A stretch of DNA of 64,000 nucleotides from SAR324 cluster bacterium (GTDB taxonomy: Bacteria; SAR324; NAC60-12), in contig JADFZZ010000017.1 in NCBI GenBank assembly GCA_015232315.1, positions 1-64,000 on the forward strand, read 5' to 3'. The notes under the pieces are model-generated. The model did not search any database. It saw only the letters and a program-made list of their open reading frames with translations, and was not told where the DNA came from. The position numbers were made by a program, and so were the translations under genes. Each line of letters opens with the position of its first letter. Positions within the stretch are counted from its first letter, which is position 1. Shown here in pieces: positions 1 through 64,000 of the stretch.

Positions 1-149
1 TCTCCTTTATTTCATACATTGATTACAAATCGTTGTATTGTTTTCATGTGATCTCCTCATATCCGTATCATACATCAACCAATGAAGAAAATGCCATGAT
101 AACTTTGGTGATTTATTGGATCGAACGTCTAAATCAGGCTTTTCGCGCG

Positions 150-593
150 CTAGCGTGAAATAGCCTGCATTTTCTTGTTGGAGTCCTTTTCCTTTGCTTC
201 ATTAATTCGGATGGTCGCCGGATACTCACCACCTTTGATCTGATGCTCGGATATGGTCAGAGTCCCGGTAACAGTCAGGACTGCGTCACTCTTGAGGGGG
301 GAAGCCGAACGCAGGTATGTCCAAAGACCAGATGGAAGACGTTCGCCGGATACGGCATCGACCTTGAGTATCTGGCCTTTGCTCTGAAAGACCTGCGTTC
401 CGGTTAGCTGGTCTTTGTAGGACTCGGACACTGGAGCAAAGACTCTGACAACGGCAACCACGTTGCTACCGTTTTGCGGGTGGGACGCTTGCCATTTGGC
501 TGGAATCTGCAGTTCATTACTGTTGCCGCCTCGCGATGCCGCACAGCCGCAAAGCAAAGCGGTGAGAATTGAGATGCTGATTGTTTGTCTCAT
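150..593 (-). CDS. hypothetical lipoprotein
   Basis: 147-residue protein. The N-terminus is a short hydrophobic signal ending in a lipobox (L-C-G-C, Cys17), so it is probably a lipid-anchored periplasmic or outer-membrane protein. The mature part has no motif I recognise; it looks like a small beta-rich domain with alternating hydrophobic residues and a charged C-terminal tail. It is divergent from the integron-type integrase at 823, which is the place and orientation a first gene cassette would occupy, but I see no convincing attC downstream of it, so cassette status is unproven. The stop codon lies inside an imperfect hairpin (about 142-160). Confidence 0.6.
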   Translation of the reverse strand: MRQTISISILTALLCGCAASRGGNSNELQIPAKWQASHPQNGSNVVAVVRVFAPVSESYKDQLTGTQVFQSKGQILKVDAVSGERLPSGLWTYLRSASPLKSDAVLTVTGTLTISEHQIKGGEYPATIRINEAKEKDSNKKMQAISR

Positions 594-660
594 CTTATGA
601 CTCCAACAGAGTAATCAGAGGACTTTTTCCATGATATCAGAACTTATAGATGACTAATTT

Positions 661-774
661 GTCTACTTATTACCACTATTAGTCCGCTAAACATGGAAAA
701 CCTGTCCACTTATTACAGTTTTGTTTAGATTTTTCCGCTTATTGTGTTATTAATCCGCTAAAGATGGAAAGTCT
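661..774. repeat. degenerate direct repeats upstream of the integrase gene
   Basis: The spacer between the lipoprotein gene and the integrase holds two related blocks about 71 bp apart. One block contains AGTCCGCTAAACATGGAAAA (682-701), the other AATCCGCTAAAGATGGAAA (753-771). A second element, GTCYACTTATTAC, occurs at 661-673 and 704-716, with a weaker third copy around 733-744. Direct repeats next to an integron-type integrase gene are where attI and integrase-binding repeats, or the integrase promoter and operator, would be expected. The role is inference. Confidence 0.5.
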
Positions 775-822
775 CTTCCAAAAGAAAACTCCCCATGACC
801 ACATCATTAACAAAGAAGACCG

Positions 823-1821
823 ATGAAGTCCACAAAAAAAACAGGCATATTTCGTCCAAATCCAGAATTAAAGTTGATGGAGCAAGTTCGGGAAGTATTG
901 CGTTATCATCATTACGCGTATCGCACAGAACAAACGTATTGCCAATGGATTTTACGGTACATTCATTTTTATGGCGGAAAAACGCATCCTAAAGATTTGG
1001 GGGCAAAACAGGTGGAACGATTTCTTTCTGATCTGGCGGTCAATGGTCAGGTGGTAGCCTCCACTCAGCGTCAGGCGTTGAATGCTCTGGTCTTTCTCTA
1101 TCGGGAAGTTCTGGATATTTCACTCGATGCGGAAATTGCGCCGATGCGCTCAAAAAAAGAAACACATCCTCCAACCGTCTTGACCAAAGAAGAGGTTCGG
1201 AAGCTTTTGCTGAAGATGAACGGTACCCACTTGTTGATGGCAAAACTGCTTTATGGGGGGGGATTACGTTTGATGGAATGCATTCGGTTACGGATTCAAG
1301 ATGTGGATTTCGGGCAGAACAAAATCTTTATTCGCGGAGGAAAAGGCGGAAAAGACCGGGTGACCATTTTACCTCAGAATATCAGGGATGAACTTAAATC
1401 TCACATTGACCGCGTGGTTTCGCTACATCATCAGGATCTGGAAGCAGGTTTTGGAGAAGTCTATCTTCCCAATGCTCTGGGGAAAAAATATCCTCAGGGA
1501 GCCAGAGAAACTGTATGGCAATATGTTTTTCCCGGAAAACAGCGCTCCATTGATCCACGTTCAGGAAAAGAAATGAGGCATCATGTTCTGGAATCAGGAC
1601 TGCAAAAAGCGGTGAAAAATGCCGCCAGAGAAGCAGGAATTCATAAACGTGTCGGTTGTCACACCTTACGGCATAGTTTTGCCACCCATATGCTGGAAAA
1701 TGGCGTTAACATTCGAACTCTTCAGGAATTATTGGGACATGCCGATGTCAAAACGACAGAACTTTATACACATGTGATGCAACATAATCTGAATGTACTC
1801 AAGAGTCCTCTGGATCAATGA
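823..1821 (+). CDS. intI: integron-type tyrosine recombinase (integron integrase)
   Basis: 332 residues, normal for IntI. The N-terminal SAM-like core-binding domain (about 15-100) is followed by the catalytic domain. The visible tyrosine-recombinase residues are Arg in GGGLRLMECIRLR, Lys in the RGGKGGKDR stretch, the HTLRHSFATH box, LLGHADVKTT and the nucleophile Tyr in ELYTHV. Between the catalytic boxes sits the extra IntI-specific segment (residues about 200-265, with YVFPGKQRS, DPRSG and RHH), which separates integron integrases from XerC/XerD. It would recombine attI with attC sites. Repeats lie upstream; no cassette array with recognisable attC is in view, so this may be a lone or decayed integron end. 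Confidence 0.93.
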   Translation: MKSTKKTGIFRPNPELKLMEQVREVLRYHHYAYRTEQTYCQWILRYIHFYGGKTHPKDLGAKQVERFLSDLAVNGQVVASTQRQALNALVFLYREVLDISLDAEIAPMRSKKETHPPTVLTKEEVRKLLLKMNGTHLLMAKLLYGGGLRLMECIRLRIQDVDFGQNKIFIRGGKGGKDRVTILPQNIRDELKSHIDRVVSLHHQDLEAGFGEVYLPNALGKKYPQGARETVWQYVFPGKQRSIDPRSGKEMRHHVLESGLQKAVKNAAREAGIHKRVGCHTLRHSFATHMLENGVNIRTLQELLGHADVKTTELYTHVMQHNLNVLKSPLDQ

Positions 1822-1829
1822 GAGGACTC
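1803..1829. terminator. hairpin over the integrase stop codon
   Basis: Perfect 9-bp inverted repeat GAGTCCTCT / AGAGGACTC with a 9-nt loop, overlapping the integrase stop codon, in the 27-bp gap before the convergent aceF end. There is no T-run, so intrinsic termination is uncertain; the convergent position fits a bidirectional transcript-end hairpin. Confidence 0.45.
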
Positions 1830-1848
1830 CATCAAGTCTGGCCCGCAA

Positions 1849-3495
1849 TTACCCCATCAATGAAATAATAAACGGACTTTCCAGCACTTCCACAACATAT
1901 TTCAGAAATCGGGCCGCATCGGCACCATCAATGACACGGTGATCATAGGACAGCGAAAGCGGCATCATGAGTGCCGGTTCAAAGGTTCCATTTTTATAGA
2001 CCGGTTCCATGGAACTCTTGGAAACACCAAGGATGGAGGTTTCAGGCCAGTTGACAATCGGGGTGAATCCGGTGCCGGCGATTCCTCCCAGATTGGTCAC
2101 AGTGATGCATCCGCCCTGCATATCAGAGGGTGACAGTTTTTTCGCACGGGCTTTTTTGGAAAACTCACTCAATTCACTGGAAATCGTGAACAGATTTTTC
2201 TGGTCGGCATTCCGGATCACAGGAACCACCAGGCCATTGGGGGTTTCGACCGCGACACCGATATTGCGGTAATGTTTCTGCACAATGGCCATGTTTTCCA
2301 TATCCACCGCCGTATTGAACTGCGGATATTTTTGCAGAGCCATCGCCAGCACCTTGATCAGAATTCCGGTGATTGTTAAATTGGAGCCTTCGGCTTCCAG
2401 CATGGGTTTGAATTGTTTGCGCAATGCTTCAATCTGAGTGATGTTGGCTTTGTCAAACTGGGTCACATGCGGAATGGTATTCCAGGCAGTGGTCATGTTT
2501 CGGGCAGTGGCTTCCCGGATGTTGCTCATCTTGATCCGTTCCACCTTGCCGAATTTTGAAAAATCGGGAAGCGGCGGAGAACTCATGCCGGTTACAGAGG
2601 CGCCACGCCGTTTGGTGTGCAGTTCCCGTGAATAATGTTTCACATCCTCTTTGGAAATTCTTCCATGAGGCCCCGAACCGGGAACCTGAGCGATATCCAC
2701 GCCAATTTCACGGGCAAATCTGCGGGTTCCCGGAGACGCGGGCACAACTTTTCCAGGACGGCTCACTGGCGATACGGTTGGTTTTTCCATGACCAGTGGT
2801 TCCCGTTGAGGCTGTTTTTCCGCCCTGGCTGATTGTGGTTGGGGTGTTTTGACAGGTTCTGTTTTGTCTGCTTCCCGGCTGATTTCAACCTCAGCCAGCA
2901 ACTGTCCAGCCCGCACCTTGTCTCCAATGGCGACAAACAGTGATTTTACGGTTCCGTTCAAGGTGGAGGGAATTTCAAAAGTCGCCTTGTCTGATTCGGC
3001 TTCCACCACAGGGGTGTTCACATTGATTTTTTGCCCTGCCGAAATCAGAATCGATGTGATCTGAGCCTCGACAATGCTGTCCCCCAGATCCGGTGTTTTG
3101 AGTTGTTCCACCACAGGACCATCGTCTTTTTTCAGATTGTAGGCTGGTGTCGAAGGTGCCGCTTTACGGGATTCATCCTGAACGGGAGGTGTTGATGCCG
3201 ACGCCGGAGCTTGCTTTGAAGCAACAGGTTTGGCAGGAGCAGACGATTCTGCGGCTTCAGCGGTTTCAAGCGTCATGAGGCTGGCACCAATTTCGATATG
3301 ATCGCCGGTTTTCACCAATATTTTTACGATTTTGCCCGCAATATCGCAGGGCACTTCCACAGTTGCTTTGTCAGTTTCAATTTCAATAACAGGGTCATTC
3401 ACCTGAAGTGTGTCACCGGGTGCGACCAATATATTGATCACATCTCCACCCTTGATGCCATCCCCCAGATCAGGCAGTTTGAATTCTTTAGCCAT
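1849..3495 (-). CDS. aceF: pyruvate dehydrogenase E2, dihydrolipoamide acetyltransferase
   Basis: Transfers the acetyl group from E1-bound intermediates to CoA via lipoyl arms. 548 residues. Two N-terminal lipoyl domains are visible, each with the lipoylated lysine in a DKAT motif (DKATVEVP and DKATFEIP), separated by Ala/Pro-rich linkers. A peripheral subunit-binding domain follows (around residues 250-290, TRRFAREIG ... GRISKEDV). The C-terminal catalytic domain ends with the active-site box DHRVIDG. The ATG at 3495 is preferred over an upstream in-frame TTG because an AAGGA ribosome site lies 9 nt before it. Last gene of the lpdA-aceE-aceF operon. Confidence 0.96.
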   Translation of the reverse strand: MAKEFKLPDLGDGIKGGDVINILVAPGDTLQVNDPVIEIETDKATVEVPCDIAGKIVKILVKTGDHIEIGASLMTLETAEAAESSAPAKPVASKQAPASASTPPVQDESRKAAPSTPAYNLKKDDGPVVEQLKTPDLGDSIVEAQITSILISAGQKINVNTPVVEAESDKATFEIPSTLNGTVKSLFVAIGDKVRAGQLLAEVEISREADKTEPVKTPQPQSARAEKQPQREPLVMEKPTVSPVSRPGKVVPASPGTRRFAREIGVDIAQVPGSGPHGRISKEDVKHYSRELHTKRRGASVTGMSSPPLPDFSKFGKVERIKMSNIREATARNMTTAWNTIPHVTQFDKANITQIEALRKQFKPMLEAEGSNLTITGILIKVLAMALQKYPQFNTAVDMENMAIVQKHYRNIGVAVETPNGLVVPVIRNADQKNLFTISSELSEFSKKARAKKLSPSDMQGGCITVTNLGGIAGTGFTPIVNWPETSILGVSKSSMEPVYKNGTFEPALMMPLSLSYDHRVIDGADAARFLKYVVEVLESPFIISLMG

Positions 3496-3614
3496 TGCAG
3501 CATTTCCTTTCAAAAAATAATGATGAATTGTAACTTTCAGTCACAAAGGCACAGAAGATTTGTATGGCTTCACCTCTGTACCTTTCATGTTCAAAGACGC
3601 GGTGTGTGTTCAAT

Positions 3615-6287
3615 TTAAGCCAGTGACATGGGATCCCGTTTGTCAGAACGAATTTCCAGATCTTTAGCGGCTTGCTGAAGCACTTTTTTGTTCAGTTCAC
3701 CTTTTCTGACCAGCGCGCCCAAGGCCGCATAAACCATGTGCCGGGCATCCACTTCAAAATGATCTCTCAGGGCTGTTCGTGTCTCACTCATGCCAAACCC
3801 GTCTGTTCCCAGTGAAATCATGGTTTGGGGGACCCATTTTTCGATCGAATCCGGCAGTGCTTTCATATAATCACTGGAAGCAACGACCACGGAGCCTGAT
3901 TCATTTTTCAGAACTTGTGTCACATAGGGAATTTTTTCCGGTTCCAGCGGATTGAGCAGGTTCCAGCGGTCACAGTCCAGTCCGTCGCGTCTGAGTTCTC
4001 CATAGGAAGTCACACTCCACACATCCGCGGTGACTTTATATTTTTCCAGAATGGTTTGGGCTTCCAGAGCAGAATTGATGAGGCTTCCGCTACCAAACAA
4101 GTGGACATGAACCGCTCCGGGCTTCACTTTTTTAAGTTTGTAAATTCCCTTGAGAATGCCCTCTTCAACGCCTTCAGGCATTGCCGGATGCTCATAGTTT
4201 TCATTGCAAACCGTGAGGTAATAGAACACGTTCTGCTGTTCCACATACATTCTGCGCAGACCATCTTTGAGAATCACCGCGAGTTCATAGGAAAAGGATG
4301 GATCATAGGTGATCAGGTTGGGAATGGTGCTTGCCAGAACATGGCTGTGTCCATCCTGATGCTGAAGTCCTTCGCCGTTGAGGGTCGTCCGTCCGGAGGT
4401 GCCTCCGATCAGAAATCCGCGGCACATCAAATCCCCCGCGGCCCACGCCAGATCGCCCACACGCTGGAACCCGAACATGGAATAAAAGGTGTAAAACGGA
4501 ATCATCGGAATTCCATTGGTCGCATAAGAACATCCTGCCGCGATGAAGGACGACATCGCACCGGCTTCATTGATGCCTTCTTCAAGAATCTGTCCATCGG
4601 TGGATTCCTTGTAATACAGCAACGTGTCTGAATCCACCGGGGAATACAATTGTCCTTTGGAGGCGTAAATTCCATAGGCGCGGAACAGGCTTTCCATGCC
4701 AAAGGTCCGTGCCTCATCAGGAACAATAGGCACAATATATTTGCCGATTTCCTTATCTTTCATGAGTTTGGTGAGCATTCTGACATAGACCATTGTGGTG
4801 GAAACCTCCCGCCCTTCAGAGCCTTTATGAAACTCTTCAAACACCTTGTCTTCAGGCAATTTCAGGGAAATGCACTGTGACATTCTCCGTGGCAGGGATC
4901 CACCGAGTTTTTCGCGTTGGGCACGCATATACTGCATTTCAGGACTGTCTTGCGGCGGCATATAAAAAGGCGCGTCCGCCACATCTTTGTCTGACAACGG
5001 AATGGAAAAACGGGTACGGAATTTTCTAAGTTCGGCTTCTGTCAGCTTTTTTTGCGAATGCGTGATGTTTTTGGCTTCCGCGCTTTCGCCCAAACCATAG
5101 CCTTTGACGGTTTTGGCCAGAATGACCGTTGGGCCATGGTGATATTCAGTCGCGGCCTGATAAGCGGCGAAAATTTTGTAGGGATCATGTCCGCCCCGAT
5201 TGAGTTTCATCAGGTCCTCATCGGTCATGTGCGCCACCAATTTGGCCAGTTCAGGATATTTTCCAAAAAAATGTTCCCGCACATACGACGGTGGTTCCAC
5301 CGAATATTTCTGATAATCCCCATCCACGGCTTCCATGGCTCGTTTTGCCAGAATTCCATGTTCATCACGGGCAAATAACTGATTCCATCTCCGGCCCCAG
5401 ATCACCTTGAGGACATTCCAACCCGCGCCGCGAAAATGACCTTCCAGTTCCTGAATGATTTTTCCATTGCCCCGCACAGGCCCATCCAGTCGCTGAAGGT
5501 TGCAATTGACCACGAAAATCAGATTATCGAGTTTTTCACGTCCGGCCAGACCAATCGCGCCTAAAGATTCCGGTTCATCGCTTTCACCATCGCCCATGAA
5601 GCACCAGACTTTGCCGCCATTTTTAGGTTTGAGTCCGCGGTCTTCCAGATAGCGATTGAAGCGGGCGTGATAAATGGCCATCAACGGTCCCAGTCCCATG
5701 GACACTGTGGGGAATTGCCAGAAATCGCGCATCAATCGGGGATGCGGGTAAGAGGAAAGTCCGCCGCCGGGATGCAGTTCTTTTCTGAAATTATTCAATT
5801 GTTGCTCGGTAAGACGGCCTTCCAGAAAGGCGCGGGCGTAAATTCCGGGAGCTACGTGCCCCTGAAAGTAAATCGAATCGCCCCCATATTCCGGAGAACG
5901 GGCACGGAAAAAATGATTGAAGCCAACCTCATACAGGGTGGCACATGAAGCGAAGGAGGAAATGTGTCCCCCGACATCCGAGCCGTCACGCTGGGCACGA
6001 ATCACCATGGCCATGGCATTCCAGCGAATATAACTGCGAATCATCCATTCCAGATTGACATTACCGGGATAAGCCGGTTCTTCTTCCGTCGGAATGGTGT
6101 TCATGTAGGGGGTGTGCGCTGAATACGTGAATCGCAATCCTTTTTGAAACGCATGATGCTGTAAAGACTGAATCAGAAATCTGGCCCGGCCTGTTCCTTC
6201 TTTTTCCAGAACATAATCCAGCGATTCCAGCCATTCAACCAATTCAAGTTCTTCCTCTTCGTTTCTCGTTTTATTTTCGGGAGCCAT
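3615..6287 (-). CDS. aceE: pyruvate dehydrogenase E1 component, homodimeric type
   Basis: Thiamine-diphosphate-dependent decarboxylation of pyruvate and reductive acetylation of the E2 lipoyl group. 890 residues, the size of the homodimeric AceE family. The ThDP-binding motif is seen as GDGESDEPES followed by NCNLQRLDGPVRGN. Other AceE hallmarks are GHVAPGIYARAFLEGRL near residue 150, and GTSGRTTLNGEGLQHQDGHS in the C-terminal half. An in-frame ATG lies 30 nt upstream, but the start at 6287 has AGGA at a 7-nt spacing and gives the usual N-terminus. It sits between lpdA and aceF. Confidence 0.97.
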   Translation of the reverse strand: MAPENKTRNEEEELELVEWLESLDYVLEKEGTGRARFLIQSLQHHAFQKGLRFTYSAHTPYMNTIPTEEEPAYPGNVNLEWMIRSYIRWNAMAMVIRAQRDGSDVGGHISSFASCATLYEVGFNHFFRARSPEYGGDSIYFQGHVAPGIYARAFLEGRLTEQQLNNFRKELHPGGGLSSYPHPRLMRDFWQFPTVSMGLGPLMAIYHARFNRYLEDRGLKPKNGGKVWCFMGDGESDEPESLGAIGLAGREKLDNLIFVVNCNLQRLDGPVRGNGKIIQELEGHFRGAGWNVLKVIWGRRWNQLFARDEHGILAKRAMEAVDGDYQKYSVEPPSYVREHFFGKYPELAKLVAHMTDEDLMKLNRGGHDPYKIFAAYQAATEYHHGPTVILAKTVKGYGLGESAEAKNITHSQKKLTEAELRKFRTRFSIPLSDKDVADAPFYMPPQDSPEMQYMRAQREKLGGSLPRRMSQCISLKLPEDKVFEEFHKGSEGREVSTTMVYVRMLTKLMKDKEIGKYIVPIVPDEARTFGMESLFRAYGIYASKGQLYSPVDSDTLLYYKESTDGQILEEGINEAGAMSSFIAAGCSYATNGIPMIPFYTFYSMFGFQRVGDLAWAAGDLMCRGFLIGGTSGRTTLNGEGLQHQDGHSHVLASTIPNLITYDPSFSYELAVILKDGLRRMYVEQQNVFYYLTVCNENYEHPAMPEGVEEGILKGIYKLKKVKPGAVHVHLFGSGSLINSALEAQTILEKYKVTADVWSVTSYGELRRDGLDCDRWNLLNPLEPEKIPYVTQVLKNESGSVVVASSDYMKALPDSIEKWVPQTMISLGTDGFGMSETRTALRDHFEVDARHMVYAALGALVRKGELNKKVLQQAAKDLEIRSDKRDPMSLA

Positions 6288-6374
6288 AGTGTGATCCTGT
6301 TCAAAAATTTTATTCATTAAACCAATTTTCTGTATCCAGATGTGGGACGCGGAAAATTTTATGTGATTCTGCCT

Positions 6375-6402
6375 GTAGGGGCGATTCGCGAATCGCCCCT
6401 AC
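6375..6402. repeat. 28-bp perfect palindrome (GTAGGGGCGA...TCGCCCCTAC)
   Basis: Perfect self-complementary 28 bp in the lpdA-aceE intergenic gap; the centre is TTCGCGAA. A second, arm-shortened copy lies at about 6460-6483 because of the local tandem duplication. A sister palindrome with the same arms but a different centre lies at 44304-44331. This looks like a dispersed REP-like or bidirectional-terminator-like element. Confidence 0.8.
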
Positions 6403-6542
6403 ATCGTTTGTGAAAAAAACGTATGTTTCACCCCTACGTCATTTGTTAAAAATATGGATAGGCGATTCGCGAATCGCCCCTACATCGTTTGTGAAAAAAA
6501 CGTATGTTTCACCCCTACGTCATTTGTTAAAAATATGGATAG
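6381..6542. repeat. exact 81-bp tandem duplication covering the lpdA 3' end
   Basis: 6381-6461 and 6462-6542 are identical over 81 bp. The unit contains most of a palindrome, a GTGAAA/TTTCAC inverted pair, a CCCCTACG half-arm and the last codons plus stop of lpdA (reading ...HIFNK-stop on the minus strand). The copy nearer aceE therefore carries an untranslated duplicate of the lpdA tail. Sequence identity implies a recent event. Confidence 0.9.
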
Positions 6543-7923
6543 CTTTTTTCAAGGCCGCGGCGGCGGCTTCCATGTGTCCTTCACTGAAACTGGGATGCGG
6601 ATGGATGGTCAACGCGACATCTTCCAGGGTTGCGCCCATTTCAATCGCCAGGGTTGCTTCCGCAATCATTTCTGAGGCCTTGTAGGAAACAATGGTTGCG
6701 CCAAGGATTCGGTCATCAGCGGCGTCAGCCACATATTTCACATACCCCAGCGCTTCATTGGTGGTGAGTGAGCGGCCCAGTGCGGCGATCGGGAATTTTC
6801 CGACTTTTATGGGAATATCCCGGGCGAGGGCCTGTTCTTCCAGCAAGCCGGCGTTAGCCACTTCCGGTTTGGTATAAACCACGTCAGGAATAATCCGGAG
6901 GTCCTCTCTTGAGGCTTTTTCTCCGGAAATGATTTCAGCGGCAAGCACACCTTCGGCTGTAGCCTTGTGAGCCAGCATGGGGCCATTGATGACATCCCCA
7001 ATCGCATACACATTCGGGAAAATGGTTTGAAGCTGGTCATTGACCGGAATTCTGCCTTTATCCAGTTGCAGTCCCAGAACCTCCAGATTGAGATTGTCAA
7101 AATTGGGTCGTCGCCCCACCGTGACGGCCAACAAATCGGCTTCGAGAATCAGGCTTTTTCCCTCTTTCTCACAAGTCAGCCTGATCCTCTTCCCGGAAGT
7201 GTCGCACGAAACAGCTTTGGTCGAAGTGAAAACATCGCCACCCATTTTTTTAAATTCCCTGGCAACCAATCCCGCGGATTCGGATTCGCAGGTGGGAAGA
7301 ATTCGATCCAGCATTTCCACAATGGTAACTTTGGTGCCAAGTGCCGCATAGACCGTTCCCATTTCCATGCCAATGATTCCACCGCCCAGCATCACCATGG
7401 ATTGTGGAATGGTCTTGAGCGAAAGAAGCCCGGTAGAATCCAGAATTTTTTGCTGATCTACGGGAAAAGGTGGCAGATTGAGGACTTTGGAGCCGGTTGC
7501 CAGAATAATGTTCTGACAGTCGATCCGCACCGGGGAAAGACTGTCAACTTCCACCTGATTGGGTCCCAGCAACTTTCCTGAGCCTTTGATGAGCTGAACC
7601 TTGTTGTTTTTTAGAAGTCCCTGAATTCCCTGCACCAGTTGTTTCACGATCCCGTCTTTCCAGCCAATGGTTTCTGCCCAGTTGATGGTAGGCTCCGCCA
7701 CATGAATTCCCAGCACAGGCGCTTCTTTTTTCATGTGCGTAAAACTGGCTGACGCATGAAGCAGTGCTTTGGAAGGAATACACCCGACATTCAGACAGGT
7801 GCCGCCGACATGTTCTTTTTCAATCAGCACGGTTTCGATACCAAGCTGTCCCAATCGAATGGCCGCGGCGTATCCACCCGGACCACCGCCAATGACTACT
7901 GTATTTGTTTGAATCTGTTCCAT
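6520..7923 (-). CDS. lpdA: dihydrolipoamide dehydrogenase (E3)
   Basis: Reoxidises the dihydrolipoyl arm of E2 with FAD and NAD. 467 residues. The N-terminal FAD-binding GGGPGGYAAA is followed by the redox-active disulfide in GGTCLNVGCIPSKALL. The NAD-binding GGGIIGMEMG lies near residue 180, the second FAD site YAIGDV near 310, and the C-terminal catalytic HPHPSFSE near 440. The ATG at 7923 is chosen because AGGA precedes it by 8 nt; the ORF extends 10 codons further upstream without a ribosome site. First gene of the operon with aceE and aceF. Its last codons are part of a tandem duplication. Confidence 0.97.
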   Translation of the reverse strand: MEQIQTNTVVIGGGPGGYAAAIRLGQLGIETVLIEKEHVGGTCLNVGCIPSKALLHASASFTHMKKEAPVLGIHVAEPTINWAETIGWKDGIVKQLVQGIQGLLKNNKVQLIKGSGKLLGPNQVEVDSLSPVRIDCQNIILATGSKVLNLPPFPVDQQKILDSTGLLSLKTIPQSMVMLGGGIIGMEMGTVYAALGTKVTIVEMLDRILPTCESESAGLVAREFKKMGGDVFTSTKAVSCDTSGKRIRLTCEKEGKSLILEADLLAVTVGRRPNFDNLNLEVLGLQLDKGRIPVNDQLQTIFPNVYAIGDVINGPMLAHKATAEGVLAAEIISGEKASREDLRIIPDVVYTKPEVANAGLLEEQALARDIPIKVGKFPIAALGRSLTTNEALGYVKYVADAADDRILGATIVSYKASEMIAEATLAIEMGATLEDVALTIHPHPSFSEGHMEAAAAALKKAIHIFNK

Positions 7924-8265
7924 GAGATGTCCTGAATTGAATAACAAAAACATAATTGCTTGAACACTTTCTTACATCCGTAACTGGAAACATTGTAATT
8001 GTAAAGGATGAGAAATGAGGAATTTTTGAAAAGATGGGCGTTTGATTCTTGCTTGCGGCATAAGTTCGCCAATATTCAATCATGTGAGCGTTCCATTTCT
8101 TGCTTCAGCATTTGTTTTACGTTATAAACCGAAAAAGTACTCACCATTCTTCATTCCTTATCTGGCTGATGACCACCTCAATAAATATCCGGTCCCTGTG
8201 ACCTTCACCGGACTGGTGCTGGTGTCTCATGAATGGGAACTGGTTTACCGGGGAGCTGTAAGTTG
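7924..8265. other. intergenic region between lpdA and the DUF1302-like gene
   Basis: About 340 bp between divergent genes. It must hold the promoters of both the lpdA operon and the outer-membrane protein gene, but I could not pick convincing -35/-10 pairs. Short reading frames across it have no ribosome site or recognisable composition. Confidence 0.5.
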
Positions 8266-9912
8266 ATGATCATGAAAAAAACATTCAGGTTATCCGATTA
8301 TCGCCTTGTCCATATCGGGATTCTTCTTCTCTGTATGATTCCAGCGCAATTCGTGCTTGATTCCAACACGATGATTCCGGTGGCAATGGCACAGGAAATT
8401 CAGGAAGAAGAGGCGCTGGATGGATTTGACAGCTCAGAGGCCCCGGATGAAGAAGATGCCGCCTTGTCAGGCTTTGGGGATGAAACACCACCCGCAGAAA
8501 CCTCAAAAGTCAGATCACTGGACGATGTTCCCCTTGAGGAAATGATTCCCACTGAAACACACAAGCAACCCCTTGAAATACTCATGGAACGGTTGCAACC
8601 CGAACAACCCCGTGAAACTCCGCAACCTGTCTGGCTGATTTACAAGACAATCCGGGAACAAGGCGTGTTGCATGGTACCTATGGTTTTAACAGCAGTTAC
8701 AACCATGCCTATCCTGAACCTGAAGATCCTGACCTGCCGGACTACAGCCGCTTATCAAAACTGAAATTTTATTTGCAACTGGATTGGAAAATGGATCTGG
8801 AAACAGGCTGGAAAGCCAAGGTCAGCGCAAAGGCTTCTCACGATCTGTTTTACAGTTTGCAGGATCGAAGCCGGTTTTCGGAAGAAGTCTTGAGAGAGCA
8901 TGAAACTGAAGCAGAACTCCGCGAAGTGTATATTCAATCCAACCTGCCCTTCAGCGTGGATCTCAAGTTTGGACGTCAGATACTGGTCTGGGGAAAATCT
9001 GATTATCTGCGGGTCACGGATATTCTGAATCCTTTGGATAACCGGGAACCCGGAATGGTTGATATCGATGATCTCCGTCTGCCGGTCACGATGACCCGTC
9101 TGGATGTTTATGCCGGAAACGTGAATTTGCAGGGCGTGCTCATTCATGAAATCCGCTTTGACAAAATTCCGCCTTATGGCAGTGAGTTTTATCCACTGGA
9201 GGGGCCGTTGCCTCCTGAAAAGATGCCAAAAAGTGACGACCGGAAAAACTGGGAATATGGACTGGCCCTCAATTTTCAATTCGGCTCTTTTGACGGTTCC
9301 CTGTATTGGGCTGATGTGTTCAACGACACCTTTCATCTGGTGGTTCGCCAGTATCAGATGCTACCTACAGGCGAAGTGATCCCTGTCCTGATGGAACGCC
9401 AGCACAGTCGGTTGCTCATGAGAGGCACCGCCTGGAACCGGGTTATCGGAGACTGGAGTTTGAAGGCTGAAATGGCAGTGCTGGACGGGTTACGTTATTT
9501 TGCTACCCCGGAGACACTATGGCAACGGGAGGATCTGCTGGGATCAATAGAATATGCCGGCCTCACGGACACGACGATGACGTTTGAAATCCTGCGTCAG
9601 CAATTAAACAATTTTGATCAACGCCTCAACAATGCGGTGGATGGGGTGCTGGACGAAAATTTTACGGAAGTTGTCAGTTATCGTCGAAATTTCCGGAGAA
9701 ATACATTGCGTCTTGTTTTGCTTGGAATGATCTTTGGGAAAGAAGGTGAAAATGGCAGTTTTTCACGTTTGTCTCTGGAATATCAGGTTGATGACCATTT
9801 CTCAATCCAGGTCGGTGGCGTCGGCTATGAAGGTGGCACAGAACAGAATGTTGTGACTGAAAAATATAAAAACAATGATCGGATTTTTTTGAATGGTAAA
9901 TACGCCTTCTGA
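8266..9912 (+). CDS. DUF1302-like outer-membrane beta-barrel protein
   Basis: 548 residues with an N-terminal signal peptide, then a strongly acidic linker (about residues 45-95, many E/D with repeated LxGF-type motifs), then a long beta-rich region ending in Phe (KYAF), typical of outer-membrane barrels. The segment around residues 225-270 (FGRQILVWGKSDYLRVTD, LNPLDNREPG) resembles the DUF1302 family, a porin-like family. Substrate unknown. Start at 8266 is supported by GGGGAG 10 nt upstream; an earlier in-frame ATG at 8233 lacks this. 43 bp upstream of the kinase gene, so probably co-transcribed with it. Confidence 0.75.
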   Translation: MIMKKTFRLSDYRLVHIGILLLCMIPAQFVLDSNTMIPVAMAQEIQEEEALDGFDSSEAPDEEDAALSGFGDETPPAETSKVRSLDDVPLEEMIPTETHKQPLEILMERLQPEQPRETPQPVWLIYKTIREQGVLHGTYGFNSSYNHAYPEPEDPDLPDYSRLSKLKFYLQLDWKMDLETGWKAKVSAKASHDLFYSLQDRSRFSEEVLREHETEAELREVYIQSNLPFSVDLKFGRQILVWGKSDYLRVTDILNPLDNREPGMVDIDDLRLPVTMTRLDVYAGNVNLQGVLIHEIRFDKIPPYGSEFYPLEGPLPPEKMPKSDDRKNWEYGLALNFQFGSFDGSLYWADVFNDTFHLVVRQYQMLPTGEVIPVLMERQHSRLLMRGTAWNRVIGDWSLKAEMAVLDGLRYFATPETLWQREDLLGSIEYAGLTDTTMTFEILRQQLNNFDQRLNNAVDGVLDENFTEVVSYRRNFRRNTLRLVLLGMIFGKEGENGSFSRLSLEYQVDDHFSIQVGGVGYEGGTEQNVVTEKYKNNDRIFLNGKYAF

Positions 9913-9955
9913 CAAAACACGACTGTGAAATGACAACTTTAAGGGAGTGGAACAC

Positions 9956-12766
9956 ATGATTCGCCAAATTTTGTTAATGACATGCGCCTGCCTTGGTTTG
10001 TGGCTAATCGCGGGCTGTGGAAATGTGGACAACACCGGTGTCAGGAATGGTCATATTTCGTTGAAAAACACGGCTCGTGCCTATCGTCTGACGGGAACAT
10101 GGTTGTTGCATTCGGGGAATGAAGCCCGGGTGATTCCTGACTGGAATGATGGGAAATGGCGTTCGTGGCAGGTCCCTGATGGTCAGATCACCCTGACTCT
10201 GGATGAAACAGAAAAATACAATTCCTGGCTGGGCCTTGAATTTGAAATCAGTCCCGAGTTTGAGGGGCATCCCATGAGTCTGCTGATTCCCGTCAATGGA
10301 AATTACACCGTCATCCTGAACGGACAGCGCCTCCATGAATACCGGGAACTGGGCGAAATTGTGCAGACAGGTCCCACCCAGTTTCATTTTGATGCCAGAG
10401 ATCTGCGACCGGGAAAAAACAGGCTCCTGCTGGAAGGCACCCGTCTGATTGGCGTGAGTGGCCCCAGTCCGGAAATATTTCTGGGTTTGACCGATGTGGT
10501 GAACACGAGATATATCTTTCGCTGGGCCTGGAATGCCATTCTGACCGGCGTGTTTGTCTTTCTGGCGTTTTATCACTGGCAGATGTTTTTTAAACGACGC
10601 ACAGCCATTGCCTATTTCTGGTTTGGCTGTGTGTTGCTGTCAAACGCGATGTGGGTGCTGTTCAACCCCTATCTCGCGTTTTCTATTTTTCCGGAAAACA
10701 CATGGGTCTGGCTTATATGGTGGTTCACCATTCCATTGACCATGCTGTCCTATCTGCCCTATTTTCATTACACTTTTGATTATCCTGTGACACGCTGGAC
10801 CAAAATGCTGGTGGGCATTATTGCGGCATGGGCATTGATTCCCGCATCCGATTTGATTTTTAACGACTGGACCAAATGGACCTTCAAAATCGGATTGCCT
10901 GTTATTGGCCCTGTCTCTCTTCTTTTTTATATTTATACCGGAGTGTTGCTCACACGGGCTATTCGGGAAAAACAGGTCGGTGCTTCATTGATGTCGTTGG
11001 GTATGTTTGTCGTCATTGCCAGTTCAGTCAATGATCAGTTGATGAACATGAATGTCTATCAGGCTCCCTTGTTGCTTGGTGAAGGAACCCTGTTTTTCAT
11101 GATCTGTCTGACCATTGCCCAGGCCAACCGTTTTGCCGCAGTGCATGAAGCACTGGATCGATCGCACAAAATTATTGAAGACTACAGTCGAACTCTCGAA
11201 CAAAAAGTGGATGAACGCACCCGCCAGTTGCGTCAGAAAACGACAGACATTCAGAGCATGTTACAGAATATGGATCAGGGCATACTGACTGTGACCGAAG
11301 AAATGCTGATTCATCCCGAATATTCCCGCTATCTGGAAGAAATTTTTGAAACAAACCACGTGGCTGGCAGGGACGTCATGGAATTCATGTTTGACCGCAC
11401 CGATCTGGGAGTCGATGCGCGGTACAGCATCGAGACCGCCATTGGTGCCTGTGTCGGTGAACACATGGCAAATTTCATCATCAACTCTCACATTTTCCCG
11501 CTTGAAATGGTTTATATTCTGCCGGAAGGGCGCAATAAATATCTTGAGTTGTCCTGGGGGCCTATTTGTGATGAAGATGAGTTTATTGAAAAAATTCTCA
11601 TTTGCGTCAGGGATATGACAGAAATCAGGAAACTGCGGGAACAAGCCGGACAACAAAAAAGAGATCTGGAAATCATTTCTCATATATTGGGCGTTTCTCA
11701 GGAAAAGATTTTTGAGTTCTTTACCAGTGCCCATGAATTTCTCGAAGAAAACCGGAAACTGCTCACTCAAACCGCTCACAAGGATGGCGAAGTGCTGGAT
11801 TTATTATTCAGGAATATGCACACCATCAAAGGCAATGCCCGAACCTATGCCCTGCTGTTCATCACGAATGTGGTTCATGAGGCCGAACAGACGTATGATG
11901 AACTGCGACGGAATCCCGATTCAGTCTGGAATCCGGAACAATTACTGGCACAACTGGCAGAGGTTCGCCGAATCATTGAAGACTATGAACAGATCAACAT
12001 CAAAAAACTGGGCCGGAAAGGTCCGGGTCGCCGTGGTGACGCGGAACGATTTTTCATGGTGGAAAAGGAAAAAATCAAACAAGCACTGCTCACTATTCAA
12101 CAGACAGACCATGACGACCTGATCGCGCTTCAAGCCCTGGTGCATGAGCTTAACAACACACTTTCGCTGATCGGCATGACCACTGTCCGGGATGCGCTTT
12201 CCGGCGTCTTGGACTCGTTGCCGTCGCTGGCACAGGAATTGGGAAAACAGCCGCCTGCTATCCATATTCAATCAGAGGGTGTTTATATCAAAAACCAGAT
12301 TACAGGATTGCTGCGTAATGTGTTCATGCACATCTTCAGAAACTCCCTGGATCACGGAATTGAATCTCCTGATTCACGAAAGGCAAACAGTAAATCCGCT
12401 CAGGGCAATATCTCGTTGCAATGTTCTGTAGAGGGTGACCTGCTGGTTTTCAGGTATCAGGATGACGGGGCCGGCCTGAACATCAAACGATTGCGTGAAA
12501 AAGGGATTGAGAAACAGAGTTTACCACCTGATGGCGGAACCCGTCAGGCTGTGGCTGAACTTATTTTTCATTCAGGCTTGTCCACTGCTGAAAAGGTCTC
12601 TGAAATTTCAGGCCGTGGGGTAGGAATGGATGCCGTAAAAAATTTCATTGAACGTGAACAGGGAACCGTCAAGATTGAATTCACCGGACAAACAGAAGGG
12701 GCTTATCAAACCTTTGCGTTTGTGCTGACCTTTCCTGCAAAATTCGCGGTGAAAATTGACGGATAA
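9956..12766 (+). CDS. lipid-anchored 7TM receptor with Hpt and CheA-type ATPase domains
   Basis: 936 residues. A lipobox (I-A-G-C, Cys21) is followed by a periplasmic beta-rich domain (about 30-175) resembling the extracellular domains of 7TMR-DISM receptors. Roughly seven membrane helices come next (about 180-395), then a coiled coil (about 405-445) and a PAS-like region (445-590). An Hpt domain follows, with the phosphorylatable His in MHTIKGNAR (near 620), and the C-terminus has a CheA-like HATPase (HIFRNSLDHGIE, DDGAGLNIKRL, SGRGVGMDAV). No CheW-like domain and no receiver are visible. It likely autophosphorylates on the Hpt histidine and signals to a separate response regulator. ATG 9956 has AAGGGAG at 8 nt. 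Confidence 0.85.
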   Translation: MIRQILLMTCACLGLWLIAGCGNVDNTGVRNGHISLKNTARAYRLTGTWLLHSGNEARVIPDWNDGKWRSWQVPDGQITLTLDETEKYNSWLGLEFEISPEFEGHPMSLLIPVNGNYTVILNGQRLHEYRELGEIVQTGPTQFHFDARDLRPGKNRLLLEGTRLIGVSGPSPEIFLGLTDVVNTRYIFRWAWNAILTGVFVFLAFYHWQMFFKRRTAIAYFWFGCVLLSNAMWVLFNPYLAFSIFPENTWVWLIWWFTIPLTMLSYLPYFHYTFDYPVTRWTKMLVGIIAAWALIPASDLIFNDWTKWTFKIGLPVIGPVSLLFYIYTGVLLTRAIREKQVGASLMSLGMFVVIASSVNDQLMNMNVYQAPLLLGEGTLFFMICLTIAQANRFAAVHEALDRSHKIIEDYSRTLEQKVDERTRQLRQKTTDIQSMLQNMDQGILTVTEEMLIHPEYSRYLEEIFETNHVAGRDVMEFMFDRTDLGVDARYSIETAIGACVGEHMANFIINSHIFPLEMVYILPEGRNKYLELSWGPICDEDEFIEKILICVRDMTEIRKLREQAGQQKRDLEIISHILGVSQEKIFEFFTSAHEFLEENRKLLTQTAHKDGEVLDLLFRNMHTIKGNARTYALLFITNVVHEAEQTYDELRRNPDSVWNPEQLLAQLAEVRRIIEDYEQINIKKLGRKGPGRRGDAERFFMVEKEKIKQALLTIQQTDHDDLIALQALVHELNNTLSLIGMTTVRDALSGVLDSLPSLAQELGKQPPAIHIQSEGVYIKNQITGLLRNVFMHIFRNSLDHGIESPDSRKANSKSAQGNISLQCSVEGDLLVFRYQDDGAGLNIKRLREKGIEKQSLPPDGGTRQAVAELIFHSGLSTAEKVSEISGRGVGMDAVKNFIEREQGTVKIEFTGQTEGAYQTFAFVLTFPAKFAVKIDG

Positions 12767-12791
12767 TGCATGGATGAACAGGATCAATGCT

Positions 12792-13070
12792 ATGGAAATA
12801 CTGGTTATCGAATGTGTGAAGCTTGTATTTGGTTTGATCGGTCTGATCCTGTTGACAGTGGTTTTGCTGCCATTGCTGAAAGCTTTGAAAAACAGTCTTC
12901 ATGAAGAAGTATTACAGGATCATCATGAAATGCCTGTCATCCACGAAGAAACAGAACTGGAAATTCCGATTAAAGATACGAAGCAGAAAATAGAGGAAGG
13001 CTTAAGACACGCAAGGACGGTTCCCTGGAAAACAGCCCGAATTATTCAGTCCTGGATCAGGGAATCTTGA
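12792..13070 (+). CDS. small single-pass membrane protein, FliF-tail-like
   Basis: 92 residues: one N-terminal membrane helix (about 5-27, ending LLPLLKAL), an acidic middle, and a C-terminus containing WKTARIIQSWIRES. That layout and tail faintly resemble the C-terminal membrane segment plus FliG-binding tail of the flagellar MS-ring protein FliF, but without the ring domains. The resemblance is weak, and the protein is best called hypothetical. Start at 12792 is chosen for AGGA at 8 nt; an in-frame ATG at 12774 and a TTG at 12756 exist. Immediately downstream of the kinase gene. Confidence 0.5.
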   Translation: MEILVIECVKLVFGLIGLILLTVVLLPLLKALKNSLHEEVLQDHHEMPVIHEETELEIPIKDTKQKIEEGLRHARTVPWKTARIIQSWIRES

Positions 13071-13085
13071 ATCAACAAAGAAGGC

Positions 13086-14423
13086 CTATTCCAGGAACTG
13101 GTAATTGGTTCGATCCTGATGGCGACTCATGGAGTAATCTTCTTTGGCTTTGAAAATTTTATCCACCAGTTGAATGTATCGTTTAATACGGGGAGCACTT
13201 TCAGGAACGATCTCTGAAGAATGCTCCTGATAGTGTTTGATCATCATGGAAATGGATGATTTTGCTGAAGCATATTCTTCCAGATAGACGGAAAGCGCAA
13301 CCACTCTGAAACAGCAACGGAAAAACTGCTCGCCCATCGCTGTGGGCAGAATTTTGCGGTAAGCCCCCAAAGCGATTCCCAGAAATTCCTGTTCACGATC
13401 CATGGATTTCTCAATCTTTGCCAACACCGCGGCTTTCAGCGCGTATTCGCCCAATTTGTGAAGTTCATTGCCAAATTTGTCTGAATCATAACTGTACAGC
13501 AGTTCGGATGTACGCATCGCAAGCTGATAGGCCAGCACAGCGTTTTCTGTCGTTCGCTTGACCGTGTTCATTGTTTTGGAAAGTCCTCCCAGCATGTCTT
13601 TCATGGGTTCCATCTGGATCGTGAACCGTTCCTTCAAGGCGGGATCTTCCAAAAGTTCATTAGTAGGATTCTGTGAATGTCGAAAGTAATTCAGAACATT
13701 GCTGGCAAACAGTGTTTCCGGGCAGATATGAATTTCAAGGGCAGTAAAGTTACAGTAATCATTGCCTTCTGTCGGACCGATGTATTCAGGTACCAGGAAA
13801 AAATTAGGGGCCATGACCTGACTGTTGGGTTTGAGCGCGTAACTTCTGAATTTTGTGTGGTTGTCACTCATGAATGAACTGAGTTGAATCGGGATGAGCG
13901 CAGAGTTGGATTCTTTGATTGCCGCTTTTTTCTGGTTTTCCGCAGACTGATCGAAATATTGTTCTGATTCAAAACAGGCTTCAACTGTAAATGTTCCATC
14001 TTTTGTTTTGAAGGGAATGGCCGCGACAATTCCATGAATTCCATGTTCCAGTAAATGGTTATCTCCCTTGATGAGCGCGGGAATACCTGCCTGAAAGATA
14101 AATCCTTCTTCAGCCAGTTCTCTACGGGCTTCCCCGGAAATCATGTTGGTCAATTCGCCGACGGCATCAGCGACATCATCGTTGAGCGCCTCATAGGATT
14201 CGCCCAGCATGTTGTTCACAATCGAAACAATACAGCTTTCCGTAAAACTGATGCTGATACTGCCTCTGGTACCACCAGTCAGGGGAATGATAGCCGAAAT
14301 CACTCCATGAGTAGATTGATCTTCTTTCTTGTAAGGTTTTCCGGGCTTGGCATCTGTCATGGCCATCGTCTGGAGAACTTTCATTGTTGAAGCCAAAAAT
14401 GGATTGATATATTCTACTCGCAT
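13086..14423 (-). CDS. CheX-like domain protein with uncharacterised C-terminal domain
   Basis: 445 residues. Residues 1-155 match the CheX family of CheY-P phosphatases: start-proximal NPFLAST, STHGVISAIIPLTGG, and the phosphatase signature D86-xxx-E90-xx-N93 on the predicted active helix. The C-terminal two thirds are not a known chemotaxis domain. A block at about 192-250 (LKPNSQVM, PNFFLVPEY, YCNFTALEIHICP, FASNVLNYF) is clearly shared with residues 253-315 of the protein at 57523, after which both are helical. In this copy the second CPxC knuckle reads CPET and the first pair is absent, so metal binding is probably lost. Convergent with the preceding signalling genes. Confidence 0.75.
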   Translation of the reverse strand: MRVEYINPFLASTMKVLQTMAMTDAKPGKPYKKEDQSTHGVISAIIPLTGGTRGSISISFTESCIVSIVNNMLGESYEALNDDVADAVGELTNMISGEARRELAEEGFIFQAGIPALIKGDNHLLEHGIHGIVAAIPFKTKDGTFTVEACFESEQYFDQSAENQKKAAIKESNSALIPIQLSSFMSDNHTKFRSYALKPNSQVMAPNFFLVPEYIGPTEGNDYCNFTALEIHICPETLFASNVLNYFRHSQNPTNELLEDPALKERFTIQMEPMKDMLGGLSKTMNTVKRTTENAVLAYQLAMRTSELLYSYDSDKFGNELHKLGEYALKAAVLAKIEKSMDREQEFLGIALGAYRKILPTAMGEQFFRCCFRVVALSVYLEEYASAKSSISMMIKHYQEHSSEIVPESAPRIKRYIQLVDKIFKAKEDYSMSRHQDRTNYQFLE

Positions 14424-14665
14424 TAGAATGTTTCCTTTGCAGTCTGGTCAGAAAATTTTAACAAAGAATGACTTGTGAGAAAAAACAGTTTCACTTATTT
14501 TTATTCCGGTTTTCTTGGAAAAACATCAAATTTCCGATTTAATATCTGATATGTTTAGATAAAATAGTATATGACACAGGATTACCGACTGTGTCTAAAG
14601 AATTAATCACAGATTCAAGATAAACTGTCAAATATTATTTAGCTTCAAAAGGAGTGCTGGAATAT

Positions 14666-15088
14666 TTGATTTTTACAGAGTATAAGCTGTCATTCTATGG
14701 ATTAAGAATCATGCGCATTTTACTGGTAAGTTGCAGTTGCTTTCTGGGTATTTCCGGAATACTGCTCAGATCCCCCGAAATCTTCCCCTGGAAGGCGGTG
14801 GTGAGTGGTCTTGAAATCACCCACAACTGGGGCGGAATGCTGTTTTTAGTCATTTTCCCCATGTATTCATTGGATCATCTCCGGATTCATCAAAAACGGC
14901 TCAAAGCCATTTCATTGGTTTCAGTTTCAGGGTTTGCACAGTTGTTTTCCGGGCTTGGTCTGATAATTTCAGGAATCGCCGTTTTTTTATATGGAACAGA
15001 TCCGCAAAGTTTTTCGACACAATCGCATTATCTTCTGACCTATCTCCTTGTTGTCAGCATGATGATGCATTATATAATCAAGAAATAA
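14666..15088 (+). CDS. small multi-pass inner-membrane protein
   Basis: About 140 residues with four hydrophobic segments and conserved-looking His residues (THNWGG, SLDHLRIH, MMHYIIKK), reminiscent of small DUF4405- or cytochrome-b561-like membrane proteins; family not established. The start is uncertain: TTG 14666 has AAAAGGAG about 11 nt upstream, GTG 14654 overlaps that site, and ATG 14711 has no clear site. Ends 30 bp before cimA. Confidence 0.5.
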   Translation: MIFTEYKLSFYGLRIMRILLVSCSCFLGISGILLRSPEIFPWKAVVSGLEITHNWGGMLFLVIFPMYSLDHLRIHQKRLKAISLVSVSGFAQLFSGLGLIISGIAVFLYGTDPQSFSTQSHYLLTYLLVVSMMMHYIIKK

Positions 15089-15118
15089 ATCCCAATTGAT
15101 CTAAGAAAAGTAGCCCTT

Positions 15119-16678
15119 ATGAGTAAAAAAGAGTTGTTTGTTGAAATCATGGACACCACCCTGAGAGATGGAGAGCAGACCCAGGGTGTATCGTATACCC
15201 CCGCTGAAAAATCCAATATTGCCAAAGTCATCCTGAAATCATTGAAAGCTGATCGTATCGAAATTGCGTCCGCCAGAATTTCTGATGGCGAAAAAGAAGC
15301 GGTCAAACATGTCACCCAGTGGGCTAAAACTGAAAATCTGCTGGAAAAAGTTGAGGTGCTAGGCTTTGTCGATCATAAACTCAGTGTGGACTGGATCACT
15401 GAAGCCGGAGGAAAAACCATCAATCTGCTCACAAAAGGCAGCAAGAAGCATTGTGTCCACCAACTCAAAAAAACTCTGGAAGAACACATATCCGCCATCA
15501 AGCAAACCATTCAGTATGCGCACCAGCAGGGATTGACTGTGAATGTCTATCTTGAAGACTGGTCCAATGGTTACCGTGATAATCCGGAATATGTCTATGA
15601 GTATATGGAATCACTGAAGGATTCAGGCATTACCAGGTTCATGCTGCCCGACACATTGGGGGTGATGGCACCTTATGAAGTTTATGACAGCATCCATGAC
15701 ATGGTGACCCGTTTTCCATGGGCTCATTTTGATTTTCATCCACACAATGACTATGGTCTGGCAACCGCCAATGTCCTGTTTGCCGTGAAAGCCGGTGCCA
15801 GAAGTGTCCATTGCACGATGAACTGTCTGGGCGAACGCGCGGGAAACGCGTCGCTGGCTGAAGTAGTCGTTGTGTTGAGAGACAAGCTCAATGCTCAATT
15901 GTCGGTTGATGAAACAACCTTGACAGCTCTCAGCGAAATGATTGAGAATTTTTCTGGAAAACGGATTGCGTCCAATGCGCCAATTGTCGGGGAAGACGTT
16001 TTTACTCAAACCAGCGGAATTCATGCTGACGGTGACAAAAAAGCCAATCTTTATCATAATCCCATCACACCGGAACGTTTTGGTCGGCAACGGACCTATG
16101 CTCTGGGGAAAATGAGTGGAAAGGCTTCTCTGCAGAAAAATCTGGATCAGCTCGGACTGCAATTGTCTGAAGAAAACTTTGACAAGGTTCTGCGAAGAAT
16201 TGTCTCTCTTGGTGACTCTAAAAAGGTCATCACTGTAGCCGATCTACCCTTTATCATTACAGATGTTCTGGAAAGTAGCGAACAGGATCGTATCCAACTG
16301 TTGAACAGTTCCATCACCAGTGGACACAATCTCAAAGCGATTGCGACGATACATCTGGAAATGGATGGACATTCTTATCTGGAAACCGGCTCTGGAAATG
16401 GCGGATATGACGCTTTCATGTCTGCCGTAAAGAAAGTTCTGTCAAAAGAGAAAATCAAGTGCCCTGAATTGATAGATTATGAAGTACGTATTCCCAAAGG
16501 GGGGAAAACCGACGCGCTCACAGAAGCCACCGTCACCTGGAAAGCGGAGGATCTCCGATTTAAAACAGTTGGCGTTGATTCTGACCAGGTCGCGGCCGCA
16601 GTGAATGCTACAATGAAAATGCTCAATCTGGAACTCATGCGTCAATCGTCTTTGAACACTCTTGCATCCAAAAACTGA
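15119..16678 (+). CDS. cimA: (R)-citramalate synthase, Leptospira type
   Basis: Condenses acetyl-CoA and pyruvate to citramalate, the first step of threonine-independent isoleucine synthesis. 519 residues. The N-terminal TIM-barrel has DTTLRDGEQTQGVS (near residue 12), the metal-ligand HPHNDYGLA and the NCLGERAGNA motif. The C-terminal half has the regulatory LeuA-dimer-like domain (YEVRIPKGGKTDAL). From memory of the Leptospira enzyme the match is close across the whole length, including NVYLEDWSNG and GEDVFTQTSGIHADGDKK, which argues for citramalate rather than isopropylmalate synthase. 14 bp before purC. Confidence 0.88.
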   Translation: MSKKELFVEIMDTTLRDGEQTQGVSYTPAEKSNIAKVILKSLKADRIEIASARISDGEKEAVKHVTQWAKTENLLEKVEVLGFVDHKLSVDWITEAGGKTINLLTKGSKKHCVHQLKKTLEEHISAIKQTIQYAHQQGLTVNVYLEDWSNGYRDNPEYVYEYMESLKDSGITRFMLPDTLGVMAPYEVYDSIHDMVTRFPWAHFDFHPHNDYGLATANVLFAVKAGARSVHCTMNCLGERAGNASLAEVVVVLRDKLNAQLSVDETTLTALSEMIENFSGKRIASNAPIVGEDVFTQTSGIHADGDKKANLYHNPITPERFGRQRTYALGKMSGKASLQKNLDQLGLQLSEENFDKVLRRIVSLGDSKKVITVADLPFIITDVLESSEQDRIQLLNSSITSGHNLKAIATIHLEMDGHSYLETGSGNGGYDAFMSAVKKVLSKEKIKCPELIDYEVRIPKGGKTDALTEATVTWKAEDLRFKTVGVDSDQVAAAVNATMKMLNLELMRQSSLNTLASKN

Positions 16679-16692
16679 AAACAAGGATTATT

Positions 16693-17580
16693 ATGGCATT
16701 GGAAGGAAAAACAAAACGACTGATTCCCGGTTCTGAACCCGGAACCCTGATCATGGTCACCAAGGATGAACTCACAGGTGGTGATGCCGCGAAAAAGGCC
16801 ACCATCACAGGCATCGCAACTCACAAAACAACCCAGACCGCAAATGTATTTTCTTTACTGACCCGGCATAACATTCCAACGGCCTTTATCAGGAAGGAAA
16901 GCGAAACATCGCTGTTATGTCAGGACTGCGATATGCTCCCACTGGAACTGGTCATGCGTCGATACGCCTGGGGCAGTTTTCTGAAACGGGAACCCCAATA
17001 TCAGAGAAGCGAACCATATCGCTTTGATGAGATAAAGTGTGAATTCTTTCACAAATGGGCCGTGGTCATGTCGCCACTCACACCGGCCCCCATACAGATG
17101 GAAGAAAATGAAGCCAGAGCGAAATACTTGAAAGATGGAGTCTGGGCTGAAGGTGTTTATACCGATCCTTATCTGCGTATTCAAGGCAAGGACTGGTTTC
17201 TGCACTCGGCCAAATTGCCTGTAGAACAGACGAATACATTGATGCAAACCACACCGGTCTGTACCGCAGAGGAATTGTCCTTCATTGTCAACAAACTCAT
17301 GCTTCCCTGTTTCCAGGTTTTGGAAAACGCCTGGAAAACCGTGGTAACAGCACATGGCCCGGTGGTGCTGTGTGACATCAAAATCGAGGTTGGCCGCAAA
17401 AAAACAGATGGCCAATTGGTGATTGCGGATGTCATTGACAACGACAGTTGGCGGATTTGGCCCGGAGGTGATCCCAAACGACAACTGGATAAACAGAATT
17501 TCAGAGATGGGCATCCTCTGAGAATGGTTTCTGATAACTATGCCCTTGTTGCGGAGTTGACCAGTGCGTTCCTCAAATAA
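16693..17580 (+). CDS. purC: SAICAR synthase
   Basis: Phosphoribosylaminoimidazole-succinocarboxamide synthase, ATP-dependent joining of aspartate to CAIR in purine synthesis. 295 residues, within family range. Visible family features: EGKTKRL at the N-terminus, VMRRYAWGSFLKR, and the C-terminal DNDSWRIWPGGD block. Clear ribosome site AAGGA before the ATG. The downstream gene starts inside its last codons. Confidence 0.95.
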   Translation: MALEGKTKRLIPGSEPGTLIMVTKDELTGGDAAKKATITGIATHKTTQTANVFSLLTRHNIPTAFIRKESETSLLCQDCDMLPLELVMRRYAWGSFLKREPQYQRSEPYRFDEIKCEFFHKWAVVMSPLTPAPIQMEENEARAKYLKDGVWAEGVYTDPYLRIQGKDWFLHSAKLPVEQTNTLMQTTPVCTAEELSFIVNKLMLPCFQVLENAWKTVVTAHGPVVLCDIKIEVGRKKTDGQLVIADVIDNDSWRIWPGGDPKRQLDKQNFRDGHPLRMVSDNYALVAELTSAFLK

Positions 17581-18928
17581 CAAAGCGCCTGGCAAAGGCG
17601 TAAAAACAGCCCCGGAGTATGACCTTCAATACACCGCTTTTCTGTTATTAACAGGAAATCCTTCAGGATTTCATCACTTGATGATGACTGAACTGGTGTT
17701 GCGACAATTTCCTGAAATTAAACGGATTGTCCTGATTCTGTCCAACGGAAAACATCCCGATCCGACAAAAACAGGGCCGATTACCGACAAAAATATCCGA
17801 CTGGAAATTCTACAGAATCTGATCCGGGAGTTCAATGATCCCCAAAACAGTTGCGTGGCGCAGATTGCTGAAAAAAATGGTTATGCCCTTCAAGTGAATG
17901 CTAAAATACTGGAGATTTCCACCATAGAATTTGATCAGGATCTGATATTTCGGATTATTGACCATCTGGGTTACATCCGGCAGCAGGCGACGCTGGCGTC
18001 TCGCATGCATCCCATCAAAATGATTATCGGTGCGGATCTGATTCACAGAATGAACAATCCGCAGATTTTTACAGACGCCGATCTCGGTGAATTTAAAAAA
18101 TCCTGTGAGTTTTTAGTCATTCCCCGGGAAGATTATGCGATTAACGACGAGATAGAAGCCGTACAGCAAAACCGTAAAGTAGAACTGAAGTTTCAGCTTC
18201 TGCAATTGGAAATTCTGCCACCGGAACTTTCTGTTTTTTTACAGCTTTCATCCACTCAAATCAGAAAAAATGTTCAGGCTGGACATGACATGTTTTACCT
18301 GGTTTCTGAATCAGGCGCCAAGCTTGTCAAATCTTATGGTCTGTATACGTCTCAATCCAATGTGGTTCTCAATGAATGGGAAGTCAGTTGCTGGAACATG
18401 CAGAAAGTATTGGCCCAATTCTGCCTTCAGGTCAAACAAACCCTTGATCAGCGTGCTCAGGACAATCTCGAACATCTCCTTGCGTTTGTGGAAACATCCT
18501 CAGGAGGCAACCTGTCCGCAGCGTTTTCGGCAATTCCGGGAGCGTCAGTGCATCTGAGTGAAAGCGTGGTGGCTTATAGTCCGCAGGCCAAACAAAGATT
18601 GCTCAAAAAAACCTCCATGGAATTTCCGGCAGTATCAGAAGAAATGGCCCAGACACTGGCAAAAGCGCTCAAACGGCAGAGCAACGCGAATATTGTTGTC
18701 GTGGAAACAGGCATGGCAAGTCCACCTGACAACAGGCATCACAGTCCTAAAAATGGCGAATGCTATTTGTGTGTGATTGTGGGACGGCGAATGTCCCACC
18801 GAAGAATCCTTGGGTCGGTATTTTTAAGCAAACGGGAGCATCAATTGGTGTTTGCGATCCAGGCCTTGAATTTTCTGCTGGAGTTATTGCGAGAACCGGA
18901 AACCATGCAAATGTCAGGTCTTGAATAA
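17564..18928 (+). CDS. NadD-like nucleotidyltransferase fused to a PncC/CinA-C-like amidase domain
   Basis: 454 residues in two parts. Residues about 22-265 form an HxGH-type nucleotidyltransferase domain ending in the family box LSSTQIRK (228-235), as in NaMN/NMN adenylyltransferases. Residues about 285-445 resemble the CinA C-terminal domain (NMN deamidase, PncC): ETSSGG (310-315), AIPGAS, AYSPQAK with the conserved Lys343, and VSEEMAQ. NMN deamidase makes NaMN, which a NadD-type enzyme would adenylylate, so the fusion joins consecutive NAD-salvage steps. Oddities: the HxGH motif is imperfect (GFHH, 35-38) and the PncC catalytic Ser is Thr311. GTG start, GGAG 8 nt upstream, overlapping purC by 17 bp. 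Confidence 0.72.
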   Translation: MRSSNNKAPGKGVKTAPEYDLQYTAFLLLTGNPSGFHHLMMTELVLRQFPEIKRIVLILSNGKHPDPTKTGPITDKNIRLEILQNLIREFNDPQNSCVAQIAEKNGYALQVNAKILEISTIEFDQDLIFRIIDHLGYIRQQATLASRMHPIKMIIGADLIHRMNNPQIFTDADLGEFKKSCEFLVIPREDYAINDEIEAVQQNRKVELKFQLLQLEILPPELSVFLQLSSTQIRKNVQAGHDMFYLVSESGAKLVKSYGLYTSQSNVVLNEWEVSCWNMQKVLAQFCLQVKQTLDQRAQDNLEHLLAFVETSSGGNLSAAFSAIPGASVHLSESVVAYSPQAKQRLLKKTSMEFPAVSEEMAQTLAKALKRQSNANIVVVETGMASPPDNRHHSPKNGECYLCVIVGRRMSHRRILGSVFLSKREHQLVFAIQALNFLLELLREPETMQMSGLE

Positions 18929-19261
18929 TTTGATGCGGCATTCAGCGCATCCGACCTGTTCAATATTTCCTTCAAAGGTATGGTATCCTTCCCCTCGGGA
19001 CTGCTCAAAAACAGCCTTGCATAGTGAAAGATCCTCTTCATGAAGGCTTCCCAGCATTTCATAGTCACGATGCTGGGAAGGATCCAGAATATGAATCATG
19101 GGTTCCGGGGTGTTATTCCACTGGATCAGTTGAAGTTGATCCGGATCCAGTCTGTTGCTTTTGATTCTCATAAATTTCCCACCAGCATCAATCACCTCCT
19201 GGGTAAAATGACGGGGGACGGCCATCAGATGGAAGGTTTCCTTGTTTTCCATAGTTGTCAT
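18914..19261 (-). CDS. hypothetical protein downstream of the ArsA-like pair
   Basis: 115 residues, not recognised. It has no signal peptide; it is mixed alpha/beta with a C-terminal CAEC pair (Cys near 104 and 107) that might bind metal. Its ATG shares one base with the stop of the upstream ATPase gene (TGATG), so it is probably translationally coupled to it. The end overlaps the convergent NadD-PncC-like gene by 15 bp. Confidence 0.55.
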   Translation of the reverse strand: MTTMENKETFHLMAVPRHFTQEVIDAGGKFMRIKSNRLDPDQLQLIQWNNTPEPMIHILDPSQHRDYEMLGSLHEEDLSLCKAVFEQSRGEGYHTFEGNIEQVGCAECRIKLFKT

Positions 19262-20331
19262 CAATCCATTGTGTAGTTCAATTCCATCAATATTTCCATA
19301 TTATGAACATCACGGGGAAATATTGGAAGTTTTTGAATAAAAACTGACGAAGGCAATTCGCCAATGATTGAGCGAATCATATCATTTTCATGATTGACAT
19401 GCTTCTGATGGTTCAGCAATAAACGTTCCAGAGCCTGTCCCAGTTCATGGGGAATTTCAGCACTGGATGAAAAATTAAATTCAGGTGTGCACTTGTTGAT
19501 CAAAAGTCCCTTGAAGGGCAGATGAAACTCCAACAATTTTCGGGTGAGAGAAAAAGATTCAATGAGTTGTTGTTTTTCAGGACTTGAAACGGCCAGAAAT
19601 GCGGTTTCATTGCTGGCCAATAAGTCAGAAACCTGCTCGGCTTCATCGCGGATGGCCTCATACATTCCCTGAAAATTCCCCAGAAAATCTGATAAATCAC
19701 TCAGAAAATGAGATCCTGTCAATTTTTCAAAAAGTTTCAGCGCCAGGTTTCCCCCTTTGCCAGCCAGAGAGCGTCCAATCTGTTCTTTCTGTCCTTCCAG
19801 AAAATATTTCAAAACAGACTGCCCAAAGAATTCCTTCAGTTTGAGCGGTGCGCTGATAAAATCCAGAGCATGCTGTGACGGGGGGGTATCCAGAATGATC
19901 AGATCATATTCATTTTTCAGATGGAGCGCATACAATCCTTCCATCGCGCCATATTCCTGTCCGCCACCCATACTATGACTCAACTGCTGATAGATATGAT
20001 TGTTCAGGATGTTTCTTACCTGCTGCTCAGATGTTGCGTTCCTTACCACCAGATTACGAATGGTATCACGAACATCCAGCATCATGGCCCACATTTCACC
20101 CTGAACACCGCTCGTCAATGGAACTTTTTTTGGTTCATTGGTGATGGAACCGATTCCCAGACTATCGGCCAAACGTTTTGCGGGGTCAATGGTCAGGACA
20201 ATCACCTTGAGTCCCATTTCAGCGGCCCGGATTCCCAGAGCCGCACTGATGGTTGTTTTTCCCACACCACCACAACCGCAGTTGATGACAATTTTATGAT
20301 TTTTCAATGTTTGATTCAGTAATTCTGACAC
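19261..20331 (-). CDS. ArsA/Get3-like ATPase, second of a pair, signature lysine absent
   Basis: 356-residue member of the ArsA/GET3 anion-transporting ATPase family. The P-loop reads GCGGVGKTT instead of the usual GKGGVGKTT, so the intermonomer signature Lys is replaced by Cys while the Walker Lys remains. A switch region DTPPSQHALDF and an IDPAKR motif are present. No arsB or other ars gene is near. It follows its paralogue at 20344 by 12 bp, which suggests a heterodimer with one altered site. Alternative roles in tail-anchored protein or cofactor handling cannot be told apart from sequence. Confidence 0.82.
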   Translation of the reverse strand: MSELLNQTLKNHKIVINCGCGGVGKTTISAALGIRAAEMGLKVIVLTIDPAKRLADSLGIGSITNEPKKVPLTSGVQGEMWAMMLDVRDTIRNLVVRNATSEQQVRNILNNHIYQQLSHSMGGGQEYGAMEGLYALHLKNEYDLIILDTPPSQHALDFISAPLKLKEFFGQSVLKYFLEGQKEQIGRSLAGKGGNLALKLFEKLTGSHFLSDLSDFLGNFQGMYEAIRDEAEQVSDLLASNETAFLAVSSPEKQQLIESFSLTRKLLEFHLPFKGLLINKCTPEFNFSSSAEIPHELGQALERLLLNHQKHVNHENDMIRSIIGELPSSVFIQKLPIFPRDVHNMEILMELNYTMD

Positions 20332-20343
20332 AACGACTCCTTT

Positions 20344-21282
20344 CTATCGGCTCATCCAGTAATTCAACAACCTTGTTTCCATCAAATGAAAAAATTCAGG
20401 ATTGCTGGTCCCACCATAAATTATGGGTAAGGTATAAATAGGTCCGTTGCAATTTTGTTGCAGATAGGCCTGATATTCCTGGGACATATCAAAACGGCTC
20501 TTGAAAAAGTCCACCATATCCCGTGCTTGTGGTGGCAATGATTGACGGTGCTGTTCAAAAAGAGTCTCGACAGATGGAGGAAATGTTTTTTCAGGGATTT
20601 TATTCAAAAACAAGGGCCCCAGCGCAATATTCATGGATTCTGAAAGGGTTCTTGCGAATTCCAGCGTTTCCTGAATGACCATAAACTCCGGTAACGCTGA
20701 CAATACCATACAGCTTTTTGAGTGATCAGAAAACAACTCATCCATTTTGGCTGTCTCATGCGCCACAATACCTTTCATGAAAATTTCACGAACAACTTTG
20801 GAAATATTCAGCATGGTTAAGGCATGTCCTGTTGCGGGCATATCCACAATCACATGGTCCCACTTTTGTGAAAACCACAGTGTCTTCTGTTTGCATTCCC
20901 AATAAACTTTTCCCAGCAAGACAAGCTCATTCAAGGCTGGAGCGGCCCTGCGCAAAACACTCAACCCACTGGCGCCTTCAAACAGCATATCATACAGCTT
21001 TTCGCTCCTGAGCTTGAGCATGACATATTCCTTGATCGCGGAGTTGGGCGTGATTGAAATTCGGGATACTCTGGGATGGGTTGACAGATAAGCTTCCTCC
21101 CAGGGTTCTTCCGAGACCCGGTTGATATGGCACAGCAAAACATTTTTTCCCTGGCTTGCCGCCATTTGAGCCAGAAACACAGCCAGTGTGGTTTTTCCAA
21201 CACCGCCTTTTCCAGAAACCATGATCAATTGCCGGGAAAACAGGCTGTTCAGATCACCAATAAATGAAACAGGTTTGGACAT
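20344..21282 (-). CDS. ArsA/Get3-like ATPase, first of a pair
   Basis: 312 residues. A canonical deviant Walker A GKGGVGKTT lies near residue 23, and a switch motif DMPATGHALTML near 165 is typical of the ArsA/Get3 family. It probably pairs with the adjacent paralogue. The start at 21282 is chosen over a longer frame because GAGG lies 6 nt upstream and the P-loop then falls at the usual distance from the N-terminus. Divergent from the lipoprotein at 21393. No metalloid resistance partner is in view. Confidence 0.82.
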   Translation of the reverse strand: MSKPVSFIGDLNSLFSRQLIMVSGKGGVGKTTLAVFLAQMAASQGKNVLLCHINRVSEEPWEEAYLSTHPRVSRISITPNSAIKEYVMLKLRSEKLYDMLFEGASGLSVLRRAAPALNELVLLGKVYWECKQKTLWFSQKWDHVIVDMPATGHALTMLNISKVVREIFMKGIVAHETAKMDELFSDHSKSCMVLSALPEFMVIQETLEFARTLSESMNIALGPLFLNKIPEKTFPPSVETLFEQHRQSLPPQARDMVDFFKSRFDMSQEYQAYLQQNCNGPIYTLPIIYGGTSNPEFFHLMETRLLNYWMSR

Positions 21283-21392
21283 AATAGCCTCAAGTTTTTT
21301 GACAAACTGCCGATTACAAATTAAAGAGTCTCTAACAGATAGAGATTGGGCTACGAAGTTATTCCTTAACGTGTTCATTTCAAAATGGGAAT

Positions 21393-21821
21393 ATGAAAAT
21401 ACAGACATTTTTGATTATTTTTTCAACAATCATCTTCAGCAGTTGTGCTGAACTGCAAAGATTGACGCAACCGTTTGTCCCTAAAAAAGTGGAAATGGCC
21501 TGTGCTTCAGTACTAGTGGATGATGCTTTTCAGCTTTATAATGAAGCCAAGGCAAACCTCGCCATTTTTTATGAACGGCGTGATGCCAATCTGCTGTATG
21601 AAGCATATTATCTCTCCTATGATTCTGTCATCACAGCAAAATCTGTCAGGACTTGTGAAGATAAAGCCATGTCACATTTCCTTGCATGGAAGAATTTATA
21701 TGACATGAATAAAAATCTGCGAAAAGTGATCAGGGCCAATCTGCCAGATGATGATCGTGGAAATTTAATTGCAATTTACAAAGAACAGTACAATAAACTG
21801 ATGACAACAGACATTCAGTAA
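21393..21821 (+). CDS. hypothetical lipoprotein
   Basis: 142 residues with a signal peptide ending in a lipobox (F-S-S-C, Cys18), then a mostly helical, charged body with two further Cys residues. No family recognised. It lies between the ArsA-like pair and dacB. Confidence 0.65.
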   Translation: MKIQTFLIIFSTIIFSSCAELQRLTQPFVPKKVEMACASVLVDDAFQLYNEAKANLAIFYERRDANLLYEAYYLSYDSVITAKSVRTCEDKAMSHFLAWKNLYDMNKNLRKVIRANLPDDDRGNLIAIYKEQYNKLMTTDIQ

Positions 21822-21894
21822 CCTGTTCAACGCTACATCTATCATTGTTTATGGCATTCCCCCGTCAAAGTCTTTATCACTCCATCCATGTTTT

Positions 21895-21915
21895 TCCTCA
21901 TTCCGGAAATGAGGA
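21895..21915 (+). promoter_or_regulatory. hairpin over the dacB ribosome-binding site
   Basis: TCCTCATT (21895-21902) and AATGAGGA (21908-21915) form a perfect 8-bp stem with a 5-nt loop, and the AGGA of the dacB ribosome site lies in the 3' arm, 3 nt before the ATG. Folding would hide the ribosome site, so translation of dacB could be limited by this structure. Confidence 0.4.
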
Positions 21916-21918
21916 TTC

Positions 21919-23124
21919 ATGATTATCAGAGGATTTTTCACCTGGTGGCTGATCATTTTTTCTTTTGTTTCATGGGCTAATTCTCTTGATCAGGAAATTT
22001 CACGCTACATCACCCGGGGCAGTGTTCTGGTTGCCAATGATGAAAAAACTATTTATTCCTTCCAGAAAGGCTCCTCAGAGCAAGTTCCGGCATCCATTCT
22101 CAAAATTGCGACCTCATTGGCCGCACTGCACTTTCTGGGACCTGATTACCATTTTAAAACGGAATTTTACCTGCGCTCTGACGGAGATGTGTTGGTCCGG
22201 GGATATGGGGATCCGTTTCTTGTTTCAGAACAATGGATAGAGATTGTTACGCAATTACAAAACACGCCCGAATTCCCACAAATCATCCGGAATATTCTGC
22301 TGGATGCCAGTTCCTTCAGTCCAGATATCCACATAGATGGTGTGGAACAATCTTTGAATCCATATGATGCGAAAAACGGCGCGCTTGTCACCAACTTCAA
22401 CACCATCAATGTCATCAAGCGTAACGATGGCAGTGTTATTTCTGCTGAAAAACAAACACCGCTCACGCCACTGGCCCGAAAACTCGCCGCACCGATGCCT
22501 TACGGTTCCGACCGCATCAATATTTCCCCAACACCAGAGCATATTCTTCCTTACCTGGGAGAACTGTTTAAAGCTTTCCTGGAGCAGGCAAATTATCGTG
22601 TGACCGGTATTATTCGGGAAGATCGTGTGAAACCTGAAGACAGACTTATCCTGACATTTTATAATCCCAATCCTCTGACACAAACGCTGAAGGGAATGCT
22701 GCACTATTCCAATAACTTTACCGCAAATCAACTGATGCTGACCGTTGGCATGAGGCAAAAGGGGGAACCTGCGACACTTGAAAAAGGCATGAGTGCGTTG
22801 AACACCTATTTTCATGATTATCTTTCAGCACAAAATCCTCAATTTGTCGAAGCTTCCGGCATTTCACGAAAGAATCTGGTCGATCCCCGCTGGATGATCA
22901 CGGTTTTAAAAGCATTCCGTCCGCATATGACGTTGCTTTCCTTAAAAAAAGGAATCTATCTGAAAACAGGAACACTCAAGGGGGTTTATTCCCTGGCGGG
23001 TTATTTACCTTTCCAGAAGGATTATATCTATTTTGTGATCATCCTCAATCAATCACAAAATAATCGAAACCAGATCCTTGATTTATTGATCAGGAATTTC
23101 AGCGAAAATCGAACTTTTCAATGA
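21919..23124 (+). CDS. dacB: D-alanyl-D-alanine carboxypeptidase, PBP4 (S13) family
   Basis: 401 residues with a signal peptide (cleavage after about 20). Penicillin-binding motifs are SxxK as S-I-L-K (near residue 59), SxN as S-N-N (near 272), and KTG in KTGTLKGVYS (near 352). It is shorter than classic DacB and has a smaller inserted domain. Acts in the periplasm on peptidoglycan cross-bridges. ATG has AGGA 3 nt upstream, and that site sits in a hairpin. Confidence 0.88.
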   Translation: MIIRGFFTWWLIIFSFVSWANSLDQEISRYITRGSVLVANDEKTIYSFQKGSSEQVPASILKIATSLAALHFLGPDYHFKTEFYLRSDGDVLVRGYGDPFLVSEQWIEIVTQLQNTPEFPQIIRNILLDASSFSPDIHIDGVEQSLNPYDAKNGALVTNFNTINVIKRNDGSVISAEKQTPLTPLARKLAAPMPYGSDRINISPTPEHILPYLGELFKAFLEQANYRVTGIIREDRVKPEDRLILTFYNPNPLTQTLKGMLHYSNNFTANQLMLTVGMRQKGEPATLEKGMSALNTYFHDYLSAQNPQFVEASGISRKNLVDPRWMITVLKAFRPHMTLLSLKKGIYLKTGTLKGVYSLAGYLPFQKDYIYFVIILNQSQNNRNQILDLLIRNFSENRTFQ

Positions 23125-23270
23125 GATGTTGAACTTGTAACTCACGCCCATAACAGGCTATAGAATTCCGAATTTGAAACAACTACTCCCGGATTTGTAT
23201 TCCAAACTCTGTGGACGTACCCTGTGAAAATCCATTTATCCACAATTTTATTCCTCACATAAGGACTCAG

Positions 23271-24524
23271 ATGTTTGAATCATACGCATGGTTGGCGTTG
23301 GGAATCGCAGGCACTGTCGGTATGGTTGCCAGCCTCATTCGGATTATCATTATTCTTCGTGTTTCCAGTTTGCTTCAAAAACTCGACTCGCCGGAAGCCG
23401 CACTGAAAGAACTGGAGAAATTAACACCACAAGCATTGAGAGACAAAGAGCCCTCTCCCTCTGAAAAAGCCCGCAAAGAACATAAAATTCAGCAAATTCG
23501 CCAGCAGGAAAAACAGATTTCAGAAGAACTTGAAAAACGGGAACAGGAGCGGAAACAAAAGCAAGTCCTGACCAAAGAAATCATTGAAGAAAAACTGGAA
23601 GAACCCGCACCCGTGAATTTCATGGAACGACTGCGGCGAGGCATTGGCAAAACCCGGGACAGTTTCATGCAGGGGTTGGGAAATATTGTTCTTGGTAAAA
23701 AGGAAATTGATGATGATGTGCTGGACGAACTTGAAGAAGTCCTGATCAGCGCGGACATTGGCCCGGAAACAACCTATAGAATTCTGAAAGCCATTACCCA
23801 AAAAGTAGAACGAAAGGAATTACAGTCGCCAGATTCATTGAAAGACAGCATCAAGGAGGAAATATTCAAAATCATGAGCAAGACTTATCCCGGGAAAGAT
23901 GCCTCATCGCTGAAACCCAAGGTTTATCTGTTCGTCGGTGTCAATGGTGTTGGCAAAACCACCACGATCGGTAAACTTGCCTCCCAATATCAGAAGCAGG
24001 GAAAAAAAGTGTTGCTTGGAGCCGGGGATACGTTTAGAGCCGCGGCCATTGAACAACTGACGGAATGGAGCAAGCGTTCCCAATGTGATATTATTGCGAA
24101 ATCGGCAGGCAGTGATCCTTCCTCAGTCATGTTCGAATCTGTTGAAAAGGCCGTGAAGGAAAACTATGACGTGGTTATTTGCGACACAGCAGGCCGACTG
24201 CATACCAAGCAAAACTTGATGGAAGAACTAAAAAAAATGATCCGGGTGATCAAAAAAGTGATCCCGGACGCGCCCCACGAAGTTCTGCTGGTACTCGATG
24301 CGACGACAGGACAGAACGCCATTTTCCAAACCCGCGAATTTCGGGAAGTGGCGCCACTGACCGGTCTGGTTGTCACCAAACTTGATGGCACAGCCAAAGG
24401 CGGCGTGGTGATTGGCATCGTTAATGAATTTGATGTTCCGGTTCGTTATATCGGTGTCGGCGAAAGCATTGAAGATTTAAGAGAATTTGATCCGCAGGCC
24501 TTCACAGAATCACTGTTCTCCTGA
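23271..24524 (+). CDS. ftsY: signal recognition particle receptor FtsY
   Basis: GTPase that docks SRP-ribosome complexes at the membrane. 417 residues. An N-terminal membrane helix is followed by a highly charged region (about 55-130, rich in K and E). The NG domain then shows G1 GVNGVGKTTT, DTFRAAA, DTAGRLH and TKLDGTAKGG. Having a true N-terminal membrane segment is seen in some FtsY but not in E. coli. The start at 23271 has AAGGA 5 nt upstream; the frame is open 60 nt further up without a site. Confidence 0.95.
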   Translation: MFESYAWLALGIAGTVGMVASLIRIIIILRVSSLLQKLDSPEAALKELEKLTPQALRDKEPSPSEKARKEHKIQQIRQQEKQISEELEKREQERKQKQVLTKEIIEEKLEEPAPVNFMERLRRGIGKTRDSFMQGLGNIVLGKKEIDDDVLDELEEVLISADIGPETTYRILKAITQKVERKELQSPDSLKDSIKEEIFKIMSKTYPGKDASSLKPKVYLFVGVNGVGKTTTIGKLASQYQKQGKKVLLGAGDTFRAAAIEQLTEWSKRSQCDIIAKSAGSDPSSVMFESVEKAVKENYDVVICDTAGRLHTKQNLMEELKKMIRVIKKVIPDAPHEVLLVLDATTGQNAIFQTREFREVAPLTGLVVTKLDGTAKGGVVIGIVNEFDVPVRYIGVGESIEDLREFDPQAFTESLFS

Positions 24525-24837
24525 GATGCTGCAATCTGCTTTTAATTCCCTGTTGAACGACAAATTATTCTTGCAGCGTTACAAAGTCGTGAGTCTCTCA
24601 AAGGAATGTTGAAATGATACTCATTAAAATGTTGGCGCCTCACACAAATGGTTTACTTATTGCTTTTCGGGATTTCAGGGAGCACCATTAATGGTATTTA
24701 AACGTGAAGGTTAAAATACCGTTAATTTATTTTACGAATATTGTCAGAAAAATTTACTTTTCTAAATTATTTTTTTGATATATGGTTACAACAGTTCAAA
24801 AAACTATACTTTTTATTAATTCTTTTTAAGAGGTTCT
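24525..24837. other. intergenic leader before the DUF4402 locus
   Basis: 313 bp, AT-rich towards the 3' end. It contains an inverted repeat (24687-24726) and must hold the promoter of the exported-subunit operon. No reading frame of note. Confidence 0.5.
24687..24726. promoter_or_regulatory. inverted repeat upstream of the DUF4402/chaperone-usher locus
   Basis: ATTAATGGTATTT (24687-24699) and AAATACCGTTAAT (24714-24726) form a 13-bp inverted repeat with one mismatch and a 14-nt loop, about 110 bp upstream of the first DUF4402 gene. There is no T-run. It could be an operator or a leader hairpin. Confidence 0.4.
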
Positions 24838-25317
24838 ATGAAACGAAAAATGTTGAGTACACAAGTAGTTGCAGCAGCTTTGATTGGTATGATTTCAGCA
24901 CCCGTATTACATGCGGCTGATGAAGCCTTCAATGCTTCAATCAGAATTGTTGCAGCCTTGGCCATTTCTGAAACCAGTGCATTGACATTCCCTCAAACCG
25001 AAGCGTCTACCAGCACACAACAAGTGGCTATTGGTCCAAATGATTCAGGCGCGGCATCTTTTAACATCACGGGAGAGCCTAATGCGGGAGTAACCGCCTC
25101 TATCGTGGAACCAAGTCTTGAAATGACTGTTGGTCAGACCACCATTACGATTAATACATTCACCTTTGGTGGTGCTTTAGCATCAAACGGTTCAGTATCT
25201 TTGAATGGTTCCGGTAGTGCGACTGGAGCTAAAGTAGGAGCTACCGCGAATATTCCTGCAAATCCTGAATCAGGGCAATATTCCGGCGCATTGACCTTTA
25301 GGGTCGTTTATAATTGA
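24838..25317 (+). CDS. DUF4402 family exported protein, probable major subunit
   Basis: 159 residues with a signal peptide ending HAA (about 26). The mature part is an all-beta DUF4402-type domain: a Phe-rich strand with FGGAL, Gly/Ser/Thr rich turns, a GATANIPANPESGQYSG segment and a C-terminal strand FRVVYN. Similar C-termini occur in the two other DUF4402 proteins downstream. DUF4402 proteins are commonly small secreted beta-sandwich proteins. Being first, smallest and followed by an intrinsic terminator, this is the likely most-expressed subunit of the locus. Strong ribosome site AAGAGG. Confidence 0.8.
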   Translation: MKRKMLSTQVVAAALIGMISAPVLHAADEAFNASIRIVAALAISETSALTFPQTEASTSTQQVAIGPNDSGAASFNITGEPNAGVTASIVEPSLEMTVGQTTITINTFTFGGALASNGSVSLNGSGSATGAKVGATANIPANPESGQYSGALTFRVVYN

Positions 25318-25362
25318 TCATGTGACATCGGCTATGCTCCCTGTAGCCTGATCCTATATAAA

Positions 25363-25399
25363 AATGGCATACAGACTGAACCTGTATGCCATTTTTTTT
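25363..25399 (+). terminator. intrinsic terminator inside the DUF4402 locus
   Basis: Perfect 12-bp stem AATGGCATACAG / CTGTATGCCATT with a 7-nt loop and a run of eight T. It lies between the first and second DUF4402 genes, so it would give excess transcript of the first subunit over the chaperone and usher, as in many pilus operons. Confidence 0.9.
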
Positions 25400-25440
25400 G
25401 GTAATTTCGAATTTAAATCTGTTGATAGATGGGAGTAAAA

Positions 25441-25992
25441 ATGAATATCAGCAAATCTTGGTATATAAAACAAAATTCAATGATTTTCATTGTTGTCACT
25501 TTTATCTGTTTTGTATCCTTACCTCAATTATCCCTTGCCACCAATGAGTTATTTTCTGTAAATCTGGAGATCCTGCCTGTACTAAAAATCAATCAAGATG
25601 AAATTCTGAGTTTTTCCATAAACCCGGAAGAAATGATAAAGGCTGAAACCCTCACTGAAACTGGCGGTATTGCATCTAAGCCAAAACACACTTTTACTAT
25701 TGAACCCGACCAGCAAGGTGCTGCGAGATTGAGTATTAACGGCGAAAAGAATACCTTGATACGAGCCATAGTTGTAGAAACAGAAGTATCACTGTTCAAC
25801 GCTAATGGTGGTCACAATGTTAAAATCAATCAATTCAAATTAGGTGGTGGCTTGGGACATGATGGACAGGGCGTCATTTCCTCATCTAAAACAAGTATCT
25901 CTACCTCTATTGGCGCGACGGCAGAATTTACAGATACTCCCGCAGATGGTCAATATTCTGGATCACTCACACTCAGGGTTCTGTATAATTAA
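25441..25992 (+). CDS. DUF4402 family exported protein, second subunit
   Basis: 183 residues, signal peptide ending SLA (about 33 from the ATG). All-beta body with the same landmarks as its neighbours: an FKLGGGLGHDG strand, ATAEFTDTPADGQYSG and a C-terminal LRVLYN. Probably a minor or adaptor subunit of a secreted fibre or surface layer. ATG 25441 is supported by GGGAG 5 nt upstream; an in-frame ATG 12 nt earlier overlaps that site. Confidence 0.75.
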   Translation: MNISKSWYIKQNSMIFIVVTFICFVSLPQLSLATNELFSVNLEILPVLKINQDEILSFSINPEEMIKAETLTETGGIASKPKHTFTIEPDQQGAARLSINGEKNTLIRAIVVETEVSLFNANGGHNVKINQFKLGGGLGHDGQGVISSSKTSISTSIGATAEFTDTPADGQYSGSLTLRVLYN

Positions 25993-25998
25993 ATAACT

Positions 25999-26565
25999 CT
26001 AAGGTTCTAACTGGAGTTCATCTTCATAGGATGGAATTGGATCAGGCGTTCCTTCTCCACGAAAGCGTGAATGGCATTCCTTACAGCCACGTTCTTCAAA
26101 CAATTTCAACTGTTGCAGGATCTCGCGCTGACTTTTAAATTTTACGGTTTCAATCAGTTTAAGAGCCTCAGTCTTCATAACTTTTGCCAATTCCTCAAAT
26201 TCTGGAGACAAACGTCCCTCGGCATCCCAGATTGACTCTTTAGCTCTGGATTTTGGACTGATGCTTTTGACCATAAACAGACGCAAAAGATCATCGGTCA
26301 TCAATTGCAACGATTCCGCATGCGCAATGATTTGGGGACGGGCATTGATATGCTTCCGGATCAGATATTTGAGTGTCAGTGTATGCATCCCCTTGATTTG
26401 CATGACCATGCCACGATATCTGATCAAATTATTCAGGTTAGTTTTTTGTAGAGTAACATTGCGAGTTTGTGCATCTTCGGTAGACTGAGCACTGGTAATC
26501 AGTGGCACACACAACAACATGAACATCAAAACAGTTTTATATACAAGAGGGCTTGATTTTCGCAT
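25999..26565 (-). CDS. cytochrome c' / c556-like periplasmic cytochrome
   Basis: 188 residues with a signal peptide (cleavage near TSA, about 25). Predicted four-helix body with a single heme site near the C-terminus, CKECH (near 164), followed by SRFRG; this matches the class II cytochrome c layout (four-helix bundle, C-terminal heme). On the opposite strand between the second and third DUF4402 genes, so it is not part of that transcript. Its function in electron transfer or gas binding is inferred from the family. Confidence 0.78.
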   Translation of the reverse strand: MRKSSPLVYKTVLMFMLLCVPLITSAQSTEDAQTRNVTLQKTNLNNLIRYRGMVMQIKGMHTLTLKYLIRKHINARPQIIAHAESLQLMTDDLLRLFMVKSISPKSRAKESIWDAEGRLSPEFEELAKVMKTEALKLIETVKFKSQREILQQLKLFEERGCKECHSRFRGEGTPDPIPSYEDELQLEP

Positions 26566-26622
26566 ATTGATCCTTTGTTTGGAAGAAGATTGTCAAACGG
26601 TTATGCCAATAATGAGGAAAAC

Positions 26623-27204
26623 ATGAAAGTACAAAAATTTAATAAAATCTGGGCAATTTTCAGTTTGATCGTGATTATTTTTTTGGCTTCAGGACATCCA
26701 GCCCTCCCCAAAAAAGATGATGACTATGACGATAACGAACATGAGGAAGCCCAAGATGATGATTATGACAATAGAGACCACGGAAATAAGCATTACTGGC
26801 GTTTAAGAATTGAAGAACGTAGCGATTTGCGCTTTCCGACCGTTGTTTCAAATACAGACAATAATGACATCATCGTAGACCCTGAGGATTCAGGCGCTGC
26901 CGTTTTTGATGTGAAGGGTTTCCCGTATCAGGAAGTCAGGGTATTTATTTTGCATGATGAAACCTATATGTATCCTGTAGATATTACTCAGAATTCATCT
27001 AATTCTTCCGGTGACAGAGTGATCAAGGTCATGAGGTTCACTTATGGCGGTTCGTTGAGAGACCATGGAAGAGGCGGTGAAGGCTATCTGAACGCACAGG
27101 GCATGTTAACCAATATGAGAATCGGCGCAACAGCCAAACTTCAGAACCAACCCGTCCCGGGTGCCTACCTGGGACAATTGATTTTGAGAGTGGTTTACAA
27201 ATAA
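26623..27204 (+). CDS. DUF4402-like exported protein with acidic N-terminal segment
   Basis: 193 residues. The signal peptide is followed by a run dominated by Asp/Glu/Asn/His (about 30-60), then a beta domain with the family landmarks: VDPEDSGAAVF, FTYGGSLRDHG, IGATAKLQNQPVPGAYLG and a C-terminal LRVVYK. The acidic tract might bind cations. ATG 26623 has GAGGA about 6 nt upstream; a longer frame from 26575 has no site. Precedes the chaperone gene by 89 bp. Confidence 0.7.
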   Translation: MKVQKFNKIWAIFSLIVIIFLASGHPALPKKDDDYDDNEHEEAQDDDYDNRDHGNKHYWRLRIEERSDLRFPTVVSNTDNNDIIVDPEDSGAAVFDVKGFPYQEVRVFILHDETYMYPVDITQNSSNSSGDRVIKVMRFTYGGSLRDHGRGGEGYLNAQGMLTNMRIGATAKLQNQPVPGAYLGQLILRVVYK

Positions 27205-27293
27205 TTCTTTGACAGGTTTTTAGTAGATTTCTGCTAAACGAGGTGGCCCATCTAATTCAATTTCAACTCTTTACATTAACGGATGTTTTGATC

Positions 27294-28100
27294 ATGCAGA
27301 TTATAAATCGGCTCAAACAAATATCAGCAATAGCCCTCATTATTGGCAGTTATCTTGCATTTTCCCCACTTGCATGGAGTAAAGCAAATTTCACAGTAGC
27401 CCCTGGAATTGTGGAATTTGATTTGTCTCGTCCCGGGACACAGACCTTTTTACTCATCAATAGCGGTGATGAAAACATCCGACTGTTCATTCGGCCCCTT
27501 TATTTTGAAATTGATTCAAGATCATTGGCTGCGGGAGTTCACCTGCGCTCACTCACTGCGGAAGAAGAAGATATTTCATCAGTCATTCTGGTCAGCCCGC
27601 GAGTGCTAGCACTCATACCGGGAGAACGAAGAAATATACGCATTTCAGTTCGTCCCAACCGCACCTTAACACCGGGTGATTACCGTGCGCATTTGCTTAT
27701 AAAAACGCTGGGAGATCAAAAAACCGCACCTCAGCCTACGGATAGCCAACAACAGGGGATGAGCATAAAACTCGATATCTCACTGGAAACAGCCGTGGCT
27801 GTTTATGGGCGAATCGGAAACCCCGAGTTTGACTTTCAATGGGAATGTCAGACGACTCAAGAAGGAAAACTGCAGATCAACGCAATCAATCTGAGCAAAT
27901 GGCGTTATAGTGGATGGGTAGCCGTTTATGACGTGTCCAACATGGAAAACCCACTTGCCAAACAACGGTTGATTTCACTGAGAGAAAGTAAACGTCCAAT
28001 AATGTTCGATTTTTCCCCTCCTGAAAAAATGGAAATACGCTGGGGGACTGGTGAAGCCAAACAAGATGAAGGAAAAAGTCAATGTTCCATCAGCAAGTAA
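27294..28100 (+). CDS. PapD-like periplasmic chaperone
   Basis: 268 residues with a signal peptide (about 27). Two Ig-like domains of the fimbrial-chaperone type: an N-terminal domain with the G1-strand-like region around VLALIPGERRNIRISVRP, and a second domain with QINAINLSKWRYSGW. In pilus systems such chaperones cap subunits by donor-strand complementation before handing them to the usher. It lies between the DUF4402 subunits and the usher-like gene. Confidence 0.75.
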   Translation: MQIINRLKQISAIALIIGSYLAFSPLAWSKANFTVAPGIVEFDLSRPGTQTFLLINSGDENIRLFIRPLYFEIDSRSLAAGVHLRSLTAEEEDISSVILVSPRVLALIPGERRNIRISVRPNRTLTPGDYRAHLLIKTLGDQKTAPQPTDSQQQGMSIKLDISLETAVAVYGRIGNPEFDFQWECQTTQEGKLQINAINLSKWRYSGWVAVYDVSNMENPLAKQRLISLRESKRPIMFDFSPPEKMEIRWGTGEAKQDEGKSQCSISK

Positions 28101-30798
28101 CCTTTTCCTTATTTTTGGAGTGGCACAGTTCACACGAATATTTATATTATGCCTGATTTTAGTCACAGCTTGTAATATATTTGTTCAAGCTGAGGACAAC
28201 CCACTTTCCCCCCCTGCACCCCCCCAAGAATCTGCTTCTAATGATATTTTTGAGGCTTTTATTGCCTTTCAGGTACGCAAAGCAACAGGCGATACCTTTT
28301 ATCGAGTCCTCATGGATGCTGATGAACGACCCTATTTAAACATTGAAGATATCCTGTTTAACTGGTTGGAAATGTCCGGAAGTTGTGACACCGCAAAAAT
28401 TGCCTGTCATGCATTTTTACACCTTTACCAGCAAAATTATTGGATTGACGGGAAAAAATCACAATTTGGGAATTCTCGTCAAAATACCACAGTTACATTT
28501 CCAGCAGACGCACTGGTTATATCAGAGGATAAACTCTGGTTGCGTTATGACGTATGGGATCAATGGATTCCTGCTGATATTACATGGAGTTTGTCACGTT
28601 ATTTCATGAAATTTCTGCCGCAATACCCATCCCTGGTAGATCTGGCCAGTGAACGTGAAAAACAACGGGATAAATCAAGAAAAGCACAGTTAGAAAGAGA
28701 ACGGATTGATCGACTTCCAGTCATGGAACCTGATGGGATCTTTCATAATGAAATGCGCTACAAACTACGAATGGGAAGAGAAGTGAACAGTCTCCAGCAG
28801 GGTGTTCAGGTTCAGGATGCTGAGGTTTCCTACGAATACAATGCCGATCTCTATCAGGGGACGCTCCAGATTTCCGGGAATGTGAACACGACCAGCGCTG
28901 GAGAAAATGCGAAAAATTTAAGTTTTTCCACCTGGAAATATACCCGCATGGAACAAAGCCTGTTTCATCTTTTCGAGTTGGGAGATCTCAGGTTGGGCCC
29001 TACCGTGATGATGCCGTCCATCGTTTTAAATTCCGCAGTTCATTTACAACGCCTGGAACATAAACGGGGAGTCGGGAATATCAGCTTGATAGGCGTAGCT
29101 CCAGAAGGAACAGAAGTGGATTTGTATCATAATGGATATTTACTCGCCAGTACTGTGGTCAAAAAAGACGAAGCGTCTGAAGGTTTTGAAACCATTGATT
29201 TTCTGAACTTGACCAAAGGTTTTGGCTTGTACCAGTTCAAGGACATGGTGGTTGAAGGTGGAGGAATGATGTCATTGAAATTCTTTTATCCTGATGGTTC
29301 CTATAGTGAAGATGTGGTGCGTATTGCTCCGGACAACGGATTGATTCTTGCTCCATTTCAATGGGATTCCCAGGCTTATTGGGGCAAGTCACCTCTGGGG
29401 GAAATCGGACATCTCGATTTCCGTTTTGGTTTATTGAGCAATTTTTCGCTCGGAATTCACGGCTATCAGATGCCGGATGACGCATTGACCCGTCAAACCG
29501 GGTTTCAACATTCTGTCACCGCATTTGGCGGTGACATTGCACTGAGACCTTTTTATGGAATGACAATTTTGGGCGAAACCATTCAGACAGCAAATACTTT
29601 CAGTTATGGAATTCAATCGAACATATCCTGGTTGAACCCCCACGTGATTCAACTGGAAGCACGCTTTCTTGATGAACTTAGCCCCTTATATAGTTTTTAT
29701 TCTGGCGATCAACGGACACCTAAATACTATCGTGTTGGGCATAATGTGAGCTGGCGAAGCTGGTTTTTTTCGGAAGACTATCAGGAAAATACTTCAAAAC
29801 AGAAACTCAACATGAGCGTAAGGTATCGGGTATCCTCCCCTGTTTCATTATTTTCTGAGTCGGCATTTTCAAAATTCTGGAATGATCCTTCCGTGTTAGA
29901 AACTTATACCTTTGGGGGCGAATACACGACCGAATATCATGGGTATCGAGTGTCCCGGAATCTGAGTTCCATTCCATCAGTGTCTATGAGTTATCGCTTT
30001 CAGGGAAAAGACAGTTTCCCCTGGGAAGCCTCGCTGAGTGTCACCAGAAACGACGACAATCGAGTGACAGCCTCCGCAACCATCGCGTGGAAACCGTCAG
30101 ATCAATTCAACACAACCGTCAATGCCACCCAGAACAAGCAAAGTATTCAGGTTTCATGGACAGATATTCTTTCTCAGGAGAACGGCCCTGATCAACCCCG
30201 TGATTTTGGTACCGGGACCTTGAGCGGAAAAATTTCCATTCCCAAACGTAAAGAAGCTGAAAGCATCCCGTTGCAGGGCGTTGTAGTGCGGGCCGGATCC
30301 AAGCGAGGTGTTACCAATGAAAATGGAGAATACCGCATCACCGGACTTCCTCCTTATCAAACGTTAGAAGTGTCCATTGATCCTGCTTCTTTAGATGTTG
30401 GATTGGTTCCTAAAAAAGCAAGGGATATGATCCGGTTTCGTCCATCCACCCATATAGAATTTAATCCTCAACTCTCCTGGAGCACAGGACTCGACGGACA
30501 GGTCAATGTCGGTGCTGGAGTGAAAGATCCCGCCTTTGTGGAAGCTGTCGATGCTGATTTAGAAGTAGTGGCTAAAGGCAAGATTGAAGAAGATGGATTT
30601 TTTCTCATCGAAGGGTTGATTCCTGGCAAATACACTCTTCGCGTCAAAGGCATCAAACCTGTACCCCATCCTGTTCAGATTGTGGTGGAAGAAGGTATGG
30701 ACTGGATTCCAGGTATAACCTTTGAGGGCGTAGACGATGAAGTATTGCGTGAACAGCCGCTGTACGAAGATTCGTCACCAGTTTTTCAGGAAAAATAA
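28066..30798 (+). CDS. outer-membrane usher-like protein
   Basis: About 910 residues. A signal peptide (near residue 45) is followed by a proline-rich segment, then a long beta-rich region (about 240-720) with usher-like pieces: a plug-like segment GTEVDLYHNGYLLAS, FYPDGSYSEDVVRI, and barrel strands. The C-terminal domains resemble carboxypeptidase-regulatory/Ig folds (LQGVVVRAG, NENGEYRITGLPP). This matches usher architecture more by layout than by exact motif. The start codon is uncertain: ATG 28066 or GTG 28051; both overlap the chaperone gene, so translation is coupled. Confidence 0.7.
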   Translation: MKEKVNVPSASNLFLIFGVAQFTRIFILCLILVTACNIFVQAEDNPLSPPAPPQESASNDIFEAFIAFQVRKATGDTFYRVLMDADERPYLNIEDILFNWLEMSGSCDTAKIACHAFLHLYQQNYWIDGKKSQFGNSRQNTTVTFPADALVISEDKLWLRYDVWDQWIPADITWSLSRYFMKFLPQYPSLVDLASEREKQRDKSRKAQLERERIDRLPVMEPDGIFHNEMRYKLRMGREVNSLQQGVQVQDAEVSYEYNADLYQGTLQISGNVNTTSAGENAKNLSFSTWKYTRMEQSLFHLFELGDLRLGPTVMMPSIVLNSAVHLQRLEHKRGVGNISLIGVAPEGTEVDLYHNGYLLASTVVKKDEASEGFETIDFLNLTKGFGLYQFKDMVVEGGGMMSLKFFYPDGSYSEDVVRIAPDNGLILAPFQWDSQAYWGKSPLGEIGHLDFRFGLLSNFSLGIHGYQMPDDALTRQTGFQHSVTAFGGDIALRPFYGMTILGETIQTANTFSYGIQSNISWLNPHVIQLEARFLDELSPLYSFYSGDQRTPKYYRVGHNVSWRSWFFSEDYQENTSKQKLNMSVRYRVSSPVSLFSESAFSKFWNDPSVLETYTFGGEYTTEYHGYRVSRNLSSIPSVSMSYRFQGKDSFPWEASLSVTRNDDNRVTASATIAWKPSDQFNTTVNATQNKQSIQVSWTDILSQENGPDQPRDFGTGTLSGKISIPKRKEAESIPLQGVVVRAGSKRGVTNENGEYRITGLPPYQTLEVSIDPASLDVGLVPKKARDMIRFRPSTHIEFNPQLSWSTGLDGQVNVGAGVKDPAFVEAVDADLEVVAKGKIEEDGFFLIEGLIPGKYTLRVKGIKPVPHPVQIVVEEGMDWIPGITFEGVDDEVLREQPLYEDSSPVFQEK

Positions 30799-30879
30799 AA
30801 AATAGACGGGAGTGCCACTTTTTCAGCCACAAATCGTAGGGGGCAAACCTGTGTGTTCGCACTGATCCCGGGCTGACAC

Positions 30880-31002
30880 ACAATTTCAGCTTTCAGTATT
30901 AATGCAATTCAGAAGCATTATGACTCCATAGCAGAAAATATCGTTTGGCTTCCATGCCTTGATAATTCTTGAAAACTGATAGCTGACGGCTGAACGCTTA
31001 CC
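30880..31002. repeat. possible decayed hairpin repeat between usher and LysR genes
   Basis: The right part (30971-31002) repeats the AACTGATAGCTGACGGCTGA-type motif seen at the right end of the element at 35615-35771. A weak partner arm (TTCAGCTTTCAG) lies near 30884-30895. Probably a degenerate dispersed repeat; the rest of the 216-bp gap shows nothing. Confidence 0.35.
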
Positions 31003-31014
31003 AATACCCAATAA

Positions 31015-31872
31015 TTATTGGAAGGTAGTCCAGATTTCCTGGGCTATAGGTCCCATGGGTTCACCGGCTTTGCGAAGCAGGGAAATATCAAATGAGGGCT
31101 TCTGAAAATTTTTCAGTTTGAGCGGCACCAGGCTTCCAATGGCGAGTTCATTCTGAATAAAATGGGTGGGCATGATGCCCCATCCCAAGGCTGAAATCAG
31201 GATTTGTTTCTGCGCATACAAGTCATTGACCATCCATGTAGTCAATTGCTGTTGGTAGGCGGCTACGTAATCTTCCAGAGTTTGATTGACCAGAACCATC
31301 ACATAGGGTTGTAATTCCTCTATTCCTATTTCATCGTTGGCATGTGAGAGAGGAAAGGCCGGTGTGGCAACAGGAATCAACTCAATTGTCACCCATTTGA
31401 GCGATTCCAGAAGCGGGTTGGACTGACTCAGATACGTCAGGGCAAAATCAGTTTTTTGATTCAGCAGGAGTTCAGGAATATGCTTGTTGTTCTCAATACG
31501 GAGTTTGATTTTGAGGGAGGGGTGACTGGTCTGAAATAAATGCAGAATGGTCATGACTCCCGCAAGTGGACACAATGAATCCACCACCATGGTTATTTCA
31601 GCTTCAGCTCCGGTTTGAAGATATTTCGCAAAATCTTCCAGCTTATCAATCGCCTCAAGAGATTGCCTGGCTTTTTCATAAAAGGCTTTACCCTGAATAG
31701 TCAGAACGGGACCTGAGTGAGCTCTCGAAAAAATTGAAAAACCTAAATCATCCTCCAGATTCTTGATTGAAATACTGATGGCTGACCGTGAGCGGTAAAG
31801 GCCTTCAGACGCTGCCTGAAAACTACCTTTTTCCACCACAGCCATCAATCCTCTCAGTTGGTCAATTGTCAT
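31015..31872 (-). CDS. LysR-family transcriptional regulator
   Basis: 285 residues. The N-terminal winged helix-turn-helix (residues 1-60: MTIDQLRGLMAVVEKGSF, AASEGLYRSRSAISISIKNLE) is followed by a LysR-type effector-binding domain (about 90-280). GGAAGGAG before the ATG. It lies 60 bp downstream of metH on the same strand, so it may be read through from metH. Target genes unknown; LysR regulators of methionine genes (MetR) are a possibility from position only. Confidence 0.9.
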   Translation of the reverse strand: MTIDQLRGLMAVVEKGSFQAASEGLYRSRSAISISIKNLEDDLGFSIFSRAHSGPVLTIQGKAFYEKARQSLEAIDKLEDFAKYLQTGAEAEITMVVDSLCPLAGVMTILHLFQTSHPSLKIKLRIENNKHIPELLLNQKTDFALTYLSQSNPLLESLKWVTIELIPVATPAFPLSHANDEIGIEELQPYVMVLVNQTLEDYVAAYQQQLTTWMVNDLYAQKQILISALGWGIMPTHFIQNELAIGSLVPLKLKNFQKPSFDISLLRKAGEPMGPIAQEIWTTFQ

Positions 31873-31931
31873 ATTCTCCTTCCGGGAAAAGGTTCATACG
31901 TGTCTGACACTGGCTTAAACCCTCATCACAC

Positions 31932-34900
31932 TCAGGAATAGTCCGCTTCCGGATGAAAACACACCACGGCGCCGGTGGTTCCGGTCGGAATGAATTCATG
32001 GGCATCAGTCAGTCGGATTCCGAGTTTGTCAGCCTGGATCAACTGATAAAGTGTCCGGTTGTTCTGCAAATTGGTGATACCAGGGTATCCGGGACTATAA
32101 CGGGCGCCAGTTCTTTGAACGGTGCTGGTCAATTCCCGCAATTTTTCATGGAGCCATTCCGCCATGTCTTCCGCCACACGGTCGGACAATCCCTGAAGTA
32201 GCATGGCTGATTCGGTGTCGCCTTCCGCTTTGAACGTTTCAATTTGCTGTTCTGCCAGATTTCCGCCTGTAGAAATCTGAAAACCGATCACATCATACTT
32301 GCCGGAACTCACAGGATGATAAAATTGTGCCGCGGAAAACTTATCCTGATTTCCTTTGCCCAGTACAACGGTGAAATCAATTCTGGCAATTTCCTGTGTG
32401 AGATCCTCGGGAGCATACACCAGCACTTCGTCACCATCGGACTGACAGGGAAACAAACCGATGTGTCCCTGCGGAACCAGCCATTGTTTGGCTTCACACA
32501 ACGTGATCCATTTTCGTTTCATGGCGTCAACGGATTCCGGGGTCAACCCCTTTTTCTCCCAGCTATCCCTGCGTCCAAGGCGCCAGTTGAGCGCATACAA
32601 CGTTTTTTCGTCCAGCGGCAATTTGCTCAACGGCAATTGCCAGGCTGTGACCCCGTATTTAACTGGAGGTGCCTGATATTTATCAAAGGCTACGGTTCTT
32701 CGTGGAAGCGTATTGAGCAGGGATTCTGTCTTTTCACTTTGTTTGCGGGCACGTTCGTAATAGGTTTTCAGTTCTTCACGGTTTTTTTCAATGAACTGTT
32801 CTTTTTCTGCGGATTGCAGGGCTTTGATTATATTGACGCCATCCATGGCCGAAGCGCAATAAAACACATCGGGCTTGATGGCCTTGAGATCCTCCTGTCC
32901 AGCCATAGCCACATATCCTGCATGCCGCCGGTTCACCGGTGCCCCACCGATCAGCAACGGAATGGAGAATCCGGCTTCCTGCACCATGCGTGACACCGTG
33001 ATCATGTGATTGGATGTTTGCACCAGCAACGCACTCATGCCAATGGCGTCCGCCTGATGTTCACGGGCGGTTTCAATAAATTTTTCCAGCGGCACCTGAA
33101 CGCCCAGATCAATAACCCGGTAGCCATAATTTTCGAATAAGGTTTTTGCCAGATCTTTGCCGATGCTGTGCACATCCTGATAAACAGTTCCCAGAACAAT
33201 GGTGCCTTTATAGGATATTCCTCCGTCGCCAACCGTATTGCGTTTCATGAACGATTCCAGAAACCCCATCACATGTTTCATGACATCGGCGGATTTGAGC
33301 AGATGGGGCAAAGAAACTTCTCCTGCGCCAAACCGGTCTCCCAGTTCCTGCATCGCTTTCATCAGGTGTTGATTGATCAGATCCAGCGGTTGCATGTGTT
33401 GAATCACCCGGGCGGCCTGTTCCACAATTTTGTCCTGATATTCATAAGTAAATCCTTCCACCGTCACAGAACCGCCGATGCGTTCCTTGAAACCGTCCTT
33501 GATTTTTTCACAAATCGCGGTGGTGTCTGGCAGATCTTCATAGGTTTGCTTTTTAGTGACAGTCCCGCCTTTTTTAATTTCCGCGATTTCTTCAAGCCGG
33601 GCAAACGCTTCCATATCACGTTCCAGAACGACTTTGAGTCCCAGTTCATAGTCTTTGGGGTCAATACTTTCCACAGGCACATAATGGTTCGGATTCACAA
33701 TGGCCGCATCCAGTCCGCGTTTGCGTCCCTCATCCAGAAAAATGGAGGTGAGAACCAGTCGCATGTATGGTTTTTTTGCCAGACCATTGGTGAGATTGCC
33801 CACCCCAATGGTTGTTTTAATATCAGGATGCAGTGCCTTGATCCGTGGAATGGAATTGAGCGATTCCATCGAAAAATTCATGCCTTCAATCGACTCCGCG
33901 CCAATCGGAAATGCGTTCACGTCAATCAGCAGTTGGTCAGGAGTGACGCCATGAACCGCGCAGGCTTCCATGATTTTTGTAGCCAGTTCAACTTTTTTGT
34001 CCGCGGTGAGTGCGGGGCCTTCCAGGTCAGTCGCCAGAGCGATATAAAGGGGATGATGGAATTTTGTTTCTGGCACCAACGCGTCAATCTTGCTCAGTCC
34101 CGGCGCATATTCCTCAAGGGAAATGGAATTCACGATCGGACGTCCCGGATAAACCTGAATCGCGTTTTTGAGTGCGTCCACATCGAAGGAATCCAGACAC
34201 ATGGCTCCTGAAAAATCCAGAGTCATGGCCTGAATGACTTTGGGCAGAACCTCGGGAGTGCTGACAACATTGGAATCCATGCACACGTCAATAATGTCCA
34301 CGCCCAAATCCTTGACCTGTTCATTGACCACTTCTTCCAGTTCATCAAAATTGATCACCCCTGCCGGATTTTCCACGGCATCTTTTACTTTTTTGGAGCC
34401 ACGCACATTGAGACGCTCACCGATCCGGATCAGATTGCTGGTACTGTCCACCGCCACCGCCTGTTGGGGGCCTGACAAATAAACACGGGAATCCAGTTTT
34501 CTGGAAACAGGGGTGATTCCCCGAACCGCATCTGAAATCGCCTTGATATACGCCGGAGTGGTACCACAGCAACCACCCACAATGTTGACGCCCAGTTCCT
34601 TGACAAATTGGCTCAGATGCCGGGCCAGATCCTGCGGGGTTTGCTTGTAAACAGTTTTGCCATTTTCAGAAGTGGGCAAACCTGCATTGGGTATGACAGA
34701 AATCGGCAGTTTTGAATAACGTGAAAGCTTTTCCACCGTAGGACGCATCAGGTCAGGACCAATGGAACAGTTGATGCCGAACACATCAATGCCAATTCCC
34801 TGCACAGTGGTCAACGCGGCATGAATATCGGTGTTGAAAATCTGCATTTTACAAAATTGATCCACCGTGACCTGCACCATGATGGGCAGTCTGATCTTTT

Positions 34901-35531
34901 TTTCACTCATGGCACGAAGTCCACCCGCCACGGCCGCTTTCACTTCCAGAATATCCTGCTGGGTTTCATACAACAGCACATCGGCACCACCGTCAATCAA
35001 TCCCAGCACCTGATGATAAAAATTGGATTCCACCTGCGCCCAGGTTCCTTTGCGCAGATTGGCACTGGTGCTGGAAAGCACCGTATTGGACGGACCAATG
35101 GACCCAATCACAAACAGTGGTCGTCCATCATAATCCGCTTCTTTTTGATAGACAGCCTTTGCCCTGACGGCAATCTCAGCCCCAACCCGACTCATGGCAT
35201 AGGCCATTTCTTCATAGGAAATCCGGTTCAAATCAAATCCGTGCGGAATTGGCGCAAACGCACTGGTATCAAGTTGACTGAAATCATATTCCTGAAGCCG
35301 GAGAGGTGTGGCGCCAAAGGTATTGGTTTCAACCGCATGAGCGCCGGAGCGGAAATAGGCCAGATGAATTTTTTGAATGGCATCAGGATGGGAAAAACTG
35401 AGCATGTCCGACAGCATGCCAAACGCAGCGCCCCCAAAGGCATCATGGCCCAGTTCAAGGTTTTGAATCATGGTTCCCATCGCACCATCCAGTACGATCA
35501 CCTGTTGTTTCAACGCTTCCAGAAAATTCAT
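31932..35531 (-). CDS. metH: cobalamin-dependent methionine synthase
   Basis: Transfers the methyl group of methyltetrahydrofolate to homocysteine via cobalamin. 1199 residues, full length. Domains in order: homocysteine-binding barrel (1-330, zinc Cys in GINCS and GGCCGTTP), pterin-binding barrel (360-620), B12 cap (640-750), B12-binding domain with DVHSIGKDL (His ligand near 770), and the C-terminal reactivation domain with RYSPGYPG near 1140. No cobalamin riboswitch is seen upstream. GGAG just before the ATG. Confidence 0.97.
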   Translation of the reverse strand: MNFLEALKQQVIVLDGAMGTMIQNLELGHDAFGGAAFGMLSDMLSFSHPDAIQKIHLAYFRSGAHAVETNTFGATPLRLQEYDFSQLDTSAFAPIPHGFDLNRISYEEMAYAMSRVGAEIAVRAKAVYQKEADYDGRPLFVIGSIGPSNTVLSSTSANLRKGTWAQVESNFYHQVLGLIDGGADVLLYETQQDILEVKAAVAGGLRAMSEKKIRLPIMVQVTVDQFCKMQIFNTDIHAALTTVQGIGIDVFGINCSIGPDLMRPTVEKLSRYSKLPISVIPNAGLPTSENGKTVYKQTPQDLARHLSQFVKELGVNIVGGCCGTTPAYIKAISDAVRGITPVSRKLDSRVYLSGPQQAVAVDSTSNLIRIGERLNVRGSKKVKDAVENPAGVINFDELEEVVNEQVKDLGVDIIDVCMDSNVVSTPEVLPKVIQAMTLDFSGAMCLDSFDVDALKNAIQVYPGRPIVNSISLEEYAPGLSKIDALVPETKFHHPLYIALATDLEGPALTADKKVELATKIMEACAVHGVTPDQLLIDVNAFPIGAESIEGMNFSMESLNSIPRIKALHPDIKTTIGVGNLTNGLAKKPYMRLVLTSIFLDEGRKRGLDAAIVNPNHYVPVESIDPKDYELGLKVVLERDMEAFARLEEIAEIKKGGTVTKKQTYEDLPDTTAICEKIKDGFKERIGGSVTVEGFTYEYQDKIVEQAARVIQHMQPLDLINQHLMKAMQELGDRFGAGEVSLPHLLKSADVMKHVMGFLESFMKRNTVGDGGISYKGTIVLGTVYQDVHSIGKDLAKTLFENYGYRVIDLGVQVPLEKFIETAREHQADAIGMSALLVQTSNHMITVSRMVQEAGFSIPLLIGGAPVNRRHAGYVAMAGQEDLKAIKPDVFYCASAMDGVNIIKALQSAEKEQFIEKNREELKTYYERARKQSEKTESLLNTLPRRTVAFDKYQAPPVKYGVTAWQLPLSKLPLDEKTLYALNWRLGRRDSWEKKGLTPESVDAMKRKWITLCEAKQWLVPQGHIGLFPCQSDGDEVLVYAPEDLTQEIARIDFTVVLGKGNQDKFSAAQFYHPVSSGKYDVIGFQISTGGNLAEQQIETFKAEGDTESAMLLQGLSDRVAEDMAEWLHEKLRELTSTVQRTGARYSPGYPGITNLQNNRTLYQLIQADKLGIRLTDAHEFIPTGTTGAVVCFHPEADYS

Positions 35532-35614
35532 AAAACTCCGGTATATTTTAGTTATTCAATTGAGAGGACACACAAAAAGGGCGAGGAGCAAATATCAGGT
35601 CTTTCTCGAAAGTG

Positions 35615-35771
35615 GTAAGTTCTCAGCTTTCAGTTCTCAGTTTTTTTGAACTGATTGAAATTTTTATGATTTTTTATATAAGCCAAAAAGTTTCTTTGAA
35701 AGTTTGATACTCATAAAACTTTTAATTTTAATGACTTACAAAAAACTGAAGGCTGATAACTGAAAACTTAC
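35615..35771. repeat. 157-bp MITE-like element with 32-bp terminal inverted repeats
   Basis: The left arm (35615-35646) and the reverse complement of the right arm (35740-35771) match at 26 of 32 positions, both starting GTAAGTT and ending in TTTTTT. The interior is AT-rich and non-coding. It lies upstream of metH. A similar right-arm motif is at 30971-31002. It may be a non-autonomous mobile repeat or a large hairpin. Confidence 0.6.
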
Positions 35772-35826
35772 AACTCTTGAGTTCTTTCAAAAATTTGCGG
35801 AAATCATATGTTTTTTTGAGAAAATT

Positions 35827-36096
35827 TCAATGATCGGTGTCACCGTCTTCAAAATTTTGACAGAATTGTTCACCTTTCTGAATATATTCCAGATAAAGCA
35901 GGATGGTATCACTCAGGAATTTCGTATCTTTTTCTGAAACATTCTGAGTTTTGATATCATGAACTTTCCTATGAGCAATATCCAACCAGAAAAGCCCTTC
36001 GGCTGGTGGCTTATTGCACTGGATATAAAGCGGAGCATCCTTCCCTTTGGAATAAAAAAACAGTCGCCATTCCTCGACATACAGCATGGTTGGCAT
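35827..36096 (-). CDS. DUF4160-like small protein
   Basis: 89 residues. The layout (MPTMLYVEEWRLFFYS at the start, a central PAEGLFWLDI, a helical tail) resembles DUF4160, a small family often near DUF2442 genes and suspected to be toxin-antitoxin related. No DUF2442 partner is seen. No clear ribosome site; could be a remnant. Confidence 0.5.
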   Translation of the reverse strand: MPTMLYVEEWRLFFYSKGKDAPLYIQCNKPPAEGLFWLDIAHRKVHDIKTQNVSEKDTKFLSDTILLYLEYIQKGEQFCQNFEDGDTDH

Positions 36097-36216
36097 ATTG
36101 AAAAGACTCTCGAAAGTTTTAAAAAACAGGATGCGGATATTAAAAAAAGTTTTTAGGCCAGGGGAGAGATAACCCTCTAATCCTCTGCGCTGTCTTGCCC
36201 GTTTTAGTTTCAGGGA

Positions 36217-36303
36217 TCAATATCGGTAATCAGAGGAAACAATTTTGCGATAAAAGTAAAATTTGATTAATTCTTCATCCAAAATATTATTGATACGTTT
36301 CAT
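36217..36303 (-). CDS. 28-residue ORF with a full-strength ribosome site
   Basis: ATG at 36303 is preceded by CAGGAGG at a 7-nt spacing, among the best ribosome sites in the window, yet the frame stops after 28 codons (MKRINNILDEELIKFYFYRK start). It may be a small protein, a leader peptide, or the surviving head of a decayed gene beside the DUF4160-like ORF. Confidence 0.35.
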   Translation of the reverse strand: MKRINNILDEELIKFYFYRKIVSSDYRY

Positions 36304-36468
36304 ACGTATACCTCCTGAAAAGCACAAACACTTTATTCACCTAAAATTAGCTTCCCTATCTGTTCAATTGAATCAACGTCCAGTTCGAGGGGGTAATCTG
36401 TTCAGCGGAGATGATCTGGAACCCTTTGAAGCCCTTGTCAGTGAAATATGATTATGTCATTTGTCGGA

Positions 36469-36490
36469 TTGAAAAATAGCGGTTTTTCAA
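36469..36490. terminator. hairpin upstream of the heme-protein gene
   Basis: TTGAAAAA / TTTTTCAA, perfect 8-bp arms with a 6-nt loop, 60 bp before the start of the cytochrome locus. It could end transcription from the left or sit in the leader. Confidence 0.35.
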
Positions 36491-36551
36491 AGAGTATCCT
36501 TCTGTCTTGATACAGGACGTTTCGCTCAACAGTTCATGAAAGGAATTCTTT

Positions 36552-37058
36552 ATGAAACAAAAAATTATATTTATCGCGGTAACAGTAATCGTCGCAGTAT
36601 GGGGCATCAGCCTGGTAGCGGCAAAAATAATGGTGCCAGAGCATAATCCGCCTGAACATTATGCGGGAATGATCCTTGGCACAGAAGCAGATAAAATTCT
36701 GGTTGACTCCTGCTTTGACTGTCATAGCAACCAATCAAACTGGCCCTGGTACAGTTACATGCCGGTGGTTTCAGCACTGGTTGCGCATGATGTGGAAGAA
36801 GGACGCAAAGAACTGAATTTTTCCCTGTGGGATAAAATGACTGAACAGAAACGTCTCAAAAAAATGGATAAGGCCCTGGAAGAAGTCATGGGTGGTGAAA
36901 TGCCCCTGACGCCTTACGTCTGGATGCACGCCAACGCAGAAATAACCCCTGATAAAATCGCGGTATTGCGTGCTGCGGCTCAGGAAAAACTGGGGCTTGT
37001 TGTGAATGAATTCGCAGACAAAGACGAGGAGGGAGACGAGGATGAAGATAAAGATTAG
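36552..37058 (+). CDS. heme-binding-domain protein (Haem_bd type)
   Basis: 168 residues: an N-terminal membrane helix or signal anchor (about 4-24), then a domain with CFDCHSNQSNWPWYSY (heme site C54-xx-C57-H58), the hallmark of the heme-binding Haem_bd family. The C-terminus is very acidic (DKDEEGDEDEDKD). Likely periplasmic electron-carrier. First gene of a run of redox proteins; overlaps the next gene by 17 bp. Confidence 0.85.
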   Translation: MKQKIIFIAVTVIVAVWGISLVAAKIMVPEHNPPEHYAGMILGTEADKILVDSCFDCHSNQSNWPWYSYMPVVSALVAHDVEEGRKELNFSLWDKMTEQKRLKKMDKALEEVMGGEMPLTPYVWMHANAEITPDKIAVLRAAAQEKLGLVVNEFADKDEEGDEDEDKD

Positions 37059-37638
37059 CCGTCATGCCCTGTCTCAGAGTAGACTTCCCTTTTTGTTTTT
37101 TTTATGCATGGTGACCTTGAGTTCGTTGGCATTTGCCGAGGAAATGAAACTCAATTCCGCCATCGTTTTTAACGTGAAGACCAACCTGTTCGCTGTTCAA
37201 TTTGACGGGAATGCCGATCCGGAAAAAGTGCTGTTTGAGCTGACTCTGCAAACAACGGAATCCAGTTTGATGATTTCTGAGGTGTCAGTCACAATTCCTC
37301 TTGAGGCGTTATCCACTGGAATCAAAGTGCGGGACAAGCACATGAAAGAAAAAATATTTCAGACCCAGGATGGGCAACAACCGCCAATCCTGTTCAAGTC
37401 ACAGCAGAATTCCTGTGTGGTTGAAATCAAGGGTGGTGACTGCACCCTCAATGGAGAACTTGAAATCGCAGGAAGAAATCTGCCCACAGCAATTCCACTG
37501 CATGTGGAACAAACAGAGGGAACATGGAAAGCTTCCGGACAAATGGTTATCCTGTTGGATGCCTTTCAGATCAAACCTCCGGGATATATGGGAGTAAAAG
37601 TTAATAACGCTGTGACAGTTCAATACGAGGTATGGTAG
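37042..37638 (+). CDS. YceI-like periplasmic protein
   Basis: 198 residues, signal peptide ending AFA (about 32). A lipocalin-like beta-barrel of the YceI type is suggested by VTIPLEALSTGIKVRDKHMKE and LFKSQQNS with a C-terminal beta strand. YceI proteins bind isoprenoid ligands in other species; ligand here unknown. ATG 37042 lies in the tail of the preceding gene, with GGAGACGAGG upstream. Confidence 0.75.
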   Translation: MKIKISRHALSQSRLPFLFFLCMVTLSSLAFAEEMKLNSAIVFNVKTNLFAVQFDGNADPEKVLFELTLQTTESSLMISEVSVTIPLEALSTGIKVRDKHMKEKIFQTQDGQQPPILFKSQQNSCVVEIKGGDCTLNGELEIAGRNLPTAIPLHVEQTEGTWKASGQMVILLDAFQIKPPGYMGVKVNNAVTVQYEVW

Positions 37639-37662
37639 AAATAATATAATCAGGCAGGTTCG

Positions 37663-38856
37663 ATGAAAAAAAATATATTCCCCAGACCGCGTTTAACAAC
37701 GATCACACTGTTTAGCAATAAACAATTCAGGATCCAGCGATATTTTTCCATCGCGGGTTTTGTCCTCCTCTCCTTCTGGAGTGGAATTGCCCATGCTGAA
37801 CCGGAAATGATCCGGCATGATTATTTCAGTTGCATGGCCTGTCATTACAGTCCTCACGGCGGTGGTCTGTTGACGCCTTATGGACGGGGAATCGCACAGG
37901 CCCTGAGCTATCAGGGAGGAGACTACGAAGAATCGGAACTCAAACAAAAATTGAGTTTTGACGGCTTGATGGATCAGGGCGTTCAGGTCCGACTTGCGGC
38001 CTTGACCCATGGTGAAATCGGAAAAGCTTTTCCAATGCAGGGAGATTACCTCAACCATACGCAACTCAATGATAATTTATCCCTGAATGTGAATATTGGC
38101 GAGATCCCTCCTCCGGCGGGTTCTGATTACACGTTTGATCAGGAATTCCTTAAACAAATCATCCTCAGAAAATTCGTGGTGAGCTATCGACCCGGAGAAG
38201 ATGGAACTGAAATCACGTTCGGCAGAGATTTGCTGCCTGTCGGACTGGGATTGGATGATCACACTTATTTCATTAAAAAATACAATCGACTGAATGTGAA
38301 TGATGTCGTGACGCAACTGGGATACTATTCATGGGGACCCCAACTCCTCTATGCCATTGTCGGTTATGCACCCAGCACTGAGGAGTCTGAGGGAAATGGT
38401 GAAGCAGGAGGTGTGCTCAGTTTTGAGTATAAACCGATGGTTCAGAAAAATTATTCCTTTGGCGGACATGTCCTGAAAGGCCGCACTGATGCAATTTCCC
38501 GCACTTTGACAGGCCTTATGACTCGTCTGTCATTCAGTGAATCCATCGTGATATTGGCAGAGTTGGACCATACGCAACGGGAATTAGCGGACACAGGACT
38601 CAGTTTCGGACAATGGACTCGCTTTCTAAAGGCAAGTTACTATCCGATGGACTATCTGGAAACAGCGCTGACCATGGAGTCTCTGGAACGTGAAACACCT
38701 TTTGAGGCCGGGGTATCACGAACCGCCTTAAGAAGCACACTACGCGCCACCGGACAACTGAGTTTTATTTTTATTTTCCAGAATCAGTTCACTAATGATA
38801 CGGCCTCCAATCTGGATAACATGTTGATGCTACAGGTCTTTTACAACGGATTTTAA
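37663..38856 (+). CDS. outer-membrane beta-barrel with N-terminal c-type heme site
   Basis: 397 residues. The signal segment is followed by C57-M-A-C60-H61 in SCMACHYSPHGGGLLTPYGRG, then a long beta-rich region with alternating hydrophobic/aromatic residues that ends in Phe (YNGF), as outer-membrane barrels do. A heme attached at the periplasmic mouth of a barrel suggests an electron conduit or porin-cytochrome like unit in one chain. It sits between the YceI-like and monoheme lipoprotein genes. Family name unknown to me. Confidence 0.72.
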   Translation: MKKNIFPRPRLTTITLFSNKQFRIQRYFSIAGFVLLSFWSGIAHAEPEMIRHDYFSCMACHYSPHGGGLLTPYGRGIAQALSYQGGDYEESELKQKLSFDGLMDQGVQVRLAALTHGEIGKAFPMQGDYLNHTQLNDNLSLNVNIGEIPPPAGSDYTFDQEFLKQIILRKFVVSYRPGEDGTEITFGRDLLPVGLGLDDHTYFIKKYNRLNVNDVVTQLGYYSWGPQLLYAIVGYAPSTEESEGNGEAGGVLSFEYKPMVQKNYSFGGHVLKGRTDAISRTLTGLMTRLSFSESIVILAELDHTQRELADTGLSFGQWTRFLKASYYPMDYLETALTMESLERETPFEAGVSRTALRSTLRATGQLSFIFIFQNQFTNDTASNLDNMLMLQVFYNGF

Positions 38857-38881
38857 GGCCATTGCTGAGGAAAGATGATTT

Positions 38882-39256
38882 ATGAAAAAAACAGGATTTT
38901 ATAAAAATTTGACAAAATATTGTGTCAGTGTGGGAATCATTGTTTGGACCATAGCGTCCTGTGCGCCTACAGGAACTGATGAAACCGCCGAATATCAGAC
39001 CATTGACGCAGACACACCTGTGACCTTTGACATCCTGCATGATACCGTTTTAAAACCACTTTGCGTCCGTTGTCACGATTGGGCCAATACTGAAACTGAA
39101 ACCAGAAACTATATCTATCCCGGAGTGGCGGATTATTCAGAATTGTATAAAGTGGTCACTGTAGGAGAACCGATTATGCCTCCTGGCGGCCCCGAACTGA
39201 CTGTTGCGCAAAAAGAACTGGTTTCACGATATATTGAAGAAACTGCCGTAAAATAG
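38882..39256 (+). CDS. monoheme c-type cytochrome lipoprotein
   Basis: 124 residues. Lipobox I-A-S-C (Cys27) after a hydrophobic signal, then a small domain with the heme site C62-V-R-C65-H66 and a downstream Met-rich stretch (PIMPPGGP, possible axial Met ligand). Likely lipid-anchored periplasmic electron carrier. 25 bp after the heme-barrel gene, so probably one operon. Confidence 0.82.
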   Translation: MKKTGFYKNLTKYCVSVGIIVWTIASCAPTGTDETAEYQTIDADTPVTFDILHDTVLKPLCVRCHDWANTETETRNYIYPGVADYSELYKVVTVGEPIMPPGGPELTVAQKELVSRYIEETAVK

Positions 39257-39282
39257 TTCAAGTGCCCCAAACCCCATGTTTC

Positions 39283-39316
39283 CACCCGCCACGAAAGACG
39301 GGTGTTCCTTTTTTTG
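39283..39316 (+). terminator. probable intrinsic terminator after the cytochrome genes
   Basis: CACCCG / CGGGTG stem with a 10-nt loop, followed by TTCCTTTTTTT. It would separate the cytochrome genes from the mamX-like gene, though read-through is possible. The rest of the 231-bp gap has a short ACGCC/GGCGT hairpin but no clear promoter. Confidence 0.5.
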
Positions 39317-39487
39317 ACACTTGGCCAAAAATGTGGCCAACCCCGCTTGCAAATCCTGCCCGAAAACAAAATGCAGGCTTGATTAAAGAAGCAAGCCGTT
39401 GTATATCGACGCCTTTGCGGCGTTAGCAAAACAAACATTTCATTAGCCACAGCGTTATTATGGCCGCATCTGATTTGGAGGATTGAT

Positions 39488-40276
39488 TTGAATATTGCCG
39501 AATGGATTATGGCCGCAGGAGTTACCTTTGCCATAAGTGTATTGATGTTCTCGGTGTTCCAAAATGATCCATGGAAAGATCATGTTTATGAGCAGGCACC
39601 TGCGATTGTAGCCGGTACACCGTCGCCTCATAAAGCCGGGCGAGAAAAAATGGCTTGTGCGAGTTGCCATGCGATCGTGGACCCAAGTGTTGCTGGACGT
39701 AATCAAATTATACCACCCATTGTTGATGGAGCGGCCATTCCAATTTCTCATAAGGATGGACGTCACAAGCAGGCCTGTTCCATGTGTCATCAAATCATAA
39801 GCAGAAAAGTTGCCGCTGAAACCCGGAAAAGCACTCCCGCCGCCATTGAAACCAGACCAAACACGCCCACGGCAATTACAGTGGCTCAGGTCCAGGTCGT
39901 AATGCCCGCGACCCCGGATGCGGCAGTCTGGGACCCGGAATGGCATGAGAGTTTTGGACTGACTCGCTTTCAAGGAAAAATTGTTCGTATTGTAGAAAAG
40001 GCAGGGGCCTATCAAACTGATAATATAAACATTCTGGTAGATAACAAAATTAGCACACCGACATGGTACAATGTAGCACCAGGCTGGTTTTTACAAGAAC
40101 AAAAATGCTCTCTTGATTTTGGAATGTTTGTAAAAGGTGTTGCCTTTCAAGACATGGCCGCAACAACGGAAATGCAATATGTAAAAACACTCTCAGTCAA
40201 TGGGCAATTCTGCGATATTCGCGATAAAGAAATGATTGGCTTCTGGGAAACTGGTGCTATGTTCGATGAAGAGTGA
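39488..40276 (+). CDS. mamX: MamX-like magnetosome protein with two magnetochrome motifs
   Basis: 262 residues. An N-terminal membrane anchor (about 5-25) is followed by two magnetochrome-type heme motifs: PAIVAGTPSPH with C57-A-S-C60-H61, and PPIVDGAAIPISH with C97-S-M-C100-H101. This I-x-x-G-x-x-PH-x-DGR-CxxCH pattern is peculiar to magnetosome proteins MamE, P, T and X. A Pro/Thr-rich linker and a C-terminal beta domain (FQGKIVRI, TWYNVAPGW, GMFVKGVAF) match the MamX/MamS layout. In Magnetospirillum MamX is 269 residues and acts with MamZ in magnetite redox control. TTG start with GGAGGA 5 nt upstream. Confidence 0.85.
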   Translation: MNIAEWIMAAGVTFAISVLMFSVFQNDPWKDHVYEQAPAIVAGTPSPHKAGREKMACASCHAIVDPSVAGRNQIIPPIVDGAAIPISHKDGRHKQACSMCHQIISRKVAAETRKSTPAAIETRPNTPTAITVAQVQVVMPATPDAAVWDPEWHESFGLTRFQGKIVRIVEKAGAYQTDNINILVDNKISTPTWYNVAPGWFLQEQKCSLDFGMFVKGVAFQDMAATTEMQYVKTLSVNGQFCDIRDKEMIGFWETGAMFDEE

Positions 40277-40283
40277 GTTTATC

Positions 40284-42179
40284 ATGAAAGAAATAACCAA
40301 TATATTAAGCCGCGAAAAATGGGAGGTATTTTATCTTCTGTCAACGCTATCCACCCTGGTCATCGGCCTCACCGCCGCACTGCAACCCTTCTTTTTAGCG
40401 GATGTGATTGTTATCCCTTTTGAGGAGGAAGGCACCATCAATGCTCATCTGGTGGTTGTTACCCAAATGTGCAGTTTGGGGCTGAATTTTCTTCTGGGTT
40501 TCGCCTGGAGCCGCCGCAAAAGGATGGCTTCTCTGTTTTATGGCTTTGTTATCGCCGCATTTGCGGCCTTAATGATCCCTTTTAGCAAGAACATAGCCCT
40601 TACCATCGGTATTTCCGGCCTTACGTTTTTTTATATGATGCGCATTTTAGTTTCAATGGGAGCCGACACGCTCCAGTTACAACTCTCGACCATGGGAGGC
40701 GATGGGACCCCCGATAGAAAGCACCCGGAACTTCTATCCAACATGATTTTCATGATGATTCTGGGCAGCACCATCATCCTCGCAATTCTGATGCAGATTC
40801 CCACCTCGGTCAAAAATATTGAGCTTGTTATGCTCCTGCCATTTTATGTTGCCGTATTCGGGGCGTTTATTGTCAACAACTACATGCTTTCCGATTCAAA
40901 TGAAGATGAGTCCGTCCCCCAACCCTTCAAACAGGCCTGGGAATTACTATCCAGTGACCCAAGGATGCAGCTTTGTTTCGCTTCCGCCCTGTATGTTCGG
41001 GCAGACATGCTGGCGATCAGCGTATTTCTCTCGTTATGGACAAATTCTTTTGCCGATATTGTTGGTATCTCACACGCGGCCGCGGCGGGACAAGCAGGAT
41101 TGATGCTGGGTTATCTGGGGCTTATCATTCTGCTCACAATGCCCTTATGGCGCAAATACATGGATACGCATAGCCGTATTTCAGCCATAGGTGCCAGCCT
41201 GTCGATCACTGGAATCGGGTTCATTCTTTTAGCGATGATGGTGACAAATCCCTTCGACTGGTGGACAACGTTACTGCCGCTAACCCTGGTAGGTATCGGT
41301 CAGGCAGGCAGTCTGATTGGCCCCAAGATATTAGCCGCTGAACTCACCCCAACGCATGTTTTGGGATCATTACAGGGATTGTTATATCTGATCAGCTCCA
41401 TGGGTGTTGTGATGCTGGTTCAAAGCGGTGGCTATTATTTTGACGCTGTTGGGCCAACCGCGCCGTTTATTTTAATTGGCGCAAGTAACATGCTGATCAT
41501 GTTCTATGCGTTTTGGCTTGTTAAAAGCGGCATGGATGAACGCGATGATCATACCTTGATCAAACGGCGCAAAATTAATCTGAAGCCATTTGTTTTTATG
41601 CTGTCACTGCTGCCTCTCATCTGGTTGATTGGACGGGTTCTGGTCGGAGGTGTTACTCTGGGCAGTGACATCGGGCAGATGCCTGTCGGCTTTATCAACC
41701 GTTACCTGGGGGATTGGGCCTTTAATTTTCTGCTGTTATCCTTATCTTTACGCCCTGTAGCCAAATTGACTAAGGTGGGAGCGCTCATGCAGTATTCCCG
41801 CATGATTGGACTTTATGCTTTTTTCTATGCATTTCTGCATGTGTTAACTTATTGGTCGTTGGAGTGGGTCTTTAATTTGAATGAGATCTTTACCGATATT
41901 GTAGAACGCCCTTTCATTCTTCTGGGAGTGGCCGCGTTTATCATTCTGGTTGTTTTAACAGTGACATCAACAAAAGGCTGGATGAAAAAACTTGGTGGTA
42001 AAAAATGGAAAAAGCTTCACAAAACTGTTTATCTTGTGAATATATTGGTAGCTTTTCATTTTATGTTTGCCGCAACCCATGAAAATGGAGAACCTCTCAT
42101 CTATGGATTTGCGGTAGCGTTACTGCTTGGCTATCGGTGGTGGAAGAGGCCCCAAAAAAATGTAAAAACTGTTAATTAA
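40284..42179 (+). CDS. mamZ: MamZ-like protein: MFS transporter fused to a YedZ/ferric-reductase-like domain
   Basis: About 631 residues. Residues 1-430 form a 12-helix major-facilitator domain. Residues about 440-620 are a YedZ/MsrQ-like heme-b membrane domain: NRYLGDWAFNFLLLSLSLRP, IGLYAFFYAFLHV, RPFILLGVAAF, TSTKGW and KLHKTVYL, with His residues at the usual heme-ligand positions. This fusion is the diagnostic MamZ architecture. MamZ is thought to move iron and reduce it with MamX. It starts 7 bp after mamX (ATG 40284; ATG 40266 and TTG 40236 are alternatives overlapping mamX). Confidence 0.87.
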   Translation: MKEITNILSREKWEVFYLLSTLSTLVIGLTAALQPFFLADVIVIPFEEEGTINAHLVVVTQMCSLGLNFLLGFAWSRRKRMASLFYGFVIAAFAALMIPFSKNIALTIGISGLTFFYMMRILVSMGADTLQLQLSTMGGDGTPDRKHPELLSNMIFMMILGSTIILAILMQIPTSVKNIELVMLLPFYVAVFGAFIVNNYMLSDSNEDESVPQPFKQAWELLSSDPRMQLCFASALYVRADMLAISVFLSLWTNSFADIVGISHAAAAGQAGLMLGYLGLIILLTMPLWRKYMDTHSRISAIGASLSITGIGFILLAMMVTNPFDWWTTLLPLTLVGIGQAGSLIGPKILAAELTPTHVLGSLQGLLYLISSMGVVMLVQSGGYYFDAVGPTAPFILIGASNMLIMFYAFWLVKSGMDERDDHTLIKRRKINLKPFVFMLSLLPLIWLIGRVLVGGVTLGSDIGQMPVGFINRYLGDWAFNFLLLSLSLRPVAKLTKVGALMQYSRMIGLYAFFYAFLHVLTYWSLEWVFNLNEIFTDIVERPFILLGVAAFIILVVLTVTSTKGWMKKLGGKKWKKLHKTVYLVNILVAFHFMFAATHENGEPLIYGFAVALLLGYRWWKRPQKNVKTVN

Positions 42180-42198
42180 AAAAACTCAATGGATCTTT

Positions 42199-42909
42199 AT
42201 GTCTGATACACAACAATCTCAAAAAAATACCCTATCGCCCCAAAACAAAGTAATGATTGGCATGCTGGTTGGTGTGATAGTCATCATCATCTTGTTTGGC
42301 TACCTCAAAAACAGGGAAACGGCCTCAATTGCGCCCGGTTCTATTGTGCAGGGACAAAACGTTGCTTTTGTTGCGAATTCCAATAACACAACTCTGACTC
42401 AACAGGAATATGAAGATCTGCTCTTTATGCGCGAAGAGGAGAAAATGGCTTTGGATGTCTATCAGTTTTTATCACAGCAGTGGCAATTCAACATTTTTTC
42501 CAGCATCGCGCAATCGGAACAACGCCATACCAACAGGGTTGCTAATCTTCTGAATGTATACAATATTCCAGATCCTTCATTGAATAAAGGACCAGGTGAA
42601 TTTTTGAACAACAATCTGTCTGAGCTTTACTCGCAACTTGTAGTGAGAGGACAATCCTCTATTTTGGAGGCTCTTAAGGTTGGTGCACTCATTGAAGAAG
42701 TGGATATTCGCGATCTGGATGCGGCAATTCAGGCAACTGACAAGCAGGATATAATATTCGTCTATAATAATATCCGAAATGGCTCATATCACCATTTACG
42801 AGCATTTGTTCACAGTATAGAACTGTATGAAAACCGTTATCAGGCGGTTATTCTTCCTCAGGAACGAGTGGATTCTATCGTTCAAAGTCCACTCGTATTA
42901 ACCCCATAA
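42199..42909 (+). CDS. membrane-anchored DUF2202 ferritin-like protein
   Basis: 236 residues. An N-terminal membrane helix (about 20-38) is followed by a four-helix DUF2202 domain with iron-ligand-like residues: LLFMREEEKMALDVY, SEQRHTNRV, IEEVDIRDLDAAI and YHHLRAF. DUF2202 belongs to the ferritin-like superfamily with di-iron sites. Its position 19 bp behind mamZ suggests a role in iron oxidation or buffering with MamX and MamZ; this partner is not part of the textbook mamXY operon. Confidence 0.82.
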   Translation: MSDTQQSQKNTLSPQNKVMIGMLVGVIVIIILFGYLKNRETASIAPGSIVQGQNVAFVANSNNTTLTQQEYEDLLFMREEEKMALDVYQFLSQQWQFNIFSSIAQSEQRHTNRVANLLNVYNIPDPSLNKGPGEFLNNNLSELYSQLVVRGQSSILEALKVGALIEEVDIRDLDAAIQATDKQDIIFVYNNIRNGSYHHLRAFVHSIELYENRYQAVILPQERVDSIVQSPLVLTP

Positions 42910-42959
42910 AAACCACAGCTATTCTCCGCAGACCTTTTTGTGTGTCACAAATCAATAAT

Positions 42960-43502
42960 TTACGGTTTGATCATGGGGAATGGATTCAACGGATTTTTTT
43001 TGATCCATTGTGTTCCAACCCCCAGCAACACTTTATGGAAGCCTTCATAAGGAAACATCCGCCGCACCTCTTTTGTGAAAGCGGAGGGTATTTTCGGTCC
43101 AAGCAATCCCATGGAAAGATCCAGTAAATCCGCTTTTCTGAAAGCCTCCACCATTGCGCCAAATTCACCACGATAGGGAACCAGTTTGTGATGATTATCG
43201 ATCATTTTCGCGATTTCATCACCCCAGAGAGTTCGTCCTGAGTTTTCCAGAAATTCCCGTGCATGCGCAATGGAGGGTTCAAGATAATCAAAAGTACGAT
43301 CGAGCCAGATTCCGATGTCATGAAAGGCTGATGCGATTGCCACCTTTTCATGAACAATCCGGTCCTCTGTTTCCATTTGGAACAAGGTGTAGTTATAAAC
43401 CCGGTACACATGGCCGTGATACGCCTGATAATCATTGCCGAGGGGCTTTTTCCAGAAAACAAATACAGCTTCAATGAGAGGCACTCGCTCTATGGGTGTC
43501 AT
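42960..43502 (-). CDS. HD-domain phosphohydrolase-like protein
   Basis: 180 residues. HD-type metal ligands are seen as HGHVYRVYNY and AFHDIGIW, with a distal NHHK. Substrate unknown; HD proteins of this size hydrolyse nucleotides or other phosphates. ATG 43502 is chosen because AAGGA lies 9 nt upstream; two ATGs further up lack such spacing. Convergent with the mam-like operon. Confidence 0.75.
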   Translation of the reverse strand: MTPIERVPLIEAVFVFWKKPLGNDYQAYHGHVYRVYNYTLFQMETEDRIVHEKVAIASAFHDIGIWLDRTFDYLEPSIAHAREFLENSGRTLWGDEIAKMIDNHHKLVPYRGEFGAMVEAFRKADLLDLSMGLLGPKIPSAFTKEVRRMFPYEGFHKVLLGVGTQWIKKNPLNPFPMIKP

Positions 43503-43623
43503 GGGATTCATTCCTTCAAAAAAACTGTTAAACTTGAATTTCGCTGTTGTTTTGAACTGACACACATGCTATCGAAGCGCAAGGATATATTGTCCAGATT
43601 CAATTCAAACACACAGGATCACT

Positions 43624-44307
43624 ATGCCATTGTGGCTGAATGAAGCATCATCTCCCCATTTTCCTCCAGTAGAACGATTGGACCCGGAACATACCGGAAT
43701 TGTCGCGGTTAATGGGGATTTTTCCATCGAACGGCTGATCAATGCTTATGCCAACGGGATTTTTCCATGGCCCTCGGATTATGGACTGCTCTGGCATTCT
43801 CCAGATCCCAGGTATGTCCTGTTTACGGATGACGTACATCTCTCGCGTTCCTTGCTCAAACAAATACGGTCAGGCAGATTTGAAACCCGATTTGATACGA
43901 ACTTTGCCAGTGTGATTCGGTTGTGTTCTGAAGAACGTAAACGAGGCACATGGATTTTACCCGAAATGCAAACAGCCTATACCCGACTGCATGAACTCGG
44001 ATACGCGCATTCAGCAGAAACCTATGATGCGGAAACGGGAGAGTTGATCGGTGGCTTGTATGGGGTTTCCATCGGGAAAAGCTTTGCGGGTGAATCCTGT
44101 TTTTTTCGCCGTGACAACGCCGGAAAAATCGCGTTTGCCGCACTGGTCGCAAAGCTTGGAGAGCTGGGGATTCCTTTCATGGATTGCCAGATGGAAACCC
44201 CTCTTTCAAAAAGCTTTGGCGGAGTGTTTGTTTCCCGGAAACAATACCTCACCATGTTGAGGAGGCAGGTGCAACAACAAGATATCCCCAAGAACTGGAT
44301 GATGTAA
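43624..44307 (+). CDS. aat: leucyl/phenylalanyl-tRNA-protein transferase
   Basis: 227 residues, family size. Adds Leu or Phe to N-terminal Arg/Lys of proteins for N-end-rule degradation. Family boxes: NAYANGIFPWP, LLWHSPDPRYVL, GTWILPEMQTAY, GGLYGVSIGKSFAGESCFFR, and FMDCQME. Followed by a palindrome between convergent genes. Confidence 0.95.
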   Translation: MPLWLNEASSPHFPPVERLDPEHTGIVAVNGDFSIERLINAYANGIFPWPSDYGLLWHSPDPRYVLFTDDVHLSRSLLKQIRSGRFETRFDTNFASVIRLCSEERKRGTWILPEMQTAYTRLHELGYAHSAETYDAETGELIGGLYGVSIGKSFAGESCFFRRDNAGKIAFAALVAKLGELGIPFMDCQMETPLSKSFGGVFVSRKQYLTMLRRQVQQQDIPKNWMM

Positions 44308-44331
44308 GGGCGACCGGCCGGTCGCCCCTAC
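44304..44331. repeat. 28-bp palindrome between convergent aat and epimerase genes
   Basis: GTAAGGGCGACC/GGTCGCCCCTAC type palindrome, one arm mismatch, centre CCGGCCGG. The arms match those of the 6375-6402 palindrome. Its place between two converging genes fits a bidirectional terminator or REP-like element. Confidence 0.75.
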
Positions 44332-44363
44332 GTGGGCATCAATGGGCATCAAACTGTTATCGG

Positions 44364-45278
44364 TCAGGCAAATACATTGGCTTCATAAAACCAGTCAATC
44401 GTGAGAGAAAGACCCTCTTTCAGGGGAATCTGGCTGTAGTTGGGCATCAACGATTTCAGTTTGGTAATATCCAGACATTTGGATTTGGCACCCACATATT
44501 TCGACGTATCAAACTGAATCTTTCCAAAATCGTAGTCAATTTTCTCACAAATCAACTGGGCAAACTGACGAATCGTGAACTCTTCACCCCCGCCAATATT
44601 CACCAGTTCATTGTTGTGATGAGCGGTCAACTCCAGCGTCGTATTTACAAAATCACCAATATAAATCAATTCCCGCCGTTGAAATCCATCCCCCCAGAGT
44701 GTGACAGGTTCATGATGATATTTTCCACGCATGATTTTGCGGATCAGGTCAAAGATGAAATGCATCTGCCGTCCATCCGTGTGATATTGAGGACCATACA
44801 GAGTGGATGGGACCAGACACAGATAATTCAAACCGAACTGCTTGTTCAAGGCCAGTAATCCCGCATACAGCATCCGTTTGGTCATGGCATACGTAAACAG
44901 GCTTTCAATGGGAGTTCCTGACATATAATTTTCTTCTCTCAACGGCAACTCTGGCGCATAGGAACAACTGGTGCCCATGCAGATCAGTTTGGCCTGCGGC
45001 TGGTGTTTCTGCCACCAGGTGAGTACATTGGTGTTGATATGCTGATTGATGAGCCATTGTTCTCCCGGATGATACAGACAAAAATCTCCAGCCTGGGTCC
45101 ATGCGGCCAAATGATAAATCTGGTCATACGTCACAGCACCAAACGGTTTAAGCGATTCCTGGCGGGTCAAATCCGCGTTTTTTGAATTCAGTTTCACCAC
45201 CTCGTGTCCCTGTTCTTCAAGAGTGCGGCAAAGGGTGGTGCCCAGAAAACCGGTTGCGCCGGTTACCAGAATTTTCAT
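44364..45278 (-). CDS. NAD-dependent sugar epimerase/reductase (GDP-fucose-synthase-like)
   Basis: 304 residues, extended short-chain dehydrogenase. Rossmann motif GATGFLG at residues 7-13, and a catalytic S/T, Y-x-x-x-K: TSCSY and YAMTKRM. VPSTLYGPQY and WGDGFQRRELIYI resemble GDP-L-fucose synthase family. It acts on a nucleotide sugar, exact product unknown. Last gene of the sugar operon; ATG 45278 is the natural Rossmann start, 10 bp after the methyltransferase stop. Confidence 0.85.
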   Translation of the reverse strand: MKILVTGATGFLGTTLCRTLEEQGHEVVKLNSKNADLTRQESLKPFGAVTYDQIYHLAAWTQAGDFCLYHPGEQWLINQHINTNVLTWWQKHQPQAKLICMGTSCSYAPELPLREENYMSGTPIESLFTYAMTKRMLYAGLLALNKQFGLNYLCLVPSTLYGPQYHTDGRQMHFIFDLIRKIMRGKYHHEPVTLWGDGFQRRELIYIGDFVNTTLELTAHHNNELVNIGGGEEFTIRQFAQLICEKIDYDFGKIQFDTSKYVGAKSKCLDITKLKSLMPNYSQIPLKEGLSLTIDWFYEANVFA

Positions 45279-45288
45279 GCGGTGCCTT

Positions 45289-46497
45289 TCATGGGTTGAC
45301 AGGGAAGTAAAATTCAATTCTCTGTTCAATGAGGTGCTGGTTTCGAGCCAGAATTTCATCCTTGAAATTCCAGGCCAGTACAAAATAAATATCTGGGAGA
45401 CGCGTCAATTCATCTTCCATGACGATGGGAATATGGGTTCCCGGAGCATATAAACCTTTCCGCAATGGATTTTTTTCCACCAGAACATCCAGATATTGTT
45501 TACCTGCCCCGAAATAATTGAGCATGGTGTTGCCTTTGACGGGGGCACCCATACCATAGATGGTTTTGCCTGCCTGTTTGGCTTTTTCCAGATATGCCAG
45601 ATTTTCAATTTTCATCTGCTCTATCCGTTTTTCAAACAACCGGTAGGTTTGAAACGCATTGCTGGAATCCTGTTCTTCCTGAGCGATCATGGTTTTAAGG
45701 CGATCAGAAGGCGTGGCACGAGGCTTATGCGTGACATAGCCGATAATGGACCCACCATGTATCGGAGACAGTCTGGCATCAAACATGGAAAGACCGTGTC
45801 GCTGAAGCAGGATTTCAATGGTTTTGAGATTGTAGTACAGCAGATGTTCATGATAGATCTGGTCAAATGCCAGATTTTCCACAATCTTTTTCATATACAG
45901 AAACTGAACAATGAACACGCCATCGTCTCTCAGACAATCCCTGATTCCTTCTGTGACCGAATGCAGTTCTTCCAGATGAAAAAACACTCCTGACGCATTG
46001 ATCAGATGAAATTTCCGGGGCAATTGACGCGCCAGTTCCTGATTAAAAAAGGAGTTGATGGTAGGCACACCGGCATCATTGGCAATCCGTGCGGTGGTTT
46101 TGGACGATTCGACCCCGGTCACTTCATATCCCAGTGCCTGATATTGTTTCAATTGAGAGCCATCGTTGGAACCAATATCAAGGATGGATTTATCAGGAAC
46201 TCCGGCAAAAAAACGTTTGTCCGCTTCCTCCGCAATGCTTTGAAAGTGGTAGTTCAATGAGCGTGTTACGCCTGAAAGATAGGTGTGATCGCCGAACATG
46301 ATTTCTTTTTTGACAGTGTAATCAAGCTGTGCCGTTTCGCAATCGTGACAATATAGAACCCGCAGGGGATAAAACGGCTCCTTGCCGAGTTCCTCTTCCT
46401 TTAAAAAATGATTGCACCAGGGCTGATGTCCCAGATCAATGGCCAATTCCAGACGAGAGGAATCACAAACACGGCAAGCGTTTAGTAACGTGTTCAT
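45289..46497 (-). CDS. NDP-sugar C-methyltransferase-like protein
   Basis: 402 residues. An N-terminal zinc-finger-like domain (CRVCDSS ... CHDCETAQLDY), a SAM-binding domain (ILDIGSNDGSQL near 105) and a C-terminal domain with GAPVKGNTMLNYFG. This three-part layout is that of sugar C-methyltransferases that build branched deoxysugars. Acts with the hddC-like and epimerase genes in surface-glycan sugar synthesis (inferred). Confidence 0.85.
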   Translation of the reverse strand: MNTLLNACRVCDSSRLELAIDLGHQPWCNHFLKEEELGKEPFYPLRVLYCHDCETAQLDYTVKKEIMFGDHTYLSGVTRSLNYHFQSIAEEADKRFFAGVPDKSILDIGSNDGSQLKQYQALGYEVTGVESSKTTARIANDAGVPTINSFFNQELARQLPRKFHLINASGVFFHLEELHSVTEGIRDCLRDDGVFIVQFLYMKKIVENLAFDQIYHEHLLYYNLKTIEILLQRHGLSMFDARLSPIHGGSIIGYVTHKPRATPSDRLKTMIAQEEQDSSNAFQTYRLFEKRIEQMKIENLAYLEKAKQAGKTIYGMGAPVKGNTMLNYFGAGKQYLDVLVEKNPLRKGLYAPGTHIPIVMEDELTRLPDIYFVLAWNFKDEILARNQHLIEQRIEFYFPVNP

Positions 46498-46546
46498 ACA
46501 CGGAGCAAAATTAAAGGGTTCATAAAGTTTTTGTGGCTAACGATAT

Positions 46547-47293
46547 TCAGGCAAACAGATCCTGATTATTTTTTATAAAAGCTTCTGCCTGATTCAGGGT
46601 TTCAGGGGTGCCGATATCCAGAAAGGGTACTGCGACAGGATGCACACGAAGCACATGCTTTTGCTGGAGTAGCGTTGGGAAAATCTGCGTTTCAAAACTC
46701 AAGGGACGCACCTCGGGAAAATCGCTCAGCAACTGATGTCGAAAGGCATAGACACCGGCATTGATCAACCCTTTTCCCGGTCGTTTTTCCGCAAATTCAA
46801 CCAGATTGCCCTCACGGTCCAGGATGAGGGAGCCATATCTGGAGGTATCTTCGACTTCCAGACCAAGGATCACACCATCCACTTCTGAGTCCTGAAATCT
46901 GGAAAACAGGGGGGCCAGATCTGCCAATGCCAGGGAATCCCCGTTCAGAACGAGCCAGATATCGGGTTGATGGGAATGATTGTTCACAGAGTGCAGAAAG
47001 CCGCCCCCTGTTCCTAGAGCTTCGGGTTCCTGATAGCAGTGAGTCCGGCTGAAAAGAGTGGTCAACGATTTGAAATGTTGTTCAATGACTTCAGACAGAT
47101 AGCCTGTGGAAAGAAGAATATCCCTGATGCCATGTTTTTCCAGATATTGAACAACCCACTCCAGAAACGGGCGTTCCAGGACAGGAGCCATCGGTTTGGG
47201 AATTCCTGGAAGCAGGTGTCGGATTCGTGTACCAAAGCCTCCAGCAAGGACTACTGCGGATATATCGAGATTAAATTTCAAAGAATGAGACAT
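46547..47293 (-). CDS. hddC: sugar-1-phosphate nucleotidyltransferase, HddC-like
   Basis: 248 residues. NTP-transferase motif VVLAGGFGTRIRHLLPGIPKPMAPV at the N-terminus, followed by VLNGDSLALADL. Adjacent to gmhA, which favours D-glycero-D-manno-heptose-1-phosphate guanylyltransferase (HddC) making a GDP-heptose. Exact sugar is inferred from context. Confidence 0.8.
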   Translation of the reverse strand: MSHSLKFNLDISAVVLAGGFGTRIRHLLPGIPKPMAPVLERPFLEWVVQYLEKHGIRDILLSTGYLSEVIEQHFKSLTTLFSRTHCYQEPEALGTGGGFLHSVNNHSHQPDIWLVLNGDSLALADLAPLFSRFQDSEVDGVILGLEVEDTSRYGSLILDREGNLVEFAEKRPGKGLINAGVYAFRHQLLSDFPEVRPLSFETQIFPTLLQQKHVLRVHPVAVPFLDIGTPETLNQAEAFIKNNQDLFA

Positions 47294-47311
47294 GAGAAAT
47301 AATGAAGCAGA

Positions 47312-47899
47312 TCAGGAATTTTTAGAAAAAAGCCGATGCTCAATCCATGAGCAGATCAGATGTCCAACCAGGATATGTCCTTCCTGAATTCGCGGTGTTT
47401 CATTGGAGGGCATTTTCAGACAGAGGTCACACAACGTTCCCATTTTCCCGCCAGAAGATCCTGTCAGACCAATGACAAAGATTCCCATGCTTTTTGCGGT
47501 TTCAATGGCATTGACAATATTGGGAGAATTGCCAGAAGTGGAAATTGCCAGAAACACATCGCCTTTCACACCATTTCCCTCAATCTGTCGAGAAAACAGT
47601 TTTTCATAACCATAATCATTGCCAATGGCTGTCAGAATGGAGGTATCTGTCGTCAGTGCGATTGCGGCAAGTGCAGGGCGGTCAAAATAAAAGCGGCTCA
47701 CCAGTTCTCCTGCGATATGTTGAGCGTCTGCGGCAGAACCACCGTTGCCGGCAATCAGAAGTTTATTTCCCTGTTTGTAGGCCTGCACAGAATGATCACA
47801 CGCTTCCTGAAGCAGGCTTAAAAAATTTGAATCCGCCAGAAGTTGCTGTTTGAGGGTGATGTTGTTTTCTATTTGAGAAGTCAGGAATATATCAGCCAT
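47312..47899 (-). CDS. gmhA: phosphoheptose isomerase (SIS domain)
   Basis: Converts sedoheptulose-7-phosphate to heptose-7-phosphate for LPS or glycan heptose. 195 residues. SIS-domain motifs: LLIAGNGGSAADAQHIAGELVSRF, STSGNSPNIV and GLTGSSGGKM. It heads the minus-strand sugar operon with hddC-like downstream. DiaA-like function is possible but less likely here. Confidence 0.9.
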   Translation of the reverse strand: MADIFLTSQIENNITLKQQLLADSNFLSLLQEACDHSVQAYKQGNKLLIAGNGGSAADAQHIAGELVSRFYFDRPALAAIALTTDTSILTAIGNDYGYEKLFSRQIEGNGVKGDVFLAISTSGNSPNIVNAIETAKSMGIFVIGLTGSSGGKMGTLCDLCLKMPSNETPRIQEGHILVGHLICSWIEHRLFSKNS

Positions 47900-47912
47900 A
47901 AAGCTTTTCCGA

Positions 47913-48659
47913 TCAATAGATGTTGTTTGAAAATGGTTTCAGTCTTGAAAAAATCTGGTTGATCCAGTCATCAGACAATTCTGAAACACCCTTGCGGATC
48001 CAGTCCTGCCACCAACTGGAGATCGTTTCAAAATCTTCAGCCTCAAAACGATGCTGAATCATGTATTTAAGGTCATTGCGGTATACTGCGACATCAATGG
48101 GAAAGCCTACATCCGTGGTGCTGGTCCGGGTTGCGTCAAACGAAAGATATCCCACTTTCAGCGCCCATTCCAAACTATCTTCATAATTCAGGGCACGGTC
48201 CAGCACAGGTTTTCCATAACCTGATTCCCCAATGATGTAATATGGGGAGCCGATGGTTGATTCAACCCAGTTTCCTTCAGGATAAATCATGTAGAGTTTG
48301 TGTTCTTTGTCTTTTTCAAGACGTCCGCCCACAATCGCATACAGATTAAACCAGATATTGCTGTTTCTAAGAGAGGGACCATCTTCTTCGGCGACCCGAC
48401 GAATTTCGTTGGCAAAAGCATTGACCGCTTTATACATTTTATCAAAAGAAGAGACTTCCTGTTCCAGAACTTCCTCAAAATAAGTGATGGCTTTATCTCT
48501 GACAGACCTTAATCCCGAAGTCATCACAAACATGCTGTGATTGTTGTGTTCATGGATGGTTATTTTTCGGGCTGTGGTGCGAACCGTTCCTGACGTGAGT
48601 CGAGTATCCGCAATTGCGACCAGTCCATTTTGAAGTTTGATTCCCAGACAATATGTCAT
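47913..48659 (-). CDS. Anbu proteasome-like peptidase
   Basis: 248 residues. Starts MTYCLGIKLQNGLVAIADTR; Thr2 would become the N-terminal nucleophile after Met removal, as in Anbu (bacterial proteasome homologue). Other family marks are GSPYYIIGESGYGKP and SFDATRTSTTDVGFP. The usual Anbu partners (alpha-E, transglutaminase-like, ATP-grasp) are absent. ATG 48659 gives the authentic N-terminus; the frame is open further up. Confidence 0.88.
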   Translation of the reverse strand: MTYCLGIKLQNGLVAIADTRLTSGTVRTTARKITIHEHNNHSMFVMTSGLRSVRDKAITYFEEVLEQEVSSFDKMYKAVNAFANEIRRVAEEDGPSLRNSNIWFNLYAIVGGRLEKDKEHKLYMIYPEGNWVESTIGSPYYIIGESGYGKPVLDRALNYEDSLEWALKVGYLSFDATRTSTTDVGFPIDVAVYRNDLKYMIQHRFEAEDFETISSWWQDWIRKGVSELSDDWINQIFSRLKPFSNNIY

Positions 48660-49138
48660 AACTAAGACCCTGTTCACGATTAGACTTAAAAAATTAAAGC
48701 CGGAGAATGCTAGAGTCATCCTCTAAAATCAAGTTCTTACTGCCGGAGGGGATGCTGTTGTAACACTGTAGAGTCATAACATGTTACGTCGCTAAGAATC
48801 GTTCAGGATTGGGTGTTTGACGATAACTGATTAAGACAACCCGAAAAACGCATTCTCGGACAGCCTCCTAGTTTTGAGCGTCAACATTACATGCCCCGCA
48901 AACGCCAAAAACCGTATGTTTGACGGGCACGTAATCCTGTCCTGCCGTTGAACTGAACAACCCTGGCCATCCCACCAGTCAAAGTATTTTCCACACATTG
49001 TGATCTCGCTTACCTCACAAATATTAGTAAAAATCCATTGACACTATATTTTTGTTAGCATATACGAAGTTTAGTTATTTACTCTTACATCCATAAATTA
49101 TTATCCTGGTCATTCAACAAATTTTCGGGAGGTAAAAA
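48660..49138. other. 479-bp intergenic region between Anbu and feo genes
   Basis: Holds the divergent leader of the Anbu gene and the feo promoter at its right end. A short ATG frame near 48892 (MPRKRQKPYV, then stop) is too small to call. No other structure is evident and no clear Fur box was found by eye. Confidence 0.5.
49038..49066 (+). promoter_or_regulatory. sigma-70-like promoter of the feo operon
   Basis: TTGACA (49038-49043), 17-bp spacer, TATACG (49061-49066), about 73 bp before the first gene. Good consensus. Confidence 0.65.
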
Positions 49139-49345
49139 ATGAGCGTGGTTGAAGCATTGATTTTATTTGCGATCCTGTTATCTACGGCCTTTTATCTGGT
49201 ACAAAAGTTCAAAAAAACACTTTCAGGCTCTGGTAGTTGTTGCTCAGAAGGTTGTTCTGGCGCAGAAAAATCAAACTCTTCCGGTTGCGGACAGGCCAAG
49301 GGAAACAGTGAATTTATTCTAAAAACCAACAAGGAGACACTATGA
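49139..49345 (+). CDS. FeoB-associated Cys-rich membrane protein
   Basis: 68 residues: an N-terminal membrane helix (about 4-22), then a Cys/Ser/Gly tail (SGSCCSEGCSG, SGCGQ). Matches the small FeoB-associated Cys-rich family. The gene overlaps feoA by 4 bp (ATGA). The Cys tail may bind iron or handle redox at FeoB. Confidence 0.8.
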   Translation: MSVVEALILFAILLSTAFYLVQKFKKTLSGSGSCCSEGCSGAEKSNSSGCGQAKGNSEFILKTNKETL

Positions 49346-49581
49346 GTGAACACATCAGCCTGCGAAATATGAAAATCAATGAAAAAGCAACCATTGTTTC
49401 AGTCAAGGCAACCGGTGAATTGGGACGACGAATTAGAGACATGGGACTTGTCAAAAATACCACTTTCCAGGTCATTGGAAGAGCACCCTTGAAAGATCCT
49501 GTTGCGTTACGTCTGAAAGATTTCACCTTAACGTTGAGAAACAAAGAAGCGGATCATATTCTTGTTCAACTCAGTGCATAA
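49342..49581 (+). CDS. feoA: ferrous iron transport protein A
   Basis: 79 residues, SH3-like FeoA domain: MSEHISLRNMKINEKA, ELGRRIRDMGLVKNTTF, VALRLKDFTLTLRNKEADHI. Cytoplasmic partner of FeoB. Overlaps the upstream Cys-rich gene and precedes feoB by 109 bp. Confidence 0.92.
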   Translation: MSEHISLRNMKINEKATIVSVKATGELGRRIRDMGLVKNTTFQVIGRAPLKDPVALRLKDFTLTLRNKEADHILVQLSA

Positions 49582-49616
49582 CCTGAATTACTCCTTCCCT
49601 TCATAATTCGCATGAT

Positions 49617-49648
49617 TATACCCCGTCCATCTCTTGCGGCGGGGTATA
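49617..49648 (+). promoter_or_regulatory. hairpin between feoA and feoB
   Basis: TATACCCCG / CGGGGTATA, perfect 9-bp arms, 14-nt loop, in the feoA-feoB gap, followed by a short T-rich stretch. Could attenuate or stabilise the transcript before feoB. Confidence 0.45.
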
Positions 49649-49690
49649 GAATCTTTTAGATCTCCCCAATTTTATTCAAAGGATACTCGT

Positions 49691-51874
49691 ATGGATCAAT
49701 TGAAAGTTGCCCTGGCTGGAAATCCCAATTGCGGCAAATCCACAATTTTCAATGCATTAACAGGTTTAAAACAAAAAGTAGGGAATTACCCCGGCATTAC
49801 TGTCTCCAAACATGAGGGACAAGCGACAATCAATGATACGTTGTTGAACATTTGTGATTTACCAGGGGCCTATTCGTTGACCCCTTACTCTCAAGAAGAA
49901 ATCGCTGCCAGAAATCATCTCATCAATGAGCGACCGGATGTGATTATCAACGTGGTGGACTCCAACAGTCTGGAACGAAACTTATATTTTACGTTGCAAC
50001 TTCTCGAACTGGGCATCCCGCTCGTTTTGGGATTGAACATGATTGATGAGGTCCGCAAAAAAGGCATTACGATTGACTCAAAAAAATTATCCAGTTTGTT
50101 GCGGGTTCCAGTGTTGGAAACCGTTGGGAAAACAGGTGAAGGAAAGACAGAACTCATCACTGAGGCCATTAGAAACGCTAAAGAAGGCAAAGGTGTTACA
50201 GTGCCCTTGTATATCTCGTATGGCGCAGATCTTGATCTCGCTTTGCAAAAAATGGAAGATGTGATCATCAAACATAACTTCATGAACGGCGCTCTCCCTG
50301 CACGATGGACTGCGATTAAATATCTGGAAGGTGATTCTCATGTGATTTCCATGGGTTTAAGGGAACGGGAAACCCATAAACAATTGGAGATAATTGTTGC
50401 TGAAGTTACAGATCATTGTAAAAAAACTCTTGATACAACACCTGATGAAGTGATTGCGGACTATCGCTATGGTTATATCGCGTCTATCCTCAATGAAGGG
50501 ATCATCTCAAGAAATAACCGTGCTGAACGACTGGAATTGAGCGACAGGATCGACAAGGTTCTGACCAACAGGTTGTTTGGTCCGATCATTCTGCTGGGCG
50601 TTTTATATGGAATGTTTGTTATGACATTCACCGTAGGCGCGATTCCAATGGGATGGTTGGAAACCTTTTTCGGGTTTCTGGGCGATACCGCTACAAATCT
50701 GATCCCCGAGGGACTGATTCAATCGCTGGTGGTTTCTGGAATTATTGATGGCGTAGGAGGCGTTCTTGGTTTTGTCCCATTGATATTATTTATGTTCTTC
50801 ATGATTGCCTTCCTTGAGGACTCCGGTTATATGGCCAGAGTGGCCTACATTCTGGATCGTATCATGCAGGCGGCAGGTTTGCATGGAGCATCGGTGATGC
50901 CCTTTGTCATTTCCGGAGGGATCGTTGGTGGATGCGCTGTGCCAGGAGTAATGTCAACCAGAACCTTGAAAAGTCCAAAGGAAAAATTAGCGACGATCTT
51001 AACATTGCCCTTTCTAACCTGTGGCGCCAAAACACCCGTGGTACTGTTGCTGGGCGCGGCATCTTTTCCGGAATATGGACCACAAGTGTTGTTCGCCAGC
51101 GTTCTGCTGGGTTGGACGGTTGCGCTGGTTTCAGCCAGAGTCTTGCGTTCTACTGTAATCAAAGGGGATTCGACACCATTTGTGATGGAACTTCCCCCCT
51201 ATCGATTGCCAACACTGAAAGGTTTGCTCATTCATACCTGGGAACGAGCCTGGAACTACATTCAAAAGGCCGGGACGGTTATTTTGGCCATATCCATTTT
51301 GCTATGGGCGGCCATGACATTTCCGCAACTGCCAGAGGCACAGGTTCAGGAATTCCAGCATCAAAAAGTGGCACTTGAGGAAACGCTGACAGACAGTTTG
51401 ACCGCTGAAGAAAAGGCTGAAATCGAGCAAAAAATGTTAACAATTGATAACAATCAGGCAGGCACAGCCTTACGTTATTCCTTAGCGGGAAAATTAGGCA
51501 CTGCTTTAGAGTCAGTCAGTTCTTATGCTGGATTTGACTGGAGGGTGAATATCGCCTTGATTGGCGGTTTTGCCGCAAAAGAAGTCATTGTCTCCAGTCT
51601 GGGCACCGCTTATAGCCTGGGAGAAGTAGACGCGGAAGCATCAGAAGCATTATCCGACCGATTGAGAGCAGATCCCAATTGGACATTTTTAACAGCAGCC
51701 AGTTTGCTGGTGTTTGTCATGTTGTATGCGCCCTGTTTCATTACAGTTGTGGCGATCGCCAGGGAAACTTCGTGGAAATGGGCAGGGTTCAGTATCGTGT
51801 GCAACACGATCATCGCCTATGTATTAGCCGTAGGTGTTTATCAAATTGGTTCGTTGATACTTCAAATCAATTGA
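49691..51874 (+). CDS. feoB: ferrous iron transporter FeoB
   Basis: 727 residues. G-protein domain: G1 GNPNCGKST (residues 11-19), NYPGITVSK, DLPGAYSLTP, NMID; then a helical GDI-like spacer, and a membrane domain with Gate-like motifs (GCAVPGVMSTR, FLTCGAKTPVV). Imports Fe(II) across the inner membrane. ATG 49691 has AAAGGA upstream; frame is open 57 nt further. Ends with a strong terminator. Confidence 0.96.
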   Translation: MDQLKVALAGNPNCGKSTIFNALTGLKQKVGNYPGITVSKHEGQATINDTLLNICDLPGAYSLTPYSQEEIAARNHLINERPDVIINVVDSNSLERNLYFTLQLLELGIPLVLGLNMIDEVRKKGITIDSKKLSSLLRVPVLETVGKTGEGKTELITEAIRNAKEGKGVTVPLYISYGADLDLALQKMEDVIIKHNFMNGALPARWTAIKYLEGDSHVISMGLRERETHKQLEIIVAEVTDHCKKTLDTTPDEVIADYRYGYIASILNEGIISRNNRAERLELSDRIDKVLTNRLFGPIILLGVLYGMFVMTFTVGAIPMGWLETFFGFLGDTATNLIPEGLIQSLVVSGIIDGVGGVLGFVPLILFMFFMIAFLEDSGYMARVAYILDRIMQAAGLHGASVMPFVISGGIVGGCAVPGVMSTRTLKSPKEKLATILTLPFLTCGAKTPVVLLLGAASFPEYGPQVLFASVLLGWTVALVSARVLRSTVIKGDSTPFVMELPPYRLPTLKGLLIHTWERAWNYIQKAGTVILAISILLWAAMTFPQLPEAQVQEFQHQKVALEETLTDSLTAEEKAEIEQKMLTIDNNQAGTALRYSLAGKLGTALESVSSYAGFDWRVNIALIGGFAAKEVIVSSLGTAYSLGEVDAEASEALSDRLRADPNWTFLTAASLLVFVMLYAPCFITVVAIARETSWKWAGFSIVCNTIIAYVLAVGVYQIGSLILQIN

Positions 51875-51912
51875 CCCCAGTTCATTCTCCTCTTTGAAGA
51901 AATAGTCCTCAT

Positions 51913-51952
51913 AAGCCGCAAAACTGATTCAACATGTTTTTGCGGCTTTTTT
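51913..51952 (+). terminator. intrinsic terminator after feoB
   Basis: AAGCCGCAAAA / TTTTGCGGCTT, perfect 11-bp stem, 14-nt loop, then TTTTTTG. Ends the feo operon. Confidence 0.92.
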
Positions 51953-52138
51953 GTTTTCCACCAAAACAATCTATCCTTATAAAGTTAAAATTGACTTTAG
52001 CGCCCTCGTAATTATAAATTCCCTGAATATTTGCTCGCACCAGGAGATCAACTTGTTTGAAGTGTGTCATCTTGTCCCTCTTAAATGGTTGGTGCTATGG
52101 TCTCCCGTATCAGTCATTAATAAAACGGAATAATTTTT

Positions 52139-53197
52139 ATGCTGGAAATATTCTTTGAACATAGAAAAGCGCTTTTCGCAGAAATGTTGGGAACCTTTGC
52201 CCTGGTCTTGGTCGGTGCAGGCTGTGTGATCATGGAAAATCACACAGGAATGTCACATTTAGGATTGCCTGATGGAAAGGTGGGTCTCACTGGAATCGCC
52301 TTTGGCCATGGATTGACCTTGATGGCTATGATCTTTGCTTTAGGTTCTATTTCCGGAGGCCATTTTAATCCTGTGGTTTCAGTCGCGTTCTGGTCCCAGA
52401 AAAAACTGAACAATGACTTGTGTATCGGCTATATCGCCGCCCAGTTTGCTGGCGCCATCGCAGCGGCCTTGATGCTCGCGGGTTTCTTTCCCGATGAAAT
52501 TGCGCTTGCGACGCTGGGAACACCAGTTCTGGCTGCAAAGGTTTCTCTTGCCAAAGGAATGTTTTTAGAGGGATTGATCACATTTTTGCTGGTGATAACC
52601 ATATTGTTTTCAACCCATGAGGATAATCCTCATCGAGCGTTTGCACCAATCGCGATTGGCATGACTTTAGTCGGATTGATCCTGTTAGCGGGTCCGATGA
52701 CGGGAGGATCTGCCAATCCAGCACGTTACCTGGGGCCTGCACTTGTCTCCTTGAACCTCAATCATTTTTTTCCGTACATGTTTGGGGAGTTTGCGGGTGG
52801 ATTGATTGCGGCGTTTGTATTCAGTCTCATCCAGGAAACTGGATTTCCGACCTTCGTAAATCTGACGGAATCTCAAACAAAGAAAAAAAACAATACCGTA
52901 TCCCGACCTGTTGAAGCAGCTTCTTTGAAAGAAACAATTCAAGTCCCGACATCGACTGAAACGGTAAAACCCGCAACTGCCCCGGATAAAAGTACCGTTC
53001 GAAATGCATACAACTTATTGAAAAATGGTCAACAGGCAGAGGCGATTACAGCGCTCAAGCATCTGTTGTCAGAGTTCGCCCAATGTGATGCTGAAATACA
53101 GAATCGTATTCTAGGACTTAAAATTATTTTTGAAGAAGAATTGGGACCAATCAAAGACCTCGAAGGCTTCAGTCAACTTACAGCTAAACCAGCCTGA
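52139..53197 (+). CDS. aquaporin-family channel with cytoplasmic C-terminal extension
   Basis: 352 residues. MIP fold of about 240 residues with the two half-helix boxes, first HFNPV instead of NPA and second SANPARYLGP. An extra roughly 110-residue C-terminal tail follows: a Lys/Thr/Pro-rich linker then a helical segment (DKSTVRNAYNLLKNGQQAEAI) resembling a TPR-like pair. The extension is unusual for bacterial aquaporins. Whether water, glycerol or another solute passes is unknown. Confidence 0.85.
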   Translation: MLEIFFEHRKALFAEMLGTFALVLVGAGCVIMENHTGMSHLGLPDGKVGLTGIAFGHGLTLMAMIFALGSISGGHFNPVVSVAFWSQKKLNNDLCIGYIAAQFAGAIAAALMLAGFFPDEIALATLGTPVLAAKVSLAKGMFLEGLITFLLVITILFSTHEDNPHRAFAPIAIGMTLVGLILLAGPMTGGSANPARYLGPALVSLNLNHFFPYMFGEFAGGLIAAFVFSLIQETGFPTFVNLTESQTKKKNNTVSRPVEAASLKETIQVPTSTETVKPATAPDKSTVRNAYNLLKNGQQAEAITALKHLLSEFAQCDAEIQNRILGLKIIFEEELGPIKDLEGFSQLTAKPA

Positions 53198-53227
53198 TTG
53201 ACAATGTGCTAAACCCGGGAACATGGA

Positions 53228-54163
53228 TCATTGATTCAGATCATCAGGAAAGGGCAGGAAAAACGTCTGTTGAGCCAGATAATCCGTCTCAAAACGAACG
53301 ATCCAGCTTCTCAGGAGATGTGCCATTACACTGAAAGATGATTTTTCATTACGATAACTTTCCAGGGCGTCCAGAAAAAAAGCTTTCTCCCTTGCTTGCA
53401 ACTGTTTTGAAAAATAGCCAAGTGCATGCATCAAGGCATTGATGTTATTGCTGATCCTGGCTGGTCTGGAAAGTGCTTTTTTTAGTTCACTTTCATAAAG
53501 TGACAATATTGTTGAAATTTGCATTTTATCCGGATTAGCGACAAGTCTTCCCAAAACCCTCATCTGTGCCTGGTTGTAGGCCATCAGTAACAGCTTGTTT
53601 TCTGATTGAAACTGAACCAGTTCAGCCATATTTTTTGATTGTTTTACCTGTCGAAATCTTGCCAGAGTGAAAAGTTTTGTCAAAAAATGCTCCCTGATTC
53701 TGACATCATGCAATCGTCCTTCATCTTCAATGGCCAAGCCCTCAAACTTTTGCACTACCGCCTCAGCAAATAAACCGGAACTTTTCCCAATCGGGATTTT
53801 TGAATCAATCGCAGGGAAAATTTTTACATCCTTGATTCCACATGAAGGAGAACGCCCCTTCAGTAGAAACCCATCCACATCGGCCAGTTCATTGACAAAA
53901 GAGTGAGAGAAATCTCTCATTTTTTGTGTAAAATCCAATCCCGTCGCAGGTTGTTGCAGAATTTTCTCCTGATGATTCATCACAACCCTGATGGGTTCCC
54001 GTGGTATTCCCATACCGATAGCGACTTCAGGGCAGACTTTTTTGAAATCAACGTACTGATTCAATTTTCTGACAAAATCATTGGGCATCGCCTGTCCATT
54101 ATATCGGCAGGATTCAAACTCCAGACATTGGGAAACAACAACAACGGGACGAATTTGGTTCAT
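53228..54163 (-). CDS. DUF523 and DUF1722 domain protein
   Basis: 311 residues. N-terminal DUF523 (about 5-150: SQCLEFESCRYNGQ, VCPEVAIGMGIPREP, GRSPSCGIKDV, with Cys pairs) and C-terminal DUF1722 (helical, about 180-300). The two-domain form occurs in many bacteria; function unknown, sometimes linked to sulfur or nucleotide chemistry. Convergent with the aquaporin gene. Confidence 0.88.
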   Translation of the reverse strand: MNQIRPVVVVSQCLEFESCRYNGQAMPNDFVRKLNQYVDFKKVCPEVAIGMGIPREPIRVVMNHQEKILQQPATGLDFTQKMRDFSHSFVNELADVDGFLLKGRSPSCGIKDVKIFPAIDSKIPIGKSSGLFAEAVVQKFEGLAIEDEGRLHDVRIREHFLTKLFTLARFRQVKQSKNMAELVQFQSENKLLLMAYNQAQMRVLGRLVANPDKMQISTILSLYESELKKALSRPARISNNINALMHALGYFSKQLQAREKAFFLDALESYRNEKSSFSVMAHLLRSWIVRFETDYLAQQTFFLPFPDDLNQ

Positions 54164-54198
54164 GGTATGACTCAGGAGAAAATCAGTGATTGAAATAT

Positions 54199-54780
54199 TT
54201 ATTCTTGTTCCTTGATATTCAGGATCTCACAAATCCGGTATTTATGCTCCTTGTTGCCCGAACATAGTAGATCTATCATTTCCAGTTTTTGTGCATCAGT
54301 CAGAATCACAGGTCGTTTTTTCCGGATATCCAGATGTTTCACCTGATTCAATCCGGTTGTTACTGATTCCGAAATTCCCACCATCCCTGTTACGATGGTT
54401 TCAGACAGTTCAGCAACGCCTGTAGCCACTGTCTCGGAAAGTCCCACAACACCTGATGCCAGAGCTCCCGCCGTGGAAATAAAGTCCTTTATGGTTTTAC
54501 TCCCACCTTTTTTCCCCTGACTTGAAATCCACATTGGCAACGAGACGGATTGCTCCAAACCAAGTTTATCGGGAGTTATATTCAAGGCCTCCATCAATTT
54601 TGTGATTTTACGTTTGGGTATCGCTATCTTGCCTTCTTCTATTTTGTGAATCACCTGGCCCGCTGAATTTTCTGCATAACCTATTTCCATACCAAGCTCT
54701 TTCTGGGTCAGGCCCTTCTCAAGTCTGGCTCCGCTGACGATCTCCCCAAGGAGTTTTAGAAATTGTTTTTCTGGTTTCAT
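54199..54780 (-). CDS. XRE-family DNA-binding protein
   Basis: 193 residues. Helix-turn-helix at about 8-62 (ARLEKGLTQKELGMEIGYAE, VIHKIEEGKIAIPKRK). The middle holds a repeated heptad-like hydrophobic pattern (ALASGVVGLSETVATGVAELSETIVTG, given here in part as VVGLSETVATG / VAELSETIVTG) that might oligomerise. Divergent from two small phasin-like genes, which it probably regulates, perhaps with TAGTTA repeats. Confidence 0.82.
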   Translation of the reverse strand: MKPEKQFLKLLGEIVSGARLEKGLTQKELGMEIGYAENSAGQVIHKIEEGKIAIPKRKITKLMEALNITPDKLGLEQSVSLPMWISSQGKKGGSKTIKDFISTAGALASGVVGLSETVATGVAELSETIVTGMVGISESVTTGLNQVKHLDIRKKRPVILTDAQKLEMIDLLCSGNKEHKYRICEILNIKEQE

Positions 54781-54821
54781 AGTTATTTTATAGTTAAATT
54801 TTGACTATTTTTATTTAGTTA
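54780..54821. promoter_or_regulatory. three TAGTTA repeats in the XRE-phasin spacer
   Basis: TAGTTA at 54780-54785, 54791-54796 and 54816-54821, between the XRE gene start and the promoter at 54833. Candidate operator for the divergent regulator; inference only. Confidence 0.35.
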
Positions 54822-54832
54822 ATAAATAAGTA

Positions 54833-54861
54833 TTGACTTATTAAAACAGATAAACTACTAT
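54833..54861 (+). promoter_or_regulatory. sigma-70-like promoter of the phasin-like genes
   Basis: TTGACT (54833-54838), 17-bp spacer, TACTAT (54856-54861), 51 bp before the first phasin-like gene. Confidence 0.6.
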
Positions 54862-54912
54862 TTGATCACGATAAACAACAAACCAAATCAATCTCATAAT
54901 TTTGGAGGAAGT

Positions 54913-55266
54913 ATGAATGCAACAGAAATCAAAAACAAAGTAGAACAAACGCTGGAAAACACTGTGAATGCTGTTGAGAGCATCCATAAGACACTGGTCA
55001 ACCATCCCTTTGAACTTCTTGAAAGTGTGGAAACCTTCAAGACTCCAGTTCAAAAAGCTCGAGCCTTACATGATAAGGCCACAGAAAGTGTCTATAACCA
55101 GATCAGGAGTATCAATAAAATATTGAGCAACTACCTTTCAACCTTGATACCTGAACCTGTATCGGCCTCACAAGCCAAAGCACATTCTTCAACAGCTAAA
55201 CCAGCTAACAAGACAAAACCTCAAGCAAAAAAAACAACCAGTAAAACAACAGCAAAGAAAGCTTAA
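54913..55266 (+). CDS. phasin-like helical protein with basic tail
   Basis: 117 residues. A helical N-terminal region (about 5-75, polar/hydrophobic repeats as in phasins) is followed by a Ala/Lys/Thr-rich C-terminal tail (many K and A, ending AKKA) that could bind DNA or granule surface. Phasins coat polyhydroxyalkanoate granules; no phaC is in view. Strong site TGGAGGA before ATG. Confidence 0.6.
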   Translation: MNATEIKNKVEQTLENTVNAVESIHKTLVNHPFELLESVETFKTPVQKARALHDKATESVYNQIRSINKILSNYLSTLIPEPVSASQAKAHSSTAKPANKTKPQAKKTTSKTTAKKA

Positions 55267-55301
55267 TTTCTAAACACAACAATTTAATTACTAAGGAATG
55301 T

Positions 55302-55568
55302 ATGGAAAAGCTGAATGAAATCAATAAAAAAGTTCATGAATTTACATTACAAAATGTTGGACGTGTTGAAGAAGTCTATCACAGTGTGAGTGACAGAGTG
55401 TTTGCCTCTATTGGACAGGTTGACGTCCTTAAAAACATCGCCACAGATATTAAATCCATGGAGGGACGATTGTCCAATGATGTTTTTACAAATATCAGAA
55501 CTATCAGTAAGAAATCTGAAGAATTGATTACCGATATTTTGAACAAACTCCCCGGAAAAGCCGCATAG
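55302..55568 (+). CDS. small phasin-like helical protein
   Basis: 88 residues, all helical with amphipathic repeats, no tail. Resembles the first 75 residues of the preceding gene in layout; likely co-transcribed with it. Ends at a cluster of hairpins. Confidence 0.55.
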   Translation: MEKLNEINKKVHEFTLQNVGRVEEVYHSVSDRVFASIGQVDVLKNIATDIKSMEGRLSNDVFTNIRTISKKSEELITDILNKLPGKAA

Positions 55569-55651
55569 GGTGTCTGGTGCGACACCATGAACCACACCAG
55601 TGGTTCATTTTTGAAAGGAAAGAGGTTTCCTCCCCTGGTCTCTTTCCTTTC
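55569..55651 (+). terminator. tandem hairpins ending the phasin-like operon
   Basis: Three inverted repeats in 83 bp: GGTGTC/GACACC (55569-55586), ATGAACCAC/GTGGTTCAT with a 4-nt loop and a T5 tract (55587-55612), and GAAAGGAAAGAG/CTCTTTCCTTTC (55613-55651). The second is a classic intrinsic terminator; the third could act on the convergent monooxygenase gene. Confidence 0.85.
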
Positions 55652-55668
55652 CCTCTCTCAATCATTCC

Positions 55669-57282
55669 CTAAAAAACCAAGCGTTTCTGAAAACTTCGAA
55701 TCATCTTGTTCAACTGTTTTGAAGACGCCATTCCACCAACAAAACGGTCGGGTCTTAACAGAACAAAATCAATGCCTTTGATTTGTTTAAAATATTTTTC
55801 CAAATCACCATACACATCAATCACGCGGACTAATCGAGCATCATCCATGGGGGTTGGCGATTTATTCAACAGTTTGTCTATGGAAACAATCTGGATGTAA
55901 CTCATTTCCATCGCCTGACAAGCAATGATCGAATCCTGATTCAATAGATTCAACGGATTCAAATTCCATCCCAGCAAAGTAAAATAAGGCCCCATACAAT
56001 CATCAAGGAGTTTTCTTTCTCCGCTGACAAGCTGAATGGATGGCTGGATAAAAAGCTGACCCACATAATCCTGATCATTTGACGAGGTAGATACTACGAT
56101 ACTATTTTTTCCCAAGGGAATTTTGGGTGTAGGTTTCAAGGCCTTATCAAACAACCATTTATTCACAAGGGCTGAATTATTGAAATACTTGATCAGGGAG
56201 TCCCGTAAAAGGGCCATGACATTGCTGGAATAGGTCAACATTTCCAGATTCATGCGTGCCATCTGAATTTCATGTCTGATCAGATGTCCCCGTTCATTGT
56301 CATAGCTATTGAGCAGATCTTTTCCTGCTTTGCCTTTAATCAATAACACGACCTTCCAGATCACATTAAGCACATCCTTGAACCCTGAAATCACGCCCTG
56401 TCCAGCAAAGGTCGGAATCATTCTGGCCGCATTTCCCAAGAGCACCACCCGGCCTTTGCATGTATGATCAACCGTCTTTGCATAGACATTATATATCTGC
56501 TTATGACTGATATCCGGGGTACGGTCTCCAATCCAGGGATTTAGCAATTGATGGATTCTCTCAGTCTGTAAAAGGCTCGCTTCGTCTTCCCCGGGCAACA
56601 CCAGAAATTCCCATCGTCGATGTCCCATGGGCAACGGATAACAAATGGCTGGACGCTCAGGATTACAATGAAACTCGATATAATCTGTCGGCAAAAAATC
56701 ATGTTCTGTTTCAACAGTAAGCCATTTGATACAATAATTATTTGTATTAAATTTTTCCCCGATCAGTTTTCGGACAGTACTGTGTTCACCATCACAACCC
56801 AGTAAAATCTGGGTTTTAAACTCATGAATTTCTCCATTTTGATTTTTGTATTGAACGAGTAAGCCATCCTCCTGTTCCTTAAAGGCTATCAACTCCGCAT
56901 CAGGAATCACATGCACATGCGGATATTTTTTCAGATTCGCCATCATATTCGATTCCAGAACAGGTTCCAGAAACGTATTCAGGCGATAATGACCGAAGTT
57001 TTTTTCATTGGCCGCAGGCACAATTCGATACAGGGTTCCGAATGTGGAGGATAGAATATGGAGTGGTACCCCTGTGTGAATGCTATCGCTGGATTGATCA
57101 AGTAAATCGATATTTTGTAGAATACGAAGTCCTTCATCATCAATCAGTACAGCGCGTCTTTGAAAAGACGGTTCTTTTTTTTTCTCAAGTACCTGTGTCT
57201 TGATATGATATCGCGCTAATAAATTTGCAGCGAGCAAACCCGTTGGGCCACCACCAACAACAGTGACTGGAATATCTTTCAT
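55669..57282 (-). CDS. FAD-dependent aromatic monooxygenase-like protein
   Basis: 537 residues of the PheA/TfdB/MhpA-type flavoprotein hydroxylase family. N-terminal GGGPTGLLAANLLARY binds FAD, and GCDGEHSTVR is the DG motif. The usual second FAD box (GDAAH-like) reads GNAARMIPTFAGQG, with Asp to Asn and His to Arg. The C-terminal thioredoxin-like domain is short. The altered box may mean changed or weakened FAD use. Substrate unknown. Confidence 0.82.
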   Translation of the reverse strand: MKDIPVTVVGGGPTGLLAANLLARYHIKTQVLEKKKEPSFQRRAVLIDDEGLRILQNIDLLDQSSDSIHTGVPLHILSSTFGTLYRIVPAANEKNFGHYRLNTFLEPVLESNMMANLKKYPHVHVIPDAELIAFKEQEDGLLVQYKNQNGEIHEFKTQILLGCDGEHSTVRKLIGEKFNTNNYCIKWLTVETEHDFLPTDYIEFHCNPERPAICYPLPMGHRRWEFLVLPGEDEASLLQTERIHQLLNPWIGDRTPDISHKQIYNVYAKTVDHTCKGRVVLLGNAARMIPTFAGQGVISGFKDVLNVIWKVVLLIKGKAGKDLLNSYDNERGHLIRHEIQMARMNLEMLTYSSNVMALLRDSLIKYFNNSALVNKWLFDKALKPTPKIPLGKNSIVVSTSSNDQDYVGQLFIQPSIQLVSGERKLLDDCMGPYFTLLGWNLNPLNLLNQDSIIACQAMEMSYIQIVSIDKLLNKSPTPMDDARLVRVIDVYGDLEKYFKQIKGIDFVLLRPDRFVGGMASSKQLNKMIRSFQKRLVF

Positions 57283-57522
57283 AGTTTTTGGTTTCTAAAG
57301 AACATCTTGAGGAATTTTCCAGAAAAAATTCTAATTGTTTATCTCGTCGAAAAAAATTGGCTTCAATGTTCTCTAAAATACTCGATACGAACTGTCCATG
57401 TTTTTATGTAAAAAATTACAAATATCATTTCATTTGACATTCATCATTCAGTTCCTGCATGCATATTGTAAGGAGAATAATGTGTATTTTAAAACTCTGT
57501 AATCAACTATCTGAGGTCAGAC

Positions 57523-59046
57523 ATGGAATCTTTGCTCAATGAAGACATGCCCGCCAACGCAAAAAACTGGATCGCTCATGCCATTGCTGGAATGGCCATT
57601 GCGGATGGACGTGTAGACTCTTCTGAACTGGTGTTCTTAAAAGAAGCCATGTCTTTTCTGAATGATCGGGAATCCATCAATAAAATTCTAACCTTCGTAA
57701 AACAGGGAAAAGTTCCTGAACTTCCCGCCATAAGCCTCGATAAAAACGCGGCATTTTCCATATTAAAACACTTGACCCAAATTGCCATCATTGATGAAGA
57801 TCTTCATGAAAATGAAACTTCATTTTTACACTCAGCAGGTGAAATACTTGGATTTCCGCCCAGTATCACTGAAAAATTTTTATCCATTGCCCACAAAAAT
57901 CTGGAATCTCGAGTTGCCAGAGGATTGCTAAAAGTTCAGGGATCCCAGGAAGAGGTGCGATGCAAAGACATGACGCTTACTGGTTGCATGGTGGATCTGG
58001 ATTATGTGGTCAATCCCATGACTGTCGGAGAATTACAGGTTTATGCAAAAAATAACGAAGAAGAAATGTTGTGCAGTGTGATTCCCTGCATTGTAAAATG
58101 GTTTCGGAAAAAATCATCCGGGAAAATCGCCATCAAGCTTGAGTTCAAGGAAGAAATAAATGTAAATCATGGTGTTCTGCAGATTGTTGATCCTGACTCC
58201 TGTATTATTGGCGCACAAAAAGAACTGGTTACAAAATCATCAGCTCTTGCCGGAAGATATGTCCAGTGCCGTATTTGCATGACATCAGAAATCCCCTTCT
58301 GGTCGTTGCGTCCTGGAAACATGATTCCTGAAACCAATATTTTCTGGGTTCCGATCTATACAGAAGCCTACAAAGGCAAGGAACTTTGCAATTTCAATTT
58401 ACAAAGAATCACAGTCTGCCCCAACTGTTTTTTTGCCAGTGACATTCTACATTTTTTTCATTTGCATGGTGAAATCCAGATGCCGGCAAGTTTTGATGTT
58501 AAATTATTTTCAGTCAGGTGGAAAGAAACCATTAATGGACGAAAATCCATCTTGAGGGGCACATTGGAAGAACTTCTTTCAGAAAAGCGTCCCCTAGAGC
58601 AGGCTATTGCCACCTATACCATGGCCGTTTACACGCATGATTTATTATCACGTCAGGTTCAGATGACTTTTTTTCATCAGCAACAATCAATTTTTTATTT
58701 ATTGATTCAGGCCGATCTTTACATGCAGATCAACAAAAAGCATGAAGCCGAAAAAAATTTAAGAGAAGTGATCAAACGGTTGGAATTGATCATGCTGAAA
58801 ACCAAAAGTGTGTTCTGGATTCAAGCTGTAGAACAGTTAGCCATGATCAAACTCTATTTTCAGGAAGATAAAGGGGTTTCCAAACAACTGACCCAACTGG
58901 AACGCTACAAGGAATCTCACCCGCCCAAACCCTCAACAGCGGAAGACGAAGCCCTTGAAAAAGCAATTGAGTCCCTCAAACAGGCCAATCTGGACCCACA
59001 ATCCTATTGGAGTTCAAAACGTTCCCACTTTCATAGAAATCAATGA
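57523..59046 (+). CDS. TerB-like/PilZ-like/zinc-knuckle protein of unknown function
   Basis: 507 residues. Residues 1-125 are helical with Asp/Glu pairs (AIADGRVDSSELVFL, AIIDEDLHENETSFL) like the TerB/DjlA fold. A PilZ-like beta region follows (135-225). Then a knuckle region has C249-R-I-C252 and C299-P-N-C302 around a beta block (WVPIYTEAYKGKELCNF), somewhat like DUF2225. That block is shared with the CheX protein at 13086. The C-terminal part (320-500) is helical, repeat-like. Site GAGG before the ATG. Possible c-di-GMP-linked signalling scaffold (inference). Confidence 0.7.
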   Translation: MESLLNEDMPANAKNWIAHAIAGMAIADGRVDSSELVFLKEAMSFLNDRESINKILTFVKQGKVPELPAISLDKNAAFSILKHLTQIAIIDEDLHENETSFLHSAGEILGFPPSITEKFLSIAHKNLESRVARGLLKVQGSQEEVRCKDMTLTGCMVDLDYVVNPMTVGELQVYAKNNEEEMLCSVIPCIVKWFRKKSSGKIAIKLEFKEEINVNHGVLQIVDPDSCIIGAQKELVTKSSALAGRYVQCRICMTSEIPFWSLRPGNMIPETNIFWVPIYTEAYKGKELCNFNLQRITVCPNCFFASDILHFFHLHGEIQMPASFDVKLFSVRWKETINGRKSILRGTLEELLSEKRPLEQAIATYTMAVYTHDLLSRQVQMTFFHQQQSIFYLLIQADLYMQINKKHEAEKNLREVIKRLELIMLKTKSVFWIQAVEQLAMIKLYFQEDKGVSKQLTQLERYKESHPPKPSTAEDEALEKAIESLKQANLDPQSYWSSKRSHFHRNQ

Positions 59047-59104
59047 CCCCGCATTGTTCTCCGAACAACTTGAAAACAAATCAATCAATGGCTTGAAACG
59101 TTCC

Positions 59105-59311
59105 TTAAACAAAAATGTCCAGCACCAGGACATATACGATGGGGCGTTCCACATCCTCCCTGATCACATGGGTGATTTCATACCCCACATTCTCATAAAT
59201 AAAACGTTCGCCCTCGACCAACTGATTCTCCGTAAGCCACAATTGTATGGTTTCCTCATATTTCAGGGCACCATGAACATTTACCAGAATTTTTTCTGAA
59301 GATTCGCTCAT
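59105..59311 (-). CDS. hypothetical small protein
   Basis: 68 residues, beta-rich with an acidic N-terminus (MSESSEKILVNVHGALKYEE); no family recognised. No good ribosome site. Its end is 59 bp from the convergent TerB-like gene and it is upstream-adjacent to nothing on the same strand within 52 bp. Confidence 0.45.
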   Translation of the reverse strand: MSESSEKILVNVHGALKYEETIQLWLTENQLVEGERFIYENVGYEITHVIREDVERPIVYVLVLDIFV

Positions 59312-59362
59312 ATTTTCATTATTAAGGATGGAATTGATGGTTGTAATGCCACTCCGGCATTT

Positions 59363-59785
59363 TTATTGAGACTTTAATAATCGAATCAAATCTCGCCTTG
59401 AAATCACTCCAACCAATTGTTTGTCATCATCCACCACAGGAAAACTGTGAATACTGGACTGTGCCATCAGTTCCAGAACATAAGTCAGCGGATGCCATGC
59501 TCTGACTGTCACAAGTTGGGAAAAAATATGTCGAATGGTTCGTTCCTGAGCAATATTTTCATAGGGTCGCGGATTTCTCAGGTCGGTTCCAAACACAATA
59601 AACGCTTTTAGAAAATCGTATTGTGAAACAATTCCAATCAGTTCCTTATTTTCAAGCACGGGAAACATATTGAATTGATATTCATCAAACAATAATTCCA
59701 AGTCATGGATACTCATATCAGGATGTACCGTGATCACATTTCTGGTCATTCCATTTTCAACCTTGCCATTCACAAAATTTTGCAT
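59363..59785 (-). CDS. CBS-domain-pair protein
   Basis: 140 residues, two CBS motifs: MTRNVITVHPDMSIHDLELLF...FPVLENKELIG (residues 13-60, in part) and VRAWHPLTYVLELMAQ...FPVVDDDKQLVGVISRRDL near 90-135. Such pairs bind adenosine nucleotides and regulate partner proteins. AAAGGA before ATG. Downstream of panC with a 31-bp gap. Confidence 0.88.
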   Translation of the reverse strand: MQNFVNGKVENGMTRNVITVHPDMSIHDLELLFDEYQFNMFPVLENKELIGIVSQYDFLKAFIVFGTDLRNPRPYENIAQERTIRHIFSQLVTVRAWHPLTYVLELMAQSSIHSFPVVDDDKQLVGVISRRDLIRLLKSQ

Positions 59786-59816
59786 AAGTCCTTTACCGGA
59801 AACCCAATTTTGGGGA

Positions 59817-60671
59817 TTATTTTGAAGATTCTATGGTGATATTGTCAATCAAACGAGTCTTACCCACCCAGACCGCGGCAACAAACAAGGTTTGTCCCTC
59901 AAAATGTGACTGGGGTTCCAGGGTTTCAGGATCAACAAAAGTGGCGTAATCCAGACGAACTGAGGAATGTGTCAGGATTTCCGCGTGTAGAACACTGATG
60001 ATTTCTGAAAAATTATATTTTTTTTCCTCCAGGACAAGAGACTTTGCCAGTTTCATCGACCGTTGGATTCCCAGGGCATATTCTCTTTCCGCTGTTGACA
60101 GATACCGGTTGCGCGAACTCATGGCCAGGCCATCTGGTTCCCGATGAATCGGGGCTTCGATGAGTTGAATTGGAATATTGAGATCCCTGACCATTTGACG
60201 GATGATCAAACATTGCTGATAGTCTTTTCTGCCAAAAATAGCCACATCAGCTTGAATGATATTGAACAGTTTCAAAACAACCGTGGTCACCCCTCTGAAA
60301 TGCCCGGGTCGGGATGCGCCTTCAAGTTTTTGGCAGACGGGCGTTTCTGGTATGACCCAGGTTCCATAACCTTCAGGATAGATCTCTGATACTTCCGGCG
60401 TAAAAAAACAATCCACGCCCGCACGTTGGCCAAGCCTCACATCATTTTCGAGAGTTCGGGGATATTTATTAAAATCTTCATGCGGTCCAAACTGTGAGGG
60501 ATTCACAAAGATAGTCATGATCACATGATCGGCAACAGTTCGAGCCTGATGAACCAGACTCAAATGGCCTTCATGCAACGCACCCATTGTAGGCACCACT
60601 GCGACCTTGCCCTTCAAGGCGGAGCGATATTTCCGGAAGGCTTCGATGGATTGAAAGATTTGGCTGTTCAT
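59817..60671 (-). CDS. panC: pantothenate synthetase
   Basis: ATP-dependent ligation of pantoate and beta-alanine. 284 residues. Family motifs: VPTMGALHEGHLSLV with the HxGH-type ATP site, FVNPSQFGPHEDFNKYPR, GRKDYQQC and SSRNRYLS. Confidence 0.96.
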   Translation of the reverse strand: MNSQIFQSIEAFRKYRSALKGKVAVVPTMGALHEGHLSLVHQARTVADHVIMTIFVNPSQFGPHEDFNKYPRTLENDVRLGQRAGVDCFFTPEVSEIYPEGYGTWVIPETPVCQKLEGASRPGHFRGVTTVVLKLFNIIQADVAIFGRKDYQQCLIIRQMVRDLNIPIQLIEAPIHREPDGLAMSSRNRYLSTAEREYALGIQRSMKLAKSLVLEEKKYNFSEIISVLHAEILTHSSVRLDYATFVDPETLEPQSHFEGQTLFVAAVWVGKTRLIDNITIESSK

Positions 60672-60823
60672 AAATCACATGGAGTTATTTTTGATCAAAA
60701 GGAAACTTGAAGATATCGGCTCAATGTTGAAATATTCCTGTCATCTCAAAATTCTGAAAGTTTTTCCTATCGTCGAAATGACACAAATGCATCTCCGGAT
60801 TCACATCATAACCATGAAACACT

Positions 60824-61018
60824 ATGAAAATTCCTGATAAAATGGAAATTCTCCGTTGGCTTTTGATACTGTTTTTTTTTGGAATGACAGGTCTCGGATT
60901 TTATTTAAATTATCAACGTGCCGTTGTCAAAAATAAAGTTCCGATGACTGAACAATCCTTCCGTCAGGATTCGCCCAACTCAGAACAGGAGCGTTCTGAT
61001 TATATGAATTCCCACTAA
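60824..61018 (+). CDS. possible small single-pass membrane protein
   Basis: 64 residues with one membrane helix (about 10-28, WLLILFFFGMTGLGFYL) and a polar tail. No clear ribosome site; overlaps the convergent yggT end by 39 bp. May be real, not certain. Confidence 0.35.
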   Translation: MKIPDKMEILRWLLILFFFGMTGLGFYLNYQRAVVKNKVPMTEQSFRQDSPNSEQERSDYMNSH

Positions 61019-61234
61019 CGCGACCACAACGGAGATATCCAGATTTCCAATTGGCGGAATGGTTCTGCGGATTGGCGTCAAAACAGGCTCACAGACTCTG
61101 CTCAGAAACCTGTTGACAGGGTGCAACGGATCAAATTGAATCCAAGACATAACCGCATAGCCTAGCAAACAAAAACTGTAGAGACCTAAAGCAGCGTCCA
61201 GGACTCGGATCATGGATACAAAAAGTGATGTCAT
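60980..61234 (-). CDS. YggT-family membrane protein
   Basis: 84 residues, two membrane helices and the family middle PVNRFLSRVCEPVLTPIRR followed by DISVVVALVG. YggT genes commonly follow proC/yggS, as here. Function unclear (membrane protein linked to division or osmotic tolerance in some bacteria). Confidence 0.88.
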   Translation of the reverse strand: MTSLFVSMIRVLDAALGLYSFCLLGYAVMSWIQFDPLHPVNRFLSRVCEPVLTPIRRTIPPIGNLDISVVVALVGIHIIRTLLF

Positions 61235-61260
61235 GATTCTCCTTATATTAGAAATATGAG

Positions 61261-62088
61261 TTAGTTTTTACGAGGTTCCACCGCTTCCATCAACACCCCT
61301 CGAAAACCTGATTTTTCTAAAGCCAGCAAGGATTTAGCGGCCCGTGGAGTTTCTTCCAGCAATGAATTTTTATACAAAACAGGACTATTTTCTGACTGTT
61401 TCAGCCCCTTCACCATTCCATGCATCACATGAATAATGGCTTGTGCGGTTTCTTCTCTTGAGAGCCCCAAGGCACCGCCACCATCAGTCAGTGCTTCAAT
61501 CAGAACACTTCCAGTCAAGGCTCCCAGATGAAAGATTCTTTCCAGAGTATCCAACTGATATTCAGTGTGAACCTCCTGAATGAAGGAAAACATCGACAGG
61601 CATTGCCGCACCTGATTCATGTCCTCCCTATCCACCAGTTCTGATCCTGTCAAGGCGATCACAGAATCCTGAGGATTGACAGGATGATTCGAAACACATT
61701 GCACCATTTTATGCGGATTGATTTCCTGAGTCATCCGGGCAAAGGACACATCATTTTTTAATAAAACCAGAATATGCCTGTCCGCAATCAATAACCTGAT
61801 CCTGGTCAGCAAGGGTTTGAACTCGAGGAACGTTGAATCCATGAAAATCAGTTTACACTGACTGAAAAGTTGATCCAGATTCCATTCCACCCGAGTGCCA
61901 GGCAACAAAGCATTTTCCGGTAATTCTGTCAGCGGATGGATACAGAATACCGGCGTGTTCCGGAATTTCTGCCCTTGGGACACGGCCTGCAACCTTTTGC
62001 CAAAAGGACCCCAACCGATGAATCCCAAAGTGCCCAACTCTGCGTCATTCATGATTTCATGCGTTTTGAGTTCAACCACGTTGCCCAA
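61261..62088 (-). CDS. proC: divergent pyrroline-5-carboxylate reductase-like protein
   Basis: 275 residues. Rossmann start LGFIGWGPFG in place of the usual GxGxMG, and a C-terminal ProC dimer domain with LTDGGGALGLSREETAQAI and SPVLYKNSLLEETPRAAKSL. The nucleotide site is altered enough that the activity is uncertain. TTG start at 62088 has GGAGGG 6-7 nt upstream; ATG 62052 is an alternative. Overlaps yggS end by 17 bp. Proline biosynthesis expected. Confidence 0.75.
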   Translation of the reverse strand: MGNVVELKTHEIMNDAELGTLGFIGWGPFGKRLQAVSQGQKFRNTPVFCIHPLTELPENALLPGTRVEWNLDQLFSQCKLIFMDSTFLEFKPLLTRIRLLIADRHILVLLKNDVSFARMTQEINPHKMVQCVSNHPVNPQDSVIALTGSELVDREDMNQVRQCLSMFSFIQEVHTEYQLDTLERIFHLGALTGSVLIEALTDGGGALGLSREETAQAIIHVMHGMVKGLKQSENSPVLYKNSLLEETPRAAKSLLALEKSGFRGVLMEAVEPRKN

Positions 62089-62773
62089 AGATAGCCCTCC
62101 CTATACGAATCATGGTTGCCCCTTCACGAATGGCTGACGGATAGTCGTCACTCATTCCCATGGATAGCTCCGTCAAGCCCTCATATCCCAAATGCTGTTT
62201 CATTTTAGTTTGCCAATGACTCAACTCCCGAAATCCGGCCTGAGTAGCCGCCTCCTCCAGGGTAGGATCGCCAATGGTCATTAAGCCTCGCCAGACGAGG
62301 TGTTTGCATTGCAGCAGGGTGGTGCCAAGTTCCAGAACATCGTCATAGCGACACAATCCTTCCTTGGAATCTTCTCCAAAGATATTTACCTGTATCAACA
62401 CTTGCATGGTCCAGCCAGCTTCAGCGCATTTTTTTTCCAGCAATGCGGCCAGATCCTTCGAATCCAGTGAGTGAATCCAGTGAAATTTTCCAGCGCAAAA
62501 TTTTGCTTTGTTTTTTTGAAGATGTCCGATCAGATGCCATTCCACATCGGCCCTGTTCAACGCTTCAATTTTAGGAATGGCTTCCTGAACCCGATTTTCC
62601 CCAAATTGAATATGGCCAGCTTCCACGGCCAACCGGATGGCTTCTACAGGATGGGTTTTGGAAACAGCGATCAAACGGATTGTTTTGGGATCGCGTCCAG
62701 CCTGTAGGGCCTGATGGGTGATGTTTTGCACAAGGTCTTTCAGGTTATTTTCAAGGGAATACAAATTGGTCAT
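62072..62773 (-). CDS. yggS: YggS/PROSC-family PLP-binding protein
   Basis: 233 residues, PLP homeostasis protein. PLP lysine in LIAVSKTHP (residue near 36), the FGENRVQEA motif, and C-terminal LSMGMSDDYPSAIREGATMIRIG with the phosphate-binding residues. ATG 62773 gives the natural N-terminus; the frame is open further upstream into the SNase-like gene. Part of yggS-proC-yggT cluster. Confidence 0.93.
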   Translation of the reverse strand: MTNLYSLENNLKDLVQNITHQALQAGRDPKTIRLIAVSKTHPVEAIRLAVEAGHIQFGENRVQEAIPKIEALNRADVEWHLIGHLQKNKAKFCAGKFHWIHSLDSKDLAALLEKKCAEAGWTMQVLIQVNIFGEDSKEGLCRYDDVLELGTTLLQCKHLVWRGLMTIGDPTLEEAATQAGFRELSHWQTKMKQHLGYEGLTELSMGMSDDYPSAIREGATMIRIGRAIFGQRG

Positions 62774-62780
62774 GAGGTGT

Positions 62781-63386
62781 TTATTTCGCGGGTTGTGCTT
62801 GCAGTTTCCACAAGCCCAATTGATTGGCCTGCGCGTATTTTTCGGCATTCTGATAATCGACATGGTATTTGCCCGGCGTGTCTTCCAGAAGATAAAACGA
62901 CCAGCCATTTTTGATCAACCATTCGTTGATACTGGTATCACTGGCCCAAAGCTCACCCACCATACGATAAATTTTATCCAGATATTTATACTCGACCCGA
63001 ACCCGGCGCCCATAAAACAGTTTGCCAAGTTCATAAGCCACCTTTTTTTTGAACCAGTCATTATAAGCCTTGCCCTGACTGATGGATTGCTCTGGTGACA
63101 CAAAACGCAACCATACTCTGATTTCCTGACGGGAAATATTAAGATTGTTTTTGGACAATTTAAAGGTCCATTTTCGAAATTCAGATTTGTCATCAATGCG
63201 AATCCAGATGCTTTCCGAATCAGAAACTCTCCCGACCACACCTTCCAGCATATCAGGAAAAGCCTGCCCGGATTGATCGCCCAGGCTATTGAATAAATTG
63301 CTTCGGCTTTCACTGAGCGACTGAGCCTGTGTGTTGAGCGCAGACAAAAAGAACAGGATCATAAACAGGGATCTGGCAGCCATCAT
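62781..63386 (-). CDS. secreted staphylococcal-nuclease-like (SNase) domain protein
   Basis: 201 residues, signal peptide (about 21), then an OB-fold SNase-like region: VVGRVSDSESIWIRI, the VWLRFVSPEQ strand (Arg and Glu near usual catalytic positions), RVRVEYKYLDKIYRMVGELW, INEWLIKNGW and a C-terminal ANQLGLWK. The Ca-binding Asp of the canonical RLxGIDTPE box is missing, so nuclease activity is doubtful. Overlaps the bioF stop (ATGA). Confidence 0.75.
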   Translation of the reverse strand: MMAARSLFMILFFLSALNTQAQSLSESRSNLFNSLGDQSGQAFPDMLEGVVGRVSDSESIWIRIDDKSEFRKWTFKLSKNNLNISRQEIRVWLRFVSPEQSISQGKAYNDWFKKKVAYELGKLFYGRRVRVEYKYLDKIYRMVGELWASDTSINEWLIKNGWSFYLLEDTPGKYHVDYQNAEKYAQANQLGLWKLQAQPAK

Positions 63387-64000
63387 GATGTTCCTTGTGA
63401 AATTGATTGATAATGATGCAAGGCCTCCAACAACCGCATAATCTGCTCTTGTTGATTATGAACATGCAGGCAGATTCTGAGACGCTCAGTTCCGGCGGGA
63501 ACGGTCGGACTTAAAATCGCTTTGACCGCAAACCCTGATTTTTGCAGAAACAAGGCTGTCTGTCTCGCCTTCTCATTTCCAGGAATGAGTGCCCCCTGAA
63601 TTGGACTGTAACTCTCAAGAAACGATATAGCAGAACCGGAACGGAGTTGCGACCGAAAAAATCTGATCCGTTCATGAAGGGCCTCCAGCATTTCCGGATG
63701 TTGTTCCAGAAAATCATAGGCGCATTGAATGGAAATCAAACTGTGTGCGGGAAGGGAGGTACTGTAAATCAGGGATCTGGCATGATTGATCAGATAATTT
63801 TTCAAAATTTCCGGACCAAGCAATATTGCGCCGTGACACCCCATGGCTTTACCAAACGTATGAATCCTCGCAAAAATCTGACTCTCCAGTCCCAGTTCAA
63901 CCACGCGCCCCCGGCCCTGTGGACCAAAAACCCCGGTCCCATGGGCTTCATCCACAATCAGCATTGCGCCTGTTTCCTTACACAGTGAGGTTAACTCTGT
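63383..64000 (-). CDS. bioF: 8-amino-7-oxononanoate synthase, 3' part (runs off the window)
   Basis: 205 residues of a type-II PLP transferase; the N-terminal part lies beyond position 64000. VDEAHGTGVFGPQGRG with the PLP-contacting Asp/His, the lysine in HTFGKAMGCHGA, and SLIYSTSLPAHS are visible. This fits BioF (biotin synthesis) or a related KBL/serine palmitoyl-type enzyme. Overlaps the SNase-like gene by 4 bp. Confidence 0.85.
   Translation of the reverse strand, partial: TELTSLCKETGAMLIVDEAHGTGVFGPQGRGRVVELGLESQIFARIHTFGKAMGCHGAILLGPEILKNYLINHARSLIYSTSLPAHSLISIQCAYDFLEQHPEMLEALHERIRFFRSQLRSGSAISFLESYSPIQGALIPGNEKARQTALFLQKSGFAVKAILSPTVPAGTERLRICLHVHNQQEQIMRLLEALHHYQSISQGTS

Follow-up and report, generated by a model that had tools for sequence, protein, structure and literature searches.

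Organization of the mamX-mamZ-DUF2202 locus

The window analysed here (a 64,000-nucleotide stretch from a SAR324 cluster bacterium) carries three consecutive genes on the + strand, namely a mamX homologue (39488..40276) encoding a 262-aa protein, mamZ (40236..42179), which encodes 647 aa when read from an upstream TTG, and a gene for a membrane-anchored DUF2202 ferritin-like protein of 236 aa (42199..42909). The mamX and mamZ reading frames are both intact. A Shine-Dalgarno-like GGAGG (39477..39481, + strand), identified by sequence reading, lies about 7 bases 5' of the TTG start of mamX, which it would serve. For mamZ, an ATG at 40266 or 40284 is more likely to be the start than the upstream TTG, and the mamX stop lies within ~20 bp of the mamZ start. 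The ATG of the DUF2202 gene, at 42199, follows the mamZ stop by 19 bp, as had been noticed from the sequence alone.

Upstream of mamX is a run of genes encoding Haem_bd, YceI, a 397-aa CxxCH protein and a 124-aa cytochrome-like lipoprotein (36552..39256, + strand; Pfam assignments). Between these cytochrome/YceI genes and mamX, an intrinsic-terminator-like element (39283..39316, + strand), with a CACCCG / CGGGTG stem, a 10-nt loop and a T run, was read directly from the sequence and presumably functions as a terminator; it was missing from the output of the terminator scanner, whose permitted loop length it exceeds. The upstream genes were considered as members of a magnetosome unit and rejected, as homologues were absent at the other mamXZ loci examined and the terminator-like element intervenes. 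A promoter scan was uninformative (19 found as against 13.7 expected).

The arrangement resembles the Magnetospirillum mamXY operon (mamY-mamX-mamZ-ftsZm) in that a MamX with two magnetochrome sites is followed by an MFS-YedZ-like MamZ in the same order and on the same strand. It differs in that neither mamY nor an ftsZ-like gene adjoins mamXZ at this locus, where the neighbours are the cytochrome-like gene upstream and DUF2202 downstream, in that the pair lies off the main magnetosome cluster, and in that a separate MamH was not found in this genome.

Identity and history of MamX and MamZ

The 262-aa protein comprises an N-terminal anchor, two magnetochrome CxxCH sites (C57/C60/H61 and C97/C100/H101) and a C-terminal MamX domain. 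The sequence-only reading had described the anchor and the two magnetochrome sites, and Pfam MCR indeed matched the protein in two stretches (1e-19); both sites were also above cut-off in the genome-wide profile search. The proposed homology to MamX was borne out by an end-to-end alignment of residues 3-262 with positions 1-263 of the 264 positions of NF040996 (2.8e-91), which covers the MamX-specific C-terminal domain. Heme residues and C-terminal residues were conserved across an alignment of 43 MamX. The score of 305.6 bits was below the NCBIfam equivalog cut-off of 400, which was exceeded by MamX of the MC-1-like, IT-1-like and MSR-1-like genomes (506, 463 and 433, respectively). The mamZ-adjacent MamX proteins of genomes G467, G376 and G158 were likewise under this cut-off (315, 277 and 218). 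We name the 262-aa protein a MamX homologue on the basis of alignment and synteny, the equivalog cut-off not being reached.

MamZ passed its NCBIfam equivalog model NF040998 with 828.7 bits (830.2 in the genome search) against a cut-off of 650. Its architecture, MFS_1 fused to Ferric_reduct, a YedZ/MsrQ-like heme membrane domain (Pfam), is that claimed from the sequence alone. The candidate heme ligands H535, H595 and H608 occur in at least 98% of the 48 MamZ compared and also in MsrQ. In the MamZ tree, drawn up against known magnetotactic lineages as had been suggested earlier, the protein fell within the Magnetococcia MamZ branch (SH-aLRT 98-100). Family models, conserved heme ligands and the MamZ tree thereby confirmed the identity of MamX and MamZ; best matches to non-magnetosome families, with the C-terminal domains left unaligned, were not obtained. 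Since MamZ nests inside Magnetococcia, the mamX-mamZ pair has probably moved between lineages. The two genes are far closer to those of Magnetococcia than MamE or MamK are, which points to separate histories, in this phylum, for mamXZ and the main magnetosome cluster.

The main magnetosome cluster lies on another contig

Apart from the mamX/mamZ set, no mam core genes were found in the examined part of the window's contig, in agreement with the earlier remark that mamA, B, E, I, K, M, O, P and Q are not visible here. Searching the genome for these genes, as that reading had proposed, located all of them in a complete magnetosome cluster on a separate contig (C3:171-195 kb), which contains mamA, B, E, I, K, M, O, P, Q, S and T. 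MamK (472.7 and 426.7 bits; cut-off 400), MamM (388) and MamB (376; cut-off 350 for both) and MamA (208; cut-off 200) were above cut-off, and MamE, I, O, P, Q (two), S and T were best-model matches under their equivalog cut-offs. The source is best explained as a magnetotactic bacterium of SAR324/'Lambdaproteobacteria', a group with known magnetotactic members (PMC7602337).

The mamX-mamZ-DUF2202 set is thus split from the main cluster. The sequence-only reading had left two choices, a set split from the main cluster or one working outside a magnetosome; because the genome has a full cluster on a different contig, the first holds and the second falls away. The separation of mamX and mamZ from the main cluster, together with the MamX score, might suggest that both proteins are remnants, or serve general iron redox outside a magnetosome. 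This explanation is largely refuted, and we consider it extremely improbable, as the same genome carries the full cluster, every heme ligand is intact, as are the two long reading frames, and MamX proteins that adjoin MamZ in other genomes also score under the cut-off.

The feoAB genes of the window (49342-51874) were also considered. They are not favoured as a magnetosome feo, since their identity to feoB from mam-gene neighbourhoods elsewhere is only 35-38%, and a second feoB-like gene adjoins the cluster on C3.

The DUF2202 protein is anchored and retains diiron-type residues

The 236-aa protein matched PF09968 with 179.8 bits (4.5e-53) against a Pfam cut-off of 22, which upheld its earlier description as a DUF2202 ferritin-like protein. 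It has one strong N-terminal hydrophobic helix (TM at ~residues 18-36, hydropathy 2.88) and no lipobox. The diiron-type residues E80/E81, E107, H110, E166/E167 and H199 are intact. The fold is known because a solved relative, MJ0754 (PDB 3q4n, 3q4o, 3q4q, 3q4r; phmmer 6.8e-42), supplies it. MJ0754 shares the DUF2202 domain and the conserved Glu/His residues, but is archaeal, its solved chain is without a membrane anchor and it has no magnetosome link. Our literature search found no papers naming DUF2202 or MJ0754. The charges flanking the helix are evenly split (2 vs 2), so that the proposed lumenal topology draws its support mainly from relatives.

A ferritin-like gene has been described next to mamX of Magnetofaba australis IT-1, in the order mamC-(ferritin-like)-mamX-mamZ and thus beside mamX as here, and inside the island of Magnetococcus marinus MC-1; this gene, common to Magnetofaba and Magnetococcus, was called absent from other magnetotactic bacteria (PMC3934378, PMC5088516). 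Here we show that it is DUF2202 and that it extends beyond the two cocci to another phylum and to Rhodospirillales, in other gene orders and within one anchored branch. The statement limiting it to two cocci is thereby corrected and widened. In the IT-1-like genome, the copy adjoining mamX lies on a long branch and no longer has E80/E81/E107, whereas the window DUF2202 retains these predicted ligands; a position beside mamX is therefore no guarantee of a complete diiron site.

Distribution of DUF2202 and its adjacency to mamX/mamZ

DUF2202 directly adjoins mamX or mamZ at eight loci: one in this window, one in G158 and the remaining six in Magnetococcia-type genomes. Elsewhere it is found close to mam genes in G388, G455 and the MC-1-like genome. 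The wider locus searches were centred partly on one of two loci obtained by a contig scan with MamZ alone (poorly conserved stretches). Within one order, DUF2202 was present in 7 of 30 mamZ-positive genomes as compared to 4 of 287 others (p 9e-6), and in the phylum sample in 10 of 26 as compared to 12 of 372 (p 9e-8), the odds of its presence being about 20 times higher where mamZ is present. Only one of the 337 Alphaproteobacteria sampled had DUF2202, and that genome is itself magnetotactic by gene content. In the SAR324-like phylum (a sample of one class, 52 species, 3 with magnetochrome proteins), anchored DUF2202 occurred in two of the three genomes with magnetochrome proteins and in none of the 49 others. 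DUF2202 is missing from about three quarters of the mamZ-positive genomes of one sample and from 60% of those of the other, among them MSR-1 and the four closest MamZ relatives. As most mamZ-positive genomes do without it, DUF2202 is accessory and not essential among them.

A different reading is that DUF2202 serves magnetotactic cells independently of MamX/MamZ, as a ferritin- or rubrerythrin-like protein giving iron and oxidative-stress protection to the periplasm or magnetosome, its position reflecting the clustering of iron genes. Such a role fits the several magnetotactic genomes in which DUF2202 lies far from mam genes, the second member of the SAR324-like phylum (G004), in which two DUF2202 copies were found and mamZ was undetected, and the retention of DUF2202 with the same ligands by non-magnetotactic bacteria and an archaeon. 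We regard it as unlikely, yet the strongest of the alternatives, since the eight directly adjacent loci represent three gene orders, one each in this genome, in Magnetococcia and in a single Rhodospirillales genome, and random placement would give direct adjacency about once per thousand copies by a rough estimate that ignores shared ancestry.

In the trees, the 24 DUF2202 sequences whose genomes carry magnetosome genes all grouped in one branch (support 97/98 and 99/97), and nearly all of them have a transmembrane anchor. Those of other genomes, a small comparison set of 14-15 from non-magnetotactic genomes, fell outside it and are mostly lipoproteins with a lipobox. The window DUF2202 lies inside the branch, with an uncleaved N-terminal helix and without a lipobox. 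In the sample, the anchored branch is limited to genomes with magnetosome genes.

Co-transfer of DUF2202 and mamXZ on magnetosome islands, with no functional link between them, would agree with the transfer of mamXZ that the MamZ tree and the closeness of both genes to those of Magnetococcia make likely. This passive adjacency is nevertheless improbable, clearly more so than the stress-protection role: the nearest relative of the window DUF2202 is from another member of the same phylum (69% in the aligned domain) and not from the likely mamXZ donors, the gene is missing from the closest MamZ relatives, and its order varies by lineage, so that linkage has been kept or remade.

Proposed role of DUF2202 beside MamX and MamZ

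A redox and iron-handling unit of MamX and MamZ has already been proposed for Magnetospirillum. Taken as a whole, the data are probably best explained by split mamX-mamZ magnetosome genes extended by DUF2202 as a lumenal diiron partner. The earlier suggestion was that DUF2202 replaces the known partners or joins them. Its repeated placement beside mamX or mamZ, its enrichment in mamZ-positive genomes and its branch, whose sampled members all come from genomes with magnetosome genes, support an added partner; replacement of MamX/MamZ is not borne out, although this genome yielded no MamH. MamZ, with its MFS and heme membrane domains, and MamX, with two lumen-side hemes, would form the redox/iron-handling unit. 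DUF2202 would be an additional magnetosome-membrane protein, whose four-helix diiron domain faces the lumen, tethered by a single N-terminal helix. Its likeliest function is that of a diiron site that binds Fe(II) and then oxidises or buffers it together with MamX and MamZ, giving electrons to, or taking them from, the MamX hemes. In this way the protein would contribute to balancing Fe(II) against Fe(III) during magnetite formation. We infer the magnetosome location of DUF2202, its contact with MamX/MamZ, its ferroxidase or electron-transfer activity and the direction of electron flow. A role in the magnetosome Fe(II)/Fe(III) balance has also been proposed for the magnetochrome ferroxidase MamP, which differs in being a heme protein with a PDZ domain and not diiron; the genome analysed here also encodes a MamP, on contig C3.

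In Magnetospirillum, mutants in MamX or MamZ form hematite (PMC3840617, PMC3971196). Earlier work leaves two questions to answer: which partners exchange electrons with MamX, and how the Fe(II)/Fe(III) ratio inside the magnetosome is controlled (PMC3971196). A protein of diiron type whose gene adjoins mamX or mamZ is a concrete candidate for both electron exchange with MamX and this control, and the restricted anchored branch together with the adjacency makes DUF2202 a candidate missing partner in crystal building. More tentatively, the anchored branch may be a previously unrecognised magnetosome family, a lumenal diiron oxidase or iron relay that supplies the missing electron partner for MamX/MamZ in a subset of magnetotactic bacteria spanning at least two phyla; we hold this broader proposal possible, with somewhat less confidence than the explanation of the locus itself. 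The candidate can be tested in cultured carriers, namely Magnetococcus marinus MC-1, Magnetofaba australis IT-1 and a Magnetospira-like strain.

Identity of the mamX, mamZ and DUF2202 genes

Three genes, all on the plus strand, are located at 39488-42909. The sequence-only reading had proposed them to be homologues of MamX and MamZ adjoining an anchored ferritin-like protein, and all three identities were upheld. The first gene encodes a 262-residue protein with two magnetochrome CxxCH sites, which aligned end to end with MamX (NF040996, 2.8e-91). Its score of 305.6 bits was below the curated cut-off of 400, which control MamX proteins from MC-1-like (506), IT-1-like (463) and MSR-1-like (433) genomes exceeded; other MamX proteins encoded beside mamZ were likewise under it (315, 277 and 218 in the sampled genomes G467, G376 and G158, respectively). 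The heme-site and C-terminal residues of MamX were conserved (n=43). The product of the second gene (at most 647 residues), claimed to be an MFS protein fused to a YedZ-like domain, carried MFS and Ferric_reduct domains and scored 828.7 bits with the MamZ model (cut-off 650). The YedZ-type histidines H535, H595 and H608, common to MsrQ, were present in at least 98% of 48 MamZ proteins. The third gene, 19 bp after mamZ, encodes a 236-residue protein of the ferritin-like, diiron-type DUF2202 family.

The mamX stop lies within about 20 bp of the mamZ start, and the TTG start of mamX is preceded by GGAGG. Between mamX and the upstream cytochrome/YceI genes lies a terminator-like stem (39283-39316) with a T-run; homologues of these upstream genes were absent from the other mamXZ loci examined. 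Given the close spacing, the stem and the absence of these upstream genes elsewhere, mamX, mamZ and the DUF2202 gene look like one transcription unit.

Main magnetosome cluster

It had been left open whether this set was split from a main cluster or worked outside a magnetosome. The genome (88 contigs, 95% complete; the window is contig C17) was searched, and apart from the window, the only place with magnetochrome proteins that exceeded or approached the cut-off was 177-184 kb of another contig, C3. This region holds a full magnetosome cluster, with mamK (two), mamM, mamB and mamA over the cut-offs, and mamE, a second MamE-like protease, mamI, O, P, Q (two), S and T as best-model matches. The organism therefore carries a magnetotactic gene set, with its mamXZ pair located away from the main cluster, deciding the question in favour of a split. 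MamH was not found in the genome, where a MamZ query retrieved just MamZ itself and one MsrQ. Among 52 species of the phylum, MamZ over the cut-off was present solely in this genome, and magnetochrome proteins in three (this genome, G002 and G004). The pattern fits SAR324, which includes known magnetotactic members (PMC7602337).

The C3 cluster (C3:171000-195000; loci L041/L042) carries two mamK, two mamQ and two MamE-like protease genes; one mamK product has an N-terminal extension of ~180 residues and is encoded beside a ParA gene. An AGCS-type amino-acid carrier lies within it (C3:179275-180600), 52-53% identical to island carriers of the IT-1-like genome and G455; such a carrier in a magnetosome region was previously thought confined to Magnetococcus and Magnetofaba (PMC3934378).

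DUF2202 in other mamZ genomes

Neighbourhood scans showed DUF2202 directly adjoining mamX or mamZ in differing orders: mamX-mamZ-DUF2202 in the window, DUF2202-mamX-mamZ in G561, G471, G419, G447, G376 and G384, and mamX-DUF2202 with a divergent mamZ in G158. It lay elsewhere within the magnetosome region in G380, G388, G455 and, as a second copy, in G384, which we take to be Magnetofaba australis IT-1 as it matches the published two-copy pattern. In a Rhodospirillales-type order, 7/30 mamZ genomes had DUF2202 as against 4/287 others (p 9e-6), and in the phylum-wide sample, mostly from a class taken to be Magnetococcia, 10/26 as against 12/372 (p 9e-8), both with shared ancestry ignored. Among 337 sampled Alphaproteobacteria, DUF2202 was found solely in G158.

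G195 (locus L085) has two mamZ genes, one sharing its contig with DUF2202 and a MamH-like gene. In G004, two anchored DUF2202 genes are convergent (L100:9394-10898) and magnetochrome proteins are encoded on other contigs, with no MamZ over the cut-off. The Clostridiales MAG BM714 (L045) encodes a 59-residue MamZ-like C-terminal fragment (44%), which could be mis-binned or an MsrQ relative.

A single anchored DUF2202 branch

A tree was built from 38 DUF2202 domains, with a small sample from non-magnetotactic genomes. All 24 from genomes with magnetosome genes fell in one branch (97/98 support); the split persisted when two plasmid sequences were included and two long branches dropped (99/97). 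Proteins of this branch, except one truncated member, have a strong helix that appears uncleaved. Those outside it are mostly lipobox lipoproteins or carry a signal peptide, placing the domain at the outer face of the inner membrane. The charge bias flanking the helix in the magnetotactic branch mostly points the same way, i.e. to the magnetosome lumen, and is neutral in the window protein.

The structure of a relative of the domain, MJ0754, has been solved (phmmer 6.8e-42). The predicted diiron-type residues E80/E81, E107, H110, E166/E167 and H199 are retained in nearly all of the proteins, the window protein included, and are lost in the mamX-adjacent copy of G384 and the second copy of G314. 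In the former, IT-1-like copy (L178:8466-9335), which is fast-evolving, three predicted metal-binding glutamates are missing; the second copy of that genome is intact.

Evolutionary history

The window MamZ nests within Magnetococcia (67-68% identity to G467); the main-cluster proteins MamE and MamK lack comparable closeness to that group. From these relationships, mamXZ was probably transferred between lineages independently of the main cluster. Its linkage to DUF2202 is unlikely to be simple co-transfer, since the closest MamZ relatives lack DUF2202 and this genome's own DUF2202 groups with the one in G004, from its own phylum (69% within the domain).

Possible role of DUF2202

In Magnetospirillum, loss of mamX or mamZ leads to hematite and poor crystals, and MamX requires its magnetochrome domains; MamX, MamZ and MamH have been proposed to form a complex for iron oxidoreduction and transport (PMC3840617, PMC3971196, PMC3847676). 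As to the activity, location and partners of DUF2202, the best reading we infer is that the anchored protein would contribute a lumenal diiron site to the MamX-MamZ unit.

A ferritin-like gene of IT-1, 02816, was reported as one that MC-1 shares but that was 'not found in other MTB' (PMC3934378; Morillo et al. 2014); its locus number places it between MamX (2815) and MamC (2817). Two such genes and their possible role were discussed subsequently (PMC5088516; Araujo et al. 2016). No paper naming DUF2202 was found in the literature searched. What is new here is the identification of the ferritin-like gene as a single anchored DUF2202 branch, its presence in another phylum and in Rhodospirillales, beyond the two cocci, its statistical enrichment in mamZ genomes, and the differing gene orders.

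Other genes in the window

The run at 36552-39256 encodes Haem_bd and YceI proteins, a 397-residue CxxCH protein that matches no Pfam family and a cytochrome-like lipoprotein, and is possibly a separate electron-transfer module. The feoA-feoB genes at 49342-51874 show only 35-38% identity to feoB near the mam clusters of other magnetotactic genomes; a further feoB-like gene adjoins the C3 cluster. The gene at 31932-35531 encodes cobalamin-dependent methionine synthase (MetH), an ordinary housekeeping function.
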